Below are positions 1 to 64,000 of a DNA stretch of 64,000 bases, one piece after another. The stretch covers positions 434,001-498,000 of the forward strand of contig NZ_CAAHFG010000002.1 in the NCBI RefSeq assembly GCF_900890425.1. The letters run 5' to 3'. The stretch is from Pontiella desulfatans. Lineage in GTDB: Bacteria; Verrucomicrobiota; Kiritimatiellia; Kiritimatiellales; Pontiellaceae. A model generated the notes under the pieces. That model was given only the letters and a program-made list of their open reading frames with translations. It was not told the origin of the DNA and ran no database searches. The position numbers and the translations under genes are program-made. The number at the start of each line of letters is the position of its first letter. The stretch's first letter is position 1.

Positions 1-273
1 GAGCTCGTCTACAACGGGTTCTGGTTCGCCCCCGAGCGCGAAATGCTCCAGGCGGCTATCACCAAGAGCCAGGAAACCGTCACCGGCGATGTCCGCGTGA
101 AGCTCTTCAAGGGTGGAGTCCACGTCTGCGGCCGCCGTTCGCCCTATTCGCTTTATTCGCCGAAGCTCGTCAGCTTCGACGAAGCCGGCGGATACGACCA
201 GTCCGACGCCACCGGCTTCATCAAGCTCAACGCCCTGCGCCTCCGCGTTTTGGCCACGATGAAAAACGGGTAG
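1..273 (+). CDS. argG: Argininosuccinate synthase, C-terminal part (cut by window edge)
   Basis: This is the last 90 codons of argininosuccinate synthase, the cytoplasmic enzyme that joins citrulline and aspartate using ATP in arginine synthesis. The frame is open from base 1 and has no start inside the window, so the gene is partial only because of the window edge. The visible part carries the conserved tail of the family: a [11 protein letters not shown] stretch, [12 protein letters not shown], the [11 protein letters not shown] segment and the terminal [14 protein letters not shown] helix. A strong hairpin with a T-tract follows 41 bases after the stop. Nothing looks truncated at the 3' end. 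Confidence 0.93.
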
Positions 274-312
274 GGGGGTAGGCCTAGTGCCTACCCGCCT
301 AGTGCCAGCCCG

Positions 313-1602
313 TCAAACCGCAAGCATCCGCCCAATGCTTGCGGTTTCTTTTTCTCCAACTCCGGCCTTCCCTGCAAACGATTCCCATTCACGGAGCGCA
401 TCGGCTGCGCCATCCAGCGCGGCTTTCAGTTTAGGTAGGGTTGCAACGCCGCACCGTCGCCCGGCCTCAAGCAGATCGGCGCGTCCAATATTTTCGCGTT
501 TCCCGCCCACGGACAATTGTTGGCTGGCCGTCCATTTTCCCGCCTGCGGATTGTGGGCGTAGGTCACATCGAATGCGGGAGCCAGCTTCCATGCGCCCTC
601 CGAGAGCAGGAAGCCGAAGTTCTTCGTGTGGTCGTCGCGGTTGCAGGCCAGAATGTTGAAGGCCATCCGGCGGAAGGCTTCGAGTCGGTGTGCCGGATCA
701 AGCTCCAGAGCCCGGATCGAATCAAAGAGTTCGTCATAGGAATGGCTGTGGGCGCCGGGGGCGGCATAGGCCATGTGCGCCATGCCGAACCATGAGGCAT
801 AGTGGATTTTTCCGCCGTTGGAAGGTCGATCGAAGCGGCGGGTCATGAAATGTGCGCGTCCGCCTTCTTCGTACAGATGGCAATCCGCCATTTCGATGCC
901 CGCTTGTTTGGCCATCAGCCAATAGGCATATTCGATGCGCCCATAGCCTTGCGGATCCCTGACGCCGTCGAAAGACTCGGACACGCCGTCGAATTTCATG
1001 AGCCAATGCTCGAAGCCGGGCGGGGCATCCGCTTGGCCGGAGCGCACTTCGTTGGTTTCCGGATTCCACGCAATAACCGCCTTGGCCCGCGCGCCGCCGG
1101 CGGATGTTCCAACCCGTAGGATTTCATTCAGGCCTTCTTCGTCCAGGGCTGCCGCCAGATGTTTCCGGTGGGCAAGAACGTTGGACGCAAGTTCAACGAG
1201 TCTTTCAACATCCACCTTTTCGGCCTTCGATGCCTTTCCGCGAAGGGCCGGCCGGAATTCCAGGGCGCCCATGCCACGGTTGCCGATATAGCACAGGCGG
1301 TCAACCGGGGAAAAGCTATCGAGGGGGCGGCCTTCCCGCCGAAGCCAATCATTAATCAGCGCATTGCCATAGGTGTCCGGCAGGCAGTCGGCCAGCAGGC
1401 CGGGAAGACCCGAGAATGACTCGTGCAGATTGGGGAATTGATAGGGGGCTTCGCGCAGGGGCATCATCAGCGGGGCCAGTTCTATGCCGTCATTGATGAA
1501 TCCCCGGGTATATTGGAAAACCGCGATACGGCGGGCACAGTCCCAATACACCACACCGGCCTTTTGGCCCTGATAGAGTACGTCTGCAATCGTTTCGGCC
1601 AT
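313..1602 (-). CDS. hipA: HipA-family serine/threonine kinase toxin
   Basis: Likely a HipA toxin of 429 residues, a kinase whose best-known members phosphorylate aminoacyl-tRNA synthetases and induce dormancy. The N-terminal part (about residues 1-100) fits the couple_hipA domain. The HipA_C kinase core follows, with a glycine-rich loop GTSAGGARAKAV, the catalytic NRDDHTKNF motif and the FDVTYA metal-binding aspartate, all intact. The ATG at 1602 is preferred because it follows an AGGTG ribosome site and the stop of hipB is one base upstream; a longer open frame to 1851 only overlaps hipB in another frame. The pair forms a standard antitoxin-toxin operon. Its actual target is unknown. Confidence 0.9.
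   Translation of the reverse strand: MAETIADVLYQGQKAGVVYWDCARRIAVFQYTRGFINDGIELAPLMMPLREAPYQFPNLHESFSGLPGLLADCLPDTYGNALINDWLRREGRPLDSFSPVDRLCYIGNRGMGALEFRPALRGKASKAEKVDVERLVELASNVLAHRKHLAAALDEEGLNEILRVGTSAGGARAKAVIAWNPETNEVRSGQADAPPGFEHWLMKFDGVSESFDGVRDPQGYGRIEYAYWLMAKQAGIEMADCHLYEEGGRAHFMTRRFDRPSNGGKIHYASWFGMAHMAYAAPGAHSHSYDELFDSIRALELDPAHRLEAFRRMAFNILACNRDDHTKNFGFLLSEGAWKLAPAFDVTYAHNPQAGKWTASQQLSVGGKRENIGRADLLEAGRRCGVATLPKLKAALDGAADALREWESFAGKAGVGEKETASIGRMLAV
315..355 (+). terminator. Intrinsic terminator of argG, lying inside the 3' end of hipA
   Basis: A perfect 13-bp stem (AAACCGCAAGCAT, 315-327, with its complement at 335-347) has a 7-base loop and is followed by CTTTTTCT. The T-tract faces argG, so it should end argG transcription. 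The stem also encodes the last codons of the convergent hipA gene, whose stop overlaps its left foot. On the minus strand no T-run follows, so it is not an obvious terminator for hipA. Confidence 0.85.
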
Positions 1603-1603
1603 A

Positions 1604-1873
1604 TCACCTAACCCTTTGACGTTGTTTTCCTGACAGCTTTTGCAACTCGATCGGGCTTGGTGCCGGGGCTGGAAGCAATTCCTCGAGGGCACTTGCCCAG
1701 CCCAGTTCCCGCAATACGCGGACGAGGGTTTCCGTGGAAACCGATCGGCCATTCTCGAGGGCGGAAAGCGTATCCGGACTGATGGCCGCGCGTTCGGCAA
1801 GCTCGCGTTGCTTGATGCCCGCCGCAATGCGCTGCTGGCGAACCCGTTCACCTAATTCAATCAGCTCTTTCAT
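1604..1873 (-). CDS. hipB: HipB-like XRE antitoxin / repressor
   Basis: An 89-residue helix-turn-helix protein of the XRE/Cro family, immediately upstream of hipA with a single base between its TGA and the hipA ATG. Residues about 8-60 form the HTH (RVRQQRIAAGIKQRELAERA, then ISPDTLSALENGR). By analogy with HipB it should bind HipA and repress the operon. The start at 1873 gives the normal antitoxin length; the open frame continues upstream without family resemblance. No Shine-Dalgarno sequence is evident, and the candidate promoter lies so close that the transcript may be leaderless. Confidence 0.87.
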   Translation of the reverse strand: MKELIELGERVRQQRIAAGIKQRELAERAAISPDTLSALENGRSVSTETLVRVLRELGWASALEELLPAPAPSPIELQKLSGKQRQRVR

Positions 1874-1882
1874 ATAAAGCCG

Positions 1883-1911
1883 TAAATAATCCTGATAATC
1901 ATTTATGTCAA
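1883..1911 (-). promoter_or_regulatory. Candidate hipBA promoter
   Basis: Read on the minus strand there is a perfect TTGACA (1911-1906), a 17-base spacer and TATTTA (1888-1883). The spacer holds a direct repeat GATTAT-CAG-GATTAT, a plausible antitoxin operator. The -10 matches consensus only partly. Transcription would start about 3 bases before the hipB ATG, implying a leaderless message. Confidence 0.5.
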
Positions 1912-2094
1912 GAATAATATTGGAAAAATTCAGGTTTATGTTTGGTGGAGTCCTCCTCCTTCTGCGGAGCCGCAAAGATTTCCCGTCCGGCAAACGTCCG
2001 TTGTAAAATCGGCGGGCGAATGTAGGTGAACCCGTTTTTCTTTTTGGGTAGGCTCTTCGCACATTTTGCAATTGTATTTATTCGGGGGAATGTC

Positions 2095-5000
2095 ATGAAG
2101 GTTTTGCGTGTTCTGTTAATGGTTTCGTTGCTTCCGTTTTTCGTGTTTGGCGCGGAAGGGGAGGTGCCGCAACCGGAGGGCAAGGCGGAAAACTATTACC
2201 GCATCCTGCTGAAAAACCCGCGGCCGGGCTATCTGTTCGATCGCTTCTGCAACAGCTGGCTGGAAACGCACGACCTGAAGGAGCTGGAAGCCTTCCTTGA
2301 ATCGAAACGCGACGAAGGGGCGGGCAACCTGTTGCTGCTGGCCATCTACCACGGCCGTGCCGGCAACAACGAAAAGGCTTTGGAGCTCTGCACCGAGGCC
2401 GCCAAGGTCGAGCCGGACAATCCCCGTATGCTCTTCTACCGGGCGCAGCTGCTCGAAGGTCTCGGCCGACTGGCCGAAGCCGCTGAGGATTTCGATGCCG
2501 TGGCCGAAGACGGCGGCAAGCTGCGCCCCGAAGCCCTGAAACAGCTGGGGCAGGTCTACATCCGCCAAGGGCTCGTGGCCGCCGGCATGCAGTCGCTCGA
2601 AACCCTGCTCAAGGAGGAGGGCAACGATGCCGGCCTGCAGGAGGAGGTGATCGAACTCAAGGTGGAGGAGGGCCTATACGACGAGGCGCTGGCCGATTGC
2701 GACCGGCTGATGAAAACCTCGAAGAACGCCCAGCAAAAGGTGATGCTCTCCCTGCGCAAGGCCTCGATCCTGCTCCGGCTCGAACGCCGCACGGAGGCGC
2801 TCGACACGCTCGATGCCACGCTGGATGCGGTGGCCTCCGGTAGCTGGCTCGAAAAGGAAATCCTCAGCCGCATCAGCCGCGCCTACCGGACACAGGACGA
2901 CCTTTCGGGCCTGGCCAACCACTATGCCAAACTGCTCGAAGCCCACCCCAACAACCTGGCCCTGCTCCATAACCAGATCGGCCTTATGCAGGAGCAGGCC
3001 GACACCGACGCGGCGCTCAAGCATGTGCGCGCCCTTGTTCAGCTGGCGCCCATGGACGAGACGGTGCGCGAGTTCTATGTCGAGGTGCTGCGCGAATGCG
3101 AGGAATACACCGAGGCCATCGAAGTGGTTTCCGGCATGCTCGAAAACAATCCCGATAACAACGAACTCCGCATCCGGTTGGCCGGCCTCTATTTCCATGC
3201 CGACGAAACCGACAAGATCCGCCCGCTCATGCTCGAATACCTCGAACGCAGCCCGAAAAAGGAGTACGACTATTTCCGCGCCGCCCGCCTGATGGCGCGC
3301 TTTGGCGACAAAAACGACGCCACCCAGATCTACCTCGACTGCCTCGCCGCCTACCCCGACTCGCTCGAAACCCGCGAGGCGCTGGCCTACCACCTCGTGC
3401 GCCGCGGCATGGCCCCCATGGCCCAGGTGCATATCGACGCCATCCAGCAGCAGGGCGGCGAGGACGACCTCATTCGCGTCTCCGGCATGCTCTGCGGCGC
3501 GGGGCGCGGGGCGCGCGCCTATGAATTCCTTCTGGGCCGCATGGACGATTTCGGGCATAGCCCGCGCTATCTCGAGGCCGCCTACCAGGCGCTGCTGGCC
3601 ACGCCGCAGGAGGAACGGCCCGATGGGTTCGAACTCACCATGCGCTGGCTGCGCGCTACGGATTCCCTCGAAGGCCTCCGCCGCTCGGCCTATGCCGTGC
3701 AGGACGAAATGCGCCGCAAGGAAAACACGGAGACCGTCCGCAAGGAGCTGGAGGCCAAGGCCAACCGCTCCGTTCCCGAAACCTATCTGCTGTGCCACCT
3801 GCTCAGCCGCGAGGCCGAGCCGGACAAGGCGTGGGCACTGGTCGATTCCGCGCTCGAACAGGATCCGGGCAACGTCCTGCTGCTGCGCATCCGCTTGGAG
3901 CAAGCGCGCCGCCAGGACGACCATGAACGCGCGGTCGATTGTCTCGAACGCCTGGCCGGGGCCGCCCCCGAAAAACGGCTGTCGTGGATCCGCGAGCATG
4001 TCGATGTGCTGCTGGAGGCCGAGGACTACGCCGCCGCCCTCGCCAAGCTGGAGCAGTGGAAGGCGATCTCGGGCGACAATCCGCAGGTCTATCTGCGCGA
4101 GAGCCGCATTCTCGAGGCGCAGGGCGAGCACGAGGAAGCCATTGCCCGCCTGCGCCGCGCCGCCTTCCGCCTGCGCGAGTTCACCGAGCTGCAGGAGCGC
4201 CTTGCCTCGCTCTACATGCAGCAAGGCAAAACCGCCGAGGCCGAGCAGGTCTACTGGTCGCTGATCGATGCCGAGGAGGATCTCGACCAAAAGCTGTCGC
4301 GTTTCGCCAAGCTGGTGGAGGCCGTCCGCTGGACGGATCGAATGACCGCCGTTACCGACCAGATGCGCGCCCGTTCCGAATCGAACAAGCAGTCGGTCTT
4401 CCCGCTGCTGGCGCTGGCCGAATGCCACCGGGCCACCTGGAACAACGAGGCGCGGCGCACGGTGTTGCTGCGGGTGCTCGAGATCAAGCCCGACGACACC
4501 AACGCCATGCGCGCCGTGGCCAAGGCCGAGGCCGAGGCCGGCAACCATGCCCGTTCGCTGGCGCTGATGCGGCAGGTGGCGCGCCAGGAAAAGAACGAGC
4601 GCGCCTTGCTGGAGTTGGCCGGTGCCCAGTTCCAGTATGGCCAGCCCGAGAAAGGGCTCGAAATCCTGCGGCAGGAGTGCGCGCTCGACAACGCCGACGA
4701 CCTCGTCAAGATTGCCGGCGCCATGCTCAAGTTCGGCGCCGCCGAGCAGCTGGCCGACCTGCTGGCGGTGCGCCAGGGCGAATTCCCGAACGACTACCGC
4801 ATACCCTTCCTATACGCGGTGGCGCTGGAGGAAACGGGCCAGCCGAAAGGTGCGGCCGAAATCTTCATGCGGTTGATGGCGGTCAATACGGAGCGCCCCG
4901 GCATCTCGAAGCGGACGCCGCAATCCGCGTCCAATGCCTGGTTCCCAACGGAGGAGCTGCCGGCCATCTCGCGCTTCATCCAGATAGTCCAATCGGAGCA

Positions 5001-8000
5001 TACGGTCTATGCCTACCGCAACCCGCGCTTCCGTTCGAACCGCCCGTCCTCGCCCGAGCCACAGTCGCTTGAACAGCTCGAGACCTATCTGGTCAGCCAT
5101 TTGAAAAGCCTGCGGCCCCAGCTCGATGAAAGCGGGCGGGAGGCCATCCGCCTGGCCATGCTCCAGGCCGAGGTACCCTATGTCGACATGATCATGGAGG
5201 ACAACCTCGAGAACATCTACGTGAACAGCCAGTGGTGGAAGCAGATGCTCGAGAAGCATCCGGCCGATGCCGAGCTGGCCTACTTCGCCGCAGTGCTCGC
5301 CGTACAGCTCCGCACCCACGGCATGGGCTTCACCTTCAACGAAGACCAGCGCCGCCATCTTTATGAATTGCTCGAAGAGGACCACCCCGACGGCGCGCTC
5401 TTCGCCGTACTCATGGGCGACAAGATCGACGACGAACTGTTTGCGAAAATCCCCGCGCTGCTGGATCGGTGCGCCGAAGACGGCAAGAACCAGCGCGCCA
5501 TCGCCAGCGTGTTGGAGCAGATGGCGGCCAACAACCTGCTCAACGATTCCTCCGACGAAATCAAGGCGGCCTTCGCGCGCTATGCCCGGAAGCTGCCCGA
5601 CGACCAGTCCGAAGGGCGCATCCACATCTATGTGGCCCTGAAGGACTACGACGCCCTTGTGAAGGAACTCGTTGCGCTGGACGATTCCAAGGCGCCGGCC
5701 CGCAACCGCTACAGCGGGTTCGGGGCGGGCTACGGCAACCGTGGCTACATTGTTCCGCTTTCGTTCCCGCCGCAGGGGGTGCTCGATTCCCGCCTGCAAA
5801 GCTTCGGCGAACAGATGGACATGGAGATGATCAAGGCCTTCAAGACCATCGGGGATCCGGTGGTCCGGCTCGCGCTGCTCAACGAAGTGCTGGAGGAAAA
5901 GGAGCTCGCCGCCATCGTGGCCGAGATCGAGGCCAGCGGCAAATCCGGCTTCAAGACCAGCGTGCTGCTGGGCTCCTGGTATGCCGTTCGGCAGGACTCG
6001 CCCAAGGCGCTGGCCCACCTCATCCGCGCCCGGCATTCGGCAGCGTCCGCCGCCGCGCGCAAGCGCATCGATGGCGCCATGCTCGATTGCGCGCTGGTGC
6101 TTGACGAGATGACCGACGACCAGCGGCGCGAGCTCAAGGCCGCCGTGCTGCGCCTCTCCTCGGGGCACGTGGGCCAGCAGGATGCCACGGTGCTGGTGGA
6201 GCTGCGCAAGCAGCTCGGCATGCGCGAGCAGAAGGTCACTGCCGTCGCCAACATCGGCCGGGGTTCCTACATTTCCACCTCCTCGCGCACGCAGTCGGCC
6301 GACGACCGGGTGCGCAAGCTGCTGGGCGAGGGCAAGACCGACCAGGCCCTGCGCGAGGCCGCCGTCGTCCTGCGCCGCAGTGTGCCCGGCGTGATGATGC
6401 TTTCAAGCAACAGCGGCAGCGACTGGGAACTGCGCAACTGCATGAATGTCCTGGTGGAGCGGGAGAAAGGCGACCTCTTCGTCGAGGCGCTCGAACCCGG
6501 CGACGATGCCTCTCCCCGCAAACTGCTGGAGTTTGGCCTGGCGCTCGACTACATGGGCAACCCGGAAAAAGCGAAGGCGGTCTATCAACGGGTGCTCGAG
6601 GCCCAGCCCTCCTGGAGCGGCGTGCGCTATCGCCTGGCTTCCAGCATGGTCGGTCAGCCGGAAGAGGCCGCGGCGTTGCTGGCCGAGCTCGACCCGGCCC
6701 AGCTTTCCGAGTTGGTGAACCTCATGCAAAACAGTTTCTACGGCAATGCCACGATCGAGCAGAGCCTTCATAATGTCGAGTTGCTGGCGGCGCTCTGCCC
6801 GGTGATGCTCGAGGGCCGGCAGCCGATCCATGCCTCCATGTACCTCGACCTGGTCTCGCGCAATTGGCATGGCAAGGTGAAGGGCAAGGGCGAAACCTAC
6901 AGCCTGCCCGGCCTGTTCGACGAAATCCTCAAGACCGAGGGCGACGGAAACAATGCCTACAACCTTCGCTTCCGCAAGGACGAGCAACTCGCCGCCGCCC
7001 ACGAGCGCCGCAAGGAGATCTATCTCGGGCTGTGCGAGCTGTTCATTGCCCACAGTCAATCCGCCAAGGACGGCTTTTCCGGCAAGGAGCGCTACTACCG
7101 GTTCCATGGCATGGACACCGAGCCGCTCTTTGGCGAGGCCGAGGAAATTTTGCTGCGCGTCGGCCGGGATCCGGTGCAGGCCGGTTTCCCGACCATGTTC
7201 TACTTCAACAACGGCATCGACGATAAGGTGGGGCTGGAGGAATACTATGCCGCCGAATGCCACCGCCGGGACGAACGCGAGCGCTACCAAAAGACCCTGG
7301 AGGCCATCCAGCAGCCGGCCACGCGCAAGGAATTGGAGCGGCAGGCCAAGTATTATTTCGCCGACGAGGCCACCTTCCGCGAAATCCTCGCCGACGAACT
7401 GCGCCAAACCCGGAAAGCCTCCGGCATCTATGCCTTCCAAGTCGGTGCCCTATTCCGCGCCTACGAATCGTGCGGCCACACGTTCGACCTGACGCCGACC
7501 CTGGAGCTGCTGCTCGATCCCAACCAAAACCATTCGTTGTGGTCGGCGGGCGAATGGATGCAGCGCTGGATCGCCACCTGCCTGCAGCAAGGCCGGGACG
7601 ACCGGGCGGTGGCGGCGCTGAACGCGTTCGTGGACAAGTTGTTTCCGCCCACCGAAATCAAGAAGCTGAAGCCGAAGGCGCCCGGCGATAATTCCTATCT
7701 CATGCCCAATACCCTCGCCGGGCGCGTCAATATTTTCGACGATGTCTTCACCGATCTCGATGCCGGTCTGCCCACCTGGTTCGGGCTGGTCGATGCCGTG
7801 AGCCCCATGCTCTACGCCCGTGCCGATGGCTACCATGTGCTCTCGCAGCTGTGGAGCAAGCGCAAACCCGTTACCGCCGAAATGGCCTTGGAAACCCCCT
7901 TCGTGAACGATTGGGAGACGTTCTGCTCGTATAGCTTCAACAGCAAGAAGAGCATTTTCGTCGACTATCTCAACGCCCTGGGCAAGCCGGGCAAGCTCAC

Positions 8001-9891
8001 CGATGCCGTCAGCGGCATCCAGCCCCCCACCTTCGGTTCCCGCTTGCTGGGCATCATCGCCGAGTCGGAAGGCAAGCCGCCGGAGTTCATCGCCGGGCAG
8101 GCGCTGGAACTATGCGGCGAATACCTGGTGCAAATCGAGGCCGCCGAAGAAGCCCGCCGCGACGACCTCTTCAACCTGCTCGCCCAGCTGCAGGAAAAAT
8201 ACGCCTTCCAGGTCGATGCTTCCATGGCGACGAACGAGACGGCCCGGGCGTTCGCGCGCTACTTCAGGGAGCAGCGCGGCGATGCCAATGCCGAAGCCGC
8301 CGCGAAGCTGCTGGCCGCTCCGCCGGTTCGGCAGGCCGACAACACCTACCAGTTCAAGCGCGATGCCGGCGCGCTTGTCCGCCGGCTCGCCGGGTCGGAT
8401 CCCGAAACCGCCGGTCGGATTGTCGACCGCATGCTCGAGGTGCTGCGGCTTTCCGAACGCATGGGCAGAAGCACCTCCGGCTCCCACCAGGGCATGGATA
8501 AGGATGTCTACAACGCCATTATCGATTCCGGCTCCCCCAACGAAGCCACCATTGCCTTTATGCTGGAGCATGCCTATGCCAACAAGCTGCCGGGCGGATG
8601 GCTGGAGCTGGGCGAAGCGTTCGAGGATCATTTTGCCGAACGCATCTACCACGCCGAGCGCAAGCGGCTCGAAGACGATGGCCTGGAAAAGGTGGAAACC
8701 CGCCGGCTCGCCGCGCGCAAGGCCATCGCCGAACTCGACCGCATGACCGCCACCAACGGTTGCCCGCCCATCCTCGCCGCCACCGCCTGGCTGGCCAACC
8801 AGAACGGGGTGCGCTCCAACCTCGTCGCCTGGCTCGAAACCGACGAGACCGCCGGGCTGAAGCATCTTGGAATCTATCGCTTTGTTGCGCGGGACGAAAG
8901 CTATGCCGAAGGTGCCGCCGCCATGGCCGCCCTCATCGAAGACGGGTGCGAACACGAAGGCATCCGCGCCGCCTTCGCCCTTCGGCTCTTTTCCGCCGGC
9001 CGCGAGAAAACCCTGGAAAACGAAGCCTTGGCCTTGGCCGCATTCAAGGCCGCGCAGGTGTTGCCCCCCGAGCAAATCCTGGCCAACGGCGGTGCCGGTA
9101 AGCTGGTGTCGAGCCTTCCTGCCGACGAAGCCACGCTCACGGCTCTCTATGAAACGTGGACGGCCGCCCAGAGCAAGCACCCCAAGTTCGGCGAGCAAAA
9201 CAAGGCCGTCTCCATCAGGCTGGTCAACCTGCTCATCGAGGCCGGGCGTTTCCAGAACGCCGCCCATCTTCTGGGAGCCTGCAAGGATGCCTCGCTCTCC
9301 TCGCTCGTGGTCTGGAGCAAGCTGCGCAAGGGGAGCGAGGCCACCGACTGCATGAACGAGCTCATTTCGGAAAACCGCAAGAAGGCCAAGCTCATGGCTC
9401 CGGCCAAGGTGGGCTGGTCGACCGAGGACGCCGACTGGTTCCTCGACCTGGTCAGGATGTGGACGGGCGAGGACGGCCGCTTTGCGCGCATGGTGGTGGC
9501 CTCCATTCCGGTCGGCGATGCCGGGCCGCAGATCGACCTGGAGGATTTCGCCAGGCAGCTGAAGGACGAACCGTTCAAATCGAAAAACCTTGAGTTGGCG
9601 CTTGGCGATGTGCTGAGCCCGCTCGCCAAGGAGGGCGAACTCGATGCGGTGCTGTTCGCCATGTACGACCAAGAGACGCTGGTGGAATACCTGAAGAGCG
9701 GCCACGATCCGGGGCTCAGCCGGTTGATGGCCTATATCGCGGCACTGGTGCGCCTCGGGGAAAAGGACCGGATGGCTGAGCTCGGCAAGCTGCACGACGA
9801 ACATAACAGCGATCCGGGGTGCGTCCATAAACGCGACCTGCGCGACGCCGTCCGCAAGGCCGAGCAAGACCTCGGAATCGACCAGGGCTAA
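2095..9891 (+). CDS. Giant secreted TPR-repeat protein (2598 aa)
   Basis: A 2598-residue protein starting with a clear signal peptide (KVLRVLLMVSLLPFFVFG, cleaved near AEG), so it should be exported. The first third (about residues 40-950) is built of tetratricopeptide-like helical pairs, with recurring patterns such as EKALELCTEAAKVEPDNPRMLFYRAQLLEGLGRLAEA broken up across the repeats. The rest is also helical and charged but with weaker repeat character. No catalytic motif was recognised. The ATG at 2095 is preferred over an in-frame upstream ATG because it begins the signal peptide and follows GGGGGAA. Such proteins usually scaffold envelope or surface assemblies; the actual partner is unknown. 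The gene stands alone, divergent from hipBA. Confidence 0.85.
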   Translation: MKVLRVLLMVSLLPFFVFGAEGEVPQPEGKAENYYRILLKNPRPGYLFDRFCNSWLETHDLKELEAFLESKRDEGAGNLLLLAIYHGRAGNNEKALELCTEAAKVEPDNPRMLFYRAQLLEGLGRLAEAAEDFDAVAEDGGKLRPEALKQLGQVYIRQGLVAAGMQSLETLLKEEGNDAGLQEEVIELKVEEGLYDEALADCDRLMKTSKNAQQKVMLSLRKASILLRLERRTEALDTLDATLDAVASGSWLEKEILSRISRAYRTQDDLSGLANHYAKLLEAHPNNLALLHNQIGLMQEQADTDAALKHVRALVQLAPMDETVREFYVEVLRECEEYTEAIEVVSGMLENNPDNNELRIRLAGLYFHADETDKIRPLMLEYLERSPKKEYDYFRAARLMARFGDKNDATQIYLDCLAAYPDSLETREALAYHLVRRGMAPMAQVHIDAIQQQGGEDDLIRVSGMLCGAGRGARAYEFLLGRMDDFGHSPRYLEAAYQALLATPQEERPDGFELTMRWLRATDSLEGLRRSAYAVQDEMRRKENTETVRKELEAKANRSVPETYLLCHLLSREAEPDKAWALVDSALEQDPGNVLLLRIRLEQARRQDDHERAVDCLERLAGAAPEKRLSWIREHVDVLLEAEDYAAALAKLEQWKAISGDNPQVYLRESRILEAQGEHEEAIARLRRAAFRLREFTELQERLASLYMQQGKTAEAEQVYWSLIDAEEDLDQKLSRFAKLVEAVRWTDRMTAVTDQMRARSESNKQSVFPLLALAECHRATWNNEARRTVLLRVLEIKPDDTNAMRAVAKAEAEAGNHARSLALMRQVARQEKNERALLELAGAQFQYGQPEKGLEILRQECALDNADDLVKIAGAMLKFGAAEQLADLLAVRQGEFPNDYRIPFLYAVALEETGQPKGAAEIFMRLMAVNTERPGISKRTPQSASNAWFPTEELPAISRFIQIVQSEHTVYAYRNPRFRSNRPSSPEPQSLEQLETYLVSHLKSLRPQLDESGREAIRLAMLQAEVPYVDMIMEDNLENIYVNSQWWKQMLEKHPADAELAYFAAVLAVQLRTHGMGFTFNEDQRRHLYELLEEDHPDGALFAVLMGDKIDDELFAKIPALLDRCAEDGKNQRAIASVLEQMAANNLLNDSSDEIKAAFARYARKLPDDQSEGRIHIYVALKDYDALVKELVALDDSKAPARNRYSGFGAGYGNRGYIVPLSFPPQGVLDSRLQSFGEQMDMEMIKAFKTIGDPVVRLALLNEVLEEKELAAIVAEIEASGKSGFKTSVLLGSWYAVRQDSPKALAHLIRARHSAASAAARKRIDGAMLDCALVLDEMTDDQRRELKAAVLRLSSGHVGQQDATVLVELRKQLGMREQKVTAVANIGRGSYISTSSRTQSADDRVRKLLGEGKTDQALREAAVVLRRSVPGVMMLSSNSGSDWELRNCMNVLVEREKGDLFVEALEPGDDASPRKLLEFGLALDYMGNPEKAKAVYQRVLEAQPSWSGVRYRLASSMVGQPEEAAALLAELDPAQLSELVNLMQNSFYGNATIEQSLHNVELLAALCPVMLEGRQPIHASMYLDLVSRNWHGKVKGKGETYSLPGLFDEILKTEGDGNNAYNLRFRKDEQLAAAHERRKEIYLGLCELFIAHSQSAKDGFSGKERYYRFHGMDTEPLFGEAEEILLRVGRDPVQAGFPTMFYFNNGIDDKVGLEEYYAAECHRRDERERYQKTLEAIQQPATRKELERQAKYYFADEATFREILADELRQTRKASGIYAFQVGALFRAYESCGHTFDLTPTLELLLDPNQNHSLWSAGEWMQRWIATCLQQGRDDRAVAALNAFVDKLFPPTEIKKLKPKAPGDNSYLMPNTLAGRVNIFDDVFTDLDAGLPTWFGLVDAVSPMLYARADGYHVLSQLWSKRKPVTAEMALETPFVNDWETFCSYSFNSKKSIFVDYLNALGKPGKLTDAVSGIQPPTFGSRLLGIIAESEGKPPEFIAGQALELCGEYLVQIEAAEEARRDDLFNLLAQLQEKYAFQVDASMATNETARAFARYFREQRGDANAEAAAKLLAAPPVRQADNTYQFKRDAGALVRRLAGSDPETAGRIVDRMLEVLRLSERMGRSTSGSHQGMDKDVYNAIIDSGSPNEATIAFMLEHAYANKLPGGWLELGEAFEDHFAERIYHAERKRLEDDGLEKVETRRLAARKAIAELDRMTATNGCPPILAATAWLANQNGVRSNLVAWLETDETAGLKHLGIYRFVARDESYAEGAAAMAALIEDGCEHEGIRAAFALRLFSAGREKTLENEALALAAFKAAQVLPPEQILANGGAGKLVSSLPADEATLTALYETWTAAQSKHPKFGEQNKAVSIRLVNLLIEAGRFQNAAHLLGACKDASLSSLVVWSKLRKGSEATDCMNELISENRKKAKLMAPAKVGWSTEDADWFLDLVRMWTGEDGRFARMVVASIPVGDAGPQIDLEDFARQLKDEPFKSKNLELALGDVLSPLAKEGELDAVLFAMYDQETLVEYLKSGHDPGLSRLMAYIAALVRLGEKDRMAELGKLHDEHNSDPGCVHKRDLRDAVRKAEQDLGIDQG

Positions 9892-9947
9892 CAACTCCTC
9901 CACGGTTTTTTACCACAGAGAGCCTAGCGCGGCATAGCCGCAACCCA

Positions 9948-9962
9948 ATTGTTTAGAACCAC
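9948..9962 (+). repeat. Left 15-bp direct repeat flanking the IS30-type element
   Basis: The sequence attgtttagaaccac abuts the left terminal inverted repeat exactly and recurs exactly next to the right one (11171-11185). It looks like a target-site duplication, though much longer than the 2-3 bp usual for IS30-family elements. Confidence 0.8.
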
Positions 9963-11170
9963 GGTAGACTGTAAATTAAAATGCCCAACTTTCCGTGGCG
10001 GCGAACATCTCATGCTGCAACCTCCAGAGCGAACAGTTCTTCTGCGGTTTTAAAATTGAGGATCTTGCGGGGATAGCGATTGATCCATTCCTCGATTCTT
10101 CGGATATCTGTGTTGGTAAACTTACCGATATCGCATCCTTTGGGAATGAACCTGCGTATGATGCGATTAGCATTCTCGTTGGACCCGCGTTCCCAAGACG
10201 AATAGGGGTGGGCATAGTAGATGTAGGTTCGGGGCGTCCGGGTCTTTACTGATTGCTCCAGAGCGACATAATCGAGGAACTCGCTGCCGTTATCGGCTGT
10301 GATGGATGTGAACATAACCCTGAACGCCTCCTTGCCCATGGAGCGCTCAATGCCGTTGACGGCACGAAGTACCGAGGCCTGGGTTTTGTCTTTTATCTTA
10401 CGGATGATCAACTTGCGGGTTTTTCGCTCTACCAGGGTCAGCAGCGCGGCCTTTCCCGTTCCCTTGCCGCCAACTACCAGGTCGATCTCCCAGTGACCGC
10501 AGGCTTCGCGGCTGGTAACCTCCTCGGGGCGATCATCAATGCTACGACCCTGCGGGGTGCCGCGCTTGGCCTGCCGTCGGAGAGACTTATGCGTCTTACC
10601 CCGGGAGCGCTTTTCCCATAATGACTCGTTACTTACGCCAGGTATTTCGCCTTTATCAATATGATTGTAGATGGTTTTGGCACAGACAGCCTCATCCATG
10701 CCCTTCTGTTTCATACGTGCGGCCACGACCTCCGGAGACCACTTTCGTATGACGATATGGCAACGAATGAACTCTACGGCAGCACTGTTGGCCTTCAGCT
10801 TGACCGCAGGCCCCTTTGCCGTAGCATTCAGATCATGTACGTCTTGCGCCCGGTCCGCATTGTATACCCACTGCGTTGTCAGGTCGCTGTTGAGGTGTTC
10901 AACCTGTCCTTGCTTAATCTCACGATCGATAGTTCGCCGATCCCGACTCAGTTGGCTGGCTATTTTAGATTTCGCCATCCCTGCCTTTAAAAAGCCTTCT
11001 ATTAAAATACGTTCGTTTCGGTTCAAGTGCTTGCCCTTACGTGATGGGATGTTACCTTTATTTTGCTCCATGCCGATGCTCCTATCCTCGTTTGTGGTGA
11101 ATTGAAGAAAGGTTCATTCTGGCATGGGGCACTTGATTTCCAAACTGGGCATTTTAATTTACAGTCTACC
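9963..11170 (-). mobile_element. IS30-family insertion sequence, apparently complete
   Basis: A 1208-bp element bounded by perfect 25-bp terminal inverted repeats at 9963-9987 and 11146-11170 (outer bases GGTAGACTGTAAATT). It carries a single full-length transposase on the minus strand and is flanked by identical 15-bp direct repeats. Both ends and the transposase are intact, so it may still be mobile. It has inserted into repeat-rich intergenic DNA after the TPR gene and breaks no gene. Confidence 0.92.
10010..11071 (-). CDS. IS30-family transposase
   Basis: A 353-residue DDE transposase of the IS30 family. The N-terminal part (residues about 15-55) is a helix-turn-helix of the type seen in this family (LNRNERILIEGFLKAG, then KSKIASQLSRDRRTI). 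The catalytic core shows HWEIDLVVGG (first D), TSITADNGSEF (second D) and ERGSNENANRIIRRFIPKG (E), in the right order and spacing. The length is normal for the family and no frameshift is seen. It occupies nearly the whole element between the terminal repeats. Confidence 0.94.
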   Translation of the reverse strand: MEQNKGNIPSRKGKHLNRNERILIEGFLKAGMAKSKIASQLSRDRRTIDREIKQGQVEHLNSDLTTQWVYNADRAQDVHDLNATAKGPAVKLKANSAAVEFIRCHIVIRKWSPEVVAARMKQKGMDEAVCAKTIYNHIDKGEIPGVSNESLWEKRSRGKTHKSLRRQAKRGTPQGRSIDDRPEEVTSREACGHWEIDLVVGGKGTGKAALLTLVERKTRKLIIRKIKDKTQASVLRAVNGIERSMGKEAFRVMFTSITADNGSEFLDYVALEQSVKTRTPRTYIYYAHPYSSWERGSNENANRIIRRFIPKGCDIGKFTNTDIRRIEEWINRYPRKILNFKTAEELFALEVAA

Positions 11171-11185
11171 ATTGTTTAGAACCAC
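11171..11185 (+). repeat. Right 15-bp direct repeat flanking the IS30-type element
   Basis: Exact copy of 9948-9962, directly adjoining the right terminal inverted repeat. Confidence 0.8.
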
Positions 11186-11361
11186 TGATGAACACCGAAG
11201 ACACGGACTTTTTTACCACAGAGAACACAGAGACACAGAGCATCCTAATCCTCTGAGCCTCAGTGTCCTCTAGCGCAGCGGGTGGTGAAAACTTGTCAGG
11301 AAAATAAGAAATTGACGGATAGTGTACGGAGGCACGGAGACCGTAGATAGTCTGCTGAAAA
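11186..11361. other. Intergenic word-repeat DNA without a gene
   Basis: Holds runs such as ttttttaccacagaga, acacagagacacagag and acggaggcacggaga. The first word also occurs left of the IS30 element (about 9905-9921), so the element landed between two related repeats. No coding or RNA gene is visible here. Confidence 0.6.
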
Positions 11362-11611
11362 ATGAAAATGCGATGTCCATCATGTAAGGCAGACACCGAC
11401 TTCAATCGTCGGGGTGGTTGGTTCAACTATTCCAATGGGCTCGGTTCACCAGAGGAAAATTGTCCTAGGTGTGGAAAGCCGATGTCCACAGGCAGGCGTT
11501 TTTGGAATGAGCTGACGCTCTCGGATAAATTGCTGGTTTATTCTAAAGCAATATTCTGGATTCCTGTTGGAATGGTTTTCTTCATGTGTATGGGGTATCT
11601 GTACTCAATAA

Positions 11612-12981
11612 GGGTCTTCCGCTGAATCTGTGGGTAAAAACAAATGATTAACACACCGGACAACTTATCTGTAATGTGTGGTTTACCACAACAACACAAC
11701 ACAGAAGAGGTATGCCCGGTGCGAATCCAGACCTTACTCAACAGAGTTCATCCGCTCAAATCATTTGTTTACTCCGACTGCCGCTTGGAATTGCACAAGG
11801 CCGGCTTGCTTCTTGTGTCAGTGATCCTGCCCAGAAAGAACGGTAAGGTGCTGTGCTCGGGATGCGGGAAGTCCCGCAGGCTTTACGATCGACTCGAAAA
11901 GCGGCGGTTCGAATTCGTTCCGATTTGGAATATCCCGGTTCAACTTGAATACCGCATGCGTCGGGTAAACTGTCCGGGCTGCGGCGTGAAGGTCGAAAAG
12001 GTTCCGTGGGCGGACGGGAAATCGCATACGACGAAAGCGTTCCAACTGTTCCTCGCCCGTTGGGCACGCAAGCTCTCGTGGAAGGAAACCGCTGAATCGT
12101 TCTGTACAAGCTGGGATACGGTCTTCCGCTCGGTCAAGGCCATCGTGGCCTACGGGCTCGCACACCGTAACCTTGAGAACATCACGGCCATCGGCGTGGA
12201 CGAAATCCAGTACGGCAAGGGGCACCAGTACCTCACCGTGGTCTACCAGATCGATGCGGGCATGCGCCGCCTGCTTTTCATTGGCCGGGAACGAACGGCC
12301 AAGACGCTGCTGAAAATCTTTCGGGAATTCGGCAACGAGCGCTGCGGCCGTCTCCAGTTCGTCTGTTCCGACATGTGGAAGGCCTATCTCAAGGTCATTC
12401 GCAAAAAGGCTCCCCAAGCGTTGCACGTGCTGGATCGCTTCCACATCGTTCAGCATCTGAACAAGGCCGTGAACCAGGTGCGGATCGACGAGGTCAAACA
12501 ACTCAAGCAAGACGGCTATGATGAGCAGGTGCTCAAGCACACCAAATACTGCTTTCTAAAGAATCCGGAAAACCTCACCGAAAACCAAGCGGTCAAACTC
12601 GATGAAGTCCTCTCCTACGACCTCAAAAGCGTGCGGGCCTACCAGCTCAAGGAGAGCTTCCAGTTCTTTTGGAGCTACGCAAGCCCGTACTGGGCGGAAT
12701 GGTATCTGGAAAAATGGTGTGCCCGGGCCATGCGTTCACGGTTAGAGCCGATCAAGAGTTTTGTTGGAACGATCCGACGGCACCAGCCGCTGATCATGAA
12801 CTGGTTCAAAGCCAAGAAGGCCTATTCATCGGGCGTTGTTGAGGGTTTGAACCGCAAAGTAAATCTGGTAACGAGAAAAGCATACGGCTTTCGGAGCTAT
12901 GAAGTGCTTGAAATAGCCCTGTTTCACACCATGGGCGAACTTCCGGAGCCAGAAGTAACCCACAGATTTTGCTGAAGAGGC
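11612..12981 (+). mobile_element. ISL3-family insertion sequence with 8-bp target duplication
   Basis: A 1370-bp element with imperfect 24-bp terminal inverted repeats at 11612-11635 and 12958-12981 that share an identical inner ATCTGTGGGT block. It is flanked on both sides by ctcaataa (11604-11611 and 12982-12989), the 8-bp duplication expected for this family. The transposase is full length and its stop codon lies in the right repeat. It has inserted within a small membrane-protein gene. Confidence 0.93.
11719..12975 (+). CDS. ISL3-family transposase
   Basis: A DDE transposase of the ISL3 family, 418 residues from the GTG at 11719. Near the N terminus it has the zinc-finger pairs CSGCGKSRR and CPGCGVKVEKVPWADG, the latter typical of ISL3. 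The catalytic domain includes ITAIGVDEIQYGKGHQYLTV (first D), VCSDMWKAYLKVI (second D) and the C-terminal SGVVEGLNRKVNLVTRKAYG segment (E). The GTG start is chosen because GAGG lies 8 bases upstream and because an in-frame ATG at 11644 sits too close to the terminal repeat and adds unrelated residues. The frame is intact. Confidence 0.92.
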   Translation: MRIQTLLNRVHPLKSFVYSDCRLELHKAGLLLVSVILPRKNGKVLCSGCGKSRRLYDRLEKRRFEFVPIWNIPVQLEYRMRRVNCPGCGVKVEKVPWADGKSHTTKAFQLFLARWARKLSWKETAESFCTSWDTVFRSVKAIVAYGLAHRNLENITAIGVDEIQYGKGHQYLTVVYQIDAGMRRLLFIGRERTAKTLLKIFREFGNERCGRLQFVCSDMWKAYLKVIRKKAPQALHVLDRFHIVQHLNKAVNQVRIDEVKQLKQDGYDEQVLKHTKYCFLKNPENLTENQAVKLDEVLSYDLKSVRAYQLKESFQFFWSYASPYWAEWYLEKWCARAMRSRLEPIKSFVGTIRRHQPLIMNWFKAKKAYSSGVVEGLNRKVNLVTRKAYGFRSYEVLEIALFHTMGELPEPEVTHRFC

Positions 12982-13226
12982 CTCAATAAAGAGGAGTGCC
13001 AGGAATGGGATGGAACCCATCATGACGGAGGAGGAATCAGCACAGTTCTTTGCCGACAACTACATTGCAGTTCTACTATTTGCATTCGTTGCATCACTTG
13101 CAGGAAATGTCACAACCATCAAATTAGTGATTAAATCAAACACCGTAAGAACCCGCGGTTGGGTGTAAAATTGGCGGAACTAGCATTTAAGGCTCACCGG
13201 ATAAACGTAAGCATAAAGGAATAAAT

Positions 13227-14030
13227 ATGAAGAAACGAACCATCATCATACTTTCGATCCTGCTAATCCTGATCCCGGCATTATTCGTTGTGATCAAGGG
13301 CTCCCTTGTTATGCATTCTGTTGTTCATAAAGAAGAAAAACGGTTCTGTCCCCCGGCGCCTATCGATCTCGTTCAGCCAAAGGATCGGAAACTCATAAAA
13401 ACAGGCGACCTTTCATTTGAATGCGCAAACCTAGGCGAAACCCGACGGGAGATTGAGGCCGCCGTGAAGCAACATGGCGGCTTTATCGTCAACGAGAGGT
13501 TGTACCATGGCTACAACAAGAAGACCTCCAATCAAGCATTGAAGATACGGGTTCCATCCGAACGCTTTGATGCGTTGGTTGCTGACATATCCAAGGGAGC
13601 GCAACGGGTAGACCAACGAACCATTGTGATTGAGGATGTTACCGAGCAGTATATCGATACGGAAACCAGACTGGCGGTCAAGTGCCAGCTGGAGACTCGT
13701 TACCGGGAGCTTCTGACGGAAGCCAAGACGGTCAAGGATATCCTGTCGATTGAAGAACAGTTGGCAACGTTGCGGGAAGATATTGAAAGCGCAGAAGGCA
13801 AACTCAAGCGACTGGATGACCAAGTTGCGCTGAGCACATTGGATGTTACCTACTATGTTAGCTTGGATGAATCGCCTGAGTTTGCCCGGTATTTCCGGAA
13901 TGGATTGGGGAATGGATGGGAAAACTTGGTTTGGTTTTTTGTCGGCTTGCTTAACATCTGGCCATTTATCCTGATCGTGGTTTTGCTGGTTGGCGGTTTC
14001 ATATACCGCAAAAAACGGAAAACGAACTAG
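13227..14030 (+). CDS. DUF4349 membrane-anchored protein
   Basis: A 267-residue protein with an N-terminal membrane segment (residues 5-25), an extracytoplasmic DUF4349-type domain (about 50-215) and a second membrane segment near the C terminus (WFFVGLLNIWPFILIVVLLV) with a basic tail. The domain contains the family pattern of a small beta unit (KTGDLSFECANLGET), a long predicted coiled coil around SIEEQLATLREDIESAEGKLKRLD and a TLDVTYYV strand. AAAGGA before the ATG supports the start. The function of DUF4349 proteins is not established; an envelope or stress role is only a guess. It precedes the leucine leader but ends before the leu promoter. Confidence 0.8.
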   Translation: MKKRTIIILSILLILIPALFVVIKGSLVMHSVVHKEEKRFCPPAPIDLVQPKDRKLIKTGDLSFECANLGETRREIEAAVKQHGGFIVNERLYHGYNKKTSNQALKIRVPSERFDALVADISKGAQRVDQRTIVIEDVTEQYIDTETRLAVKCQLETRYRELLTEAKTVKDILSIEEQLATLREDIESAEGKLKRLDDQVALSTLDVTYYVSLDESPEFARYFRNGLGNGWENLVWFFVGLLNIWPFILIVVLLVGGFIYRKKRKTN

Positions 14031-14122
14031 GGGGATTCCGGGCACCCGTTAGGCCGGCCTTGCGTAACCGTTTGGGGTGGGGGTGGGCTTCGCCTGCGGT
14101 TCGAATAACACGGGCGCAGGGG

Positions 14123-14151
14123 TTGACAGGCTGTGCCAATGGTCTTATGTT
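14123..14151 (+). promoter_or_regulatory. Promoter of the leucine operon
   Basis: A perfect -35 box TTGACA (14123-14128), a 17-base spacer and a -10 TATGTT (14146-14151, four of six consensus bases). The start of transcription would fall about 14158-14160, just before the leader-peptide ATG at 14162, so the leader may be translated from a leaderless message. Confidence 0.7.
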
Positions 14152-14161
14152 CCAAGCCGTT

Positions 14162-14239
14162 ATGAGAAACGAATTCAACAACCTTCTACTAGGCCTACTA
14201 CTCGCTGGGAATGATCCTGTGGAGGCCGTTTGCCTGTAG
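14162..14239 (+). CDS. leuL: Leucine operon leader peptide
   Basis: A 25-codon open frame whose core is NNLLLGLLLAG: six Leu codons around one Gly (CTT CTA CTA GGC CTA CTA CTC). CTA appears rare in the surrounding GC-rich genes, so ribosome stalling here should sense charged tRNA-Leu. It lies between a strong promoter and an intrinsic terminator, upstream of a cupin gene and leuA, the arrangement of classical attenuators such as E. coli leuL. It is too short for routine gene calling. No Shine-Dalgarno is visible. Seen: the frame, codons and hairpins. Inferred: stalling and attenuation. Confidence 0.78.
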   Translation: MRNEFNNLLLGLLLAGNDPVEAVCL

Positions 14240-14301
14240 GTTGCTGATAAACTCAACCAATTTGATAAACCTCCGCCGGGCAACCCGCGGAGGTTTTTTT
14301 T
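14239..14301 (+). terminator. Leucine attenuator: pre-emptor hairpin and terminator
   Basis: The terminator is a perfect 10-bp stem, AAACCTCCGC (14267-14276) with its complement at 14287-14296, a 10-base loop and eight Ts. Competing pairings exist. GGTTG (14239-14243) pairs with CAACC (14254-14258). AGGTT (14238-14242) or GGAGG (14221-14225) can pair with the left arm AACCT or CCTCC and free the T-tract. A ribosome stalled at the Leu codons would leave the latter free, giving antitermination when leucine is scarce. Confidence 0.78.
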
Positions 14302-14326
14302 GTTTGGCAGTAATGAGGAAAAGAAG

Positions 14327-14692
14327 ATGAAAACGACAACGACATATTGGAACCCGTTGGTCGAAGCGAATGAAGGCCGGTGGGAGGAAATGGAAGGAAC
14401 GGATGGCAACATGCACCAGATCACGGTGGCCGAGGATCCGGCAACGGGCGACTACACCCGCCTGACGCGCTTCAAGGACGGGTATTCAACCGAGTCCTTC
14501 GGCGCGAAAAGCCATTCCTATCCCGAGGAAATCTTCATCGTTTGCGGGCGGATCTACGACGAAGCCTTTCGACTATGGCTGGAGCCCGGAACCTACGCGA
14601 GCCGTCCGCCGGGCGAAGTGCACGGTCCTTTCCGGGCGGATGGCGATGCCGTTGTGCTGGAAATGTCCTTTCCCAGCCAGTCAATTGAGTGA
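14327..14692 (+). CDS. Small cupin-domain protein
   Basis: A 121-residue single-domain cupin. The beta-barrel core includes KSHSYPEEIFIVCGRIYD, the EPGTYASRPPGEVHGPF turn with a likely metal-binding His, and GDAVVLEMSF. It resembles the ChrR-type cupins found in anti-sigma factors and stand-alone sugar or metal sensors; the exact ligand is unknown. The ATG at 14327 follows GAGGAAAAG. The gene sits between the leucine attenuator and leuA with only 69 bases before leuA, so it should be co-transcribed and controlled by leucine. Whether it has a role in leucine metabolism is not shown by sequence. Confidence 0.78.
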   Translation: MKTTTTYWNPLVEANEGRWEEMEGTDGNMHQITVAEDPATGDYTRLTRFKDGYSTESFGAKSHSYPEEIFIVCGRIYDEAFRLWLEPGTYASRPPGEVHGPFRADGDAVVLEMSFPSQSIE

Positions 14693-14761
14693 TTTAACTG
14701 TTATTTAAATGGATAAGAAATACGGGGTTGGTTAGGTTATGCCCCATTTAGGAGAGAGAAC

Positions 14762-16438
14762 ATGAGTGTGCCAAAATACAAGATTCCGGAGATGATCGAT
14801 CTTCCCGACCGCCAATGGCCGTCGAAGAGCATCACCCAGTCACCGCAATGGTGTTCGGTGGATATGCGCGATGGCAACCAGGCGCTGCCGGATCCGATGG
14901 ATCCAGACCAAAAGCTCGAATATTTCCAAATGCTCTGCGAGATCGGCTTCAAGCACATCGAAGTTGGGTTCCCGTCGGCGAGCCAGGACGAATTCGACTT
15001 TTTCCGCAAGCTCATCGAAGAGGATCTCATTCCCGACGATGTGTTCATCATGGGGCTCACGCAGTCGCGCCCGCACCTGATCGAGCGCACGCTCGAAGCG
15101 TTCAAGGGGTGCAAGCGCGGCATCGTGCACGCCTACATCGCCCCCTCCGACCTCCACATGAAGCAGGTGTTCGGCATGGAGCGTCCGCAGCTCATCGAAA
15201 CCGCGGTCGCCGCCACCAGGCAGATCCGCGCGCTTGCCGACGCCATGCCGGAGTCGGACATCCGCTATGAGTTTTCGCCGGAGGAATACACCGATACCGA
15301 CGTCGATTTTTCGCTCGAACTCTGCGAGGCGGTCTTCGCGGCGTGGGGCAAGGGTACGCCCGAAAAGCCGGTGATCATGAATCTCCCGGCAACCGTCGAG
15401 CGGCGTCCACCGAACCATTATGCCGACATGATCGAATATTTCTGCCGCAACTTTTCGAAGCGCGACTGCATTACGGTCTCGCTCCACTCGCACAACGACC
15501 AGGGCATGGCCGTGGCCGCCACCGAACTTGCGCTCATGGCCGGTGCCGACCGCGTCGAGGGCACGCTCTTCGGGCACGGTGAGCGCACCGGAAACGTCGA
15601 CCTCGTGACCTGCATCAACAACCTCTATTCGCGCGGCATTGATACCGGAATGGATTTTTCCGACCTCGGCCACGTGGCGGAAACCGTTGAACGCCTCACG
15701 GGCATGCCGATCTACTATCGCCAGCCCTATGCCGGCAGCTACGCGTTTACGGCCTTCTCCGGTTCGCACCAGGATGCCATCAACAAGGGCGTGCACAAGC
15801 TCAGCGAAGCGCCCGACCGCTTCGGCATGGGCTGGAAGGTGCCGTATCTCCACATCGATCCGTCCGACCTCGGGCGCAAGTTCGAGCGGCTCATCCGCAT
15901 CAATTCGCAGTCTGGCAAGGGCGGAATCGCGTGGGTGCTCGAACAGGATTTCGGCATCGAGATCCCCAAGGCGATGCAACCCGAGCTCGGCAGATATGTG
16001 CAGGCCTACAGCGAAAAGGTGGGGCGCGAAATCAGTGCCGACGAAGTGCACCAGGTGTTCCAGAGCGAATTTGTTGCGCCGGAAGGGCCGTACGAACTCA
16101 TCGGCTACTGGCCGCGTCCGGACGACAACGATCCAACCTTCATCCATGGAGAGGTCAAGGTGAAGGTGAATGGCGGGGAAAAGGTTGTTTCCGCCGACGG
16201 GAACGGCCCCGTTTCCGCTTTCGTTGCCGCGATCAACCAGATTGTCGAGGTGGACTTCACGGTCGACGACTACCACGAGCAGGCGGTCGGCAAGGGCGCC
16301 GATGCGCAGGCACTGGCCTATGTGCCGCTCAAGCTCGAGGGCAACGGCGTTGTGTTCGGCGTCGGTGCCGATTCGAATATCAACCAGGCCGCCGTCCGCG
16401 CCATCGTTGCCGGCCTCAACCGCATCGCGAAAAAATAA
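14762..16438 (+). CDS. leuA: 2-isopropylmalate synthase
   Basis: Condenses acetyl-CoA with 2-oxoisovalerate, the first step of leucine synthesis. At 558 residues it is the long LeuA form. The DRE-TIM barrel shows the catalytic QWCSVDMRDGNQAL, ITVSLHSHNDQGMA and GTLFGHGERTGNVDL motifs with the metal-binding His residues. The C-terminal region (about 430-558, including VDDYHEQAVGKGADAQALAYV) fits the allosteric leucine-binding domain. A good GGAGAGAG site lies just before the ATG. Downstream of the Leu-rich leader and terminator it is expected to be controlled both by attenuation and by leucine feedback. No other leu gene is in the window. Confidence 0.95.
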   Translation: MSVPKYKIPEMIDLPDRQWPSKSITQSPQWCSVDMRDGNQALPDPMDPDQKLEYFQMLCEIGFKHIEVGFPSASQDEFDFFRKLIEEDLIPDDVFIMGLTQSRPHLIERTLEAFKGCKRGIVHAYIAPSDLHMKQVFGMERPQLIETAVAATRQIRALADAMPESDIRYEFSPEEYTDTDVDFSLELCEAVFAAWGKGTPEKPVIMNLPATVERRPPNHYADMIEYFCRNFSKRDCITVSLHSHNDQGMAVAATELALMAGADRVEGTLFGHGERTGNVDLVTCINNLYSRGIDTGMDFSDLGHVAETVERLTGMPIYYRQPYAGSYAFTAFSGSHQDAINKGVHKLSEAPDRFGMGWKVPYLHIDPSDLGRKFERLIRINSQSGKGGIAWVLEQDFGIEIPKAMQPELGRYVQAYSEKVGREISADEVHQVFQSEFVAPEGPYELIGYWPRPDDNDPTFIHGEVKVKVNGGEKVVSADGNGPVSAFVAAINQIVEVDFTVDDYHEQAVGKGADAQALAYVPLKLEGNGVVFGVGADSNINQAAVRAIVAGLNRIAKK

Positions 16439-16440
16439 CA

Positions 16441-16529
16441 AACCACTAATCGACACTACGATTCACTAATGCCTGCCTCTAGGAAGGGGCGTGAATCCAA
16501 TTAGTGCCGATTAGTGAAAATTAGTGGTT
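16441..16529. repeat. Intergenic inverted word-repeat between leuA and aroE
   Basis: Outer arms AACCACTAAT (16441-16450) and ATTAGTGGTT (16520-16529) pair perfectly, and the word ATTAGTG or its complement recurs inside several times. It could form a long hairpin in RNA. It fills almost the whole gap and leaves only the aroE ribosome site. Confidence 0.75.
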
Positions 16530-16547
16530 TCAAGAAGGAGTTGTTGA

Positions 16548-17408
16548 ATGAATCTGAGTGGACATACAAAACCGTTTGCCGTGCTGGGGCATCCGATCGG
16601 GCACACGTTGTCGCCGGTGATGCATAACGCATCGATGCAGGAATTGGAATTCGATGGAATCTATCTCGCACTGGATGTTCATCCCGACCGCCTGATGGAA
16701 GTGCTGCCTTCCATGGAGCTAATGGGCTTCGCGGGAGTGAACCTCACGGTCCCGCACAAGGAGGTCGCCTTCCGCGGGTTGGAAAAACTGGATGCCAGTG
16801 CCAAGCTGTTCGGTGCCGCCAACACGATTGAATTTACCGAAGACGGCATGGTCGGCCACAACACCGATGGCTACGGCTTCCTGAAGGCGCTCGAAGAGGC
16901 TTTCGGTAAAACCGTCGAAGGCGATTCCATCTTTGTGCTCGGTTGCGGCGGGGCAGGGCGGGCGACCGCGCTGCAGGCGGCGACCGAGGGTGCCAGGTCG
17001 TTGGTGCTGGCCGACATCGATGCAGAGCGTGTGCAAAAGCTGGAAGACGAAGTCAAATCCCTGGCTCCAGCCGTGGAGATTAAGCAAGCGTTGGACAAGG
17101 CTAAGCAAATCGAGCTATGCCGCGAATGCGACCTGGTGGTGCAGGCCTCGCCGGTGGGCATGAAGAAGGACGATCCATCGTTGCTTCCTCCGGAGGCGTT
17201 CCGCGAAGGGCAGCGTGCGTTCGATCTGATCTACATGTATCCCGAAACGGCGTTCCTAACCACCGCCCGCGAAGCTGGCGCGGACATTGCTAATGGTCTG
17301 GGTATGCTTTTGCATCAGGGTGCGCGCGCCTTCGAGATCTGGACGGGCACCGAGCCGTCGGTTCCGGCGATGCGCAAGGCCTTGGAAGACGCGGTTTATG
17401 GTGAGTGA
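16548..17408 (+). CDS. aroE: Shikimate dehydrogenase
   Basis: Reduces 3-dehydroshikimate to shikimate with NADPH in aromatic amino acid synthesis. The 286 residues show the substrate domain motifs HPIGHTLSPVMHN and GVNLTVPHKEVAF (catalytic Lys), GAANTI and HNTDGYGFLKAL (catalytic Asp), then the nucleotide-binding GCGGAGRATALQAA, and the closing GLGMLLHQGARAFEIWTG. Length and order are normal. AAGGAG precedes the ATG. It lies 109 bases after leuA, separated by an inverted repeat, so co-transcription is possible but not certain. Confidence 0.95.
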   Translation: MNLSGHTKPFAVLGHPIGHTLSPVMHNASMQELEFDGIYLALDVHPDRLMEVLPSMELMGFAGVNLTVPHKEVAFRGLEKLDASAKLFGAANTIEFTEDGMVGHNTDGYGFLKALEEAFGKTVEGDSIFVLGCGGAGRATALQAATEGARSLVLADIDAERVQKLEDEVKSLAPAVEIKQALDKAKQIELCRECDLVVQASPVGMKKDDPSLLPPEAFREGQRAFDLIYMYPETAFLTTAREAGADIANGLGMLLHQGARAFEIWTGTEPSVPAMRKALEDAVYGE

Positions 17409-17455
17409 CGCGTGACGATTGAGGCGTGATTGAATTCTGGTCAGGAAATCACGAC

Positions 17456-17474
17456 TCACGTTTCACGGCTCACG
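17456..17474. repeat. Word-repeat upstream of pilD (copy 1)
   Basis: Contains ACGTTTCACGGCTCACG (17458-17474) within a stretch rich in CACG and TGACG words (17401-17474). A near-identical 17-mer lies directly upstream of trkH (34925-34941). Confidence 0.7.
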
Positions 17475-17493
17475 AGAAAAAGGATCGATTGGG

Positions 17494-18327
17494 ATGGGAT
17501 TCATAGATTGGTACTTCACCGTTGTGGTGTTCATGTTCGGGGCCTGCTGGGGCAGTTTCCTAAACGTGTGCATCTACCGCATTCCGGCCGAGCTTTCGGT
17601 GGTCAAGCCGCGCTCGCGCTGTCCGAAGTGCATGACCGATCTTGCGTGGAAAGACAATATTCCGATTTTCGGATGGATCTTCCTCGGCGGAAAGTGCCGT
17701 TATTGCAAGGTGCCGATCTCCCCTCGCTATCCCTCCATTGAACTGCTGACCGCCATCCTGTTCACATGGGTTTGGTTGGTCTTTCCCGTCATGGTCGAAG
17801 ACGGCTTCGATTTTCGGTTTGTTCCCTACTGGGTGATGGTGTTCGGCCTGATCCTCGGAAGCATGGTCGATTTCGATGAAATGTGGCTACCGGATCGTTG
17901 CACGATCGGTGGGATGATTATCGGCCCCATTTTCAGTTTTTTGATTCCTGCCATGCACGGTGCCGAAACCCATCTCGGTGGTCTGATCGATTCTCTGATT
18001 GGTCTGGCCGTTGGTTTCGGTTCGCTCTGGTCGGTTTCGGTCATTGGCAAGCTGGTGCTGAAAAAGGACGCCATGGGCTTCGGCGACGTTAAGTTGATGG
18101 GGGCGCTCGGCGCGTTCCTGGGCTGGGAATCGATCATCTTCATCGTTTTTGTCTCTTCATTGATCGGAACCATTGTCGGCGTCTCCTTCATCGCCGCCGG
18201 CAACAAGGAGTGGCAAAGCAAGATTCCGTTCGGCCCCTATATAGCGCTGGCGGCCGTGGTCTGGATGCTCGGTGGCTCCGTCCTTTGGGATGCGTATCTG
18301 GCTTGGATGCAGGGAACCGCTTATTAG
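17494..18327 (+). CDS. pilD: Prepilin peptidase / N-methyltransferase (A24)
   Basis: An inner-membrane aspartic protease that cleaves type IV prepilin-like leaders and methylates the new N terminus. The N-terminal domain has the two Cys pairs CPKC and CRYC around a WKDNIPIFGWIFLGG segment. The catalytic aspartates are visible in GSMVDFDEMWLPD and GFGDVKLMGALGAFLGW. Several membrane segments and 277 residues fit the family. It would serve the GspE/GspF proteins encoded on the other strand 2-7 kb away. The ATG follows AAAAAGGATCGATTGGG with a usable AAGGA. Confidence 0.93.
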   Translation: MGFIDWYFTVVVFMFGACWGSFLNVCIYRIPAELSVVKPRSRCPKCMTDLAWKDNIPIFGWIFLGGKCRYCKVPISPRYPSIELLTAILFTWVWLVFPVMVEDGFDFRFVPYWVMVFGLILGSMVDFDEMWLPDRCTIGGMIIGPIFSFLIPAMHGAETHLGGLIDSLIGLAVGFGSLWSVSVIGKLVLKKDAMGFGDVKLMGALGAFLGWESIIFIVFVSSLIGTIVGVSFIAAGNKEWQSKIPFGPYIALAAVVWMLGGSVLWDAYLAWMQGTAY

Positions 18328-18390
18328 TTGTTCTTGGGGTTGGCCTTTTCCCTCCCTTGTTGCTATCCATTTTCTCAACCGGAGGTTGAT

Positions 18391-19275
18391 ATGGATGGAT
18401 ATAGTCGAAGGAATTTTGTGGTGCCATTGCTGGGGAGTGCGGCCCTGGCCTCAACGGTGCAGGCAAACCATCCCGACGCCCCCCCTCAAATCAAGCTCGG
18501 GAAGACGGGCATCGAAATGTCGCGCATGGGCTTTGGCACGGGCGTGAAATCCGGACGCAAGCAGTCGGCGATGACCAAGCTCGGATTCGAAAAGTTTGTC
18601 GGGCTGTTCCGCCATTGCTACGACCGCGGCATCACTTTTTTCGACCTGGCCGACTGGTATGGCTCGCACCCCTATTGCCGGGAGGCCTTGCGCCACATTC
18701 CACGCGAAAACGTGGCCATCATGACGAAGCTCTGGTTTCGCAGCGACGGGAAAATTCCCGAACTGTCCGTCCAGCACCGCCGACAGTCCACCATAAAGGC
18801 CCTGGAACGGTTCCGCTATGAACTCCAAACCGACTACCTAGACATGGTCTTGCTGCATTGCCTGGTTAAGCCCGACTGGGTGGAGGAAATGCAGCCCTAC
18901 ATGGATGTGATGAGCGAGGCGAAGGCCAAGGGGCAGATCAAGGCGGTCGGGGTTTCCTGCCACAACTTCGGCGCCATGCAAACCGCCGCCGAGCTTCCCT
19001 GGGTGGATGTCATGCTCGCCCGCCTGAATCCGTTCGGCGTCATGTGCGACGCCACACCGGAAGAAGTGCATGCCCTGCTGCAGAAGGCCAGGAAAAACGG
19101 CAAGGCCATCATCGGCATGAAGATCTACGGCGAAGGCAAGCTCGTCGACAAGCGCGAGGAATGCATGCAATACGCACAATCCAACGGGGTGTTCGATGCC
19201 ATGACCATCGGCGCCGTCTCGCCGGAACAGGTCGATGAAAACCTTGCGCTCATGGCCAAATATCCTGCCTCCTAG
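18391..19275 (+). CDS. Tat-exported aldo/keto reductase
   Basis: A 294-residue NAD(P)-dependent aldo/keto reductase fold protein with a twin-arginine leader (SRRNFVVPLLGSAALA), so it is probably exported folded with its cofactor. The AKR tetrad is visible: Asp and Tyr in FFDLADWYGSH, Lys in IMTKLWF and His in MVLLHCL. The ATG at 18391 is chosen because it begins the Tat signal and follows GGAGG; the open frame runs further upstream to the pilD stop. Tat-type AKRs are common in PVC genomes, where sugar-oxidoreductase roles are supposed. The substrate is not known. Confidence 0.85.
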   Translation: MDGYSRRNFVVPLLGSAALASTVQANHPDAPPQIKLGKTGIEMSRMGFGTGVKSGRKQSAMTKLGFEKFVGLFRHCYDRGITFFDLADWYGSHPYCREALRHIPRENVAIMTKLWFRSDGKIPELSVQHRRQSTIKALERFRYELQTDYLDMVLLHCLVKPDWVEEMQPYMDVMSEAKAKGQIKAVGVSCHNFGAMQTAAELPWVDVMLARLNPFGVMCDATPEEVHALLQKARKNGKAIIGMKIYGEGKLVDKREECMQYAQSNGVFDAMTIGAVSPEQVDENLALMAKYPAS

Positions 19276-19291
19276 GCGAGCAGTCGGAGCA

Positions 19292-19320
19292 CAAAAAAAG
19301 CTCCCCGATAGAGGGAGCTT
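19292..19320 (-). terminator. Terminator of rpsU
   Basis: Stem AAGCTCCC (19298-19305) with GGGAGCTT (19313-19320). Read on the minus strand it is followed by a run of Ts, so it ends rpsU transcription. Read on the plus strand it lacks a T-run, though the stem could also slow readthrough from the reductase gene. Confidence 0.85.
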
Positions 19321-19346
19321 CTGCCGTTTTCCACGGGATGGAAAAA

Positions 19347-19529
19347 CTAGCGACGGCCGCGACGGCTGTTTGCCAAACGCTTTTTCTTTTCGCTGGGCTT
19401 TTCGTAGCAACGCTTCGCGCGCATCGTCTTCAGAACGCCTTCTTTGTCCAGCGCCTTCTTCAGGCGGCGGAGGGCGCGGTCAACGCTTTCGCCGCGACGT
19501 ACTTTTACTTCGCAAGTTTCTTGTGCCAT
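19347..19529 (-). CDS. rpsU: Ribosomal protein bS21
   Basis: A 60-residue small-subunit ribosomal protein of the S21 family. It shows the typical start [24 protein letters not shown], the [15 protein letters not shown] segment and an Arg/Lys-rich tail. The ATG at 19529 is set by homology and a GGAGGTG site; the open frame extends further upstream without resemblance. It is monocistronic between its own terminator and the chelatase gene. Confidence 0.95.
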
Positions 19530-19654
19530 GTCTAAATTCACCTCCCCCAGTCGTTGGGGTCTCAAAAACAAGGGGCGAAACCTAGGGAAATGGAGACCCT
19601 AAGTCAAACGGAATATGCGCTTGATTTAGAGCAACTTGCGGTTGGTGCCCCGGA

Positions 19655-20059
19655 CTAGTCGGTTGCCAGTGCGGCCAGCTCCGGATTGAGCGGGGTACCC
19701 TTGTAGATTTGGTTGAGGATCAAGGTGCTGATGCCCTGCAACGCACCAAGATGCGGAAGGATTTCAAAATGCACGTTCGGGTGGTTTTCCTTTTCCTCGG
19801 CGATCAGCTTCGGGATGTCGTTGACCACATGGGTGCCGGCGGCGAGGAAGTAGGGGAAGACCTTGATTTCGGTGGCGCCGGAATCGACGAGGTCGGCCAC
19901 GGCGGAGTCGATCTGGGGGCTGGAGATCTCCAGGAATGCGCTGGTAACCAGGTCGAATGCAGGCCCCGAATTCTCGTCGATGCGCGTCGCAAGACGGCAA
20001 ACTTCGTCATTGGATTCCTTCCGGCGGCTGCCGTGGGCGACAATCAACAGTGCTTTCAT
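19655..20059 (-). CDS. CbiX/SirB-type sirohydrochlorin chelatase, short form
   Basis: A 134-residue single-domain chelatase of the CbiX/SirB group, which inserts Co2+ or Fe2+ into sirohydrochlorin. The N terminus MKALLIVAHGSRRKESNDE carries the metal-binding His, and VFPYFLAAGTHVVNDIP carries the second one. The short length matches the small, homodimeric CbiX-S or half-SirB type. AGGAG precedes the ATG. Which metal is used cannot be read from sequence; siroheme or cobalamin synthesis are both possible. No other tetrapyrrole gene is nearby. Confidence 0.87.
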   Translation of the reverse strand: MKALLIVAHGSRRKESNDEVCRLATRIDENSGPAFDLVTSAFLEISSPQIDSAVADLVDSGATEIKVFPYFLAAGTHVVNDIPKLIAEEKENHPNVHFEILPHLGALQGISTLILNQIYKGTPLNPELAALATD

Positions 20060-20094
20060 GGTGTCTCCTAATAGTGGAGCCAGAAGTTTTTCCG

Positions 20095-21354
20095 CTAGCT
20101 CAGATTACCGATAATAGACACCATGGGGAGGAACATGGCAATCACAATTGTCCCGACAACCAATGCCAGCAGTACGATCAGCACGGGTTCGATGATGGAG
20201 CTGAGGGCCGCGACGGTGTTGTCGACTTCGTCTTCATACATGTCGGCGGTTTTCAAAAGCATGGCCGGCAGCTCGCCGGTTTCCTCGCCGACCTCCACCA
20301 TGCCGCCGAAAATGGGCGGGAAAATGCGGTTGGCCTCGACCGGGGCGGCCATCGGCTCGCCCTCCTTGATGTTGTCGTGGATGTCCTGCACGGCATCGGC
20401 CACGATCTCGTTGTTGCAGGTTTCCTTCACGATGGTGAGCGCCTGCAAAACCGGCACGCCCGACTCCATCAGGGTTCCGAGCGTACGCGCGAAGCGGGCG
20501 AGCACCGCCATGCGGGTCAGGTTGCCGAACAGCGGAAAGGAGAGCTTGAGCGTGTCGAGCACAACCCGTCCAAGCCGGAAGCGCTTCAAGACCGAAACCA
20601 AAACCGCAACGCCGGCCAGGATGGCCAATCCGTAGGGCCATTGGTGCTGGATGCGTTCGCTCACCCCCATCACGAAAAGGGTCAGCGGGGGAAGGGAGCG
20701 CCCTTCGAGCATGTCGGCGAAGATTTTCTCGAAGCGGGGAATGATGGCCACCATCAGGAACACCATGATGCCCGAGGAGGCCAGCAGCACGACCAGGGGG
20801 TAGGTCATGGCGCTTTTGACCTTGTTCATGATCTTTTGCGCCTTTTCCATGTAGGAGGCCAGGCGCTCGAGCACGACATCCAGGATGCCCCCGGCCTCGC
20901 CGGCCTTCACCATGTTGATGTAGAGCTTGTTGAAGATGCGCGGATGAAGGGCGAGCGCATCGGCAAACGTGCTGCCGCCCTCGATCGACTCGGCAATCTC
21001 TCCGACCGCCTTTTTCAGCGCGGCATTCTTTTCCTGCCGCTCCAGCACATGCAATCCCCGCAGCAGGGGGAGGCCGGCGTGGATCAGCGTGGCCATCTGG
21101 CGCGTCAGCACCATCAGCTGCTTGGGGCGAACCACGGTCATCGAGGCCGGCAGACGAATTTCCAGATCCAGCCCCGCGCCGCGCGCCTTTTTCTTGCCGG
21201 CGGCCGGGAGCTGCAGCTCGGTGCCGGTCACCTCGGTTGGGAAGAGTCCTTTTCCCTTGAGCTGGGCGGAGGCCGCCGCCTGGTTCGGTGCGTTAACGGT
21301 GCCGGTCTTTTCGGCGCCGTTGATGTCGTGGGCAATGTATCTGAATTTGGGCAT
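20095..21354 (-). CDS. GspF/PilC inner-membrane platform protein
   Basis: A 419-residue polytopic platform protein of type IV pilus or type II secretion systems. After a short N-terminal region (FRYIAHDINGAEKTGTVNA) come two T2SSF domains (about residues 85-205 and 285-410), each ending in membrane segments. Family motifs seen include TRQMATLIHAGLPLLRGL and MVKAGEAGGILDVVLERLA, repeated in degenerate form as MVEVGEETGELPAMLLKTA. It follows the two ATPase genes after only 6 bases and acts with them in pilin or pseudopilin assembly. No pilin or secretin is in the window. Confidence 0.93.
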   Translation of the reverse strand: MPKFRYIAHDINGAEKTGTVNAPNQAAASAQLKGKGLFPTEVTGTELQLPAAGKKKARGAGLDLEIRLPASMTVVRPKQLMVLTRQMATLIHAGLPLLRGLHVLERQEKNAALKKAVGEIAESIEGGSTFADALALHPRIFNKLYINMVKAGEAGGILDVVLERLASYMEKAQKIMNKVKSAMTYPLVVLLASSGIMVFLMVAIIPRFEKIFADMLEGRSLPPLTLFVMGVSERIQHQWPYGLAILAGVAVLVSVLKRFRLGRVVLDTLKLSFPLFGNLTRMAVLARFARTLGTLMESGVPVLQALTIVKETCNNEIVADAVQDIHDNIKEGEPMAAPVEANRIFPPIFGGMVEVGEETGELPAMLLKTADMYEDEVDNTVAALSSIIEPVLIVLLALVVGTIVIAMFLPMVSIIGNLS

Positions 21355-21360
21355 GTTTTC

Positions 21361-23061
21361 CTAAGTGTACTGAACCACTTCCTCCACGGTGGTGTATCCG
21401 TCCAGGATGCACCGGATGCCGTCCTCGCGCAAGGTGCGCATGCCGAGTTCCTTCGCCTTGTTGCGCAAGGCAAGGGTGGGGCGGCGCTCGATGATGGCGG
21501 TGCGCAGGGGATCGTTGATGCGCATGTATTCGAAAATGGCGCGTCGCCCGCTGTAGCCGGTGTTGTTGCAGGCCCCGCAGCCTTGGCCGCGGAAGAACGG
21601 CTGATCGCCAACCTGGCTACGGTCGAGATCCAGCAGGGCCAGCGTATCATCGTCCGGCCGGTAGGCCGTCCTGCAGTCCGGGCATAGGGTGCGGACGAGC
21701 CGCTGGCCCATCACGGCCTCAAGCGTCGAGGCAATCAGGTAGGGCTCCACGTCCATGTCGATCAGCCGGGTCACCGCGCCGGGGGCGTCGTTGGTATGCA
21801 GGGTGCTGAAAACCAGGTGGCCCGTCAGCGAGGCCTGGATGGCGATCTGGGCCGTTTCCATGTCGCGGATTTCCCCCACCATGATGACGTCCGGATCCTG
21901 GCGCAGGAACGAACGCAGCGCCGAGGCGAACGTCAGCCCGATGTTTTCGCGGATCGGCAGCTGGATAATGCCCTCGACGTCATATTCCACCGGATCCTCG
22001 GCGGTGAGAATCTTGGTTTCGGTTTGGTTGATGCGCTGGAGGGCGGCGTAGAGCGTGGTGGTTTTTCCCGATCCGGTGGGGCCGGTGACGATCACGATGC
22101 CGTTGGGCTTCCGGATGTCTTCGATGAATGAATCGTGGATATCGTCCGGGAAGCCGATGTTGTCGATGTCGAGCTGGACATTCGAGCGGTCGAGCACGCG
22201 CAGCACCACGCTTTCGCCAAACTGGGTCGGCAGGGTGGAGACGCGGAAATCGATCGAGCGTCCGGCCACGTTGAGCTGGATGCGGCCATCCTGCGGCAGG
22301 CGCGATTCCGCAATGTCGAGGCCGGAGATCACCTTGACGCGCGAGATGATCGGCAACGCCAGGTTCTTGGGTGGAGGCGCCATTTCGTAGAGGGCGCCGT
22401 CCACGCGGTAGCGAATCTTGAATTCGCGCTCGAACGGTTCGAAGTGGATGTCGGATGCCCGGTCCTTCACGGCCTGGTAGAGCACGAGGTTCACAAAGCG
22501 GATCACCGGGGTGGCGCTGGCGGCATGTTCCAGGTCGGCCAGGTCCACGGCATCGCCCAGCCCGGCCAGGTCGCCGGCATCCTCCAGGTCGGACTCCAGT
22601 GCGGAGAGCAGCTCGTTGATCGAATCGCTCTCCTCGCCGTAGAGCTTGAGGATGGTTTCTTCAACATCCTCCTTGGAGGCGACCACATAGCCGATCCGCC
22701 GGGATAGGACGAAGCCGATGTCGTCGGTGATGGCGGGGCTGGGCCAGTCCGCAACGGCGAAGACCACCGTGTTGCCATCGACGCGCACCGGGGCGGCTTC
22801 GTACATCCGGGAAATGCTCGCGGGAACGGTTTTGGCGAGGTTGGGGAGGATGGGGGTGGTGGAGAGGTCGACGACCTCGGTGCCGAGAATCCGGGCGACC
22901 GTTGCGAGATAGGCGGCCTCGTTCAGGAAGCGCTGTTCGATGGCGATTTCGCGGACCGGTTTGCCTTGGGCCAGATGCTCCTCGTGGATGGCATCCGCCT
23001 GGTCTGCGGTCAGGCAGCCGGATTCCATCAGTTCCTTGAGTATGGGATGATGGTGCATCAT
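21361..23061 (-). CDS. GspE/PilB assembly ATPase (second of pair)
   Basis: A 566-residue hexameric assembly ATPase. An N-terminal MshEN-like domain (about 1-150) is followed by the catalytic core: Walker A GPTGSGKTTTLYA, Asp box IMVGEIRDMETAQIAIQASLTGH, the HTNDAPGAVTRL His box and the zinc-binding CPDC and CGAC pairs. The ATG at 23061 shares its A with the TGA of the upstream ATPase (TGATG), which implies translational coupling. A TTG three bases upstream is also in frame. Two related ATPases in one operon may serve different steps or different pilins. Confidence 0.93.
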   Translation of the reverse strand: MMHHHPILKELMESGCLTADQADAIHEEHLAQGKPVREIAIEQRFLNEAAYLATVARILGTEVVDLSTTPILPNLAKTVPASISRMYEAAPVRVDGNTVVFAVADWPSPAITDDIGFVLSRRIGYVVASKEDVEETILKLYGEESDSINELLSALESDLEDAGDLAGLGDAVDLADLEHAASATPVIRFVNLVLYQAVKDRASDIHFEPFEREFKIRYRVDGALYEMAPPPKNLALPIISRVKVISGLDIAESRLPQDGRIQLNVAGRSIDFRVSTLPTQFGESVVLRVLDRSNVQLDIDNIGFPDDIHDSFIEDIRKPNGIVIVTGPTGSGKTTTLYAALQRINQTETKILTAEDPVEYDVEGIIQLPIRENIGLTFASALRSFLRQDPDVIMVGEIRDMETAQIAIQASLTGHLVFSTLHTNDAPGAVTRLIDMDVEPYLIASTLEAVMGQRLVRTLCPDCRTAYRPDDDTLALLDLDRSQVGDQPFFRGQGCGACNNTGYSGRRAIFEYMRINDPLRTAIIERRPTLALRNKAKELGMRTLREDGIRCILDGYTTVEEVVQYT

Positions 23062-24740
23062 CAATTTTCATCCCTCATGGTTACGCGCAACACTTCGTTG
23101 ACCGTGGTGATGCCGTCGATGGCCTTGCGCAGCCCGTCTTCGCGCAGGGTACGCATGCCGAGTGCGCGCGCCGCGGCCCGCAGCTCGGTGGAGGTGGCGC
23201 CGCCATGGATCATTTGGCGGATGTCGTCGTTGACGTTCAGGAGCTCGAAGATGCCCTTGCGCCCCATGTAGCCCGTGTTGCCGCAGGCGGCGCATCCGGC
23301 GCCCTGGAACAGTTGCGGCGTGGTACCCACCAGGTTCAGCTCCGCTTCGGTCGGGATGCAGGGGGCCTTGCAGTGGTCGCAAATGGAGCGGACCAGCCGT
23401 TGCGCCATGATGCCGCGCACGGAGGAGGAAACCAGGAAGGGTTTCACGCCGATGTCGGCCAGGCGCGTTACGGCGCCGGGGGCATCGTTCGTGTGCAGCG
23501 TGCTCAGGACCAGATGGCCGGTCAGGGCGGCATTCACCGCGATCTCCGCGGTTTCAAGATCGCGGATTTCGCCGATCATGATGATGTTGGGGGCCTGGCG
23601 CAGGATGGAGCGCAACGCGGCGCTGAAGGTGAGCCCGATGCCGGCGCGCACATGCACCTGGTTGATGCCGCTGAGCTGGTATTCCACCGGATCCTCGACC
23701 GTGATGATTTTCCGGTCGGGTTGGTTGAGGTGGTTGAGGCAGGCGTAGAGGGTGGTGGTTTTCCCCGATCCCGTCGGGCCCGTGATGAGCAGGATGCCGT
23801 CCGGGTATTGGATCAGGCGTTTGAACGCGTTCTGGTCGTCCTGGTGGAAGCCCAGGTTTGGCAGTCCGAGCAGCAGGTTTTGCTTATCGAGGATGCGCAT
23901 CACGATGCTTTCGCCGTGGTTGCTCGGGATGGCGGAGACGCGCAGGTCGAGATCGCGCCCCATCACCCGGATTTCAATGCGGCCATCCTGCGGCAGCCGC
24001 TTTTCCGAAATCTTCATGCCCGCCATGATCTTGATGCGGCTGATGACGGAGGGGTGCAGGCGGCGGGGAGGGCCCTCGACCTCGCGCAGGGCACCGTCGA
24101 TGCGGTAGCGCACGCGGAAGGTCCGGCTGAGGGGTTCGAGGTGGATGTCGGAGGCGCGTTGCTTGAAGCCTTCGAGGATGAGCAGGTTGACCAGCTTGAT
24201 GATCGGTTCGTCGGCATCGGTGGCTTCGAGGGTGCCGGTGGCGGCATCCTCCTTGCCGAGTTGTTCCGACTCCTCGTTGTCCATAGCGTTGAGGATGGTT
24301 TCCATGCCCTGGTCGAGGTTCGGGTAGAGCCGGCCCAACGCCGTGGAGACCTGTTCGGGCAGGGCGGCCAGGATTTCGACCGGTTGCTTGAAGAGGTAGC
24401 GCAGGGTATCGATCGTTTCGATGTCCATCGGGTTTCCGAAGGCCAGGATGAGGGTGTTGCCTTCCTGCCGGATCGGCACGACCCGGTAGCGCAGGGCGAT
24501 TTCCGCATCGAGCAAGTGGGCGGCGGCTGGCGCCGGTAATGTGCCGGAGAGTTCGATGGTATCCATGCCGAAGTGGTGGGCAACCGCGGAGAAAAGGCCG
24601 GGTTTGTCGTGGCCGGCTTCGGCCAGGACATCGAGCAGGTCCATTCCTCTGCGGGTGGCCTCCTGCTTTGCGGTTTCCAAAAGGGAGGCACTCAGGCGCC
24701 CGGCCAGGATTTCCGCGATATATGGGTTGTTACGCACCAC
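23061..24740 (-). CDS. GspE/PilB assembly ATPase (first of pair)
   Basis: A 559-residue paralogue of the neighbouring ATPase. The MshEN-type N terminus (about 1-150) precedes the Walker A GPTGSGKTTTLYACL, Asp box IMIGEIRDLETAEIAVNAALTGH, the HTNDAPGAVTRLAD box and the tetracysteine CDHC and CAACGNTGYMGR. The start is a GTG, with a second GTG directly after it, 12 bases from GAGAGGG. It is the first gene of a three-gene unit with the second ATPase and GspF. Which one energises assembly is unclear; a retraction ATPase of PilT type is not implied, since both have the full MshEN domain. Confidence 0.92.
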   Translation of the reverse strand: MVRNNPYIAEILAGRLSASLLETAKQEATRRGMDLLDVLAEAGHDKPGLFSAVAHHFGMDTIELSGTLPAPAAAHLLDAEIALRYRVVPIRQEGNTLILAFGNPMDIETIDTLRYLFKQPVEILAALPEQVSTALGRLYPNLDQGMETILNAMDNEESEQLGKEDAATGTLEATDADEPIIKLVNLLILEGFKQRASDIHLEPLSRTFRVRYRIDGALREVEGPPRRLHPSVISRIKIMAGMKISEKRLPQDGRIEIRVMGRDLDLRVSAIPSNHGESIVMRILDKQNLLLGLPNLGFHQDDQNAFKRLIQYPDGILLITGPTGSGKTTTLYACLNHLNQPDRKIITVEDPVEYQLSGINQVHVRAGIGLTFSAALRSILRQAPNIIMIGEIRDLETAEIAVNAALTGHLVLSTLHTNDAPGAVTRLADIGVKPFLVSSSVRGIMAQRLVRSICDHCKAPCIPTEAELNLVGTTPQLFQGAGCAACGNTGYMGRKGIFELLNVNDDIRQMIHGGATSTELRAAARALGMRTLREDGLRKAIDGITTVNEVLRVTMRDEN

Positions 24741-24845
24741 TTGTTCAACGCCCTCTCAACGACTGGAAAAGCGTCTCACAGGAACTGGAGCTTTGTCAAT
24801 CTGCGCAGTCGGCTTCCGGCCCGGATGGGCCGGGGCCGTCCGAAG

Positions 24846-26855
24846 CTAGATGCGCTGGAGCACGAATCCGGTGCGCGACGGAATATAAAGCTTGATCTGG
24901 TTCCGGTCGTTTTCCCCGTCGTTGAAGGCAAAGCTTTCGTAGGTCTGTTCGCCCGGGACAATGTCGTGCCCGCCGAATGCCGGATGGTCGGTGTTCAGCA
25001 GCAACCGGTATTTCCCGGGGGTGACGTCCACCGGATAGTCGGCGAACGACTTGTTCGGGTGGAAGTTGAAGATGAAAACCAGTCCATCGCGCTCGTAGGC
25101 CATCACCTTGTCGCCTTCGTTGATGAGGCGGAAGACGACCTTTTTGTTTCCGATGATGCCGGTGTTCCGGGCCAGGTTGACCATGGCTTTGTCGAAATCG
25201 GCCAGGAAGTGGAATTTGAGGGTTTGATCGTCGCGCAGGTTCCACTGGCGGCGGGCATATTGGTACGACCAATCGTTGCCCTCGCGGGGGAAATCGATCC
25301 ATTCCGGGTGGCCGAATTCGTTGCCCATGAAGTTGAGGTAGCCGTGGCCGGCCGCGCCGAGGGTGGCTAGGCGTGCCATTTTATGGAGGGCAAGCCCGCG
25401 GTCGACGACCAGGTTTTGCGCCTCGACGTGCATGTTGTAGTACATCTCCTTATCGATGAGCTCGAAGATGAAGGTCTTGCCGCCGACCAGCGCCTGGTCG
25501 TGCGATTCCACATAGCTGATCACCTGTTCCTCCGGGCGGTGGTTGGTGAGCTCGTGGTAGAGCCCGCTCATGTTCCATTCTTCGTCCGGCGTGTCGTTGG
25601 CCAGCTTGAACCAGAGATCCGGAACGCCCATGGCCAGGCGATAGTCGAAGCCGCAGCCTCCTTCTTTTCCGGGGGCGGCGAGGCCGGGCATGCCGGAAAC
25701 ATCCTCCGCAATGGTGAAGGCCGCGGGGCGTACCTCGTGGATGAGCCGGTTCGCCAGCGCCAGGTAGGCGAGGGCGTCGACATCGACCGAACCATCGAAA
25801 TAGTTGTCGTAGCTGCCGAAGCCGGTGCCCAGGCCGCGATGGTGGTAGAGCATGGAGGTAACGCCGTCGAAACGGTAGCCATCGAACTTGAATTCATCGA
25901 GCCAGTAGCGGGCGTTCGAGAGCAGGAAGTGCAGGACTTCCGGCTTGCCATAGTCGAAGCAACGCGAATCCCACGCATCGTGGTCGCCGCGGTTGCCTTC
26001 GTGGAAATATTGGTAGAGGGTGCCATCGAAGCGGGAGAGGCCTTCCTGTTCGTTCTTGACCGCGTGCGAATGCACCAGGTCCATGATGACGGCGAGGCCG
26101 GCCTCGTGGCAGGCATCGACCAGCTCCTTCAGTTCCTCGGGGGTGCCAAAGCGCGATGAGGCGGCAAAGAAGTTGGAGACGTGGTAGCCGAAGGAGCCGT
26201 AGTAGGGGTGCTCCATGATGCCCATGAACTGGACGGTGTTGTAGCCCATCTCCACGATGCGCGGTAGGATCTTTTCCTTGTATTCCAGATAGGAACCCAC
26301 TTTGGCATCTTCCTGCGCCATGCCGATGTGCGATTCATAGACCAAGGGGGCCCCGATCGGCTTGGCCGGATCGGGGAACTTCCATTCATACGGGGTTGCC
26401 GGGTGCCAGACCTGGGCGCAGAAAACATGGGTGTCCGGATCCTGGACGGCGCGGCGGGTGTAGGCCGGCAGGCGCTCGCCTTCGCCGCCGGGCCAATACA
26501 TCTTGAGCTTGTAGAGGTTGCCGTGCTTGAGCTGATTGGCCGGCAGTTCGATTTCCCAGACGCCGTGCCCGTCGCCATAGTGCAGGGCGAATTCGTCCCG
26601 CTGTTCCCAGTTGGAAAAGTCGCCGACCAGATAGATGGCCGTGGCGTTCGGCGCCCATTCGCGGAAGATCCATTTTCCGTCGCGGAAGTGGAGGCCGTAG
26701 TATTCATGCGCATTGGCGAACGCGTCCAACGACATTTTTCCGCCGGTGAGGCGCTCTTCCACATAGCGGATATGGTCGGCGCGTTGATGGAGCTGGCCCA
26801 GGTAGGGTTCCAGCCAAGGGTCGTCGGAAAGCTTCGCGAGCTTGGGAGATCTCAT
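24846..26855 (-). CDS. glgB: 1,4-alpha-glucan branching enzyme (GH13, eukaryote-like)
   Basis: Makes alpha-1,6 branches in glycogen. The 669 residues carry a CBM48-type N-terminal domain (KWIFREWAPNATAIYLVGDFSNW), then the GH13 barrel with nucleophile Asp in DGYRFDGVTSML (about residue 323), acid/base Glu in FTIAEDVSG (about 383) and Asp in YVESHDQAL (about 450). The overall pattern, with PYYGSFGYHVSNFFA and GYLNFMGNEFGHPEW, matches the GH13_8 type of plants, fungi and some bacteria. It groups with glgA and a debranching enzyme on the same strand, so a complete glycogen cycle is encoded. Confidence 0.94.
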   Translation of the reverse strand: MRSPKLAKLSDDPWLEPYLGQLHQRADHIRYVEERLTGGKMSLDAFANAHEYYGLHFRDGKWIFREWAPNATAIYLVGDFSNWEQRDEFALHYGDGHGVWEIELPANQLKHGNLYKLKMYWPGGEGERLPAYTRRAVQDPDTHVFCAQVWHPATPYEWKFPDPAKPIGAPLVYESHIGMAQEDAKVGSYLEYKEKILPRIVEMGYNTVQFMGIMEHPYYGSFGYHVSNFFAASSRFGTPEELKELVDACHEAGLAVIMDLVHSHAVKNEQEGLSRFDGTLYQYFHEGNRGDHDAWDSRCFDYGKPEVLHFLLSNARYWLDEFKFDGYRFDGVTSMLYHHRGLGTGFGSYDNYFDGSVDVDALAYLALANRLIHEVRPAAFTIAEDVSGMPGLAAPGKEGGCGFDYRLAMGVPDLWFKLANDTPDEEWNMSGLYHELTNHRPEEQVISYVESHDQALVGGKTFIFELIDKEMYYNMHVEAQNLVVDRGLALHKMARLATLGAAGHGYLNFMGNEFGHPEWIDFPREGNDWSYQYARRQWNLRDDQTLKFHFLADFDKAMVNLARNTGIIGNKKVVFRLINEGDKVMAYERDGLVFIFNFHPNKSFADYPVDVTPGKYRLLLNTDHPAFGGHDIVPGEQTYESFAFNDGENDRNQIKLYIPSRTGFVLQRI

Positions 26856-26941
26856 ATGTTAGCCTATGTGCTTCGATGAAGCGCTATGGTGCATTCGTTG
26901 TTCATTGTGGAATATGGTTGTTTTCAATAAGGGGGCAGGGA

Positions 26942-27325
26942 TCACGCGGCAGGGATCAGCAGGAACTTCCCGGGGCTTTTCAGCATCGCTCCAAGCATTT
27001 TTCCAACTTCATGGTTGAGGTTAGTCATATCCAAGTGTTTCTCGTCCGTGATGTAGTTGCAATCGCGTGCAAAGTCCCAACAGGTATCCGTTTCGGAGTT
27101 CTCTCCGTCGCAATCGGTTAGTTTGCTGATGAAATGGGCTTCGTATCTTCGTTTTGCCCAGGCTTCACGAAGGTTCTGGCAGACGGAGCGCGATGCACGC
27201 CTGCCTTGGCTAGTCAGGGCGAATGTTTCTTCGCTCGGGAACTGCTTGCTGATTCCGAAAAACTCCATAGCTTGCTGGTAGGCCTTCTGATAAACGATCA
27301 GTTCCTTAACGTTCTGAACTGCCAT
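26942..27325 (-). CDS. Four-helix-bundle protein (S23-like)
   Basis: A 127-residue helical protein of the family once called S23 ribosomal protein, often found free-standing in PVC and Bacteroidota. Recognisable segments are VKELIVYQKAYQQAMEFFGISK, ALTSQGRRASRSVCQNLREAW and HFISKLTDCDGENSETDTCWDFA. The ATG at 27325 follows AGGAG and fits the family start. It lies between glgB and glgA. The biochemical role is not established; some relatives occur inside 23S rRNA intervening sequences, but no rRNA is nearby. Confidence 0.85.
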   Translation of the reverse strand: MAVQNVKELIVYQKAYQQAMEFFGISKQFPSEETFALTSQGRRASRSVCQNLREAWAKRRYEAHFISKLTDCDGENSETDTCWDFARDCNYITDEKHLDMTNLNHEVGKMLGAMLKSPGKFLLIPAA

Positions 27326-27341
27326 TGACTTCTCCTGTCGC

Positions 27342-27386
27342 CTGATTCCTGCTACCTGACTCCTGTCTACTGACTCCTGTCTACTG
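27342..27386. repeat. Tandem 14-bp repeats at the glgA 3' end
   Basis: Two exact copies of CTGACTCCTGTCTA (27356-27369, 27370-27383) follow one degenerate copy. The last unit includes the stop codon of glgA. The words resemble the other short intergenic repeats of this window. Confidence 0.8.
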
Positions 27387-28946
27387 AAAAACCTCATCTA
27401 CCAATGGGCGATGGAGCATTTTCTGGTAGATGTCGATGTAGGCCTGCGCCGTAACCTCGTGGTTGAAGCGTTCCTTGCTTTCCTTCATCACACGGCCGAC
27501 CTGCGTGCCGCGGGTATGTTCATCAAGGCTGTGGAACTCCATGGCCTTATCGATCGCCCAGGCGAGTCCGCCGCCATCGTAGGTTTCGAAAAGGAAGCCG
27601 TTGCCGGTGCCGTTTTCGACATCCATCTGGAAGACGGAGTCGTGCAGGCCGCCCGTATCGCGCGCAATCGGCAGCGAGCCATAGATGGCGCTGGTCATTT
27701 GCGGCAGGCCGCAGGGTTCGAACAGCGAGGGCATCAGCATGAAGTCGGAGGCCGCGAAGCCAATATGCGAAAGACCTTCCTCGAAGTTGCACACCGCCAC
27801 GCGCTGGTAGAGGTCGTGCTGGTAGACGATGTCGTGGAAGACCTGCTGGTAGGCGCCATTGGCCACAAAGACCACTTGCAGGCCGCGGTCCCAATATTTG
27901 TCGACCGTCTGGAACAGGATGTCCGAAAGCAGCTGGCAACCCTTTTGCACCGGATCGAGGCGCGAGGGCCAGAACAGCATCGGGGCGTCCGGATTGACTT
28001 CCAGCCCCAGGCGCTCCTGGAGATAGACCTTGTTCTTGCGCTTCGCATCGAAGTGGTCGAGCACGCCGTAGCGCTCGACCAGGTATTGGTCGGTCTGCGG
28101 GTCGCTGGAGGCGTCGGGGGAGTTGAGGATGCCCGAGGCGCAACCCGCGTGGTATTTGCTGGCCACCTCCCATTGGATGTTGCCGGGAACAAAGTTGTGT
28201 TGGTTGTCGACGATCTCCTTCATGAAGGTCGGGCTGACGGTGTTGATGAAGTGCGAGGCGAAAATGCCGCTGCAGAGGAAATCGACCGGATTGCCTTCCC
28301 GGGCGTCGAAATAGTTGCCCGAAGGCCATTCATAGAACAGGTTGCTCCAGAACTCCGCCGCATCGATTCCGCGATCCTCGATGTGGGCGAGCGTGGTCTT
28401 GACCGTGTGGATGTTGTGGAAGGTGAACAGGCTCGGAATGCCCAGCATGCGCGCTTCGCCGGGAATCAGGCCGGTCATCCAGTCGTTGCAGTGGATCAGG
28501 TCGGGCTTGACCGTCGGGATAATGTTGTTGATCACCTCGCGCTGGAAGGCGAGGGCAATCTTCAGGTCGGTCTCCTGGGAGTTGCTGTAGACCTTGTCCT
28601 GGTAATAGAAAATACGGTCTTCGGCCAGATGGATGCGGTCGTCGGGCAGCTTGCTCTTATAGATCAGCAACTCGTTGTCGATGAAGCCGCCGATGTCCAC
28701 ATGGAACATTTTTCGGTAGTGGGGCAGGGCCACGTGCACGTCCGCGCCCAGCTCGTAGAGCGCCGAAACCAGCGAGGCCGAAACATCCGCCAACCCGCCG
28801 GCCTTGGCCGAAAGCTTGTTGGTCATGTTGCCCATGCCTTCGGGCAGATAGGTGATTTCCGGGGTGACGATGAGAATGCGCGGCGATTTCGCCTTAGCCT
28901 TCTTCGTTGCGGTTGTTTTTGTGGCGGTCTTTTTTTTCGCTGGCAT
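27381..28946 (-). CDS. glgA: Glycogen/starch synthase (GT5)
   Basis: Transfers glucose from ADP-glucose (or UDP-glucose) to growing alpha-1,4-glucan. The 521-residue protein starts with a Lys/Ala/Thr-rich extension (about residues 1-22) not usual in GlgA. Then come the GT5 signatures: ILIVTPEIT, the nucleotide-binding KAGGLADVSASL, HCNDWMTGLIPG, and the catalytic region PSLFEPCGLPQMTSAIYGSLP with its Glu-rich loop and TGGLHDSV. The ATG at 28946 is preferred over a GTG six bases upstream for spacing from AAAGGGG. Donor preference cannot be read from sequence. The gene neighbours glgB and a debranching enzyme. Confidence 0.92.
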   Translation of the reverse strand: MPAKKKTATKTTATKKAKAKSPRILIVTPEITYLPEGMGNMTNKLSAKAGGLADVSASLVSALYELGADVHVALPHYRKMFHVDIGGFIDNELLIYKSKLPDDRIHLAEDRIFYYQDKVYSNSQETDLKIALAFQREVINNIIPTVKPDLIHCNDWMTGLIPGEARMLGIPSLFTFHNIHTVKTTLAHIEDRGIDAAEFWSNLFYEWPSGNYFDAREGNPVDFLCSGIFASHFINTVSPTFMKEIVDNQHNFVPGNIQWEVASKYHAGCASGILNSPDASSDPQTDQYLVERYGVLDHFDAKRKNKVYLQERLGLEVNPDAPMLFWPSRLDPVQKGCQLLSDILFQTVDKYWDRGLQVVFVANGAYQQVFHDIVYQHDLYQRVAVCNFEEGLSHIGFAASDFMLMPSLFEPCGLPQMTSAIYGSLPIARDTGGLHDSVFQMDVENGTGNGFLFETYDGGGLAWAIDKAMEFHSLDEHTRGTQVGRVMKESKERFNHEVTAQAYIDIYQKMLHRPLVDEVFQ

Positions 28947-29118
28947 CGGCACTACCCCTTTACTTTTCCCCGCATGAAATCGAACCCCGTACGCCCATGC
29001 AAGACTATTGTTGGTTCTTTAGTTGTTTGACAAGTGGGGGATGTTGGTCTTTGGAATTTCGGTATGGCGACGTCCGTCACACCTTTTCATGCCCTTTGCG
29101 CGAAGTCCCGGTTCTGGC

Positions 29119-32100
29119 TTATGCCTTCAGCATTTTGACCACCCGGTAAAGCTCGGTGACGCCCCAGGCCTGGGCGCCGCAGCCTCGCTGGGTGTGTGGC
29201 GTGTTGCCGTCGATGACTTCGGGGCTTTGGCGCAGGCAGCCGTGGTTGAGCACGTCCGATGCGCTGCCGAGGATGGCCAGCGCGGTATCGCGCGCGGCGT
29301 CGCCGTAGACCATTGCCAGGGCTTCGGCATACGACGGGAAGGGCCATGTCCAGGCGGTTCCGTTGTGGTAGGCCGGCTTGCGGCGGGAGTCTTCGTCGCC
29401 GGAGTAATGGCCCCAATAGGGATTCATCGGGTTGTTGAGCAGGTGGCCGCCATTATAGACGGGGCAGGGGTGCAGCACCGGGCGGTCGGCCAGGCTGCGG
29501 ATCGCGCCGGGAATGAGCAATTGTTCGCAGGCCTCGATAATGCTTTTACAGAGCTCGGGGTCGGTCACCGCTCCGAGGGTGACGGCCAGCAGCTGGTTCG
29601 AGCGCAGGGCGTCGTCCACCTCGGCCTCGCGGGCTCCGGCGCCCGGTTCTGCCGCGAGACAGTCGGCCAGGTAGGTGAAGTCGTCGGCCTCGACGAGGAA
29701 TAGTTCCGAAATGGACTGCTCGACCTGCTTGGCCAACTGGGGCCATTCCGGAGCCCGGTCGATTTTGCAAAGCATGTTGAGCGCATAGTTCCACATGGCC
29801 TGGATTTCGATCGGGTAGCCTTGGCGGGGCGTGCCGGCCGGATAGTTGGTGTCCATCCAGGTGTAGTGCGAAGGGCTGTAGATCAGGCCGGAATCCGGAT
29901 CGAAGGCAATGCCGTTTTCGGTGCCAGCCATCAAGCCGTTCGCCAGCGAGATCAATACTTCCTTCACGGTGCGCCCGTCGCCGCAATCCTGCTTGAGCAG
30001 CTTCTTGTTGCCTTGCGCTTTCATCAGTTCGTCGCAGGCGACATAGAGCCAGAGGGGGGCGTCGGAGGTTTCGCGGTTGGCGTCGTCGTTGCCGCGGATC
30101 ATGTTCGGGATGGTGCCGCCCTTTTCATACTTGGCAAACTGCAGCAGGATGTTCTGCGCCTCGTCCAGCAGACCGGCCGCAATGATGCCGCGCAGGCAGA
30201 TGAGCGTATCGCGGCCCCAGTCGAGAAACCACGGATAGCCCGCAATCACCGTCTGGAACGCATCGCGCTTCACAATGAACTGCTTCATTGCAATCTTCAT
30301 GGCCTCCTCAATGGAAAGATCTCCCGGAGGGGTCGGTCCTTTGATATTGGTGTTTTGGTCGGACACAAAGATCAAAGGACTGACCCCTGTGCTGCTGACC
30401 CCTGTGCTGACCCCTATGCTGGCGTCCAGCTTTGCAATGGCATTACCGAGGAGGTCGATCTTGAAATAGCCGGGGCTAAAGAGGTCGGATTCTCCGTCGA
30501 TGCCACGCTCGCGGTCGACCGGATGCTGGATCATGTAGTACCATTCCGGCTCGGAGTGGTACTCGCCTCCCGCGAGCGAGACGTTCAGTTGCCGGTCGGC
30601 GGACGGGGCAAAAACAAAACCGTCCTGCGTTTGTCGGATGGCGTTTGGCCAGTGCTGTTCGGCCCCGTTCATGGCCTTGACGACCTCATGGTTGTTGCGG
30701 TCTTCGATGTCGGTGCGCAGCACAAGCGAAACCGGTTCGTTGTCCGGCAGGTGCTCCGGATCGTTGCCGGCGGCTTCGCGAATGAAGCTGAGCTGGATGG
30801 CGTTGGTGTCGGGGTGCAGCTGCAACGCGGCCTGGAGTGGAATCAGCAGACCCTCGCCAACGGGCACGGCAAAGTTCCAGACCACCGTGCCGTCGTCGGC
30901 AACCGTGAAGCGCTTCTGGCATTGCAGCGTCAGTTCGTTGGAATAGCCCTTGCGCACCACCCACGCCCGGCAACGCGCGAGCATGGTATGGCGATCGACC
31001 GGCACTTCGGCGTTGAGGTTCGCAATCAGCAGGCCATCGTACTTGCTCCGAAGATCCGCCCAGCCGATCCGCACCTGCGAGAGGGCGCCGTGGTTGTTGG
31101 TGCAGACGGCATAGCGCTCGCGGTCGTGGATTTCGCCGGCCTTGCAGGTGGTGATGACCCGGGCGTTTTGCTCTTCGCAGAGTTGCATCACCGGCGATTC
31201 GGTGTGCTTGATTCCGTCGTCTTCGAAAACGGTGAGTTTCAGCGTGAGGTTTTGGTGGGCATCCGGTGTTTCCAGCGGAAGGAGGAGGGCGAACGCGTCC
31301 CCTTCGGCCTGCCCCAGCGATTTTTCATGCGCCAGCGTGGTGCCGTCCTCGTTCTTTAGCTCGGCAATGAAGCCGCAGGCGGCTTTCACCAGCAGGAAGT
31401 GGTTCGGCGGCAGCAACACGGTGCGCCGGGTATCGCGAGGCCACTGCCACGTTGTGACCACAGGGGCATTGCCGGCCAGCGTTTCGCAAAGCGCCTTGGG
31501 ATCTTCCACGAAACGGTCGGGGTCGAACTGTTCGAGTGCGTCGAAATGGTGGTAGGTATCCATCGCCTTGGCCTTGAGGCACTGGGCATCGCCCGCCCCG
31601 GCTCCCCGGAAGGGGGTGGCCTCGGCTACGACGATGCCGTTGAGCCAGTCCGGATCGTCGGACAGGCAGAGCACCTGCCCGGGAGCGAGGTGGAGCGAAT
31701 CCTTGTGGGCGGGGGTGCCGTGTCCGGTGAGCAGGTCGGTTTTGAATTCATGCAGGTCGCCGTGCCATTCCACCATGCCATCCAGCTGGTGGTTGAGGTT
31801 GGTCAGCACAAGCAACCGATTTCCGCCGCTCGCATCGGTACGCAGGATGGCGGCGGAGTTGTGGTAGCCCTTGGTGATGATTTCAACCTTGGCATCGGCA
31901 TGGAACGAGGGGTGGATTTCCATGATGGCGTTGATTCGGCGAAGCCAGTCGACCATGTTTTCCGCTGCCCCCCAGTTGAGGGAGTGGGCGTTGTGGACAT
32001 TGATTTGCGTTTTGGCGAACCATTCGACCCCGTTGGCGAAACCGAAGGCCCCGTTGTGCGAGGTGAGCGCGCAAAACGCCGCGCGCATCCGGGCGAAGGT

Positions 32101-33375
32101 GTGCGAGGTGGCGGCCAGGCGCGCGTTATCGTGCGTTTCGCAGAAGTGGATCAGGTTGCCCTTGCTTTCCGAGACGCGGATGCTTTCCGGCAGGTAGCCA
32201 TCGACCTGCCCCTGGTCGTGGTTCTGGAAGATTTCGGAATAAGCCCAGTTCATGCCGGAGTTGGCCAGCAGGTTTTCGGTGACATGCTTGTGGCCGCCGA
32301 GGCCTTCGAGCATGAAGATGGTGTCGGGATATTCCATGCGCACCTTGGCAATAATGTATTCCCAGGCCTCGAACGGAACCATGTAGCCGGCGTCGCAGCG
32401 GTAGCCGTCGACGCCCTTGCGGCACCAGAAGAGGAAAACCTCGGCCAGTTCCCGCCATAGTGCACGGTGCTCATGATTAAGCTCCACCAGATCGGCCCAG
32501 ACATCGCCCCACGCGCCGGGCGACTTGAACTTGCCGTCTTCCTTGCGCTCAAACCAGTCGGGGTGGTTGATCTGCAGCCACGAACCCCAGCCGGTGTGGT
32601 TGATCGGCATATCCATATAAAGCCGCGCATTGCGCTTATGCACTTCATCGACGAGTTCTTCAAACTGCTCCATTGGTGTGGTCAGTTTGTCAAACTCGGC
32701 GTGCACCGGATCCACGTCGAAAAGGTCGAGCGGGGCAAACGCGCTGCCAAAGCGGCCCATGCGGCCATAGGTGGTCGGGGTGGGGTGCACTGGCAGGAGC
32801 TGCACAATTTTACAGCGCAAGGTGCCGACGATAAAATCGAGCTCGTGAATCACGTCGCGGAATTTTCCAGACTTTGGAATGACCGTGTAGCCTGCCTGAT
32901 CCAATTGCTGGATGGCATGTTCGTCGCGCGAATCGATGGCCCCTTTATATTTGGCCTCGCCGAACTGGCGGACAAACGCGGTATACATGGTATTGCCGGC
33001 GCAGGTTTCGGCCGGCTCGACCTTCAGGACGGAGTTGCCGCCCTCCGGCCAGAGGATTTCCTCGGAGCCCTCTTCGATGAAATAGGCCTTGGCTTCGAAG
33101 CGGCCGACGCCCAGCAGCGGCAGCGTAAGGGAGAATCCGTTTTTGCCCTTGGCCTGTTGCATGGGGAAGTCGTGCCAGTCGCGTGAGAGCGGTGGTAGGC
33201 CTTGCTCGGCGTGTATGATGATTTCGGTGTGGCGGACATGCGCATGGCCAATGTTGGAGCGCAACCACGCCTGGCCCTTCTTTCCCGTGTGGTTTTCGAG
33301 GGTGAAGGTGATCATGTCGCCACGGAAACGGATGGCATGCTCGCCCGGTGCGGGGATTTGAATTAAATTGCTCAT
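29119..33375 (-). CDS. Bifunctional glycogen debranching enzyme (GH13-like glucanotransferase + GH133)
   Basis: A 1418-residue protein with the layout of eukaryotic debranching enzymes. A beta domain (1-130) precedes a GH13-like barrel (about 150-520) with Asp in VDGYRCDAGYMVPF (about 327), Glu in IFMLEGLGG (about 357) and FCETHDNARLA (about 410), the 4-alpha-glucanotransferase half. The C terminus (about 1020-1415; WFLDWGRDTLICLRGI, YPIEIQAMWNYAL, NGGHLLNNPMNPYWGHYSG) is the GH133 amylo-alpha-1,6-glucosidase. Between them, residues about 985-1017 are encoded by a palindromic repeat. An AGAGGT site precedes the ATG. It would release linear glucan from glycogen made by GlgA and GlgB. Confidence 0.92.
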   Translation of the reverse strand: MSNLIQIPAPGEHAIRFRGDMITFTLENHTGKKGQAWLRSNIGHAHVRHTEIIIHAEQGLPPLSRDWHDFPMQQAKGKNGFSLTLPLLGVGRFEAKAYFIEEGSEEILWPEGGNSVLKVEPAETCAGNTMYTAFVRQFGEAKYKGAIDSRDEHAIQQLDQAGYTVIPKSGKFRDVIHELDFIVGTLRCKIVQLLPVHPTPTTYGRMGRFGSAFAPLDLFDVDPVHAEFDKLTTPMEQFEELVDEVHKRNARLYMDMPINHTGWGSWLQINHPDWFERKEDGKFKSPGAWGDVWADLVELNHEHRALWRELAEVFLFWCRKGVDGYRCDAGYMVPFEAWEYIIAKVRMEYPDTIFMLEGLGGHKHVTENLLANSGMNWAYSEIFQNHDQGQVDGYLPESIRVSESKGNLIHFCETHDNARLAATSHTFARMRAAFCALTSHNGAFGFANGVEWFAKTQINVHNAHSLNWGAAENMVDWLRRINAIMEIHPSFHADAKVEIITKGYHNSAAILRTDASGGNRLLVLTNLNHQLDGMVEWHGDLHEFKTDLLTGHGTPAHKDSLHLAPGQVLCLSDDPDWLNGIVVAEATPFRGAGAGDAQCLKAKAMDTYHHFDALEQFDPDRFVEDPKALCETLAGNAPVVTTWQWPRDTRRTVLLPPNHFLLVKAACGFIAELKNEDGTTLAHEKSLGQAEGDAFALLLPLETPDAHQNLTLKLTVFEDDGIKHTESPVMQLCEEQNARVITTCKAGEIHDRERYAVCTNNHGALSQVRIGWADLRSKYDGLLIANLNAEVPVDRHTMLARCRAWVVRKGYSNELTLQCQKRFTVADDGTVVWNFAVPVGEGLLIPLQAALQLHPDTNAIQLSFIREAAGNDPEHLPDNEPVSLVLRTDIEDRNNHEVVKAMNGAEQHWPNAIRQTQDGFVFAPSADRQLNVSLAGGEYHSEPEWYYMIQHPVDRERGIDGESDLFSPGYFKIDLLGNAIAKLDASIGVSTGVSSTGVSPLIFVSDQNTNIKGPTPPGDLSIEEAMKIAMKQFIVKRDAFQTVIAGYPWFLDWGRDTLICLRGIIAAGLLDEAQNILLQFAKYEKGGTIPNMIRGNDDANRETSDAPLWLYVACDELMKAQGNKKLLKQDCGDGRTVKEVLISLANGLMAGTENGIAFDPDSGLIYSPSHYTWMDTNYPAGTPRQGYPIEIQAMWNYALNMLCKIDRAPEWPQLAKQVEQSISELFLVEADDFTYLADCLAAEPGAGAREAEVDDALRSNQLLAVTLGAVTDPELCKSIIEACEQLLIPGAIRSLADRPVLHPCPVYNGGHLLNNPMNPYWGHYSGDEDSRRKPAYHNGTAWTWPFPSYAEALAMVYGDAARDTALAILGSASDVLNHGCLRQSPEVIDGNTPHTQRGCGAQAWGVTELYRVVKMLKA
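30324..30420. repeat. REP-like palindromic element taken into the debranching-enzyme gene
   Basis: Inverted arms GGGGTCGGTCCTTTGAT (30329-30345) and its complement (30371-30387) match at 16 of 17 positions around a 25-base loop. They are followed by three direct copies of CTGACCCCT plus GTG or ATG (30380-30418). The insert keeps the frame and encodes a low-complexity linker (GVSTGVSSTGVS and following) between the two catalytic halves. Confidence 0.8.
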
Positions 33376-33548
33376 GGGTAACCTCTGTAAAAGCCGCTTT
33401 TTATAGGCGGAATGGAGTGCGATGTCTGGAAAAAAGGGCGGATAACTTCCGGCGTTTCCATTTTGGGATGGGGATTGTTATTGAGGTTTTTTGTTGATAA
33501 GTTCTCCGTCTTTAAGCATATACGACGGCTTTTCTCCGGGGGAAACCT

Positions 33549-34892
33549 ATGCGGATAGTGATTATTGGAGCAGGAAACGCGGGCCGCCAGCTGGCCATGC
33601 GCCTGTGTGAAGAGAAGCACAGTGTGGTGATGGTGGATGCCAGCGCGCAGGCTTTGGCGCAGGCCGAAGCCGGGCTCGATATCCTCACGATCTGCGGGCA
33701 GGGCTCGAACCCGTGTGTGCTCGAAGAGGCACAGGTCGATAAATCCGACCTGCTTATCGCGGTTACCGACAACGACGAGGTGAACGTGCTTTCGTGCCTG
33801 CTCGGTCATGCCGCCGGTGCGAAGGGCAAGATTGCGCGGGTCACCAATCCGGCGTTCCTCAATGGCTCCGAGCACTACGACCTCCAGAAGATGGGAATCG
33901 ATCTGGTCATTAACCAGAAGCACGAGTGCGCCCGCGAGGTGTTCAACATGCTCCAGATGCCCGGTGCGCTCGAAGCCTTCGACCTCTTTGCCGGCAAGGT
34001 GATGGTGGCCGGGTTCAGCGTGAATGCCGTCAGCCCGCTGCTCGACCGCACCCCCGCCGAGTGCGACCGGCTCGACCTCATCCAGAGCGTGCGCGTTATT
34101 GCCATCCGCCGGGGCAACGACCTGGTGGTGCCGCACGGGAACACCGTCTTCATGCGGAACGACCTGGTCTACCTGGTGGGCAAACGCTCCGACATCGCCG
34201 ATTTTTTCAAGTGGGTCCAGCCGGATATCGAACCCTTCGAGAAGGTGATCATTGCCGGGGGCGGCGACCTCGGGCTGATGCTGGCCAAGTTTATCGAGAA
34301 CGAAGTCGATACGGTGCTGCTGGAGCAGGACGAGGAGCGCGCGCGGTTCTGTTCCGCCGAGCTCAACAAAACGCTCATTCTCCGGGCCGACGCGCTCACG
34401 GAAAGCGCGCTGGAGGAATCCGGCCTGCACGACAAGACGGCCTTTGTTGCCCTGACCGGCGACGACGAAGGCAACATCATGAACTGCCTGATGGCGCAGA
34501 AGAAAGGCGCCTCCTTCACGGCCACGCAGATCACCCGCACGGACTTCATTCCCGTTGTCGAGCAGCTCTACCTGGTGAACCGTGTCGTCAGTCCCTACAT
34601 ATCCACCGCCAACGCGATCCTGCACTGGCTCCGCTCCAAAAAGGTACAGGCGGCCTCGTTGCTGCACAACCTCCCCGGCGAGCTGCTCGATGTCATCATC
34701 GAGGAAAACGGCAAAATCGATGGCAAGCGCATCCGCGAAATCAAGATGCCGAGCACGGCCATCATTGCAACGGTCATGCGGGACGGCGAGGTCGTCACCG
34801 CCACCGGCGACCTCCAGCTGCAGGCCGACGACCGTGTGCTCATCTTCTGCCACCCCGACGCGGTAAAGAAGATCCAGTCGATCTTCCTCTAG
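33549..34892 (+). CDS. trkA: Trk potassium uptake regulator TrkA
   Basis: Cytoplasmic NAD-binding subunit that gates the TrkH potassium channel. The 447 residues contain two RCK modules. The first begins MRIVIIGAGNAGRQLAMRL and the second, about residue 230, has VIIAGGGDLGLMLAKFIE; each Rossmann domain is followed by a TrkA-C domain (about 140-215 and 365-447). The order and length match TrkA. TrkH follows 53 bases downstream on the same strand, so the pair should work and be expressed together. GGGGGAAACC precedes the ATG. Confidence 0.95.
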   Translation: MRIVIIGAGNAGRQLAMRLCEEKHSVVMVDASAQALAQAEAGLDILTICGQGSNPCVLEEAQVDKSDLLIAVTDNDEVNVLSCLLGHAAGAKGKIARVTNPAFLNGSEHYDLQKMGIDLVINQKHECAREVFNMLQMPGALEAFDLFAGKVMVAGFSVNAVSPLLDRTPAECDRLDLIQSVRVIAIRRGNDLVVPHGNTVFMRNDLVYLVGKRSDIADFFKWVQPDIEPFEKVIIAGGGDLGLMLAKFIENEVDTVLLEQDEERARFCSAELNKTLILRADALTESALEESGLHDKTAFVALTGDDEGNIMNCLMAQKKGASFTATQITRTDFIPVVEQLYLVNRVVSPYISTANAILHWLRSKKVQAASLLHNLPGELLDVIIEENGKIDGKRIREIKMPSTAIIATVMRDGEVVTATGDLQLQADDRVLIFCHPDAVKKIQSIFL

Positions 34893-34924
34893 AACCCGCG
34901 AGCTGCCGCCAATGAACGCGAATT

Positions 34925-34941
34925 ACGTTTCACGGATCACG
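34925..34941. repeat. Word-repeat upstream of trkH (copy 2)
   Basis: ACGTTTCACGGATCACG, one base different from 17458-17474 upstream of pilD. It ends four bases before the trkH ATG, so it replaces the usual ribosome-site region. Confidence 0.7.
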
Positions 34942-34945
34942 CCTC

Positions 34946-36397
34946 ATGAATAAACGCGCCGTATTTCATCTTGTTGCCTACATGACGCTGGTAATCGGCA
35001 TTGCGATGGTGGCCTGCGCCGGCATCTCCCTGGCCTACCGCGAACCGCTGTCCGTGCAGCTGAGCCTGGTCTATTCCGGCGCCATTGCCATCGTCTGCGC
35101 CGGCCTGGTTGGCTTCCTAACCCGCGGCGATATCAACCTCTCCCGCCGCGATGGTTTCGGCATCGTTACGTTCGGCTGGATTTCGGCGACCATCTTCGGG
35201 GCGCTGCCCTATATCTTTTCGGGTGTGATCGCCCATCCGGTTTCGGCCATGTTCGAAACCATGTCCGGCTTCACCACCACCGGGGCCTCGGTGATGAGCG
35301 ACCTCGAGGCCATCCCGCGCGGCATCCATTTCTGGCGCGCGCTGACCCACTGGTTCGGGGGCATGGGCGTACTGGTGCTGTGCGTCGCCATCCTGCCGTT
35401 CCTTGGCGTGGGGGGCATGCAGATCTACCGCGCCGAAATGCCCGGCCCGTCGAAGGACCGCCTCACGCCGCGCATCGCCACAACGGCCAAGCTGCTATGG
35501 GGCGTTTACGCACTCTTGACCTTTGTCGAGGTGCTGTTGCTCAAGTTTGTTGGCGGGATGGACTGGTTCGACTCCTTTTGCCATGCCTTCGGCACCATGG
35601 CCACCGGCGGATTCTCCACCCGCTCCGCCAGTGTCGGTGCCTACGACAGCGCCATTGTCGACACGATCATTACCGTCTTCATGTTCCTGGCCGGCATCAA
35701 CTTCTCGTTGCACTACTATGCGCTTTCCGGCAAGCCCCATCGCTATTTCCAGGATCCGGAGTTCCGCTTCTACGCCATCTTCCTTTCCTGCGCCACGCTC
35801 TTCATCACCTTCAACATTTGGCATGCCGACTGGGGCTCGCTCTCGCGCTGCTTCCGCGACTCCGCCTTCACCGCCACCTCCGTCATCACCACCACCGGTT
35901 TCTGCACGGCCGACTTCGACCAATGGCCCAACGCCTCGCGCTTGCTGTTGGTGGTCATTATGTTCATCGGCGGTTGTGCCGGATCGACCGGCGGCGGCAT
36001 GAAGGTGGTTCGCGTATTCATCATGTTCAAGAAGATGGTGCGCGAACTGAAACTGTTCATGCGCCCGTCGGCCGTCATCCAGATGAAACTCGGCGGCAAG
36101 CCCGTCGAGCAGGAGATCATCTCCCACATCGCCGCCTTCTTCGCCATCTTCATGCTCATCTTCGCGGTCGGTTCGTTTGTGATGACCTTCTTCACGCCCA
36201 ATCTCGAAACGGCGGCCACCTCCGTCATCGCCACCCTCGGCAACATTGGCCCGGGCCTCAACGCCGTCGGCGCCACCCAGAACTATGCCGCCATCTCGCC
36301 GCTCGGCCAGGGCATCCTCACCTTCTTCATGCTCCTCGGCCGCCTCGAACTCTACACCGTCCTCATCCTCTTCTTGCCCAGCTTCTGGAAGAAGTAA
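34946..36397 (+). CDS. trkH: Trk potassium transporter membrane subunit TrkH
   Basis: A 483-residue multi-spanning K+ translocation subunit. About ten membrane segments are visible, with the pore-loop signatures of the TrkH/KtrB family: SGFTTTGASVMSDL, GTMATGGFSTRSAS, TATSVITTTGFCTAD and the GGCAGSTGGGMKVVR loop. It follows trkA. A copy of a short intergenic repeat sits where the Shine-Dalgarno would be, so translation may depend on coupling or on a weak site. No cation/proton exchanger or K+ sensor is adjacent. Confidence 0.95.
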   Translation: MNKRAVFHLVAYMTLVIGIAMVACAGISLAYREPLSVQLSLVYSGAIAIVCAGLVGFLTRGDINLSRRDGFGIVTFGWISATIFGALPYIFSGVIAHPVSAMFETMSGFTTTGASVMSDLEAIPRGIHFWRALTHWFGGMGVLVLCVAILPFLGVGGMQIYRAEMPGPSKDRLTPRIATTAKLLWGVYALLTFVEVLLLKFVGGMDWFDSFCHAFGTMATGGFSTRSASVGAYDSAIVDTIITVFMFLAGINFSLHYYALSGKPHRYFQDPEFRFYAIFLSCATLFITFNIWHADWGSLSRCFRDSAFTATSVITTTGFCTADFDQWPNASRLLLVVIMFIGGCAGSTGGGMKVVRVFIMFKKMVRELKLFMRPSAVIQMKLGGKPVEQEIISHIAAFFAIFMLIFAVGSFVMTFFTPNLETAATSVIATLGNIGPGLNAVGATQNYAAISPLGQGILTFFMLLGRLELYTVLILFLPSFWKK

Positions 36398-36424
36398 GGG
36401 CAGGTCTTGTACCTGCACCCCCTT

Positions 36425-37156
36425 ATGGAAAAACAACGACTCTCAAAAATCATGGCTGGCCGCGGGATGTGTTCCCGGCGCGAGGCCGATCGCTATATCG
36501 AACGTGGACTCGTAATCGTTGATGGTGAGCGGGTTTCCGAGCTGGGCATGAAGGTTCTGCCGGATGCGGATATCGAATTGGCGGAGGCGGCTGAAAAGCA
36601 TCGGTCGGCACAGGCCACCTTTCTGATCAATAAACCCATCGGTTATGTTTCCGCCCAACCGGAAGATGGCCATCGGCCTGCTTCGGATCTGCTGGATCGA
36701 CCGAACCAATGGAGCGAGGATCGATCTCCCCGCAAGTTCCATCATGGCCAACTTCGCGGGCTGGCCCCCGCCGGGCGGCTCGACATCGACTCCAACGGAC
36801 TGCTGGTGCTCACGCAGGATGGCCGCGTTGCCCGGCGGATCATTGGCGAGGATTCGGATGTCGATAAGGAATACCTCGTCCGCGTGCAAGGCACGCTTTC
36901 CGACGAAGGGCTCAAGCTGCTCAACCACGGACTCGAGCTCGACGGCAAGCCGCTCAAACCCGCCAAGGTAACCTGGCAGAACGAAGACCAGCTACGCTTT
37001 ATCCTGCGCGAGGGCAAGAAACGCCAGATCCGCCGCATGTGCGAGCTCGTCGATCTCAAGGTGGTTGGCCTCAAGCGCATCCGCATTGGGAAGGTCGTTC
37101 TCGGAAACCTCCCCGATGGCCAGTGGCGCTACCTCGGCGACAACGAAACGTTCTAA
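36425..37156 (+). CDS. rRNA pseudouridine synthase (RluB/E/F group)
   Basis: A 243-residue pseudouridine synthase acting on rRNA. An N-terminal S4 RNA-binding domain ([21 protein letters not shown], residues about 4-60) is followed by the catalytic domain with [20 protein letters not shown] (catalytic Asp), [11 protein letters not shown] and the [15 protein letters not shown] helix. The ATG at 36425 begins the S4 domain; an in-frame codon at 36407 lies directly after the trkH stop. Sequence favours the RluF-like branch, but the target uridine cannot be fixed. The gene lies 27 bases after trkH with no obvious Shine-Dalgarno. Confidence 0.87.
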
Positions 37157-37170
37157 ACCTTTAAAACGCA

Positions 37171-37268
37171 GTAGAAATGAAGAAAACGGTGTTTTGAACA
37201 ATGGTGTAGTGCAATCGTTTAATATCGGCCTTAACCCATTGCGTTATTTTTGTTTTCTTCATTTCTAC
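37171..37268. repeat. 98-bp inverted-repeat element after the pseudouridine synthase
   Basis: Perfect 17-bp arms GTAGAAATGAAGAAAAC (37171-37187) and complement (37252-37268), with a second inner pair CAATGG and CCATTG near 37197 and 37235. No coding frame lies inside. It could be a MITE-like element or a long terminator hairpin. Confidence 0.75.
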
Positions 37269-37301
37269 CCTTCGGGTTGCCGATTTTACCTCATCTACGT
37301 C

Positions 37302-37348
37302 GGTTTGAGCCTCTCTGAGTAGGCGTCTACGCCGTCGAGTCTCAAACC
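37302..37348. repeat. Short inverted repeat
   Basis: Arms GGTTTGAG (37302-37309) and CTCAAACC (37341-37348), enclosing a small GGCG-tctac-CGCC hairpin. It lies between the 98-bp inverted repeat and the lipoprotein terminator. The gap from 37157 to 37396 holds no gene. Confidence 0.6.
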
Positions 37349-37391
37349 TTGTACCTGAGGCAAACTTGGCAACTGCATTTTTAAGGCTAAA

Positions 37392-37420
37392 CGAAAAAAG
37401 ACGGCCCGAAGACCGTCTTT
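37392..37420 (-). terminator. Terminator of the lipoprotein gene
   Basis: Stem AAAGACGG (37397-37404) with CCGTCTTT (37413-37420). On the minus strand it continues into a T-run, so it terminates the lipoprotein transcript 26 bases after its stop codon. Confidence 0.85.
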
Positions 37421-37445
37421 CGCAAGAGTTGCCTGATCCAGACGA

Positions 37446-37844
37446 CTACTTGGTAAAGGTTTCTCCATCGACGGTAATGGTCGATGAATCCACAAACACA
37501 ATCGTGTGCGTTTCCGTGGTTCCCCTGAGGGAATCATTTTCGGTTTCAATGAACTTGAGCGTCAGTGTTGTCCCGTCGAACGAATAGGTTCCTGAACTCG
37601 TTGTTTCGGAAGGATTTTCATCCGGTTCAACGGCATGCATATCAAACGTGTTGCCTTCGTTGATGGTGACTTTCAACCCATCGGTAGGATAACCTGACGA
37701 TTGCCATGTTCCGACAATGCTCGGGGTATCGCCATCCTCATCGCTGTCGTCGCATCCCACCACGGCCACCGCAAGGCATGCCACTGCTGCAAATACAACC
37801 GTGCGCCGTGCCACCTTCCACCACTTCATTTTTTCTACTTTCAT
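37446..37844 (-). CDS. Small lipoprotein with lipocalin-like domain
   Basis: A 132-residue predicted lipoprotein: basic N terminus, hydrophobic stretch VVFAAVACLAVAVVGC with the lipobox ending in the Cys, then an acidic linker (DDSDEDGD). The mature part has the strand pattern of small lipocalin-like or DUF-type beta barrels: IVGTWQSSGYP, SGTYSFDGTTLTLKF and TITVDGETFTK. The ATG at 37844 is supported by GGAAAGGA and sits ahead of a normal signal. Its role is unknown. It has its own terminator and stands alone. Confidence 0.75.
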   Translation of the reverse strand: MKVEKMKWWKVARRTVVFAAVACLAVAVVGCDDSDEDGDTPSIVGTWQSSGYPTDGLKVTINEGNTFDMHAVEPDENPSETTSSGTYSFDGTTLTLKFIETENDSLRGTTETHTIVFVDSSTITVDGETFTK

Positions 37845-38029
37845 GTTTTCCTTTCCATTGTAGACGACCATCGCGATCATCATGTTTCAAAGAGACTATC
37901 TCTATGGCAAGTGTTGGTCTAGCTGAACTTGTGCCATTCTCTTTGTGAAAGCAGATTTTCCGGTTCAAGGCAGAAAAAAATTGCAGGTTTGATGCCGTGC
38001 GGGTCTGTAGCCTTTAAAACGGGAATGAA

Positions 38030-38169
38030 CCACGAAATACACAAAATACACGAATCGCAACCTGCGTATCCCGAGAAACTTGCAACCCTATGAATTCAAA
38101 ACAACTCACTCACCTTTCAAGTGAACGTTCAGATCGCGAGTTGAGCCCATGTTTTCGTGTATTTCGTGG
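38030..38169. repeat. Inverted repeat in the 37.85-38.24 kb intergenic gap
   Basis: CCACGAAATACAC (38030-38042) pairs perfectly with GTGTATTTCGTGG (38157-38169), 114 bases apart; the left copy is followed by related words (AAAATACACGAA). The roughly 390-base gap between the lipoprotein and the FAD-oxidase genes contains no coding frame that looks real. Confidence 0.7.
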
Positions 38170-38238
38170 TGATTCCATTCCTGCATCTAGGATAAGACAG
38201 CCTTGGCGTTTTTCGTGGCTTGGTGTTTAATTTACCGC

Positions 38239-39684
38239 ATGGCAGTCAGGATTCTAGACGTTGGTGAAGAGCATGCGGACTATCTGCACGATGAGTCGCG
38301 CAGGGTGGGGCGTGCCGAGAGGATCGCTTTTCCAGAAACAACGGAAGAGGTGGTCGAGGTCCTTCAGGTGGCTTCCGAAAACCATTGGCCGGTAACGGTA
38401 CAGGGCGGGCGCACCGGCATCACCGGAGGGTGCGTTCCCGAAGGCGGACTGATCCTCAATGTGTCGCACATGAAGGCCATCGGACACCTCGATGGCGATC
38501 GCATGACCCTGCAACCCGGAGCCTTGCTGGCCGATATCCGCTCATCCATCGAAGGTTCGGGATGGTTTTTTCCCTCCGACCTCACCGAAACCACCGCCTC
38601 CATCGGCGGCATGGTGGCGAACAACGCCTCCGGCGCACGCTCGTTCAAATATGGCGCCGTGCGCAACTGGATCCATGCGCTGGACGTGGTGCTGCCCTCC
38701 GGTGAAATTGTTCAGGTTGAGCGCGGGGTTCATCGAGCCAATGGACGTTGCTTCCGGCTCGGCGCCGTGGGGGGCAGGCTCCAAGCACACTTGCGCAAGT
38801 GTGCTTGGGTGAAGAGTGCCGCAGGGTATTACGTCGAACCGGACATGGATCTGGTCGATCTTTTCATTGGGGCGGAGGGGACGCTGGGCGTTGTGACCGG
38901 CATCACCATCCAGCTGTTGCCGAAGCCGGAGCAACTGATTGGGTTGACCGCATTTTATGCAAGTGAAAGCGAGGCGCTTCGGTTTGTCCGATTCCTGCGG
39001 GAGGGGGGCGTGGCCCCGCCAACGGCCATTGAATTCTTCGATTCGCACGCCTTGGGCCTTCTGCGGCGGATGAAAGCCGAAAACCCGGCGTTTGCCGGCC
39101 TGCCGGAATTGGCGCCCGAATTCCACACGGCGATCTATTTCGAATTCGAATGCGAGGTGCCGGATGCGGTGGCCGAGGCGTCCGCCTCGGCGCTCGAGTG
39201 CTGGTTTTCGGAAGGGGAGCATGAGATTGTAGCGCTTAAGAATTTCCGCCATGCAATCCCTGAGTCGGTCAATATGATCATTGCGGAGCGCAAGAAAACC
39301 CTTCCGGGGCTGACCAAGCTCGGTACCGACATGTCGGTGCCGGACGAGCGGATGGAGGACGTGATGCAGATGTATCATGAAGGCCTGGCCGAAGCCGGGC
39401 TGGACTATGTGATCTTCGGCCACATCGGCAACAACCACGTGCACGTCAACATCCTGCCGCGCAGCAAGGAGGAGTATGAACGGGGCCGGGCGCTCTATCT
39501 CGACTGGGCGAAACAGGTGGTCGAATGGGGCGGCTCCGTCTCCGCCGAGCATGGCATCGGAAAAAACAAAACCGATTTCCTGAAACTCATGGTGGGCCAA
39601 GAGGGCATCCGGGCCATGCGGGAGTTGAAGCGGTTGTTCGATCCCGCCGGGATGCTCAATCCGGGTAACCTATTTGATGGTTAA
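38239..39684 (+). CDS. FAD-linked oxidase, GlcD/D-lactate dehydrogenase family
   Basis: A 481-residue flavoprotein of the FAD_binding_4 / FAD-oxidase_C type, which oxidises 2-hydroxyacids such as glycolate or D-lactate. The FAD domain has PVTVQGGRTGITGGCVPEGG, LQPGALLADI and TASIGGMVANNASGARSFKYG. The C-terminal domain has FGHIGNNHVHVNILP, SVSAEHGIGKNK and a closing FDPAGMLNPGN. Between LDVVLPSG and KSAAGYYVEPDMDLVDLFIGAEGTLG the protein contains a stretch (QAHLRKCAW) encoded by a perfect 28-bp palindrome. The electron acceptor and substrate are unknown. The ATG lacks a clear Shine-Dalgarno. Confidence 0.88.
   Translation: MAVRILDVGEEHADYLHDESRRVGRAERIAFPETTEEVVEVLQVASENHWPVTVQGGRTGITGGCVPEGGLILNVSHMKAIGHLDGDRMTLQPGALLADIRSSIEGSGWFFPSDLTETTASIGGMVANNASGARSFKYGAVRNWIHALDVVLPSGEIVQVERGVHRANGRCFRLGAVGGRLQAHLRKCAWVKSAAGYYVEPDMDLVDLFIGAEGTLGVVTGITIQLLPKPEQLIGLTAFYASESEALRFVRFLREGGVAPPTAIEFFDSHALGLLRRMKAENPAFAGLPELAPEFHTAIYFEFECEVPDAVAEASASALECWFSEGEHEIVALKNFRHAIPESVNMIIAERKKTLPGLTKLGTDMSVPDERMEDVMQMYHEGLAEAGLDYVIFGHIGNNHVHVNILPRSKEEYERGRALYLDWAKQVVEWGGSVSAEHGIGKNKTDFLKLMVGQEGIRAMRELKRLFDPAGMLNPGNLFDG
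38781..38808. repeat. Perfect 28-bp palindrome inside the FAD-oxidase gene
   Basis: CCAAGCACACTTGC followed by its exact complement, with no loop. It is read in frame as QAHLRKCAW plus flanking bases, in a region where relatives usually carry a variable loop before the conserved AAGY motif. It has the look of a captured palindromic repeat. Confidence 0.8.
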
Positions 39685-39726
39685 TTGGTGTTGCCCGTAA
39701 TGCGAAGGTTTGAAAGCGTTGGGGGC

Positions 39727-40332
39727 ATGAAAACATTTCTATTCGATATTGGGCACGTGCTGGTGGATTTTGATTTCGACCAGCTGTTTTCGATTCTGTC
39801 CGAGCAATCCGGAGAGTCGCGGTTTTCCTTTTCGGAGGAAGACGAGGCGCAGCGCGATGCCGTGGAGCGGGGCCTGATTTCCGACGAGGAGTGGGTGGCC
39901 TATTTGAACCGCGCCAAAGGGTTCGATTGGTCGCTGGACGATCTGGTTGGGATTTGGCGCGACCTGTTCACGGTGAACGAGACCGGCTACGGATTGTTCA
40001 GGAAAGCCATCGGTTCCGGCGTGCAGGTTTATACGTTAAGCAACATCGCCCAGCACCACATGGATGCCATCGAGGCCAACTGGAATGGATTCTTCAACGG
40101 GGCGACCGGCTTGTTTTTGTCGTACGAGGTTGGTGCGCGCAAACCGAATCCCGACATCTACCGCCATGCGCTCGATGCGCTCGGCGTGTCCGGTGCGGAT
40201 TGTTTCTTTCTCGACGATCTGCCGGAAAACGTCGAGGCCGCCCGTTCGCTCGGCATCAATGCGCACCGGTTCATTCCGGCGAACCACGGGGCGGTCCTGC
40301 GGGAGGCTGCGGCGTTTTTCGATTGGAGCTAG
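39727..40332 (+). CDS. HAD-superfamily hydrolase (subfamily IA)
   Basis: A 201-residue haloacid dehalogenase-fold hydrolase. Motif I FLFDIGHVLVDFDFD carries the nucleophile Asp, motif II is the Thr/Ser in YTLSNIAQHHM, motif III the Lys in GARKPNPDIYRHAL and motif IV FLDDLPENVEAARSLG. The cap is helical and of C1 type. The ATG at 39727 begins motif I and follows GGGGGC. The likely substrate is a small phosphorylated metabolite, but it cannot be told from sequence. The gene follows the FAD oxidase by 42 bases; a joint role in 2-phosphoglycolate-glycolate salvage is a possibility only. Confidence 0.87.
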   Translation: MKTFLFDIGHVLVDFDFDQLFSILSEQSGESRFSFSEEDEAQRDAVERGLISDEEWVAYLNRAKGFDWSLDDLVGIWRDLFTVNETGYGLFRKAIGSGVQVYTLSNIAQHHMDAIEANWNGFFNGATGLFLSYEVGARKPNPDIYRHALDALGVSGADCFFLDDLPENVEAARSLGINAHRFIPANHGAVLREAAAFFDWS

Positions 40333-40358
40333 TGCGTTCGTGGTCTACGTTATCGCCC

Positions 40359-41273
40359 ATGAATGTGAAAAAGCTTTTTGCCTCTGCGGTGGCGCTGTCG
40401 TGCGGTCTGGTGGCCATGGCGGCTGATTCCCATCCGGTCAACGTGCTGATTGTCGATGGCTTCAGCAATCATGATTGGGAGCACACAACGCGCTCCCTCC
40501 AAACGGTGCTCGCCTCTTCGGGTGGTTTCCTGGTCGAGGTGTCGACGTTTCCGGAAGCGGGCGCCGACGATTGGAACCCGACGTTTTCCGGCTATGATGT
40601 GGTCATTCAGAATTGCAACGACATCAAATCAAAAACCCAGTGGCCCCGCCGGGTGGAGCAGGCGTTGGAAGCGTATGTCTCGAACGGCGGCGGACTCTAT
40701 GTTTTCCATTCCGCCAACAACGCATTTCCTGGTTGGGAGGAATACAACCGAATGATCGGGCTCGGTTGGCGCGGCAAGGATTTTGGCTGGGCCATCACGG
40801 TGGACGATGACGCAACGGTGGTTCGCGTTCCGCCGGGCGCAGGCGAAAAGACCAGCCATGGAAAGCGCGTCGATGCACTCGTGACGCGGTTGGGGGAACA
40901 TCCCATTCATGCGGGACTGCCGCGCCAGTGGATTTCCGCCGACATTGAAATCTACCGCTACGCACGTGGCCCCGCCGAAAACCTGACGGTGCTTTCCTAT
41001 GCGAAGGACGAAAAAACCGGAACCAACTTTCCGGTTGAGTGGACGGTTGGTTATGGAAAGGGCCGCGTCTACAGCTCCACGCTCGGCCATGTTTGGCACG
41101 ACCAGTCCCAGCCCGAAGGCATGCGCTGCGCCGCCCACCAGACCCTCATTCCGCGCATTGTCCAATGGCTTGCCGGAAACGACGTCGAGTCAACGGTGGC
41201 CATCGATTTCCCTCGCCCCGAAGCCAACAGCCTTCGCCCGTATCCGCAGGCGAAACCATCCAAGGAGATGTGA
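40359..41273 (+). CDS. Secreted ThuA-domain protein
   Basis: A 304-residue protein with a signal peptide ([16 protein letters not shown], cleaved near ADS) and one ThuA domain (about 25-285). ThuA has a class-I glutamine-amidotransferase-like fold; the segments [38 protein letters not shown] and [16 protein letters not shown] fit the family. Such proteins are abundant in PVC bacteria, where they are thought to act in sugar turnover; the reaction is not known. The gene overlaps nothing, but its last codons contain the AAGGAG site of the fucosidase gene two bases on, so the pair is an operon. Confidence 0.87.
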
Positions 41274-41275
41274 AT

Positions 41276-43621
41276 ATGTTGAAAATGTTTGTTCTGATGA
41301 TGACGGGCCTTTGTTGTGTTGGGGCGCGTGCCGAAGCCAGCTGGAACCAATTGCGCCTCGCCTACGACGCACCGGCCGCGGAGTGGACGGATGCCTTGCC
41401 GGTGGGCAACGGTTCGTTGGGGGCCATGGTTTTTGGCGGCATCGAAGCGGAGCGGATCCAGTTCAACCACGATACGCTGTGGGCCGGCGGGCCGCATTCC
41501 TATTCCCGCAAGGGCGCGGTGGATGTGCTGCCGCAGCTTCGGCAGTTGCTCTTCGAGGGCAAGCAGCAGGAGGCGGAAAAGCTGGCGATGGATCAATTCA
41601 TGTCGCAACCGCTGGGCCAGGCGCCCTACCAGCCGTTCGGGGACTTGCTGCTGGATTTCCCGGGCCATGGCGACGCAACCGGGTATCGCCGCGAGCTGGA
41701 TCTGGATGGGGCGGTGGCAACCACGGCCTACACGGTCGATGGCGTCACCTATACGCGGTCGGTGTTCGCCAGCCATCCGGATGGCCTGATCGCCGTACGT
41801 CTTGAGGCGGACCAGCCCGGCAAGCTCGCTTTCACGGCCCGGCTTTCCACGCCCCATGCCCAATCCAAAAACATCGGGCGGTTGGACGGCCGCACCTTGC
41901 GCATGACCGGTGTGGTGGACGACCATCTTAACAAGCGGCGCGGCACCACCTTCGAGGGGCAGGTGCGTTTCGAGGCGCGGTTGCGCGCGGTGAACCAGGG
42001 CGGAACCGTGGAGGTCACGGAGGGCGGCATCGACGTGTCGGGCGCCGATTCCGTTGTTCTCTATCTGGCCGCCGAAACAAGCTATGAAACCTTCCGGTCG
42101 CTGAACGCCGATCCGGCGGCCAAGTGCGCTGCGGTCTTGGCGGGGATCGAAGGCAAGCCCGTTCAAAAGGTGTTGGCCGATCACCAGGCCGATCATCGCG
42201 CCCTGTTCCGTCGGGTGGCCATTGATCTCGGGGGCGGGCATTCGGCCCAGCTTCCAACCAACGAACGGCTCAATGCCTACCAATCCAAACCCGACCTGGA
42301 TTTTGTGGCGCTCGTCTATCAATACGGCCGCTACCTGTTGATTGCCTCGTCGCGCCCCGGCTCGCAGCCGGCCAACCTGCAGGGACTTTGGAACGAGAGC
42401 AAGAGCCCGGCGTGGGATTCGAAATACACCATCAACATCAACACCGAAATGAACTATTGGCCGGCGGAGCTGGCCAACCTTTCCGAATGCCACGAACCGC
42501 TGTTCGACATGGTGGACGAGCTCGCCATTACCGGCCGCGAAGTGGCGAAGGATTTCTATGGGGCCGATGGCTGGGTGGTTCACCACAACACCGATGGCTG
42601 GCGCGGTGCGGCGCCCATCAATAAATCGAACCATGGCATTTGGCCGGTGGGCGGCGCATGGCTCTGCACGCACCTTTGGGAGCACTATCTCTTTTCGGGC
42701 GACAAGCAGTTTCTAAAGGAGCGCGCCTATCCGGCACTCAAAGGGGGTTCCGAATTCTTTGTCGACTACCTCATCGAAGAACCCGTGTTCGGGAAAGGCT
42801 GGCTCGTGAGCGGGCCGAGCAATTCGCCGGAGCGCGGCGGGCTGGTGATGGCGCCGACGATGGATCACCAGATCATCCGCCAGGTGTTTGCCGCCACGGC
42901 GCAGGCCGCCGATCTGCTCGGGTGCGATGCCGGCCTTGCCGGGCAGCTGCGGGCCCTGTCCGCGAAGATCGCCCCCAACCAGGTGGGCAAGGAAGGGCAG
43001 CTCAAGGAGTGGCTCTACACGGAAGCTCCCATAACAACGCACCGCCACGTTTCGCATCTCTGGGGGCTGCATCCGGGCGCGGAAATTACACCGGAAACGC
43101 CGGAGCTGTTTGCGGCCTGCAAGCAGACGCTCGAGTTCCGCGGCGACGGGGCAACCGGCTGGTCGCGCGGGTGGAAGGTGAATTTCTGGGCGCGGCTGCG
43201 CGATGGCGACCGGATGAACACGATCCTTACCGGGTTTTTCCAGAACTCCAGCCTCAAGAAGCAGGCCGGCTTCTACAACAACCTGTTCGATGCCCATCCG
43301 CCGTTCCAGATCGATGGAAACTTCGGCCTCACCGCCGGGGTGTCGGAAGCATTGCTGCAGTCGCACCGGCGCGATGAGGCGGGGAACCATATCATCGATC
43401 TCTTGCCCGCCCTGCCTTCGGCCTGGTCGGAAGGGTCCATCAGCGGCCTACGCGCCCGCGGCGGGTTCGAGGTTTCCATCCAGTGGAAGGACGGCAAGCT
43501 GGAGGGGGCCCAAATCAAATCCCTGCTCGGCAATCCGCTGGTGATCCAGACGGCAGCTGGCCGCGAGGTTCTCAAGGAAAAAACAGAGCAGGGCAAGACC
43601 TACACCTGGCAGCGGAAATAA
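41276..43621 (+). CDS. Secreted GH95 alpha-L-fucosidase / alpha-L-galactosidase
   Basis: A 781-residue secreted glycoside hydrolase (signal peptide [17 protein letters not shown]). It starts with the GH95 N-terminal beta domain ([15 protein letters not shown]), and the catalytic residues of the inverting family are all visible: two Asn in [15 protein letters not shown] (about residue 388), Glu in [11 protein letters not shown] (about 518) and Asp in [11 protein letters not shown] (about 678). It should cleave terminal alpha-1,2-fucose or related sugars from host or algal glycans. It is translated with the ThuA gene upstream. No sulfatase is adjacent. Confidence 0.92.
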
Positions 43622-43652
43622 AAAAAGCCCCGCAATTCCTGCGGGGCTTTCC
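43622..43652 (-). terminator. Bidirectional terminator between GH95 and htpG
   Basis: Stem AAAGCCCCGC (43624-43633) with GCGGGGCTTT (43641-43650). On the minus strand it is followed by a T-run and ends htpG. On the plus strand the T-tract is short, but the stem follows the GH95 stop closely. Confidence 0.87.
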
Positions 43653-43668
43653 GTGTATTCGGTGGTTC

Positions 43669-45531
<1,863 letters not shown>

Positions 45532-45656
45532 TTGTGTCTCTCCTAGTGGGTTTTAAAGCAAATAAGTCGCGCAAAATACGAAAGCCAGGCGAGGGGTTCA
45601 AGCCTGAAAATGATTCGTGGTTTCGCCTTTAGGCGGCTCGTCCGCCTGGGTCGGGG

Positions 45657-46136
45657 TTATCTTTCTTTACGAAAGCTGGACTGGGAGAAGCGGGATTTGA
45701 AGGTGCTTTCCGTTGGCTCCTCCAGTTCCGGCTCCGGTTCAACATAGCGTGGCTTCGGCTTCTGCCTCGGGGCCTTGATGGGTTCGGGGGCAACCGGCGC
45801 CATCGCCCGGGCCTCCTTGATCGAGAGCGGCTTCGGCTTCTTCGGTGCAACCCCGTCCGGAAAACCGCGCTCGCGGGGTTTCAGTTCCAGCTCTTGTTCG
45901 CTGGCCTTCGGCATCCCCTTGAAACCGTAGAGATAAAAATCCTCCACCCGGTTCCGGGCCCACTCCGCCTTTTTCAGAAACGCCAGGGCGCTGGGAATCG
46001 TCGGTTGGATCCGAAAACACTTCAGGTCGATCGCCGCGTCCAGCACCGCCCAGCCATAAAACTCCACGAGCTCCGTCAGCATCGTCTCCGCCGACAAGCC
46101 ATGCAACGGACTGTTCTGTAATTCATTATTCGACAT
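45657..46136 (-). CDS. VF530-like (DUF2132) protein with a long charged tail
   Basis: A 159-residue protein. Residues 9-72 match the VF530 / DUF2132 family: PLHGLSAETMLTELVEFYGW, CFRIQPTIPSALAFLKK and EWARNRVEDFYLYGF. That small fold is a putative DNA- or nucleic-acid-binding module. Family members are mostly about 70-80 residues, whereas this one has a further 85 residues rich in Pro, Lys and Glu (KPRERGF, KAPRQKPKPRYVEPEPELEEP) that look disordered. The function of the tail is unknown. The gene faces the RNase gene across 208 bases, on the opposite strand. Confidence 0.8.
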   Translation of the reverse strand: MSNNELQNSPLHGLSAETMLTELVEFYGWAVLDAAIDLKCFRIQPTIPSALAFLKKAEWARNRVEDFYLYGFKGMPKASEQELELKPRERGFPDGVAPKKPKPLSIKEARAMAPVAPEPIKAPRQKPKPRYVEPEPELEEPTESTFKSRFSQSSFRKER

Positions 46137-46344
46137 ATCGCTTTCCTCTCATGCGGAACCCACCTGTTGAACGTGTTGGCCACGAAGAGGCACAGCGGCA
46201 GGTTCCTGCTCGATCGGGGCGGATTATACAGAGGTTTGTTCCCAGAAAAAGCAGTTAACTACCGTAGTCCTGCGGTGAGAAGCGCGTTGCCGGGGAGGGA
46301 TTCAACGGCTATCTTCTCTTCCTTCGCAGAAAACAGGACGTGAC

Positions 46345-48225
46345 ATGGCGCAAAATTTTAAATCCCACAGTTTGGTTCTCTATAAAAACGCTCCGGCGGT
46401 CATCGACCAGGTCGGCGACAAAATCGCCATTCGGCTGGCCGGCGGAAAAAACGTGAACGTCCGGCCGAAGGATATCCAGCTGCTCCACCTGGGACCGCTC
46501 CAGCATCTTTCCGACCTCGATGCGACGCCGGACGGCAGTGTGGAAGAAACCTGGGAGCTGCTGCAGGGCGAAACGGTTGAGCTGGCCGAGCTCGCCGAAT
46601 TGATCTATGGCGAGGCCTCGCCCGTGACCGTTTGGCATGCCTGGCAAGTGCTGCATGCGGAAACCCATTTCTCCGGATCCATTGAGGAAATCGTGGCCCG
46701 ACCCGAAGCCGAGGTTGAAGCCATCCTTGGCAAGCAACGCGAAAAAGAACAAGAGGCGGCACGTTGGCAGGGCTATCTGCAGCGCGTCAAGGACCACGCG
46801 ATTCAGCTGGAGGAGGATGGCGGCCACTTGTACGACGTTGAGCGGCAGGCCTATCGCCAGGCGTCCACCAACCGCACGCTGAAAGCGCTCGGCATGGAAA
46901 TCGCTCCGGAAAAGGCGCACCGCTTGCTGCTGCAGCTGGGGCTGTGGAATGAAACGGTGAATCCCTATCCGGCCCAGTTTGATTGCGCCACCTCGCAACC
47001 CGAACTGCAGGTGCCTGAACTTCCGGAGGAACCACGCGAGGATCTGACCGCCCTCGAAACGTTTGCCATCGACGACGACAACTGCTCCGACCCCGACGAT
47101 GCCATCAGCCTCGACGGCAACTGCCTCTGGATCCACGTCGCCGATGCCGCCGCGCTCGTCAAGGCCGACTCGCCGCTCGACCGCGAGGCCCGCGCCCGCG
47201 GAGCAAATCTCTATCTGCCCGAAATCGTCATCAACATGCTGCCGGAAGCGGTCACCTCCATTCTGGGACTGGGGCTGCAGGAAATCTCCCCGGCCCTCTC
47301 GTTTAAAATCGGGGTGGGGGATGACGGCACGCCCACCTGTTTGAAAATCACCCCGAGCTTAATCCGCGTCCAACGCCTCAGCTATTCCGCCGCGGATCAG
47401 CTGATGGAAACTGCGCCGTTCCAGGAAATGAGCGTCATCACCGAACGGTTCCGGCAGCGACGCATCGCCACGGGCGCCGCGGAAATCAATCTGCCTGAAG
47501 TAAAACTTAAAACCACCCTCGACGGGGAACTTTACAACCTGTCCGGCCGGCACGAACTCGCCTTCATGGAGCCGTGTGGTTTCTCGGTTCAAATCAGCGA
47601 TCTGCCCCGTTTGAAAAGCCGCGACATGGTCACCGATGCCATGCTGATGGCCGGCGAAGCCATCGCCGCGTTTTGCATTGAAAAGGAAATCCCGGTGCCC
47701 TTCGCCTGCCAGCCGCCGCCGGACGAACCGGGCACCCCGCAGACCATGGCCGAAATGTTCGCCTACCGCAAAAAGTTCAAACGATCCGGGCTGCACCTCG
47801 ATCCCGATCTGCATGCCGGACTCGGACTCGAACACTACACCCGCGCCACCAGCCCGCTGCGCCGCTATTCCGACCTGCTCGTCCACCAGCAGGTCCGCGC
47901 GTTTGTCGGCGGGGAATCCTTGATCGGCGAAGCCGAGATGCTGGTTCGCATGTCCGAAGCCGAAACCGGCGGCGGCAACACCGCCATGGCCGAACGCCTC
48001 AGCAACCGGCACTGGACGTTGCTGCACATGCAGCAGCATCCGGAAACCGTCTATCGCGGGGTCGTCGTCGACAAGCGCGACGAGCGCGGCACCGTGCTCA
48101 TTCCGGAACTCGCCATCGACGTGAAAATGCGCCGGATGGCTGACGTCGAGTTGGATGAAGAAGTCCAAGTCCAGCTCCTCCAGATCAACCTCCCCGAGCT
48201 CGACTTTACCTGCAAGATGGTGTGA
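46345..48225 (+). CDS. RNase II/R family exoribonuclease
   Basis: A 626-residue 3'-5' exoribonuclease with an RNB catalytic domain (about 235-545). The active-site aspartates lie in FAIDDDNCSDPDDAISLDG (about 247), and the RNA-channel arginines in YTRATSPLRRYSDLLVHQQ. The N terminus has a small OB-like region (about 10-60, SLVLYKNAPAVIDQVGDKIAI) and a helical linker instead of two clear cold-shock domains; a C-terminal S1-like domain is degenerate (VVVDKRDERGTVLIPELAID). It is shorter than E. coli RNase R and resembles cyanobacterial and PVC RNase II homologues. AGGACG precedes the ATG. Confidence 0.88.
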   Translation: MAQNFKSHSLVLYKNAPAVIDQVGDKIAIRLAGGKNVNVRPKDIQLLHLGPLQHLSDLDATPDGSVEETWELLQGETVELAELAELIYGEASPVTVWHAWQVLHAETHFSGSIEEIVARPEAEVEAILGKQREKEQEAARWQGYLQRVKDHAIQLEEDGGHLYDVERQAYRQASTNRTLKALGMEIAPEKAHRLLLQLGLWNETVNPYPAQFDCATSQPELQVPELPEEPREDLTALETFAIDDDNCSDPDDAISLDGNCLWIHVADAAALVKADSPLDREARARGANLYLPEIVINMLPEAVTSILGLGLQEISPALSFKIGVGDDGTPTCLKITPSLIRVQRLSYSAADQLMETAPFQEMSVITERFRQRRIATGAAEINLPEVKLKTTLDGELYNLSGRHELAFMEPCGFSVQISDLPRLKSRDMVTDAMLMAGEAIAAFCIEKEIPVPFACQPPPDEPGTPQTMAEMFAYRKKFKRSGLHLDPDLHAGLGLEHYTRATSPLRRYSDLLVHQQVRAFVGGESLIGEAEMLVRMSEAETGGGNTAMAERLSNRHWTLLHMQQHPETVYRGVVVDKRDERGTVLIPELAIDVKMRRMADVELDEEVQVQLLQINLPELDFTCKMV

Positions 48226-48249
48226 CGCGGGCGTGGGCCAGCGCAACCA

Positions 48250-49950
48250 CTACCGCACGCGGTAGACTTGCAACGTTTTGGCGGGAACGGAACGGCTTCC
48301 GGTTGGCTCCGGATTGGTGATCAGCCCGTTCGAATAGAGCAGGGTGGTGGAGGCGGGGAGAGGGGGCGGCTGTTGCGGTTGTTCGCCGGCATTGAGCACC
48401 ACCACTGCACCGCCACGCCGGTAGGCCAGTAAGCCGTTCCCGCATGGGATGACGGCGATGTCGGCATCAACCAGGTCGGGCAGCATTTTACGCAGGGCAA
48501 CCAGCTCGGACACCCGCTTGAAATGGGGATTGGCCTTGCGCGCGCCGAAGCCGCGATTGCCGGTGTTGTCGAACAGCGAGATGCGGCCGGTTTCGCTCTG
48601 CTGGTGCCGGTCGGCCTGGTTGTCGCGGAGGCCGAGTTCGGAACCGTAGTAGAGGCAGGGGATGCCTTCGGCGGTCAGCAGCACCGCAAGGGCGAGGGCG
48701 TGGTTTTGTTCGCTGACCCCGTTCACGAGGAAGCGGTTGAGACCGTCGTGGTTGCCGATGAAGTTGACGGTGTTGAGACGCACGTTCTTTGGTTCGACTT
48801 CGGAGTTCATCCGTTCAATGAACTGCCTAAGCTTGTCGGGATCGCCAAGGTTGCCCTGCCGCAACACATCGCGCACCGCCCAGGTAAACTGGAAGTTGAG
48901 CAGGGAACCGAGGTTGCCGGCATATTGGTTGATGTCCTGGATCGAGTTGCCGTACACCTCTCCGAACATGAGCAGCTTGTCGGCATCGGGGCCCAGCCGT
49001 TTGCGCAGGCGCGAAGAGAAGGCGTCCCAGAAGGCCTTGTCGACATGCTTGACCGTATCGATGCGCAGTCCGTCCACGCCAAGTTCATCGATGTAGAAAT
49101 GGTAAATGTCGACAAACTCATCGACGAGTTTATCGAAGTGCGGCGAATCCGGTTCGGTGTTGAATGCCCTCAGCGAGAAGAAGTCGCAACGCTGTTCTTC
49201 GCCATCGGTTTTTCCCAGACTGTCGGGGCTGAATCCCTTGGCCCAATAGAGTTCCATATCCTGGAAAAAACCGCTGGGTTTTCCGACGTTCCAATGCGGG
49301 TCGTCGGTCCAGCGCGCGCTCTTGAGATAGGATCCATCCGGTTTGTACGGAGGCATCCACTCTTCGGCCTTGCCGTCGTGCGAGCCGTTGCCGTCGAGGT
49401 CGTAGTAGAACAGCGGCCCGATGTGGTTGCAGACCATGTCCTGAACCACCTTGATGTTGTTCTGGTGGGCGAGGTCGATCAGATCCTTGTAATGCCGCAA
49501 CCGGCCTTCGCGCCCTTTTGCGTAGGGCGTGCCCGACCGGCTGTTTGCGCTGGTCAGATGCGGGTCGATGTCGCGGAAGTCCTGCGCCCAGTAGCCATGG
49601 TAGCCACTCTTGCTGCCGCCCAGGTCGTGGAGCGACATCCAGGCGTTGCGCACCGGCGGGGTGATCCAGATGGCGCTGATTCCAAGGTCGGTGAAATAGC
49701 CATCGACGAGCGCGTTTTCCACGCCGCGGAAATCGCCGCCGTGGTAGAGGTTGATGTTTTCCTGGGCGGGGTCGTACAGCGCGGGGTCGGAGCCGGGGGG
49801 CATGTTGTTTTCCGGATCGCCGTCATGGAAGCGGTCGGTCATCAAAAAATAGATGACGTCGTCCTTCCAGGGCCGCTCAATCCAGTCGCGCGCCGAAACA
49901 CCAACGCTCATGGCAAGGCAGAGGCAAACAACGGATTTGATTCTGTTCAT
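48250..49950 (-). CDS. Secreted GH13 alpha-amylase (last gene of the glucan operon)
   Basis: A 566-residue exported GH13 enzyme with a signal peptide (SVVCLCLAMSVGVSA). The barrel begins DDVIYFLMTDRFHDGDPENN and has calcium-binding MVCNHIG, nucleophile Asp in GVDGLRIDTVKHV (about residue 295), Glu in LMFGEVYGNS (about 330) and the NFIGNHDGLNRF motif (about 402). A short C-terminal beta domain ends the protein. It should cleave alpha-1,4-glucans outside the cytoplasm. It is the last gene of the minus-strand operon with the GH77, the MFS transporter and two other GH13 genes. Confidence 0.9.
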   Translation of the reverse strand: MNRIKSVVCLCLAMSVGVSARDWIERPWKDDVIYFLMTDRFHDGDPENNMPPGSDPALYDPAQENINLYHGGDFRGVENALVDGYFTDLGISAIWITPPVRNAWMSLHDLGGSKSGYHGYWAQDFRDIDPHLTSANSRSGTPYAKGREGRLRHYKDLIDLAHQNNIKVVQDMVCNHIGPLFYYDLDGNGSHDGKAEEWMPPYKPDGSYLKSARWTDDPHWNVGKPSGFFQDMELYWAKGFSPDSLGKTDGEEQRCDFFSLRAFNTEPDSPHFDKLVDEFVDIYHFYIDELGVDGLRIDTVKHVDKAFWDAFSSRLRKRLGPDADKLLMFGEVYGNSIQDINQYAGNLGSLLNFQFTWAVRDVLRQGNLGDPDKLRQFIERMNSEVEPKNVRLNTVNFIGNHDGLNRFLVNGVSEQNHALALAVLLTAEGIPCLYYGSELGLRDNQADRHQQSETGRISLFDNTGNRGFGARKANPHFKRVSELVALRKMLPDLVDADIAVIPCGNGLLAYRRGGAVVVLNAGEQPQQPPPLPASTTLLYSNGLITNPEPTGSRSVPAKTLQVYRVR

Positions 49951-49995
49951 GAAACCTCAACGGATTTGTGTTTTACCACTGTGGTGAGCGTGCTT

Positions 49996-52713
49996 TTAAT
50001 AATCGGAGTCTCTGCCGGCATCGCCGATCAAAGCCCGGAGCGATTGGTTAAAGCCGGTTGCTTGTTTCAATTCCTCGATACTTTGGTGCATCCTGAACCT
50101 CCACTGATGCCGTACGTTGCTGGGTTGGTTAATCTGCTCCTCGTGCGTCTCGTCCCATCGGAGGTCGCCATCCATGGCCAGTAAATCCTGAACGGGGAAC
50201 GTGGTCCACATCGCCGGCGAATGAAGGTGCTGGGCAATGATCTTCGTGCAAACCCATGGCTCGGCAAAATATGGAGCGGTCCCGTGCAGGCCCAGCTCGT
50301 TGTTGTAAAACGATTGAATGGATTCCCGGTCGGCCTCCCACCAGCCCCGGATGGTCGGCATGTCGTGTGTTGATGTCGTGCAGACCGAGAGATAAGGTGC
50401 ATCGGATGGATGGGCATATTCCACCTTCGGGTCTTTCGGCATGCGCTGGATCTCGAGGCTTAGGATGTCCAGTTGTTCCATGACGGGTGGAACGCAACCG
50501 GGAACCATGCCCAGGTCTTCGCCGCAAACCAGCATGTCGCTGGCAGACAGGATCGCCGGTAGTTTTTCCATGGCTTTGTGATGCCAGAACTCATCATGTC
50601 GTTTGTAGAAGAAGTGGATATAGAGCTGGTCGAGCTGTTGTTTCGTATGCGCATCCAACTCGGCGTAGGATGACGTTGAATGAAGCGAGATCCTTGGGTG
50701 CCACTCGTCACATCCGGTTTGAATGAACAACACGTTTGCAATGAGATCGAACAATCCATCCCGGGTCTTCCGGTTTTCGTCGGTCAGATCTTCCTCTTCG
50801 ATGCCCTTCAGGAAGTGCCGGTTTACTTTCAGTTGCGAGTCATATTCCTTTTTCATCCGGTATCCGCCGGCATCTGTTTGTTCTAGAAACGTCTTAATCA
50901 CCTCGCCGGTGGATTCACCAAACAGGTCATGCAGCAAGGGCTCGCGGATGTAGGGTGAGGCCATGCGTTCGGGATCGAAGCCAATCCCGAACCGTTCAAT
51001 TTCCCGGGTGGCCATGGGCAGGGCGGGCTTGAAATATCCCAGCACACCCTCAACGGCATCGAGCGGTATTTCCCAGATTCTGAAGAAGCCCAGGATGTGG
51101 TCGATGCGGTAGGCGTCAAAATAGGTCCCCATGTGATGCAGGCGCTTCTTCCACCATGAGAAGTCCTCTTTGGCCATGGCTTCCCAGTTGTAGGTCGGGA
51201 AGCCCCAGTTTTGCCCCTTGATGGCGAAGTCATCGGGCGGGGCCCCGGCTTGCGCGCCAAGGTTGAAGAGGTGGGGTTCCGTCCAGGCCTCAACACTGTC
51301 GGGGCTTATGCCAATCGGAATGTCGCCTTTCAGCACAATTCCATTCGCGCGCGCATGCGCAGAGACGGCGCGTAATTGTTTATCAAGATGGTATTGGATG
51401 AAATAGTGAACGGCGATGTCGTCCCAGGCTTCGGATTCCTTGCTGCATAGCTGCTCGATGGCCGCCTTGTCGTATGTGCCGTATTCCTTCCATTGCCTGA
51501 AGTCAGGACTCTTCATCTTGTCCCGGAGGTAGGCAAACGCCGCATAGGGAATCAGCCACTCCCTGTTTTTCCTGAAGAAGGCCTTGTAGTCTTTGCGCTC
51601 AAAGGTCGCATCTTTTTCCTGATCATAAATCAGTTTGTAGTACCGGGATTTGATTCGGTGAACGTCCGGGAAACTCACATGTGGTTCGGCATTGAGCTCC
51701 ATCAACCGAGCCGAAATTTCGCCCATCAATTTTTTGTCGTGCAGTGCCCCGACCTGGCGCAGGTCCATGTAAATGGGGTGGAGCGCCATGACCGAGATGG
51801 ATTTGTAGGGATAGGAATCGAGCCAGTTGTGCGATGCAACGGTTTCGTTGAGCGGGAGGAGCTGCACCATTTTCATGCCGACCTGCTTGGCCCAGTCAAT
51901 GAAGTCGATCAGGTCGCCAAAGTCGCCGATCCCGGCGCTCGCATCGCTTCTCAATGAAAACACCGGAACGGCGACTCCCGCTCCCTTCCAATTGCCCAGT
52001 GGATACCGGAAGGATTCGTCGGCTTGAATGAACAGATATTCAGGGTCCTTTTCCGGCAGGGCATCGATTCGCCGGTCGAAACCGTCTTCGATCGTTGCGA
52101 CCATCTTCTTCTGCGTATCGTAGATTCCATATTTATAGATGATGGGAAGCGAAAGGCCGGCGGCGTCGATGGAGCCGGCCCATTCGGGGAAATCATTTCC
52201 GCACGCGAGCAAAAGCGGTTTTGTTTGGTCCCAGAGGCCGAGTGCCGCCTGGTTGCCCAGCACGCACGCCTGGTAGCGAGGTCCGATACGGGGCATCGAT
52301 ATGCTGAACCGCAAGGCCTGTTTCGATTCCGAACCGGTGGCCCGGTGGCCTGCATTGGGTTTCAGCAGAACCTCTCGAAAGGCCGCGCCATACATGATCC
52401 GCTCTTCGCCCGAGGGGGAGCGCCATTGGTCGTGCGCAAAAACCACCGGCGGGGTGGGTTCCGCAACCTTGAGTTTTCTCCCGCCGCCCCATTCCCAGCG
52501 ACAGTTTCCTTGTTCATCCAAAACACCATACGTGTATTCCAATGGGGTGGCGCTTGCCGGGATGTCCAACGTAGCGGACCAGTTGCCGTCGTTGATCGGG
52601 GTTAGCCTAACGGCCTTGGAAGCGTCCCCGCTCCCCAGGGCCTTGGCCGGTCCGCCCACGCAAATGTGCTGCCCGGGAATCGTGTGGTAATGGATGCGGA
52701 AGTTGATTTTCAT
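49996..52713 (-). CDS. malQ: 4-alpha-glucanotransferase, DPE2-like (CBM20 x2 + GH77)
   Basis: A 905-residue cytoplasmic amylomaltase of the disproportionating-enzyme-2 type. Two CBM20-like starch-binding domains (about residues 1-100 and 130-235) precede the GH77 catalytic domain, which shows ASAGIGDFGDLIDFIDWA, nucleophile Asp in FDAYRIDHILGFFRIW (about 534), acid/base Glu in VCGEDLGMVPGCV (about 733) and TTSTHDMPTIRGWWE (about 781). No signal peptide is visible, so it should process imported maltodextrins. The domain layout matches Bacteroides and plant DPE2 rather than E. coli MalQ. It sits between the transporter and a GH13 gene. Confidence 0.92.
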   Translation of the reverse strand: MKINFRIHYHTIPGQHICVGGPAKALGSGDASKAVRLTPINDGNWSATLDIPASATPLEYTYGVLDEQGNCRWEWGGGRKLKVAEPTPPVVFAHDQWRSPSGEERIMYGAAFREVLLKPNAGHRATGSESKQALRFSISMPRIGPRYQACVLGNQAALGLWDQTKPLLLACGNDFPEWAGSIDAAGLSLPIIYKYGIYDTQKKMVATIEDGFDRRIDALPEKDPEYLFIQADESFRYPLGNWKGAGVAVPVFSLRSDASAGIGDFGDLIDFIDWAKQVGMKMVQLLPLNETVASHNWLDSYPYKSISVMALHPIYMDLRQVGALHDKKLMGEISARLMELNAEPHVSFPDVHRIKSRYYKLIYDQEKDATFERKDYKAFFRKNREWLIPYAAFAYLRDKMKSPDFRQWKEYGTYDKAAIEQLCSKESEAWDDIAVHYFIQYHLDKQLRAVSAHARANGIVLKGDIPIGISPDSVEAWTEPHLFNLGAQAGAPPDDFAIKGQNWGFPTYNWEAMAKEDFSWWKKRLHHMGTYFDAYRIDHILGFFRIWEIPLDAVEGVLGYFKPALPMATREIERFGIGFDPERMASPYIREPLLHDLFGESTGEVIKTFLEQTDAGGYRMKKEYDSQLKVNRHFLKGIEEEDLTDENRKTRDGLFDLIANVLFIQTGCDEWHPRISLHSTSSYAELDAHTKQQLDQLYIHFFYKRHDEFWHHKAMEKLPAILSASDMLVCGEDLGMVPGCVPPVMEQLDILSLEIQRMPKDPKVEYAHPSDAPYLSVCTTSTHDMPTIRGWWEADRESIQSFYNNELGLHGTAPYFAEPWVCTKIIAQHLHSPAMWTTFPVQDLLAMDGDLRWDETHEEQINQPSNVRHQWRFRMHQSIEELKQATGFNQSLRALIGDAGRDSDY

Positions 52714-52743
52714 AGGCTGATTGTTCCAGGGGTTAAGGGCCCG

Positions 52744-53976
52744 TTACGCGGCCGGTTGTTTTGCGGCCATCCGTCTTACCACAACGATTAAAAGCGCAAC
52801 CACAACAAGAAGCACCGGACCGACCAGCATGGCGTTCGCCCGGCCAAAGTGTACGCCAAGCAACCCCGACATGCCGGTGCCGACCGGAATGCCGATCGAC
52901 CCGCACGTGATGATGAACGAGGTCGCTTGCGGACTCGCGTGCCCAATCTGGTCGAGGCCATACCCCAGAATGGCCGGGTAGATGCATGAGTTGGCCAAGC
53001 CGAGCAGCACCATGAAGAAGATGACCGGATACAGGTGGGTGAGCTTGACGAAGGTTAGGATGAATGCCCCGAACAACAACGACGACGTGATAATGTATTT
53101 ATGCGTCTGGACTTTCGGCAGAAGGAACTTGCCGAACACAAGCCGACCGAACATTTGGGACAACGCATAGGTCGTGACCAATGCGCCGACGAGCTTGATG
53201 TTGAAGCCCAGGTCCTGCTGCATGCGCGGCTGGTTCAGGTTGTTCATGATCTGCTCCACATAGACAAACAGGAAAAATGCGACGGCGGTCAGGACAAGCG
53301 GAAGCGACATGAAGCTTTCCTTTTTCCCCCGCTGCTTTTCTTCGTTTCTGGCGTTCACTTCCTTGTCGGAAATCTCGCTGATGTTCATGACCAGCAGCAT
53401 GATGACGAAGATGATGAAGAGGCCGGCAATCAGCCCGAAAACAGTGCGCCAGGACGTGGCGTCGATCACGAAACCGTTGATGATCGGGCTGATCATGAAG
53501 CCGGCGCTGAAGAAGACGTTGAGAATGGCCAGCTTCCCTTCGCCTTCGCCCTCTTCGCGCACCGTCCCCATCGTCATGTAGTAGCACGACACCAGCACGA
53601 ACCCGATCGCCATGTTGCAGATGAACGACATCGAGATATAGACCGGAAGAACGGGGAAGAGGGCAATCAGCGACGATGCGACCAGCATCATGAGACCGGC
53701 CAGCATCAGCGTGTTCTTTCCCTTGATTTTGGCGATAACCATTCCTCCGGTGGCCATGGCCAGAATCTGTCCCCACATCCCGAACGAATCATAAAAGACA
53801 ATCATCGAGGAATCCTTGCCGAAGAATTCAGACACCGGTACGGTGGTCATCCCGTATATGGCCGCCTGGAATCCGGCAAACAGGAAGGCGATGAAGGTAA
53901 TGAGTATCGCCTTGCGAATGTCGATCCGGGTTGAAAAAATCAATCTGTTTTCCTTGTTCTCGGTTTCATGGCTCAT
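52744..53976 (-). CDS. MFS sugar importer of the glucan operon
   Basis: A 410-residue major facilitator protein with 12 predicted membrane segments and a short cytoplasmic N terminus. Seen are the duplicated six-TM halves joined by a Lys/Glu-rich loop (NARNEEKQRGKKESF) and a Gly-rich FAGFQAAIYGMTTVP start. It resembles the FucP/TsgA-like sugar:H+ symporters more than the ABC maltose system. Because of its neighbours it probably imports maltose or maltodextrins, but the substrate is inferred from context only. GGAG precedes the ATG. Confidence 0.85.
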   Translation of the reverse strand: MSHETENKENRLIFSTRIDIRKAILITFIAFLFAGFQAAIYGMTTVPVSEFFGKDSSMIVFYDSFGMWGQILAMATGGMVIAKIKGKNTLMLAGLMMLVASSLIALFPVLPVYISMSFICNMAIGFVLVSCYYMTMGTVREEGEGEGKLAILNVFFSAGFMISPIINGFVIDATSWRTVFGLIAGLFIIFVIMLLVMNISEISDKEVNARNEEKQRGKKESFMSLPLVLTAVAFFLFVYVEQIMNNLNQPRMQQDLGFNIKLVGALVTTYALSQMFGRLVFGKFLLPKVQTHKYIITSSLLFGAFILTFVKLTHLYPVIFFMVLLGLANSCIYPAILGYGLDQIGHASPQATSFIITCGSIGIPVGTGMSGLLGVHFGRANAMLVGPVLLVVVALLIVVVRRMAAKQPAA

Positions 53977-54003
53977 GCAGGGACTCCTTCATTGATCATT
54001 GGG

Positions 54004-55863
54004 TTAACGGCTGGTGCCGTGGTTGAAAACATAGACTTGCGATTCCAACGGGGCAAGCGTGGTCCGGATGGCTCCGCGCCCGTTTTCCACCACGAGGCTG
54101 CCAGGTGTGTTGCGGAAAAGGTTTTCCAGTCGATAGGTGCCATCCGGAAGGTTCCATTTTTGGATGAGCTCTTCCGGCAGGCGCAGCCCAACCTCGGCGG
54201 TTTGCGTGTGGTCGAAACTGGCCAGTACCACAACATTGGATTGGGCCGACCAGCGCGCGAAGGAGAATAGTTTTTCGCTGTAGTTTCCGGCATGGGCCAG
54301 GTTGTGCCGGTGCAGATCCATATACTCGCCCTTCAGGGCATCGCTGTTGGCACTGAAGGAGAGCAGGGTGGTGTAGTGTTGCCGAAGCGTTTTTTCCGCA
54401 TCGGTCAGCAACCCTCCATCATAGGCCCCGTGGTTGGCCCATCGGCCAAGGGTTGCGAGGCCCCAGTAGTCGAAGATGGTGGTGCGCGTTGCCTTGCCGA
54501 AACCGGCATCCTGGTCGGCCGTTTCGCCGAGTGCCTGCGCGAAGTAGAGCAACGTGGGGCCGCGCCCGACCAGCGCCGAGACGGTCATGGCCGGTCCGCC
54601 CATGGCGGCGGTGCCCGCAAAACCGGGGCTGGCAATCCGTTGCTCGTCGTGGTTTTCAAGGAAGTGCAGCATGTGCGGATCGATGTCGCCAAGCGACTCG
54701 ATGATCGGCAGCAGGTCGGATGCCGGCGCATGGCCCTGCATGATCTTTTTCATGGTGTCGTAGAAATCAACCTTGTCGTAGAGGGCATCCATCAGGCCGA
54801 GTTCGATAAAGTTGCGGTATTGTTCCCGGTTGTAGATTTCGGCCAGGCAAAAGGCATCGGGGTTCTTCATTTTGATGGAAGAATTCAAGTAGCTCCAGAA
54901 TTCAACCGGCACCATGCCGGCCATGTCGAAACGGAAACCGTCCACACCGAAGCCGAGCCAGTGGAGGGCGATGTCGCGGAACTTGATCCACGAGTCGGGA
55001 ACATCCTTTCCCTTCCAGAACCGGGCGTGTTCCCCGAATGCCGCGCCGCGCAACGGGTCTGGCAGGGCGGGGAAATCGTGCGTGCCATCGGGGCGAACGC
55101 CATAGTTGATCTTGACGGTTTCAAACCAGTCGTCCGGATTCGGTTGGGCCAGCCGCGATCCATTGCCCGTCCATTTGGCCGGCGTCTCGTCAAAGGTGCC
55201 ATCCGCCAGCAGGTGCTTTTCGCCGTTGAGCGGAACCGTGCCCTGTGGGACGCGGAAGGACTCGCCGATAATGTAGTAGAAGTTGTTGTCGCGCCGGTAG
55301 GTCTCGCTGGTGTCGTCATCGGCGCCGAAGTCAACACCGGGCCTGGTGGTGGAATGGTAGGCCCGGGCGACGTGGTTCGGGACGATGTCGATCAGCACTT
55401 TCATCCCCTGCCGGTGGGTGCGGTCCACGAGTGCCTTGAATTCCTCCAGCCGCTTGGCCGGATCTTCCGCAAGGTCGGGGTTGACGTTGTAGTAATCCTT
55501 CACCGCATAGGGTGAACCCGCGCGGCCCTTCACCACGTCCGGGTCGTCGTTGGAAATGCCGAAGGCGGTGTAGTCGCGCACAACGGCATGGTGCGGCACG
55601 CCGGTGTACCAGATGTGCGTGGTGCCGAATTCCCGGATTCCTGCCAGCGCCTCATCGGTAAAGTCGTTGAACTTGCCGACCCCGTTCTCCTCGATCGTCC
55701 CCCACGGTTTGTTGGTGGTGTTCCGGTTGCCGAACAACCGGGTGAAAACCTGGTAGACCACCACTTTGCCCTCATGGATTGGCCTGGTTTCCGCCGATGC
55801 GCAGGCAACCACGCTTCCCGCGAGAAGAACAGCCCCCAGGGGTTTGTGCCTACTGCTCCACAT
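54004..55863 (-). CDS. GH13 alpha-amylase, probable lipoprotein
   Basis: A 619-residue GH13 enzyme. The N terminus MWSSRHKPLGAVLLAGSVVAC ends in a plausible lipobox (VVAC), so it may be membrane-anchored like SusG. The barrel shows IDIVPNHVARAYH, nucleophile Asp in GVDGFRFDMAGMVP (about residue 311), Glu in AFCLAEIYNREQ (about 341) and LHFLENHDEQRIAS (about 404), and a small C-terminal beta domain. The ATG at 55863 lies inside the end of the upstream GH13 gene and overlaps it by 14 bases, which suggests coupled translation. A longer frame upstream has no signal peptide. Confidence 0.88.
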   Translation of the reverse strand: MWSSRHKPLGAVLLAGSVVACASAETRPIHEGKVVVYQVFTRLFGNRNTTNKPWGTIEENGVGKFNDFTDEALAGIREFGTTHIWYTGVPHHAVVRDYTAFGISNDDPDVVKGRAGSPYAVKDYYNVNPDLAEDPAKRLEEFKALVDRTHRQGMKVLIDIVPNHVARAYHSTTRPGVDFGADDDTSETYRRDNNFYYIIGESFRVPQGTVPLNGEKHLLADGTFDETPAKWTGNGSRLAQPNPDDWFETVKINYGVRPDGTHDFPALPDPLRGAAFGEHARFWKGKDVPDSWIKFRDIALHWLGFGVDGFRFDMAGMVPVEFWSYLNSSIKMKNPDAFCLAEIYNREQYRNFIELGLMDALYDKVDFYDTMKKIMQGHAPASDLLPIIESLGDIDPHMLHFLENHDEQRIASPGFAGTAAMGGPAMTVSALVGRGPTLLYFAQALGETADQDAGFGKATRTTIFDYWGLATLGRWANHGAYDGGLLTDAEKTLRQHYTTLLSFSANSDALKGEYMDLHRHNLAHAGNYSEKLFSFARWSAQSNVVVLASFDHTQTAEVGLRLPEELIQKWNLPDGTYRLENLFRNTPGSLVVENGRGAIRTTLAPLESQVYVFNHGTSR

Positions 55864-58519
55864 AGGATACCTGTACACGGTAGAATCTTTCATCCGGGGC
55901 AAGGCCCCCTTCATGCGTCAGGGTCAAGCTGGTTCCCTTGGCCTTCACGTTGGATTGCACGGTTGTCCATGCGCCGCCCAGCAGGTTGGTGCGCGTTTCG
56001 AGATGGTAATACCAACCCGGTGTCGCCGCACAGGACACGACCACGCTGGAGGCGATGGCCTCGACGCTGTCGATTTCCACTTCAAGCGGATCGGTCACGT
56101 CGACCAGCTTCAGGTATTGCGCTTCGTAGGGGGCCGTTGCCCAATCGCCATCGACCGTCGGAACCTTGTTCAGCGAAACGAAGAAGCCAGTGCCCTTCAG
56201 AGCGGCACCGCTCATGGACGAACCCCATAGGAAGATGCTGCGGGTGCTTTCGTCATAGGCCGCGAGGTTGACGACGTTGTATTGCCGGGCATCCTCCAGA
56301 CCAAGGAGGGGGGCGAGCCCTGCCGGGATCTTGAAGTTGTCGCTCTGGACGTTGTTGCGGTCGAGGTTGGCGAAGGCGAGCACCACATCGTTTGTGGTTG
56401 GCGAGGCATGGGCTTCCTCATATTTCGCGGTGGCGAAAATGTTTCCGTTGGAACCGTCGCCATCGATGAACCAGCGGTTCGGGCTGCGCAGGGCCGGGCT
56501 GGAAGCGCGCGCCTGCTGGATGCCCGAGTAGACCGGGAAGAGCTGGTCGTTCCCAAAGTTGGTGTCGGTCCAGATCGGCATCATGGAATTCCACCGTTTG
56601 AAGTGCGGGACGTTCTTGCCGAAGTTGGTCTCGTAGTGGTCATAGCCATAGCTGGTGGAAATGCCCAGCTCCTGGCCGGGGAAGACCATGGTGGAGCCAT
56701 CGATCATGCCGCAGGCGGCGGAGCGTACCACGCCTTCCCACGGATCCGCGAAGCTCTCCTCGTCGTGCGAGGTGTTGTTGAGCAGCACCAGCCCCTGGCC
56801 GTAGGCGGCGCGCCGATCCTCGAAGATGTTGCGGTAGTCCCCGGCATTGGAAGCGGACTTGAGCGGGAAGACAATGTTTTCGTTGAGGATGTCGAAGTGC
56901 CGGTTGGAACGGTAGGTCACCGCGCCGCCGTCGAGCGATTCGCTCATCATCACAAAGTTCCATTTATGGCTGCGGGCGACGTTGATGATGTATTCCCAGC
57001 AACGCGGCGGAAGCCCCTGGCCAAAGTCGCAGCGCAGGCCGTCGATGCCCTTTTGGTCCCACGCATAGCGCGCGGAGGCATCGCCGTCGGACGGGAGCGA
57101 GTTGCGGTTTTGCCCGGAGGGGCGCGTCTGTTCCAACCAATGGATGGCGTATTCGGCAAAGTAGTCCCAGACCCGCCGGGTGAGGTTCCGCTGCTGGCCG
57201 CCCTGGGTGAAGTCGAGCGAAGTCCAGTCCGCATCGGACCAGTCGAACCAGTCGCCCTCGTTCTTGTAGCTTTCGTATTCGGCGCCGCCGGCGCCGTCGT
57301 CGTATTCCACGAGGGCGTCGTACCGTCCGAAGAAGACATCCTTCACGTCGTTCCATTTGCCGAAGTCGTAGCGGTCGGGCCCCGCGGCAATGTTGGCGGC
57401 GGACGAAGCCCGGTTGCCATAGTTGCCGTCGGACGAAAAGAAGCGTGCATCGCGATTGCGAATCTCGTCATACGGCGACCAGCTTGCCCCATCGGGCTGG
57501 AACAGATCCACGCCCTGCTGCGCGAGCTCGACATCGAACGCGGTGTGGTTGAACGGGGCATCGAGCATGATGCCCACTTGTTCGGTGTCGGCCGAGGAAA
57601 CAAAGCTCACCCAGGCCGCCATGGATGCGGCGCGATTCTGCGCAAGGGTGTTGGTGCCATGATAATCAACGGTCATGAGTTCGTTAACCGCGAAAAAGTT
57701 TTTCACGGCATAGGGGCTGCCGGGATCGTAGGGCGCGCCCGACCCTCCCCATCCGTCGCTGGGTTCGCGCCCGTCGATTCCGTTGGGGTGGATGGGCTGG
57801 AACCAGAGCCAGTTCATGCCCAGGCTCTTCAGATAGTGCAGGTTCCAGTTTTCGGAGCTGCCCTGCGCGGCCCCGGGGGCGTCGTGGAGGTCCTCAAGGG
57901 TGGAGCGTTGCGCAAACGTGTCGCCGGATGCATCGATATTGAACACGTTGAGTTCATAAAGCCGGATATTGCGGGCATCGGACGGGGAGACAACAATGGC
58001 GTGATCGCGCAGCCCGTACCAGATCCAGTTGTTCGGGTCGTAGCTGTTTTCCTCGATGGCATCACCGCACTTGAAGCGGGCGGTCAGGCGATAGGCACCC
58101 GTTTTCGATGCGGGGATGGTGAGCTCGTATATCCCGTTCGAGTCGCCGTCGGTCATGTTGATCGGAATATAGTAATGACCGGTCGCCGGATCGGTGTCGG
58201 CGGCGGAATCGGTGATCGAGTTGCCGGGGTAGGGAACGATGCCGTCGGCATAGCCGTCGCCATCCTTGTCGGTGCGGGCGAGATCGCGCCGGTTCAGGTT
58301 CGAGAAAACTTCCACATCGGCAATGTTGCCGAACGCCATCAGGTCGAAAAGGATTTCAAGGTCCGCCGTGCTGCCGGCCACCTCGTCGATGAAGACATGG
58401 CTGGTGGTGTATTCCGCATTCTGGAAATTATAGCCGGGCGCCCGAACCTCCAGCACCCCGGCCCCCAGCAGCAGGGTCGGAACACAACAGGCAAGACCAA
58501 TGAGCATTCTTTTCATCAT
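55850..58519 (-). CDS. Large secreted GH13 amylase (first gene of the glucan operon)
   Basis: An 889-residue exported GH13 enzyme with a signal peptide (LIGLACCVPTLLLGAG). An N-terminal immunoglobulin-like region (about 15-175) precedes a barrel with calcium-site DAPFNHTAFD, nucleophile Asp in GIDGLRCDFGQGL (about residue 494), Glu in FVMMSESLDGG (about 525) and LLNNTSHDEESF (about 583). The C terminus (about 800-889) contains a RTNLLGGAWTTVQSN module common in PVC secreted proteins. The ATG at 58519 is chosen for spacing from GGAAAGGA; one at 58531 is also in frame. The shared 20-bp motif lies 88 bases upstream. Confidence 0.88.
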   Translation of the reverse strand: MMKRMLIGLACCVPTLLLGAGVLEVRAPGYNFQNAEYTTSHVFIDEVAGSTADLEILFDLMAFGNIADVEVFSNLNRRDLARTDKDGDGYADGIVPYPGNSITDSAADTDPATGHYYIPINMTDGDSNGIYELTIPASKTGAYRLTARFKCGDAIEENSYDPNNWIWYGLRDHAIVVSPSDARNIRLYELNVFNIDASGDTFAQRSTLEDLHDAPGAAQGSSENWNLHYLKSLGMNWLWFQPIHPNGIDGREPSDGWGGSGAPYDPGSPYAVKNFFAVNELMTVDYHGTNTLAQNRAASMAAWVSFVSSADTEQVGIMLDAPFNHTAFDVELAQQGVDLFQPDGASWSPYDEIRNRDARFFSSDGNYGNRASSAANIAAGPDRYDFGKWNDVKDVFFGRYDALVEYDDGAGGAEYESYKNEGDWFDWSDADWTSLDFTQGGQQRNLTRRVWDYFAEYAIHWLEQTRPSGQNRNSLPSDGDASARYAWDQKGIDGLRCDFGQGLPPRCWEYIINVARSHKWNFVMMSESLDGGAVTYRSNRHFDILNENIVFPLKSASNAGDYRNIFEDRRAAYGQGLVLLNNTSHDEESFADPWEGVVRSAACGMIDGSTMVFPGQELGISTSYGYDHYETNFGKNVPHFKRWNSMMPIWTDTNFGNDQLFPVYSGIQQARASSPALRSPNRWFIDGDGSNGNIFATAKYEEAHASPTTNDVVLAFANLDRNNVQSDNFKIPAGLAPLLGLEDARQYNVVNLAAYDESTRSIFLWGSSMSGAALKGTGFFVSLNKVPTVDGDWATAPYEAQYLKLVDVTDPLEVEIDSVEAIASSVVVSCAATPGWYYHLETRTNLLGGAWTTVQSNVKAKGTSLTLTHEGGLAPDERFYRVQVSYVEQ

Positions 58520-58606
58520 GACAGGGCACATTCCTTTCCTAGGGCATTCTCGAACGACAGGTTTGCAGTAAACCGACTGTGTGTATACCAGATGGCCGGA
58601 TTTTTC

Positions 58607-58626
58607 CTAGCTAGCCGAACGGTTAG
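58607..58626 (-). promoter_or_regulatory. Motif CTARCC-N4-GGCTAGCTAG, copy upstream of the minus-strand glucan operon
   Basis: Read toward the GH13 gene the site is CTAACC-gttc-GGCTAGCTAG. It matches the copy at 59688-59707 in 15 of 20 positions (all of GGCTAGCTAG plus five of six in the left part). Distance to the GH13 ATG is 88 bases. A regulator-binding site is the likely reading; the protein that binds it is not identified. Confidence 0.65.
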
Positions 58627-58636
58627 AAGATGGATC

Positions 58637-58680
58637 AGGGTGACATCCAAATTGACGATCGTGCAAATGGATGTCACCCT
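58637..58680. repeat. 44-bp palindrome at the 5' end of the PaaX-like gene
   Basis: Perfect 13-bp outer arms AGGGTGACATCCA (58637-58649) and complement (58668-58680), centred on CGATCG. Its right half is identical over 24 bases to that of the palindrome at 59494-59535. It overlaps the region where the regulator's promoter or first codons would lie. Confidence 0.88.
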
Positions 58681-58686
58681 CTTGAC

Positions 58687-59499
58687 ATGTGGTGCGCATT
58701 TCACCATCCCGATATTTCGTTGCCCCTGGTGCGTCGGCGCATCGGGCAGGAGCTGCTGGAAACCCTGGAGTTTCTTGGCGATATGTCGCTACACCATATG
58801 CATGCGGTCATGCGGAACGAAACCGCGCCGGACAACAAGGCGCGCAACCGTGCGATCAACCGGCTTGCCAAGCAGGGGTTGACGGTTGTTCGGCAAGGTC
58901 TGGATACGCCGTTGTTGGCAATTTCGGAGGTGGGGGAGGAATCGCTGCCGGACTATGCACGGCCGGAACGATGGTGGAACCGGAAGTGGAACGGCATTTG
59001 GTATCTCCTGGTTTTCGACGTTCCGGAAATCGACCGAGCCTACCGCAACACGCTGCGTGCCTTTCTTAAAAGGATGCGGCTCGGTTGCTTCCAGAAGAGC
59101 GTATGGATCACGCCGCACGACATCCGGCCGGAGTATGCCGATTTGGAGGAAGCCGCCGCAGTTGATGCATTCGCCTGCCTGTTCGAGGCGAAAACCGTTT
59201 TGGGGATGCCTTCGGCAAAGGTGGTTTGGGAATCGTGGGACATGGATCGGCTATACGATATCCAAAGCCGCTATTGCGGGTTTTGCACCGAAAACCTGGA
59301 TGTTCTGCGTGGTGGGGTGTCGTTCGGGCAGGAGGAGCTGCTGGGGCTGGTGTCGGTCGAGCTCGAGGCTTTCCGTAGTGCTTTCCTGTTCGATCCCCTG
59401 TTGCCGGGGGATTTGCTTCCCCGCGACTACAAGGGGCGCGAAGCCTATTCCCTGCATCGGAAGCTCGCGGAGGAAATTCGCACAAGGCTATCGGGGTGA
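58687..59499 (+). CDS. PaaX-like transcriptional regulator (Cas2-like middle domain)
   Basis: About 270 residues from the ATG at 58687. The N-terminal part is a winged helix (RIGQELLETLEFLGDMSLHH, then ARNRAINRLAKQGLTVVRQG). The middle domain (about 100-170; WNRKWNGIWYLLVFDVPE and LRAFLKRMRLGCFQKSVWITPHD) fits PaaX_M, which has a Cas2-like ferredoxin fold. The C-terminal region is helical, as in PaaX_C. It should be a repressor responding to a small ligand, perhaps one from alpha-glucan breakdown given the neighbours. The start is uncertain: an in-frame ATG at 58630 would translate the palindrome, and no Shine-Dalgarno is clear. The stop codon lies in the second palindrome. Confidence 0.8.
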   Translation: MWCAFHHPDISLPLVRRRIGQELLETLEFLGDMSLHHMHAVMRNETAPDNKARNRAINRLAKQGLTVVRQGLDTPLLAISEVGEESLPDYARPERWWNRKWNGIWYLLVFDVPEIDRAYRNTLRAFLKRMRLGCFQKSVWITPHDIRPEYADLEEAAAVDAFACLFEAKTVLGMPSAKVVWESWDMDRLYDIQSRYCGFCTENLDVLRGGVSFGQEELLGLVSVELEAFRSAFLFDPLLPGDLLPRDYKGREAYSLHRKLAEEIRTRLSG

Positions 59500-59535
59500 C
59501 ATCCATTTGCGCGATCGTGCAAATGGATGTCACCC
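59494..59535. repeat. 42-bp palindrome at the 3' end of the PaaX-like gene
   Basis: Perfect 17-bp arms GGGTGACATCCATTTGC (59494-59510) and complement (59519-59535), with a GCGATCGT centre that is itself palindromic but for the outer pair. The regulator's TGA stop is inside the left arm. It would form a very stable hairpin in RNA, but no T-run follows. Confidence 0.9.
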
Positions 59536-59687
59536 GGGGCGGGGGAGATGCCATCCCTGTGGCTGGCTGGACTGCATTCAAAACACCGGGCCAACTCGTT
59601 TGCGAGGTGTGGGGATGTTGAATGGAATGGTTCGGATGGCGGGGCGGTGCCCGAGTCGGCGCTTTGGCTGGGGGTTGTTTCCAAAAA

Positions 59688-59707
59688 CTAGCCCCCTGGC
59701 TAGCTAG
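59688..59707 (+). promoter_or_regulatory. Motif CTARCC-N4-GGCTAGCTAG, copy upstream of the plus-strand glucan genes
   Basis: CTAGCC-ccct-GGCTAGCTAG, inside a wider dyad AAACT...AGTTT (59685-59714). It lies 98 bases before the ATG of the secreted calcium-loop protein gene, in the same relative orientation as its partner at 58607-58626. The surrounding gap (59536-59804) holds no gene. Confidence 0.65.
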
Positions 59708-59804
59708 ACAGTTTTCTGCATCTCTGCCAACCTACAGCCATCAGTACGGGAAGAAATGCGGCTCGGAAGAACCAAGTTGGAAGCAAGGATGAATAAGGAG
59801 AGCG

Positions 59805-60917
59805 ATGATGAAAAATAAAATGTGGACATTGGGATTCTCGATCGTGCTGGCCGGTTCCGTGATGGCTGGCTCGGCGCACGACGACGCTTCAGACCCCGCC
59901 TATGCCGACGGGTGGCAAAACTACGACAACGGCGGGTATGGATTCGGTGCATGGGTGATGGGCTATTGGGCAACCAATGGCGTTGACCGTATTGGTATAG
60001 GTAGCGCGACCAATAACGGTGGGTGGTATGCCACCAACAACATTGATACAAGCGCAAGGTCGTTCCGTATCATGAATGCCGACGGAACCAGTGGATACAT
60101 CGAAGTGTTGCGGTATCTGAACACCGACCTGGAAGCGGGGCAAAACTTCTCGTTTGACTTTGATGTCAATTGGCGTAATGGATGGAAAGGTCTCCGGGTG
60201 CGTGGTGAGGACGACAGCACACCTATTTTTCTGATCGAAGTGGGGGGGGATGACGGCACCTTTGTCGACAATGTCGATGGTGGAAGAACTAATATTGGCA
60301 GTGCACACAGCGACGACACGCAATATCATGTTGTTCTTGAGCAAACGAGTGCCGCCGGAGGCACCTGGACTGCTACGCGTACGGGCGGCATCACAGATTC
60401 CGATACGGGAACCTATGCCGGCAAGATGAGCAGCATCCAATTGTTTAGTGACGGTGTATCCAGTGATCAATGGAGCGATATCTACTTCAATAATTTCGAT
60501 GTCTCCTACACCCCCGGCTTCGACCACTATGCCGCGTGGACGAATCAATACAACCTAAGCGGAGCCGATGCAGCCATGGATGCCGACCCGGACGGCGACA
60601 CGATGAAAAACCTGCTTGAGTTTTCAGTCGGCAGAAATCCAACCTACGATGAAGGCGGGTACCGCGCGCCTGAATTCCTCGGGAATAGCACCCAAGGTTT
60701 GGTGTATGTCTATACACGCTACAACGATGAAGTCGCCGCGGCCTACGGCCTTGACTACAGTCTGGTGCTGGCCGATAACCTTACCGCCGCATGGGAAACC
60801 AATGGGTTTGTCGAGTTGCCCCCGGTGCATTTGTGGGGCGACTTGGTGACGGTAACCAACTATGTTCCCACGACCGATCCCGCGGCATTTGCGACCTTGC
60901 GGGTTGAATCGCTGTAG
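59805..60917 (+). CDS. Secreted protein with beta-sandwich and calcium-loop tail
   Basis: A 370-residue exported protein (signal peptide LGFSIVLAGSVMAGS). The N-terminal half (about 25-240) begins DDASDPAYADGWQNYDNGGYG and is rich in Gly, Asn and Thr with regular strands, like carbohydrate-binding or adhesin sandwiches of PVC bacteria. Near residue 250 there is a dockerin-like calcium loop (DADPDGDTMKNLLEFSVGRNP), followed by a beta tail. No catalytic motif was seen. AAGGAG precedes two adjacent ATG codons. The amylase gene starts two bases after its stop, so it belongs to the glucan locus; starch binding is an inference. Confidence 0.75.
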   Translation: MMKNKMWTLGFSIVLAGSVMAGSAHDDASDPAYADGWQNYDNGGYGFGAWVMGYWATNGVDRIGIGSATNNGGWYATNNIDTSARSFRIMNADGTSGYIEVLRYLNTDLEAGQNFSFDFDVNWRNGWKGLRVRGEDDSTPIFLIEVGGDDGTFVDNVDGGRTNIGSAHSDDTQYHVVLEQTSAAGGTWTATRTGGITDSDTGTYAGKMSSIQLFSDGVSSDQWSDIYFNNFDVSYTPGFDHYAAWTNQYNLSGADAAMDADPDGDTMKNLLEFSVGRNPTYDEGGYRAPEFLGNSTQGLVYVYTRYNDEVAAAYGLDYSLVLADNLTAAWETNGFVELPPVHLWGDLVTVTNYVPTTDPAAFATLRVESL

Positions 60918-60919
60918 GA

Positions 60920-62902
60920 ATGGAAGGGGCCGTGAGGGAGCGAAGGAAGCCGGTGGCAGCCGTTGCGCTGTTGCTGGCTTTCTTCATTGGTGCCGCGCAG
61001 GGTGGCGCGGGTGTCATGATGCAGGGGTTCTACTGGGACTGCCCGGAGGACTGGTACGGCACCATGGCGGCCAAGGCCTCCGAGCTTCGCTACATGCATG
61101 GTGGATACGGCATTGACCGCATTTGGTTTCCCGCTCCCCAGAAAAGCCATGCCGGACGGCATTCCATGGGGTATGACCCGTTCGACTACTACGACCTCGG
61201 CCAATACCACCAGAAGGGCTCCACCGCCACGCGGTTTGGTACGCAGGACGAATTGAAAAGCGCCATTGCCCGCTACCGTTCGCTGGGCATCGCCTGCATG
61301 GCCGACATCGTTCTCAATCACCGGGCCGGAGGGGGGGAGGAAGCCAACCCCAACCTGGATGGAGCAACCACATGGACCGATTTCAGCGGGGTGGCGAGTG
61401 GAAGGTGCACCTGGCGCTTCGATCAGTTCCACCCTTCGAGTCGTGAGCAGGCCGATGCGGGGCCGTTCGAGGGGTTCCCCGATGTCTGCCATTCGGGCAC
61501 GGCCGGTCCTGACCTGATCCAGTGGGGGCGCTGGCTGGCCGATCCTGCCAACGCGGGCTTCGATGGCGGTTGGCGGTTGGACTACGTTAAGGGGGTGAAT
61601 CCCCCCTATCTCAAGGAATTCATCCAAGGCGCGGGCGCTGCCTACTCGGTTCTCGAATGCTGGGGCGATATCCCTTTCATTGAAAAATATCTCGCCGAGT
61701 CGGCCTGTCCTGCGGCATTCGACTTTCCCGCTTTCTACACCATGGCGCAGGTGTTCAACCACCAGGGAGACATCCGGCAACTGGTGGATCCCTCCAAGGT
61801 TTTAGCCGCGAAACATCCGGCGCAAGCCGTAACCTTTGTCGCCAACCACGATACGGACAAGGATGCGCATGTTGAATCCATTGTCGACAACACCCTGCTC
61901 GCCTATGCGTTCATCCTCACCTACCAGGGCTACCCCTGCATCTTTTGGAAGGATTACTTCAACTATGGTCTGGCGGAGGCCGGGGGAAAGCCCGGAAACG
62001 GCATCAAACCCCTCGTGTGGGTGCGTGGTGCGCTGGGCGGCGGGCAGCCCGATATCCAGCTGCTGAAGGCCGACGACGATAACCTGCTGGCCTATGGCAC
62101 GCGTTCGGGAGGGCCTCTGGCGCCCGGCTATCTCGTGGCCATCAACAACCATCCCCACGAGGTGCGCCATGCAAAAGTGTTCACCCGCAACCGTTTTCTT
62201 TGGAACAAGACCCTGGCGTGCCATGCATGGTATTCCTATGCCGAGGGGCGCAACCGGCAGCCGGAAGCGATCCGCTGCAACGATATGGGGTGCGCCATCC
62301 TGGAGGTGCCCCCGCGCGGGTATGTGGTCTATTCCGTCGCAACGGAACTTCCGGAGCCCTGGGCGCACCAAGATATTGGAAGAACGGGCGCGCAGGGGAG
62401 CGCAATGCAGGTGGACGGCGTCTATACGGTCACCGCTTCCGGCGCGGACATCGAGGGGGGCGAGGATGCCTTCCATTATGCGTCCACGCAGGTGGAGGGC
62501 GATGCCGCCCTAATCGCGCGGATTGGCCGGTTGGACCATACCCACCCATGGGCCAAGGCCGGCATCATGATCCGCGATGGGCACCATGCATCCGCGGCGA
62601 ACGCCGCCGTGTTGGCCACCCCCGCCAACGGCCTTTGTTTCCAGTGGCGCACCGCCGAAGGAGACCGCACCCATTCGGTGGTTGTCGGTGGCGTGGAAGC
62701 CCCATGCTGGGTCGGCCTCAAGCGCATGGGCAATACATTCCTGGCCCACTATTCGCAGGACGGCCGCAAATGGCGGCAGATTGGCGCCGGGCAAACCATC
62801 GGCATGGCCCCGCGCGCCACGGCCGGTCTCGCCGTAACCAGCCATGAAAACGGCACCCTCGCAACGGCCATCATCGACAACCTCTCGCTGGCCAGTCCCT
62901 AG
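60920..62902 (+). CDS. Exported GH13 alpha-amylase with C-terminal jelly-roll domain
   Basis: A 660-residue enzyme with a signal peptide (AAVALLLAFFIGAAQGGAG). The barrel carries MADIVLNHRAGGG, nucleophile Asp in GGWRLDYVKGVNP (about residue 219), Glu in YSVLECWGDIPF (about 246) and TFVANHDTDKDAH (about 309), as in plant-like and archaeal alpha-amylases of GH13. The C-terminal part (about 480-660; HASAANAAVLATPANGLCFQW and SQDGRKWRQIG) resembles DUF1349-type laminarinase-like sandwiches and may bind glucan. The ATG follows AGGA directly after the calcium-loop gene, so the two are one operon. Confidence 0.9.
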   Translation: MEGAVRERRKPVAAVALLLAFFIGAAQGGAGVMMQGFYWDCPEDWYGTMAAKASELRYMHGGYGIDRIWFPAPQKSHAGRHSMGYDPFDYYDLGQYHQKGSTATRFGTQDELKSAIARYRSLGIACMADIVLNHRAGGGEEANPNLDGATTWTDFSGVASGRCTWRFDQFHPSSREQADAGPFEGFPDVCHSGTAGPDLIQWGRWLADPANAGFDGGWRLDYVKGVNPPYLKEFIQGAGAAYSVLECWGDIPFIEKYLAESACPAAFDFPAFYTMAQVFNHQGDIRQLVDPSKVLAAKHPAQAVTFVANHDTDKDAHVESIVDNTLLAYAFILTYQGYPCIFWKDYFNYGLAEAGGKPGNGIKPLVWVRGALGGGQPDIQLLKADDDNLLAYGTRSGGPLAPGYLVAINNHPHEVRHAKVFTRNRFLWNKTLACHAWYSYAEGRNRQPEAIRCNDMGCAILEVPPRGYVVYSVATELPEPWAHQDIGRTGAQGSAMQVDGVYTVTASGADIEGGEDAFHYASTQVEGDAALIARIGRLDHTHPWAKAGIMIRDGHHASAANAAVLATPANGLCFQWRTAEGDRTHSVVVGGVEAPCWVGLKRMGNTFLAHYSQDGRKWRQIGAGQTIGMAPRATAGLAVTSHENGTLATAIIDNLSLASP

Positions 62903-62956
62903 ATCGGAATGCTGAACCCAAAAAGCACACTCATCATTTCTGGTTTGAGAAAAAGG

Positions 62957-62990
62957 TGGTGGGCTCGGAGGGACTTGAACCCCCGACCAA
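62957..62990 (-). tRNA. tRNA 3'-end remnant (T arm, acceptor strand, CCA)
   Basis: Read on the minus strand the 34 bases contain a T arm GGGGG-TTCAAGT-CCCTC, the acceptor strand CGAGCCC, a discriminator A and an encoded CCA. A matching 5' acceptor strand GGGCTCG, D arm and anticodon are not found upstream, so this is a fragment, not a gene. Such tRNA ends commonly mark the attachment site of an integrated element. The amino acid identity cannot be told. Confidence 0.75.
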
Positions 62991-63030
62991 GAGATATCGA
63001 GTAGTATCGCTCAGTTTTTCTTACAATAGC

Positions 63031-64000
63031 CCTGTAAATATTGGGTGTATGCGTCTTTTCGATCACCTCATTGACAACGGCTATGCCGTTTGAGTGCGAG
63101 CGGTGGACCAGCGGGCAGGTGTCCAGTTCGCAGCTTCGGACTGTTGCATGGTCGGCAGGGCGTCGAGTAGGTCTTTGAGATACTCGGCGGGGTTAAGGCC
63201 GAGTTTACGGCAGGTTTCCACCAGGCTGTAGATGACGGCACTGGTCTGCCCGGAGTTCGGGCTGCCGAAGAACAGGAAGTTCTTTTTGCCCAGCGCGGTC
63301 GGACGAATGGCGTTCTCGACCAGGTTGTTGTCGATTTCGAATGTTCCGTGTTCGAGGTAAAGATTAAGCGCTTCCCAGCGATCAAGCGCATAGGTTATGG
63401 CTTTTCCAAAGTTGCTCTTTGGCAACTGGCGCGCCTGTTCTTTATCGAGGATCGTTTTAATTTTATCCAGAACCGGAGCCGCATGTTTCCGGCGGTAGGC
63501 CGCGCGTTCAAGTTCAGGATTGTTTCGAAGTTCTGTTTCAGTGCGGTAGAGTTTGGCGATCAGCTTTACGACTTTCCGGGCGTTCGAGTTGTCAGGCACT
63601 TCCACGAAGTTCCGACGGGTATGCGCCCAGCAGGCGGCGTGAATGATGGTCTCTTTTTCTTTTTGATGTTCCGGACGGTTCAGCCACGCCGGATAGGCGG
63701 CATACCCATCGGTCTGAATATATCCTTCATAATCGGTGAGCATCGGATCCAGGCATTCGGCGGCCCGGCTCGGGAACCATTCAAACAGCACGCCGGCCCC
63801 GGGACTGTGATAGGCCCATAGGTATCCATTGGGACAATGGTCCTTTTCCGTGTCCTGGTATTTTATGAATGTTTCATCGATCTGCATGTATCCGCTTTGC
63901 CGGATTTCATTGCGGAGCGCTTCATAAATCAGAGTCAGCCAATCGGCGACCAGATACATCCAGTTGCCCATGGTTTTGCGGCTGATTTCAATATCGTGGC
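63031..64000 (-). mobile_element. IS66-family element, partial (continues past the window)
   Basis: Contains the C-terminal part of an IS66 transposase on the minus strand. The left end is set near TGTAAATATTGGGTGTATG (about 63031), which looks like a terminal inverted repeat, but the other end is outside the window and cannot confirm it. It begins about 40 bases from the tRNA remnant. Confidence 0.6.
63081..64000 (-). CDS. tnpC: IS66-family transposase, C-terminal part (cut by window edge)
   Basis: The last 306 residues of an IS66 transposase; the frame is open through base 64000 toward the N terminus (EISRKTMGNWMYLVADWL). The catalytic core shows YMQIDETFIKYQD (first D), YEGYIQTDGYAAYPAW (second D) and the terminal FEIDNNLVENAIRPTALGKKNFLFFGS with the Glu. 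A Cys-His pair HAACWAHTRRNF is typical of the family. No internal stop is present. TnpA and TnpB, if any, would lie to the right. Confidence 0.92.
   Translation of the reverse strand, partial: HDIEISRKTMGNWMYLVADWLTLIYEALRNEIRQSGYMQIDETFIKYQDTEKDHCPNGYLWAYHSPGAGVLFEWFPSRAAECLDPMLTDYEGYIQTDGYAAYPAWLNRPEHQKEKETIIHAACWAHTRRNFVEVPDNSNARKVVKLIAKLYRTETELRNNPELERAAYRRKHAAPVLDKIKTILDKEQARQLPKSNFGKAITYALDRWEALNLYLEHGTFEIDNNLVENAIRPTALGKKNFLFFGSPNSGQTSAVIYSLVETCRKLGLNPAEYLKDLLDALPTMQQSEAANWTPARWSTARTQTA

Follow-up and report, generated by a model that had tools for sequence, protein, structure and literature searches.

A PaaX-like gene family with a Cas2-like domain is flanked by, and probably disperses, its own palindromes

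The PaaX-like gene, its two palindromes and their surroundings

The window, that is, the entire stretch of 64,000 nucleotides of Pontiella desulfatans DNA that was analysed, carries between a left and a right set of glucan genes a PaaX-like gene on the forward strand (58687-59499; stop codon TGA at 59497-59499), which encodes a protein of 270 residues comprising an N-terminal winged-helix part, a central Cas2-like domain with a conserved aspartate (Asp111) and a PaaX C-terminal domain. A preliminary description made from the sequence had reported an order of palindrome, gene and palindrome with repeats and outer motifs, and both this order and the places of its elements were confirmed. The 5' palindrome (58637-58680, forward strand; core CGATCG) has complementary bases in 18 of its 22 pairs and ends 6 bp from the ATG, and the 3' palindrome (59494-59535, forward strand), with 20 complementary pairs of 21, contains the stop codon TGA as had been claimed. 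The right halves were said to be shared exactly, and the last 24 bases, CGATCGTGCAAATGGATGTCACCC, are indeed identical in the two palindromes. Gene and palindromes jointly form a cassette of 899 bp (58637-59535). The description also placed the first palindrome at the 5' end of the gene: it does adjoin the start, but the earlier start codon at 58630 was wrong, the motif M-W-x-x-F-H-H-P-D of the homologs identifying ATG 58687 as the conserved one, so that the palindrome lies just upstream of the gene and not inside it. At the window edge, an IS66 family transposase is encoded on the reverse strand (63081-63998).

The 20-bp motif CTAGCTAGCCGAACGGTTAG, which belongs to the left glucan gene, is located at 58607-58626 (forward strand) and, as described, recurs exactly outside the palindromes in inverted orientation, upstream of the right operon (59688-59707, reverse strand); two exact copies were found where 0.02 are expected. 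The 58607 motif has a degenerate partner in inverted orientation, CCATCCCTGTGGCTGGCTGG, just past the 3' palindrome (59551-59570, reverse strand). The view that motifs, palindromes and regulator form one nested cassette had to be abandoned, as the outer motifs are older than the cassette and lie outside of it. In one related genome (G016), which shares the left and the right glucan genes, the two motifs lie 179 bp from each other without PaaX gene or palindrome, and in another (G037) the 58607 motif is kept in a motif pair 30 nt apart with no cassette between. Removal of the cassette from the window leaves the 58607 motif and its degenerate partner 25 nt apart, and thus restores the spacing of an older motif pair which the cassette split. 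Since two relatives lack it, the cassette was likely inserted in this lineage, though it may instead have been lost elsewhere; comparison with G037 reveals no target-site duplication at its ends. Independently of the cassette, CTAGCTAGCCNNNNGGNTAG occurs in inverted pairs upstream of glucan genes and is conserved in three genomes (window 58607-58626 and 59688-59707; L277, L278), where such pairs probably represent a regulator site or an RNA element.

The assignment of a PaaX-like gene with a Cas2-like middle domain is corroborated by Pfam: the protein matches PaaX_M ('central Cas2-like domain', PF20803; 78.4 bits, E 4.5e-22) and PaaX_C (PF08223; 31.1 bits, E 3.2e-7), both above the gathering score. 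Its AlphaFold2 model is confident (pLDDT 86.7, pTM 0.82), and the best solved Foldseek matches are E. coli PaaX (8a39, E 3e-11) and Rv0674. The overall fold and a C-terminal DPLLP motif are shared with the E. coli PaaX repressor, from which the protein is distinguished by (i) a different N-terminus, (ii) the retention of Asp111, (iii) the flanking palindrome pair of its gene, and (iv) a score far below the cut-off of the PaaX equivalog TIGR02277 (48.2 versus 264.6 bits). The threshold of the Cas2 family is likewise not reached (16.8 versus 23.8 bits), and the weak match spans the first strand and helix and comprises the Asp position. Unlike Cas2, the domain is fused to a winged-helix part and PaaX_C, and within the window neither a CRISPR nor cas1 is found beside the gene. 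Asp111, which occupies the Cas2 position within a F/Y-D-V/I-P-E motif, is present without exception in 33 homologs, but the aligned structures of the PaaX repressor (8a39) and Rv0674 lack it. The corresponding aspartate is catalytic in Cas2 nucleases, and its presence at this position makes a metal-dependent nuclease activity via Asp111 a lead, based on analogy, for the function of the protein.

The home genome (8.66 Mb in 6 contigs) encodes nine PaaX-like proteins. A tenth PaaX_M match is the true cas2, separate from these genes, which lies with what is apparently cas1 next to a CRISPR array with the repeat GTTGCTTCTGATTTCAAAGAACTGTCAATCCACAAC (L249 ~690-1165 and 1330-2540; G000:C1:3923k).

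Palindrome pairs at homologous genes

The preliminary description proposed to search related genomes for the palindrome beside PaaX-like genes, and a bordering pair was encountered at nearly every homolog tested, in Kiritimatiellota, Lentisphaerota, other Verrucomicrobiota and one Patescibacteria genome. Homologs in related genomes, mostly 40-64% identical, are bracketed on both sides, with the centre of the palindrome located upstream of the ATG, at a distance of ~24-29 or ~49-56 bp, and ~3-30 bp past the stop codon. Palindromes with a score of at least 10 are present at 27 of 29 homolog starts and 25 of 29 ends, compared with 21 of 1118 control windows, which excludes chance. Both ends are occupied in 41 of 56 loci, and several of the remaining loci end at a contig edge. 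Distant loci in Akkermansiaceae (L289) and Pedosphaera (L151, core GCATATGC) exhibit the same layout with other cores, and in the Patescibacteria genome palindromes were detected at both ends of two loci (L287, L295), at one end of two others (L281, L296) and at neither end of a fifth (L293). The E. coli paaX gene, coding for a true repressor, has no such pair. One paralog of the home genome (L243; G000:C1:4199k) has an in-frame TAG stop within the homologous stretch and has kept its palindrome pair.

Across 58 genomes, palindromes occur in all 19 that carry a PaaX-like gene and are absent from 33 of the 39 that do not (Fisher p 1.9e-10; the palindrome tally consists of approximate counts). 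The six exceptions (G012, G026, G031, G034, G037 and G053, with 1 to 14 strand matches) may hold relics, or the gene may have diverged there beyond detection. Carriage of the PaaX-like genes by phages or plasmids was rejected, the viral contigs yielding a single weak, partial match (29% identity over 91 residues) and the plasmid collection likewise one weak, partial match.

Over 55 palindromes the centre is conserved as ACGATCGT or ACGGCCGT, and the arms vary. They do so in a compensatory manner: 86.8% of the cells are paired, 333 cells exhibit a double change compared with 111 in shuffles, and sliding the pairing destroys the signal. The arms of the 5' and the 3' palindrome of one element resemble each other (identity 0.77) far more than arms of different elements (0.37), and the distance between palindrome arms correlates with the distance between the proteins (Mantel r 0.46, p 0.0005). 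Hence, arms are alike at both ends of a gene, unlike between genes, and track the protein. The consensus of the 55 palindromes contains no GTAG tag. A role of flanking inverted repeats as insertion targets was considered and rejected, as pairing outside the core has dropped to the background level at ~25 bases from the centre.

Several of the loci are shared by different species, among them the trpB locus in seven genomes and a methionine-metabolism (met) locus in three, which indicates that the PaaX-like gene is mostly inherited in place. At these loci the arms have diverged, yet both ends of each gene changed together: arm identity amounts to 0.83 within an element versus 0.50 between orthologs at the trpB locus (6 species), and to 0.86 versus 0.47 at the met locus (3 species). 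Chance alone should not make two separated repeats of 40 bp drift in parallel; recognition by the protein, combined with copying between the two ends, would be the simplest reading of this concerted change.

Dispersed palindromes in the home genome

The palindrome of the window, GGTGACATCCA-N18-TGGATGTCACC, has ten full and two partial copies in the home genome, eight of the full ones lying away from the gene, and was found in none of 57 relatives. The preliminary description had named as evidence against its reading that the palindrome should occur at many unrelated loci without link to PaaX-like genes; copies at unrelated loci there are, but the linkage with the gene across genomes is tight, as stated above. 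Three unlinked copies (L008, L012, L013; hereafter, palindromes away from a gene are called solos) equal the 5' palindrome of the window over the 38 compared bases, an asymmetric mismatch included, and a fourth (L011) is identical to the 3' palindrome. A covariance model located ~64 palindrome sites in the home genome, of which 53 lie at a distance of over 1.5 kb from every PaaX-like gene, and most solos can be assigned by a wide margin to one paralog; four, for example, equal the 5' palindrome of the paralog C2:349k. A solo family of the type TTAAATCCAGATTGACGATCG..., which includes closely related forms (L198, L199, L200, L202, L204, L206, L208, L217, L234), has no matching paralog in the home genome, and palindromes like these are found on the flanks of PaaX-like genes in G001 and P. 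sulfatireligans (G021). One copy of the window palindrome is part of the reading frame of a GH2 glycosidase gene, in which it encodes EVTSKCAIVQMDVTLEN (L015 ~1501-1540; G000:C4:1145431).

Solos are mostly intergenic and have no promoter bias, with 14 in convergent, 24 in tandem and 10 in divergent gaps and 7 inside predicted ORFs, some of which are weak calls; these counts are approximate because the genes were called by a simple codon-usage script. Orthologous junctions in P. sulfatireligans or G001 lack the solo palindrome in 13 of 13 cases. This includes thiG-thiH in G001, where no palindrome is found although that genome has the ortholog of the cognate paralog (L110). Some of these empty sites could be losses. 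Lone palindromes and empty sites, for which the preliminary description had suggested to look, thus both exist.

These observations bear directly on the reading in which the proteins act as ordinary transcription factors of the PaaX type: the palindromes at the gene ends would be autoregulatory operators, and the dispersed ones would be operators in the regulon of each paralog, coevolving with its DNA-binding domain. The closest solved structure is that of the PaaX repressor, the position of the 5' palindrome, at the start codon, would suit an autorepressor, and coevolution of arms and protein is expected for operators as well. However, nearly every gene has a palindrome at its stop codon too, solos do not prefer promoters, sister species are devoid of any palindrome at the orthologous places, and the identical asymmetric solo copies point to copying and not to selection for binding. 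We consider this reading unlikely, albeit the strongest competitor, and solo positions and empty sites led us to reject operators as the sole explanation. The proposal of operators looping across the gene fares alike: taken alone, it leaves the dispersed, promoter-unbiased copies missing from orthologous sites unexplained, and what may persist of it is autoregulation through the 5' palindrome.

Another reading is that of a conventional insertion element, in which the entire palindrome-gene-palindrome unit jumps and solos are scars of recombination between its ends, comparable to solo LTRs. The empty sites of the window cassette in G016 and G037, a feature of insertion sequences, are in line with this, as are the solos of type A in the window family, which correspond to a hybrid of 5' left and 3' right halves because the right halves are identical, and one true hybrid (L238) in the C2:349k family. 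Most solos of the C2:349k paralog are, however, of pure 5' type, each paralog exists in a single copy with only ~40-53% identity to the window protein and is hence not a recent duplicate, and the gene is mostly inherited in place at loci conserved across species. Neither recent identical full copies nor, in the comparison of the window ends with G037, a target-site duplication was found. Recombination scars explain some solos only, and we judge the insertion-element account as a whole to be improbable.

It is finally very hard to believe that a RAYT or another Y1 (HUH) transposase encoded elsewhere in the genome moves these palindromes as it would ordinary REPs, with the PaaX genes as passive neighbours. 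The home genome does contain 19 Y1_Tnp matches, but all palindrome sites are at least 6.6 kb away from the nearest Y1 gene, for which reason RAYT mobilisation was rejected, and the palindrome families follow, and correlate with, the PaaX genes.

A self-flanked gene family as the favoured reading

We regard it as probable that the cassette is a member of a family of self-flanked chromosomal genes, whose PaaX/Cas2-fold protein specifically recognises its own palindrome, copies of which are held at both ends of the gene and dispersed in the genome, in a manner resembling REP/RAYT systems and with an unrelated protein. The preliminary alternative of a repeat-mobilised unit gains support from the empty sites of the cassette in two relatives and from the dispersed, lineage-specific solos, and we infer that the palindromes are mobilised by the PaaX-like protein. 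The protein would then bind its palindrome with the winged helix on the variable arms and the symmetrical Cas2-like part over the conserved core of 6-8 bp, and would cut, as a metal-dependent nuclease via Asp111, at the core or at a hairpin or cruciform. Repair or replication of the cut ends would copy palindromes into new sites and would, by the same process, homogenise the two flanking copies, and the dispersed palindromes would represent small non-autonomous units. Several findings count against this reading: the nearest structurally solved relative with a known function acts as a repressor, the gene has often been passed on at its locus without jumping, palindromes exist in genomes where the gene was not detected, and one solo family lacks a paralog. 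Neither a target-site duplication nor any hallmark of a known reaction was found.

In REP/RAYT systems, a chromosomal gene has copies of a short palindrome on either side, further copies are scattered through intergenic regions, often 3'-proximal, and a genome may hold several gene-specific repeat families with occasional intragenic copies (PMC2817692, PMC3116915, PMC3733652). The PaaX-like genes share with these REP/REPIN-RAYT units (REPtrons) the flanking palindrome that is dispersed in the genome in positions of this kind, the several gene-specific families with occasional intragenic copies, and the pattern of in-place inheritance, coevolution and cognate dispersed repeats. In contrast, the protein has a PaaX/Cas2 fold and is not a HUH tyrosine transposase (Y1, PF01797) as in RAYT, and the palindromes, unlike REPs, are ~40 bp long with a conserved centre, freely varying arms and no GTAG tag. 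Lacking HUH transposase and tag, the system would thus work like a REPtron without being one. CGTC-tagged REPs, short dispersed palindromic repeats apparently without dedicated transposase, bear an unpaired CGTC tag on one of their ends (PMC3733652). By this description they resemble the palindromes reported here, in which, however, CGTC-like letters form part of the paired centre and which are accompanied by a dedicated gene family.

Bacterial genomes commonly contain short dispersed palindromes, and a likely mobiliser is known only for those tied to HUH RAYT transposases; those outside such systems have been called orphans (PMC3733652). A widely distributed family, named PaaX regulators by Pfam and NCBI, carries, coevolves with and probably disperses its own palindromes, which suggests that many 'PaaX family regulators' are mis-described and provides a Cas2-fold protein with a candidate DNA target. 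A search of the literature on PaaX in connection with palindromes, Cas2, mobile elements or Patescibacteria retrieved no description of such a system. The nine proteins of the home genome offer natural cognate and non-cognate protein-palindrome pairs.

More tentatively, as a possibility that we would not yet back against its opposite, PaaX/Cas2-fold proteins might be palindrome-specific nucleases or recombination factors of an undescribed class of mobile repeats, reaching from Patescibacteria to Verrucomicrobiota, which disperse palindromes and build palindrome-bounded cassettes, including those with TOTE and SNF2 conflict-type helicases; if true, the Cas2 fold would be tied to mobile DNA without Cas1. 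In the clade nearest to the window gene, palindromes separate genes for the PaaX-like protein, an AEP-TOTE primase-helicase, an SNF2 helicase and an unknown protein of ~415-433 residues. Such palindrome-bounded blocks, with the primase-helicase, the SNF2 helicase or others, may also move or recombine, as is suggested by a comparison of G001, G009 and G021 (L299, L300, L301): block order and content differ among these genomes in the fashion of a cassette array, in part at a shared HEAT-repeat locus and in part at other places.

Follow-up and report, generated by a model that had tools for sequence, protein, structure and literature searches.

A 20-bp motif in the genome of Pontiella desulfatans is very probably a real promoter-operator of an alpha-glucan regulon. 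As judged from sequence comparison, the predicted controller of this regulon is most likely the NarL-type two-component pair encoded next to the third of its sites (site C), an assignment that we consider probable. Two copies of the motif lie in the window, the whole stretch of 64,000 nucleotides analyzed here, which corresponds to C2:434001-498000 of the source genome (G000; 8,658,305 bases, 6 contigs). The copies and the genes behind them are as follows.

58607-58626, minus strand: motif copy A (CTAACCGTTCGGCTAGCTAG), a 16-bp inverted repeat (58611-58626), C and the start of a -35 element
59688-59707, plus strand: motif copy B (CTAGCCCCCTGGCTAGCTAG), a 16-bp inverted repeat (59688-59703), C and the start of a -35 element
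55850-58519, minus strand: GH13-like secreted protein, first gene of the minus-strand operon (open reading frame opens at 58531)
54004-55914, minus strand: GH13 enzyme, 636 aa (PF00128)
52744-53976, minus strand: MFS transporter (PF07690)
49996-52713, minus strand: GH77 4-alpha-glucanotransferase with CBM20
48250-49950, minus strand: GH13 enzyme, 566 aa, last gene of the presumed operon
59805-60917, plus strand: secreted protein, 370 aa, no Pfam match
60920-62902, plus strand: GH13 alpha-amylase, 660 aa (PF00128)

The positions, strands and sequences of both copies were confirmed, as was the agreement between them at 15 of 20 positions that a first-pass annotation of this DNA had reported. Copy A lies 88 bases upstream of the minus-strand ATG at 58519 and copy B 98 bases upstream of the plus-strand ATG at 59805, each pointing toward its gene. 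The tetranucleotide CTAG is scarce in the window (33 observed versus 75 expected), and 5 of the 33 occurrences fall inside the two copies. When up to 3 mismatches were allowed, the window contained 3 matches, one of them the palindromic reverse of copy B, while none of 100 shuffles reached 3 (shuffle mean 0.30). The product of the first minus-strand gene (55850-58519) had no Pfam match of its own, and a PDB sequence search with it gave no match; its orthologue in G004 (59% identical) matches PF00128 with an E value of 6.1e-05. A gene similar to the first plus-strand gene (59805-60917) follows the equivalent site in G016.

To cover the complete genome, as the annotation had proposed, we searched for the 20-mer with up to 2 mismatches and obtained 4 places, compared with 27 for the backwards control. 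The palindromic core CTARCC-N4-GGYTAG without mismatch occurs at exactly 3 sites in 8.66 Mb, namely copies A and B and one further site.

C2:1159321-1159336: site C, the third exact core, upstream of a very large GH13 gene and pointing toward it

All three exact core sites of this genome precede GH13 units. The target of site C is an open frame of 2819 aa (C2, left of 1159300), the first 1764 aa of which match PF00128 at 2e-14. Allowing one mismatch in the core added 8 sites, 5 within open reading frames and 3 intergenic, none of which adjoins a gene recognized as an alpha-glucan gene; the core at up to 1 mismatch thus gave 11 matches versus 187 per strand for the backwards control. The clustering of sites before glucan genes that the annotation had proposed to look for was borne out, with one difference in detail: the GH13 units at A, B and C carry a site, whereas the motif search of the window placed none at the GH13 matches near 26055 and 32347, which are possibly glycogen enzymes.

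The GH13 proteins behind site C (L028) and behind its counterpart in G016 (L078) are unusually long, with frames of about 2820 aa.

We then used a slightly widened pattern, CTANCC-N4-GGCYAGCTNG, without mismatch in 43 genomes of the order. It gave 16 sites in five genomes (G000, 3; G004, 5; G016, 2; G009, 1; G037, 5) and none in the other 38. All 16 of these directly computed sites lie upstream of alpha-glucan genes or of genes in the same clusters, while the reversed control gave 26 scattered sites in 16 genomes. A search of 97 relatives with CTARCC-N4-GGCTAGCTNG at up to 1 mismatch yielded 19 rows in 7 genomes, of which 16 are regulon sites; two rows in G008 and one in G055, a match at the edge of a 1388-aa open reading frame, were not counted. 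A loose 2-mismatch search of 8 chosen genomes was uninformative: G000 gave 67 and 77 matches versus 190 and 188 for the reversed control, and nine 1-mismatch matches were among those listed for G000.

Adding three slightly deviating sites (G016_3, G037_5, G037_7) to the 16 resulted in a set of 19, every one of which points at a gene. The first genes encode GH13-type and GH57 proteins, an X25 pullulanase-domain protein and small secreted proteins, as well as amylo-1,6-glucosidase-like proteins followed by GH31 (one of the two below the Pfam cut-off) and, at one site, a TSP3-repeat protein followed by GH13/CBM53. In G037, the gene behind one site encodes a secretin, and those behind two others encode small secreted proteins. 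This genome belongs to another family of the order; sites such as copy A are identical across the families, while their flanks differ. G016 has the same two units in divergent arrangement, their motifs 180 bp apart. True sites scored 31-42 bits with a position-weight matrix that had been built from 18 of the very sites scored; an extra G037 site, the empty loci and the pattern searches are independent of this training. Loci around GH13 homologues (45-72% identity) in 8 genomes lacking the candidate kinase described below contained no site of at least 11 bits. Since placement before alpha-glucan genes holds genome-wide and order-wide, the regulon idea of the first-pass annotation stands, with two refinements that concern the composite nature of the motif and the regulator.

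For the G037 secretin gene with its site (L082:2721-4244), a second secretin gene that follows suggests that an export channel is controlled in the same way.

Chance resemblance or a dispersed mobile repeat could also bring two such copies together, as CTAG-rich words can recur and a different dispersed palindrome lies close by. No exact copies occur away from these gene clusters in the 43 genomes, however, the flanks of the sites are unrelated beyond the promoter, and the rough chance that all three sites of the source genome precede GH13 units is about 3e-13. We regard this explanation as extremely improbable.

Comparison of the 19 sites revealed that the 20-mer is a composite. It consists of a 16-bp inverted repeat, then C, then a predicted -35 element (TAGRCA) that overlaps the last three bases of the 20-mer. 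Ten positions are invariant (C1, A3, C5, C6, G11, G12, A15, G16, C17, T18), and the repeat CTAnCC-N4-GGCTAG can be read in the 19 sites as 7-2-7, that is, as two heptamers with a 2-bp spacing. Downstream of the motif follows R-C-A, with C in 16 and A in 14 of the 19 sites, and the resulting T18-A19-G20-R-C-A matches the -35 consensus TTGACA at 3 to 5 of 6 positions. The motif had been taken as a regulatory site as a whole; the inverted repeat bears this out, but its right end, rich in CTAG, belongs in part to the predicted -35 element and is not operator alone. The promoter elements predicted for the two copies in the window are as follows.

58604-58609, minus strand: predicted -35 element TAGGAA, its first three bases shared with copy A
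58582-58587, minus strand: predicted -10 element TATACA, 16-bp spacer
59705-59710, plus strand: predicted -35 element TAGACA
59728-59733, plus strand: predicted weak -10 element CAACCT, 17-bp spacer

A -10-like hexamer peaks at +21 over the 19 sites, with G at +19 and A at +22 in 14 sites each. With all 19 sites, none of 2000 shuffles and 1 of 5000 matched this peak, the shuffles ignoring relatedness; with one site per target gene, 1334 of 5000 or 35 of 5000 did so, depending on the orthologue kept. As the one-site-per-target shuffles are much weaker, we grade the -10 signal as moderate. In sites A (TATACA) and C (TATTAT) the -10 is one base nearer and fits better at +20. The predicted -10 is 32 bp from the palindrome centre in sites with a 17-bp spacer, and this placement may suit class II activation (-41 to -45), for which the -10 peak is strong with 19 sites and weak with one per target.

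The repeat could also fold in RNA as a 6-bp stem with a 4-base loop, and the motif would then be a leader or riboswitch-like hairpin rather than a DNA operator. Yet the two bases of pair 4-13 do not match in 16 of the 19 sites, and no compensatory change is found at any pair, which favours a DNA element. In addition, no Rfam match was found in window positions 58200-60200, and the repeat lies upstream of the predicted -10. An RNA function is most improbable.

Between copies A and B lies a further gene.

58687-59499: PaaX-like gene (PF20803, PF08223; open reading frame opens at 58630)

By its position, and by that alone, this gene might encode a local regulator that binds both copies. It is absent, however, from the equivalent intergenic region of G016, which has both sites; G004 has five exact sites and no PaaX_M match, and G037 has five exact sites and a PaaX_M match of Cas2 size only. 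A PaaX-family gene is thus not found wherever the operator occurs, and the eight other PaaX-like genes of the source genome sit elsewhere. We rejected PaaX control of the operon, which has very little probability.

In total, the source genome carries nine PaaX-like genes and one Cas2-like match, more than most relatives have, and one of these genes (L036, G000:C1:4199478-4199723) has an in-frame TAG and may be a pseudogene. Window positions 58637-58680 and 59494-59535, like further intergenic loci (L039-L045), carry a dispersed palindrome about 40 bp long (GGTGACATCCATTTGCACGATCGTGCAAATGGATGTCACC and variants); its half-site was found at 13 places genome-wide versus 0 for the backwards control. 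In the window, one copy stands on either side of the PaaX-like gene, and the resulting block of about 900 bp separates the two alpha-glucan promoters; the equivalent G016 region is without it. At the loci of the other eight PaaX-like genes, no such palindrome was found within 2 mismatches of the half-site.

The candidate regulator is encoded divergently from site C. A kinase of about 1060 aa (PA14, HisKA_3, HATPase_c; PF07730 and PF02518) is followed by a 211-aa receiver-GerE regulator at about C2 1,162,553-1,163,185, and the two open reading frames overlap by 4 bases. The Pfam domains of the regulator (PF00072, 7.1e-26; PF00196, 3e-18) give a NarL/FixJ-type architecture, and its nearest solved relatives are VraR, DevR and NarL. 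The source genome's regulator shares 88% identity, DNA-binding domain included, with its counterparts in G016 and G037. A Foldseek search with a predicted model of the kinase, which is of fair quality (mean pLDDT 73.6, pTM 0.38), showed that its core resembles DesK and VraS. The model supports a DesK-like core joined to a long beta-rich outer part, and Foldseek matches to p204 HIN domains weakly suggest OB-like modules.

In three genomes (G000, G016, G004), the motif ahead of the large GH13 gene has the kinase gene as its neighbour. Orthologues of the kinase with at least 58% identity in the best segment were found in G000, G004 (two), G016 and G037 only, among the 43 as well as the 97 genomes, a count that omits a 39% paralogue in G004 and matches of 31-33% in G014 and G048. 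These four genomes are the four with 0-mismatch sites in the search of 97 relatives. The co-occurrence of kinase and motif, computed directly with a hypergeometric test that ignores relatedness, has a probability of 2.9e-7, or 4e-5 with five motif genomes; it might also arise if the whole locus moves as a unit. More distant kinases (at most 53% identity, 8 loci) had no motif site nearby, the best score being 13.3 bits (L162, after the regulator gene).

A palindrome suits many dimeric regulators, and G009 has one site although the kinase was not found in its 59% complete assembly. The motif might therefore be a real alpha-glucan operator bound by another protein, for example a LacI-type repressor encoded elsewhere; the two-component pair would then be a mere neighbour. 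Against this, the kinase tracks the sites in all four of the best genomes, no further regulator gene was recognized in the G004 and G016 clusters by reading of open reading frames (with Pfam for part of them), and abutment to the -35 element suits an activator better than a repressor. Binding by another regulator appears rather unlikely to us.

The model that we infer for the binding protein, the transcription start, the signal and activation rather than repression combines operator and promoter with a candidate two-component activator and class II activation, and taken as a whole it is reasonably likely. The left 16 bp (CTAnCC-N4-GGCTAG) would serve as the inverted-repeat binding site of a dimeric activator, the last motif bases would merge into the -35 (C-TAGRCA), and a weak extended -10 would follow about 17 bp further on. 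The activator would be centred near -44.5, against RNA polymerase. It would be the candidate NarL/FixJ-family response regulator, and its partner the membrane HisKA_3 kinase, whose large outer part is predicted to contain the PA14 domain and several beta-rich modules. An alpha-glucan or maltodextrin sensed outside would lead the kinase to phosphorylate the regulator, which might then activate the three GH13/GH77/transporter units. P. desulfatans is described as growing on maltose and not on starch or pullulan (available text of PMC7356697), and its growth range thus does not fix the natural inducer.

MalT in enterobacteria and SusR in Bacteroides are known to control dispersed alpha-glucan operons positively in response to an inducer; neither is known to be a NarL/FixJ two-component regulator, and their sites differ. 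LuxR-type activators share the GerE-type DNA-binding domain with the candidate regulator, which, unlike LuxR, has a receiver domain and a partner kinase and no acyl-homoserine-lactone domain. The motif also resembles the lux box, described in the accessible part of the source as a 20-bp imperfect dyad 42.5 nucleotides upstream of the start (PMC7585371).

A close likeness in layout is to the 7-2-7 sites of E. coli NarL (ogt, napF and yeaR promoters) in the 16-bp repeat, the NarL/FixJ-type regulator and the 32-bp geometry. As far as the available sections report, NarL recognizes two inverted heptamers lying 2 bp apart, and in ogt1052 a single NarL site at -44.5, 32 bp from the -10, suffices for activation (PMC9314961, PMC4549865); this promoter is active and poorly coupled to nitrate (PMC9314961). 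Unlike in the NarL system, the half-site is CTAnCC and not the NarL heptamer, the targets degrade alpha-glucans, and the candidate sensor is a large PA14-bearing kinase and not a nitrate sensor. The layout would thus be that of a NarL-type class II promoter, with putative phosphorylation-dependent binding and target control. Pontiella agarivorans has the same kind of kinase (PF07730, PF02518) and regulator (PF00072) near sulfated-polysaccharide genes, but the accessible text gives no operator, promoter or target set for these pairs (PMC10880615).

Our literature search found no alpha-glucan regulator of the NarL-type two-component kind, no described regulon for polysaccharide use in Kiritimatiellae and no record there of a SusR- or MalT-like regulator. 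The regulon is new, while its regulatory layout is of a known type (NarL/FixJ two-component). It provides a concrete operator, a promoter layout, a target list and a candidate regulator for polysaccharide use in Kiritimatiellae, a group in which 540 and 514 carbohydrate-active enzymes are given for two Pontiella strains in the available text of PMC7356697. A defined regulon makes it possible to study if these genes are inducible and which signal induces them, and the operator can be used to find further members without homology. A broader reading, which we put forward tentatively at somewhat below an even chance, is that Kiritimatiellae have a two-component system dedicated to sensing alpha-glucans outside the cell. 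Its kinase, single-span and PA14/beta-rich, and its NarL-like activator would act through the CTAnCC-N4-GGCTAG operator fused to a -35 element and control secreted amylases, transport and, in the G037 lineage, a secretin. The system would be common to two families of the order and, if this is true, would play the part of SusR or MalT in a group for which the literature search found none.

The two uncounted rows in G008 are one palindrome read on both strands, and we rejected it as a regulon site: it lies beside PEPCK with no glucan gene downstream and is a 1-mismatch match to the pattern used for the 97 relatives. At L079:8184-8207, this perfect CTAGCC-N4-GGCTAG stands upstream of a different pair of HisKA_3 kinase and GerE regulator, and it may be a related operator or a chance occurrence.
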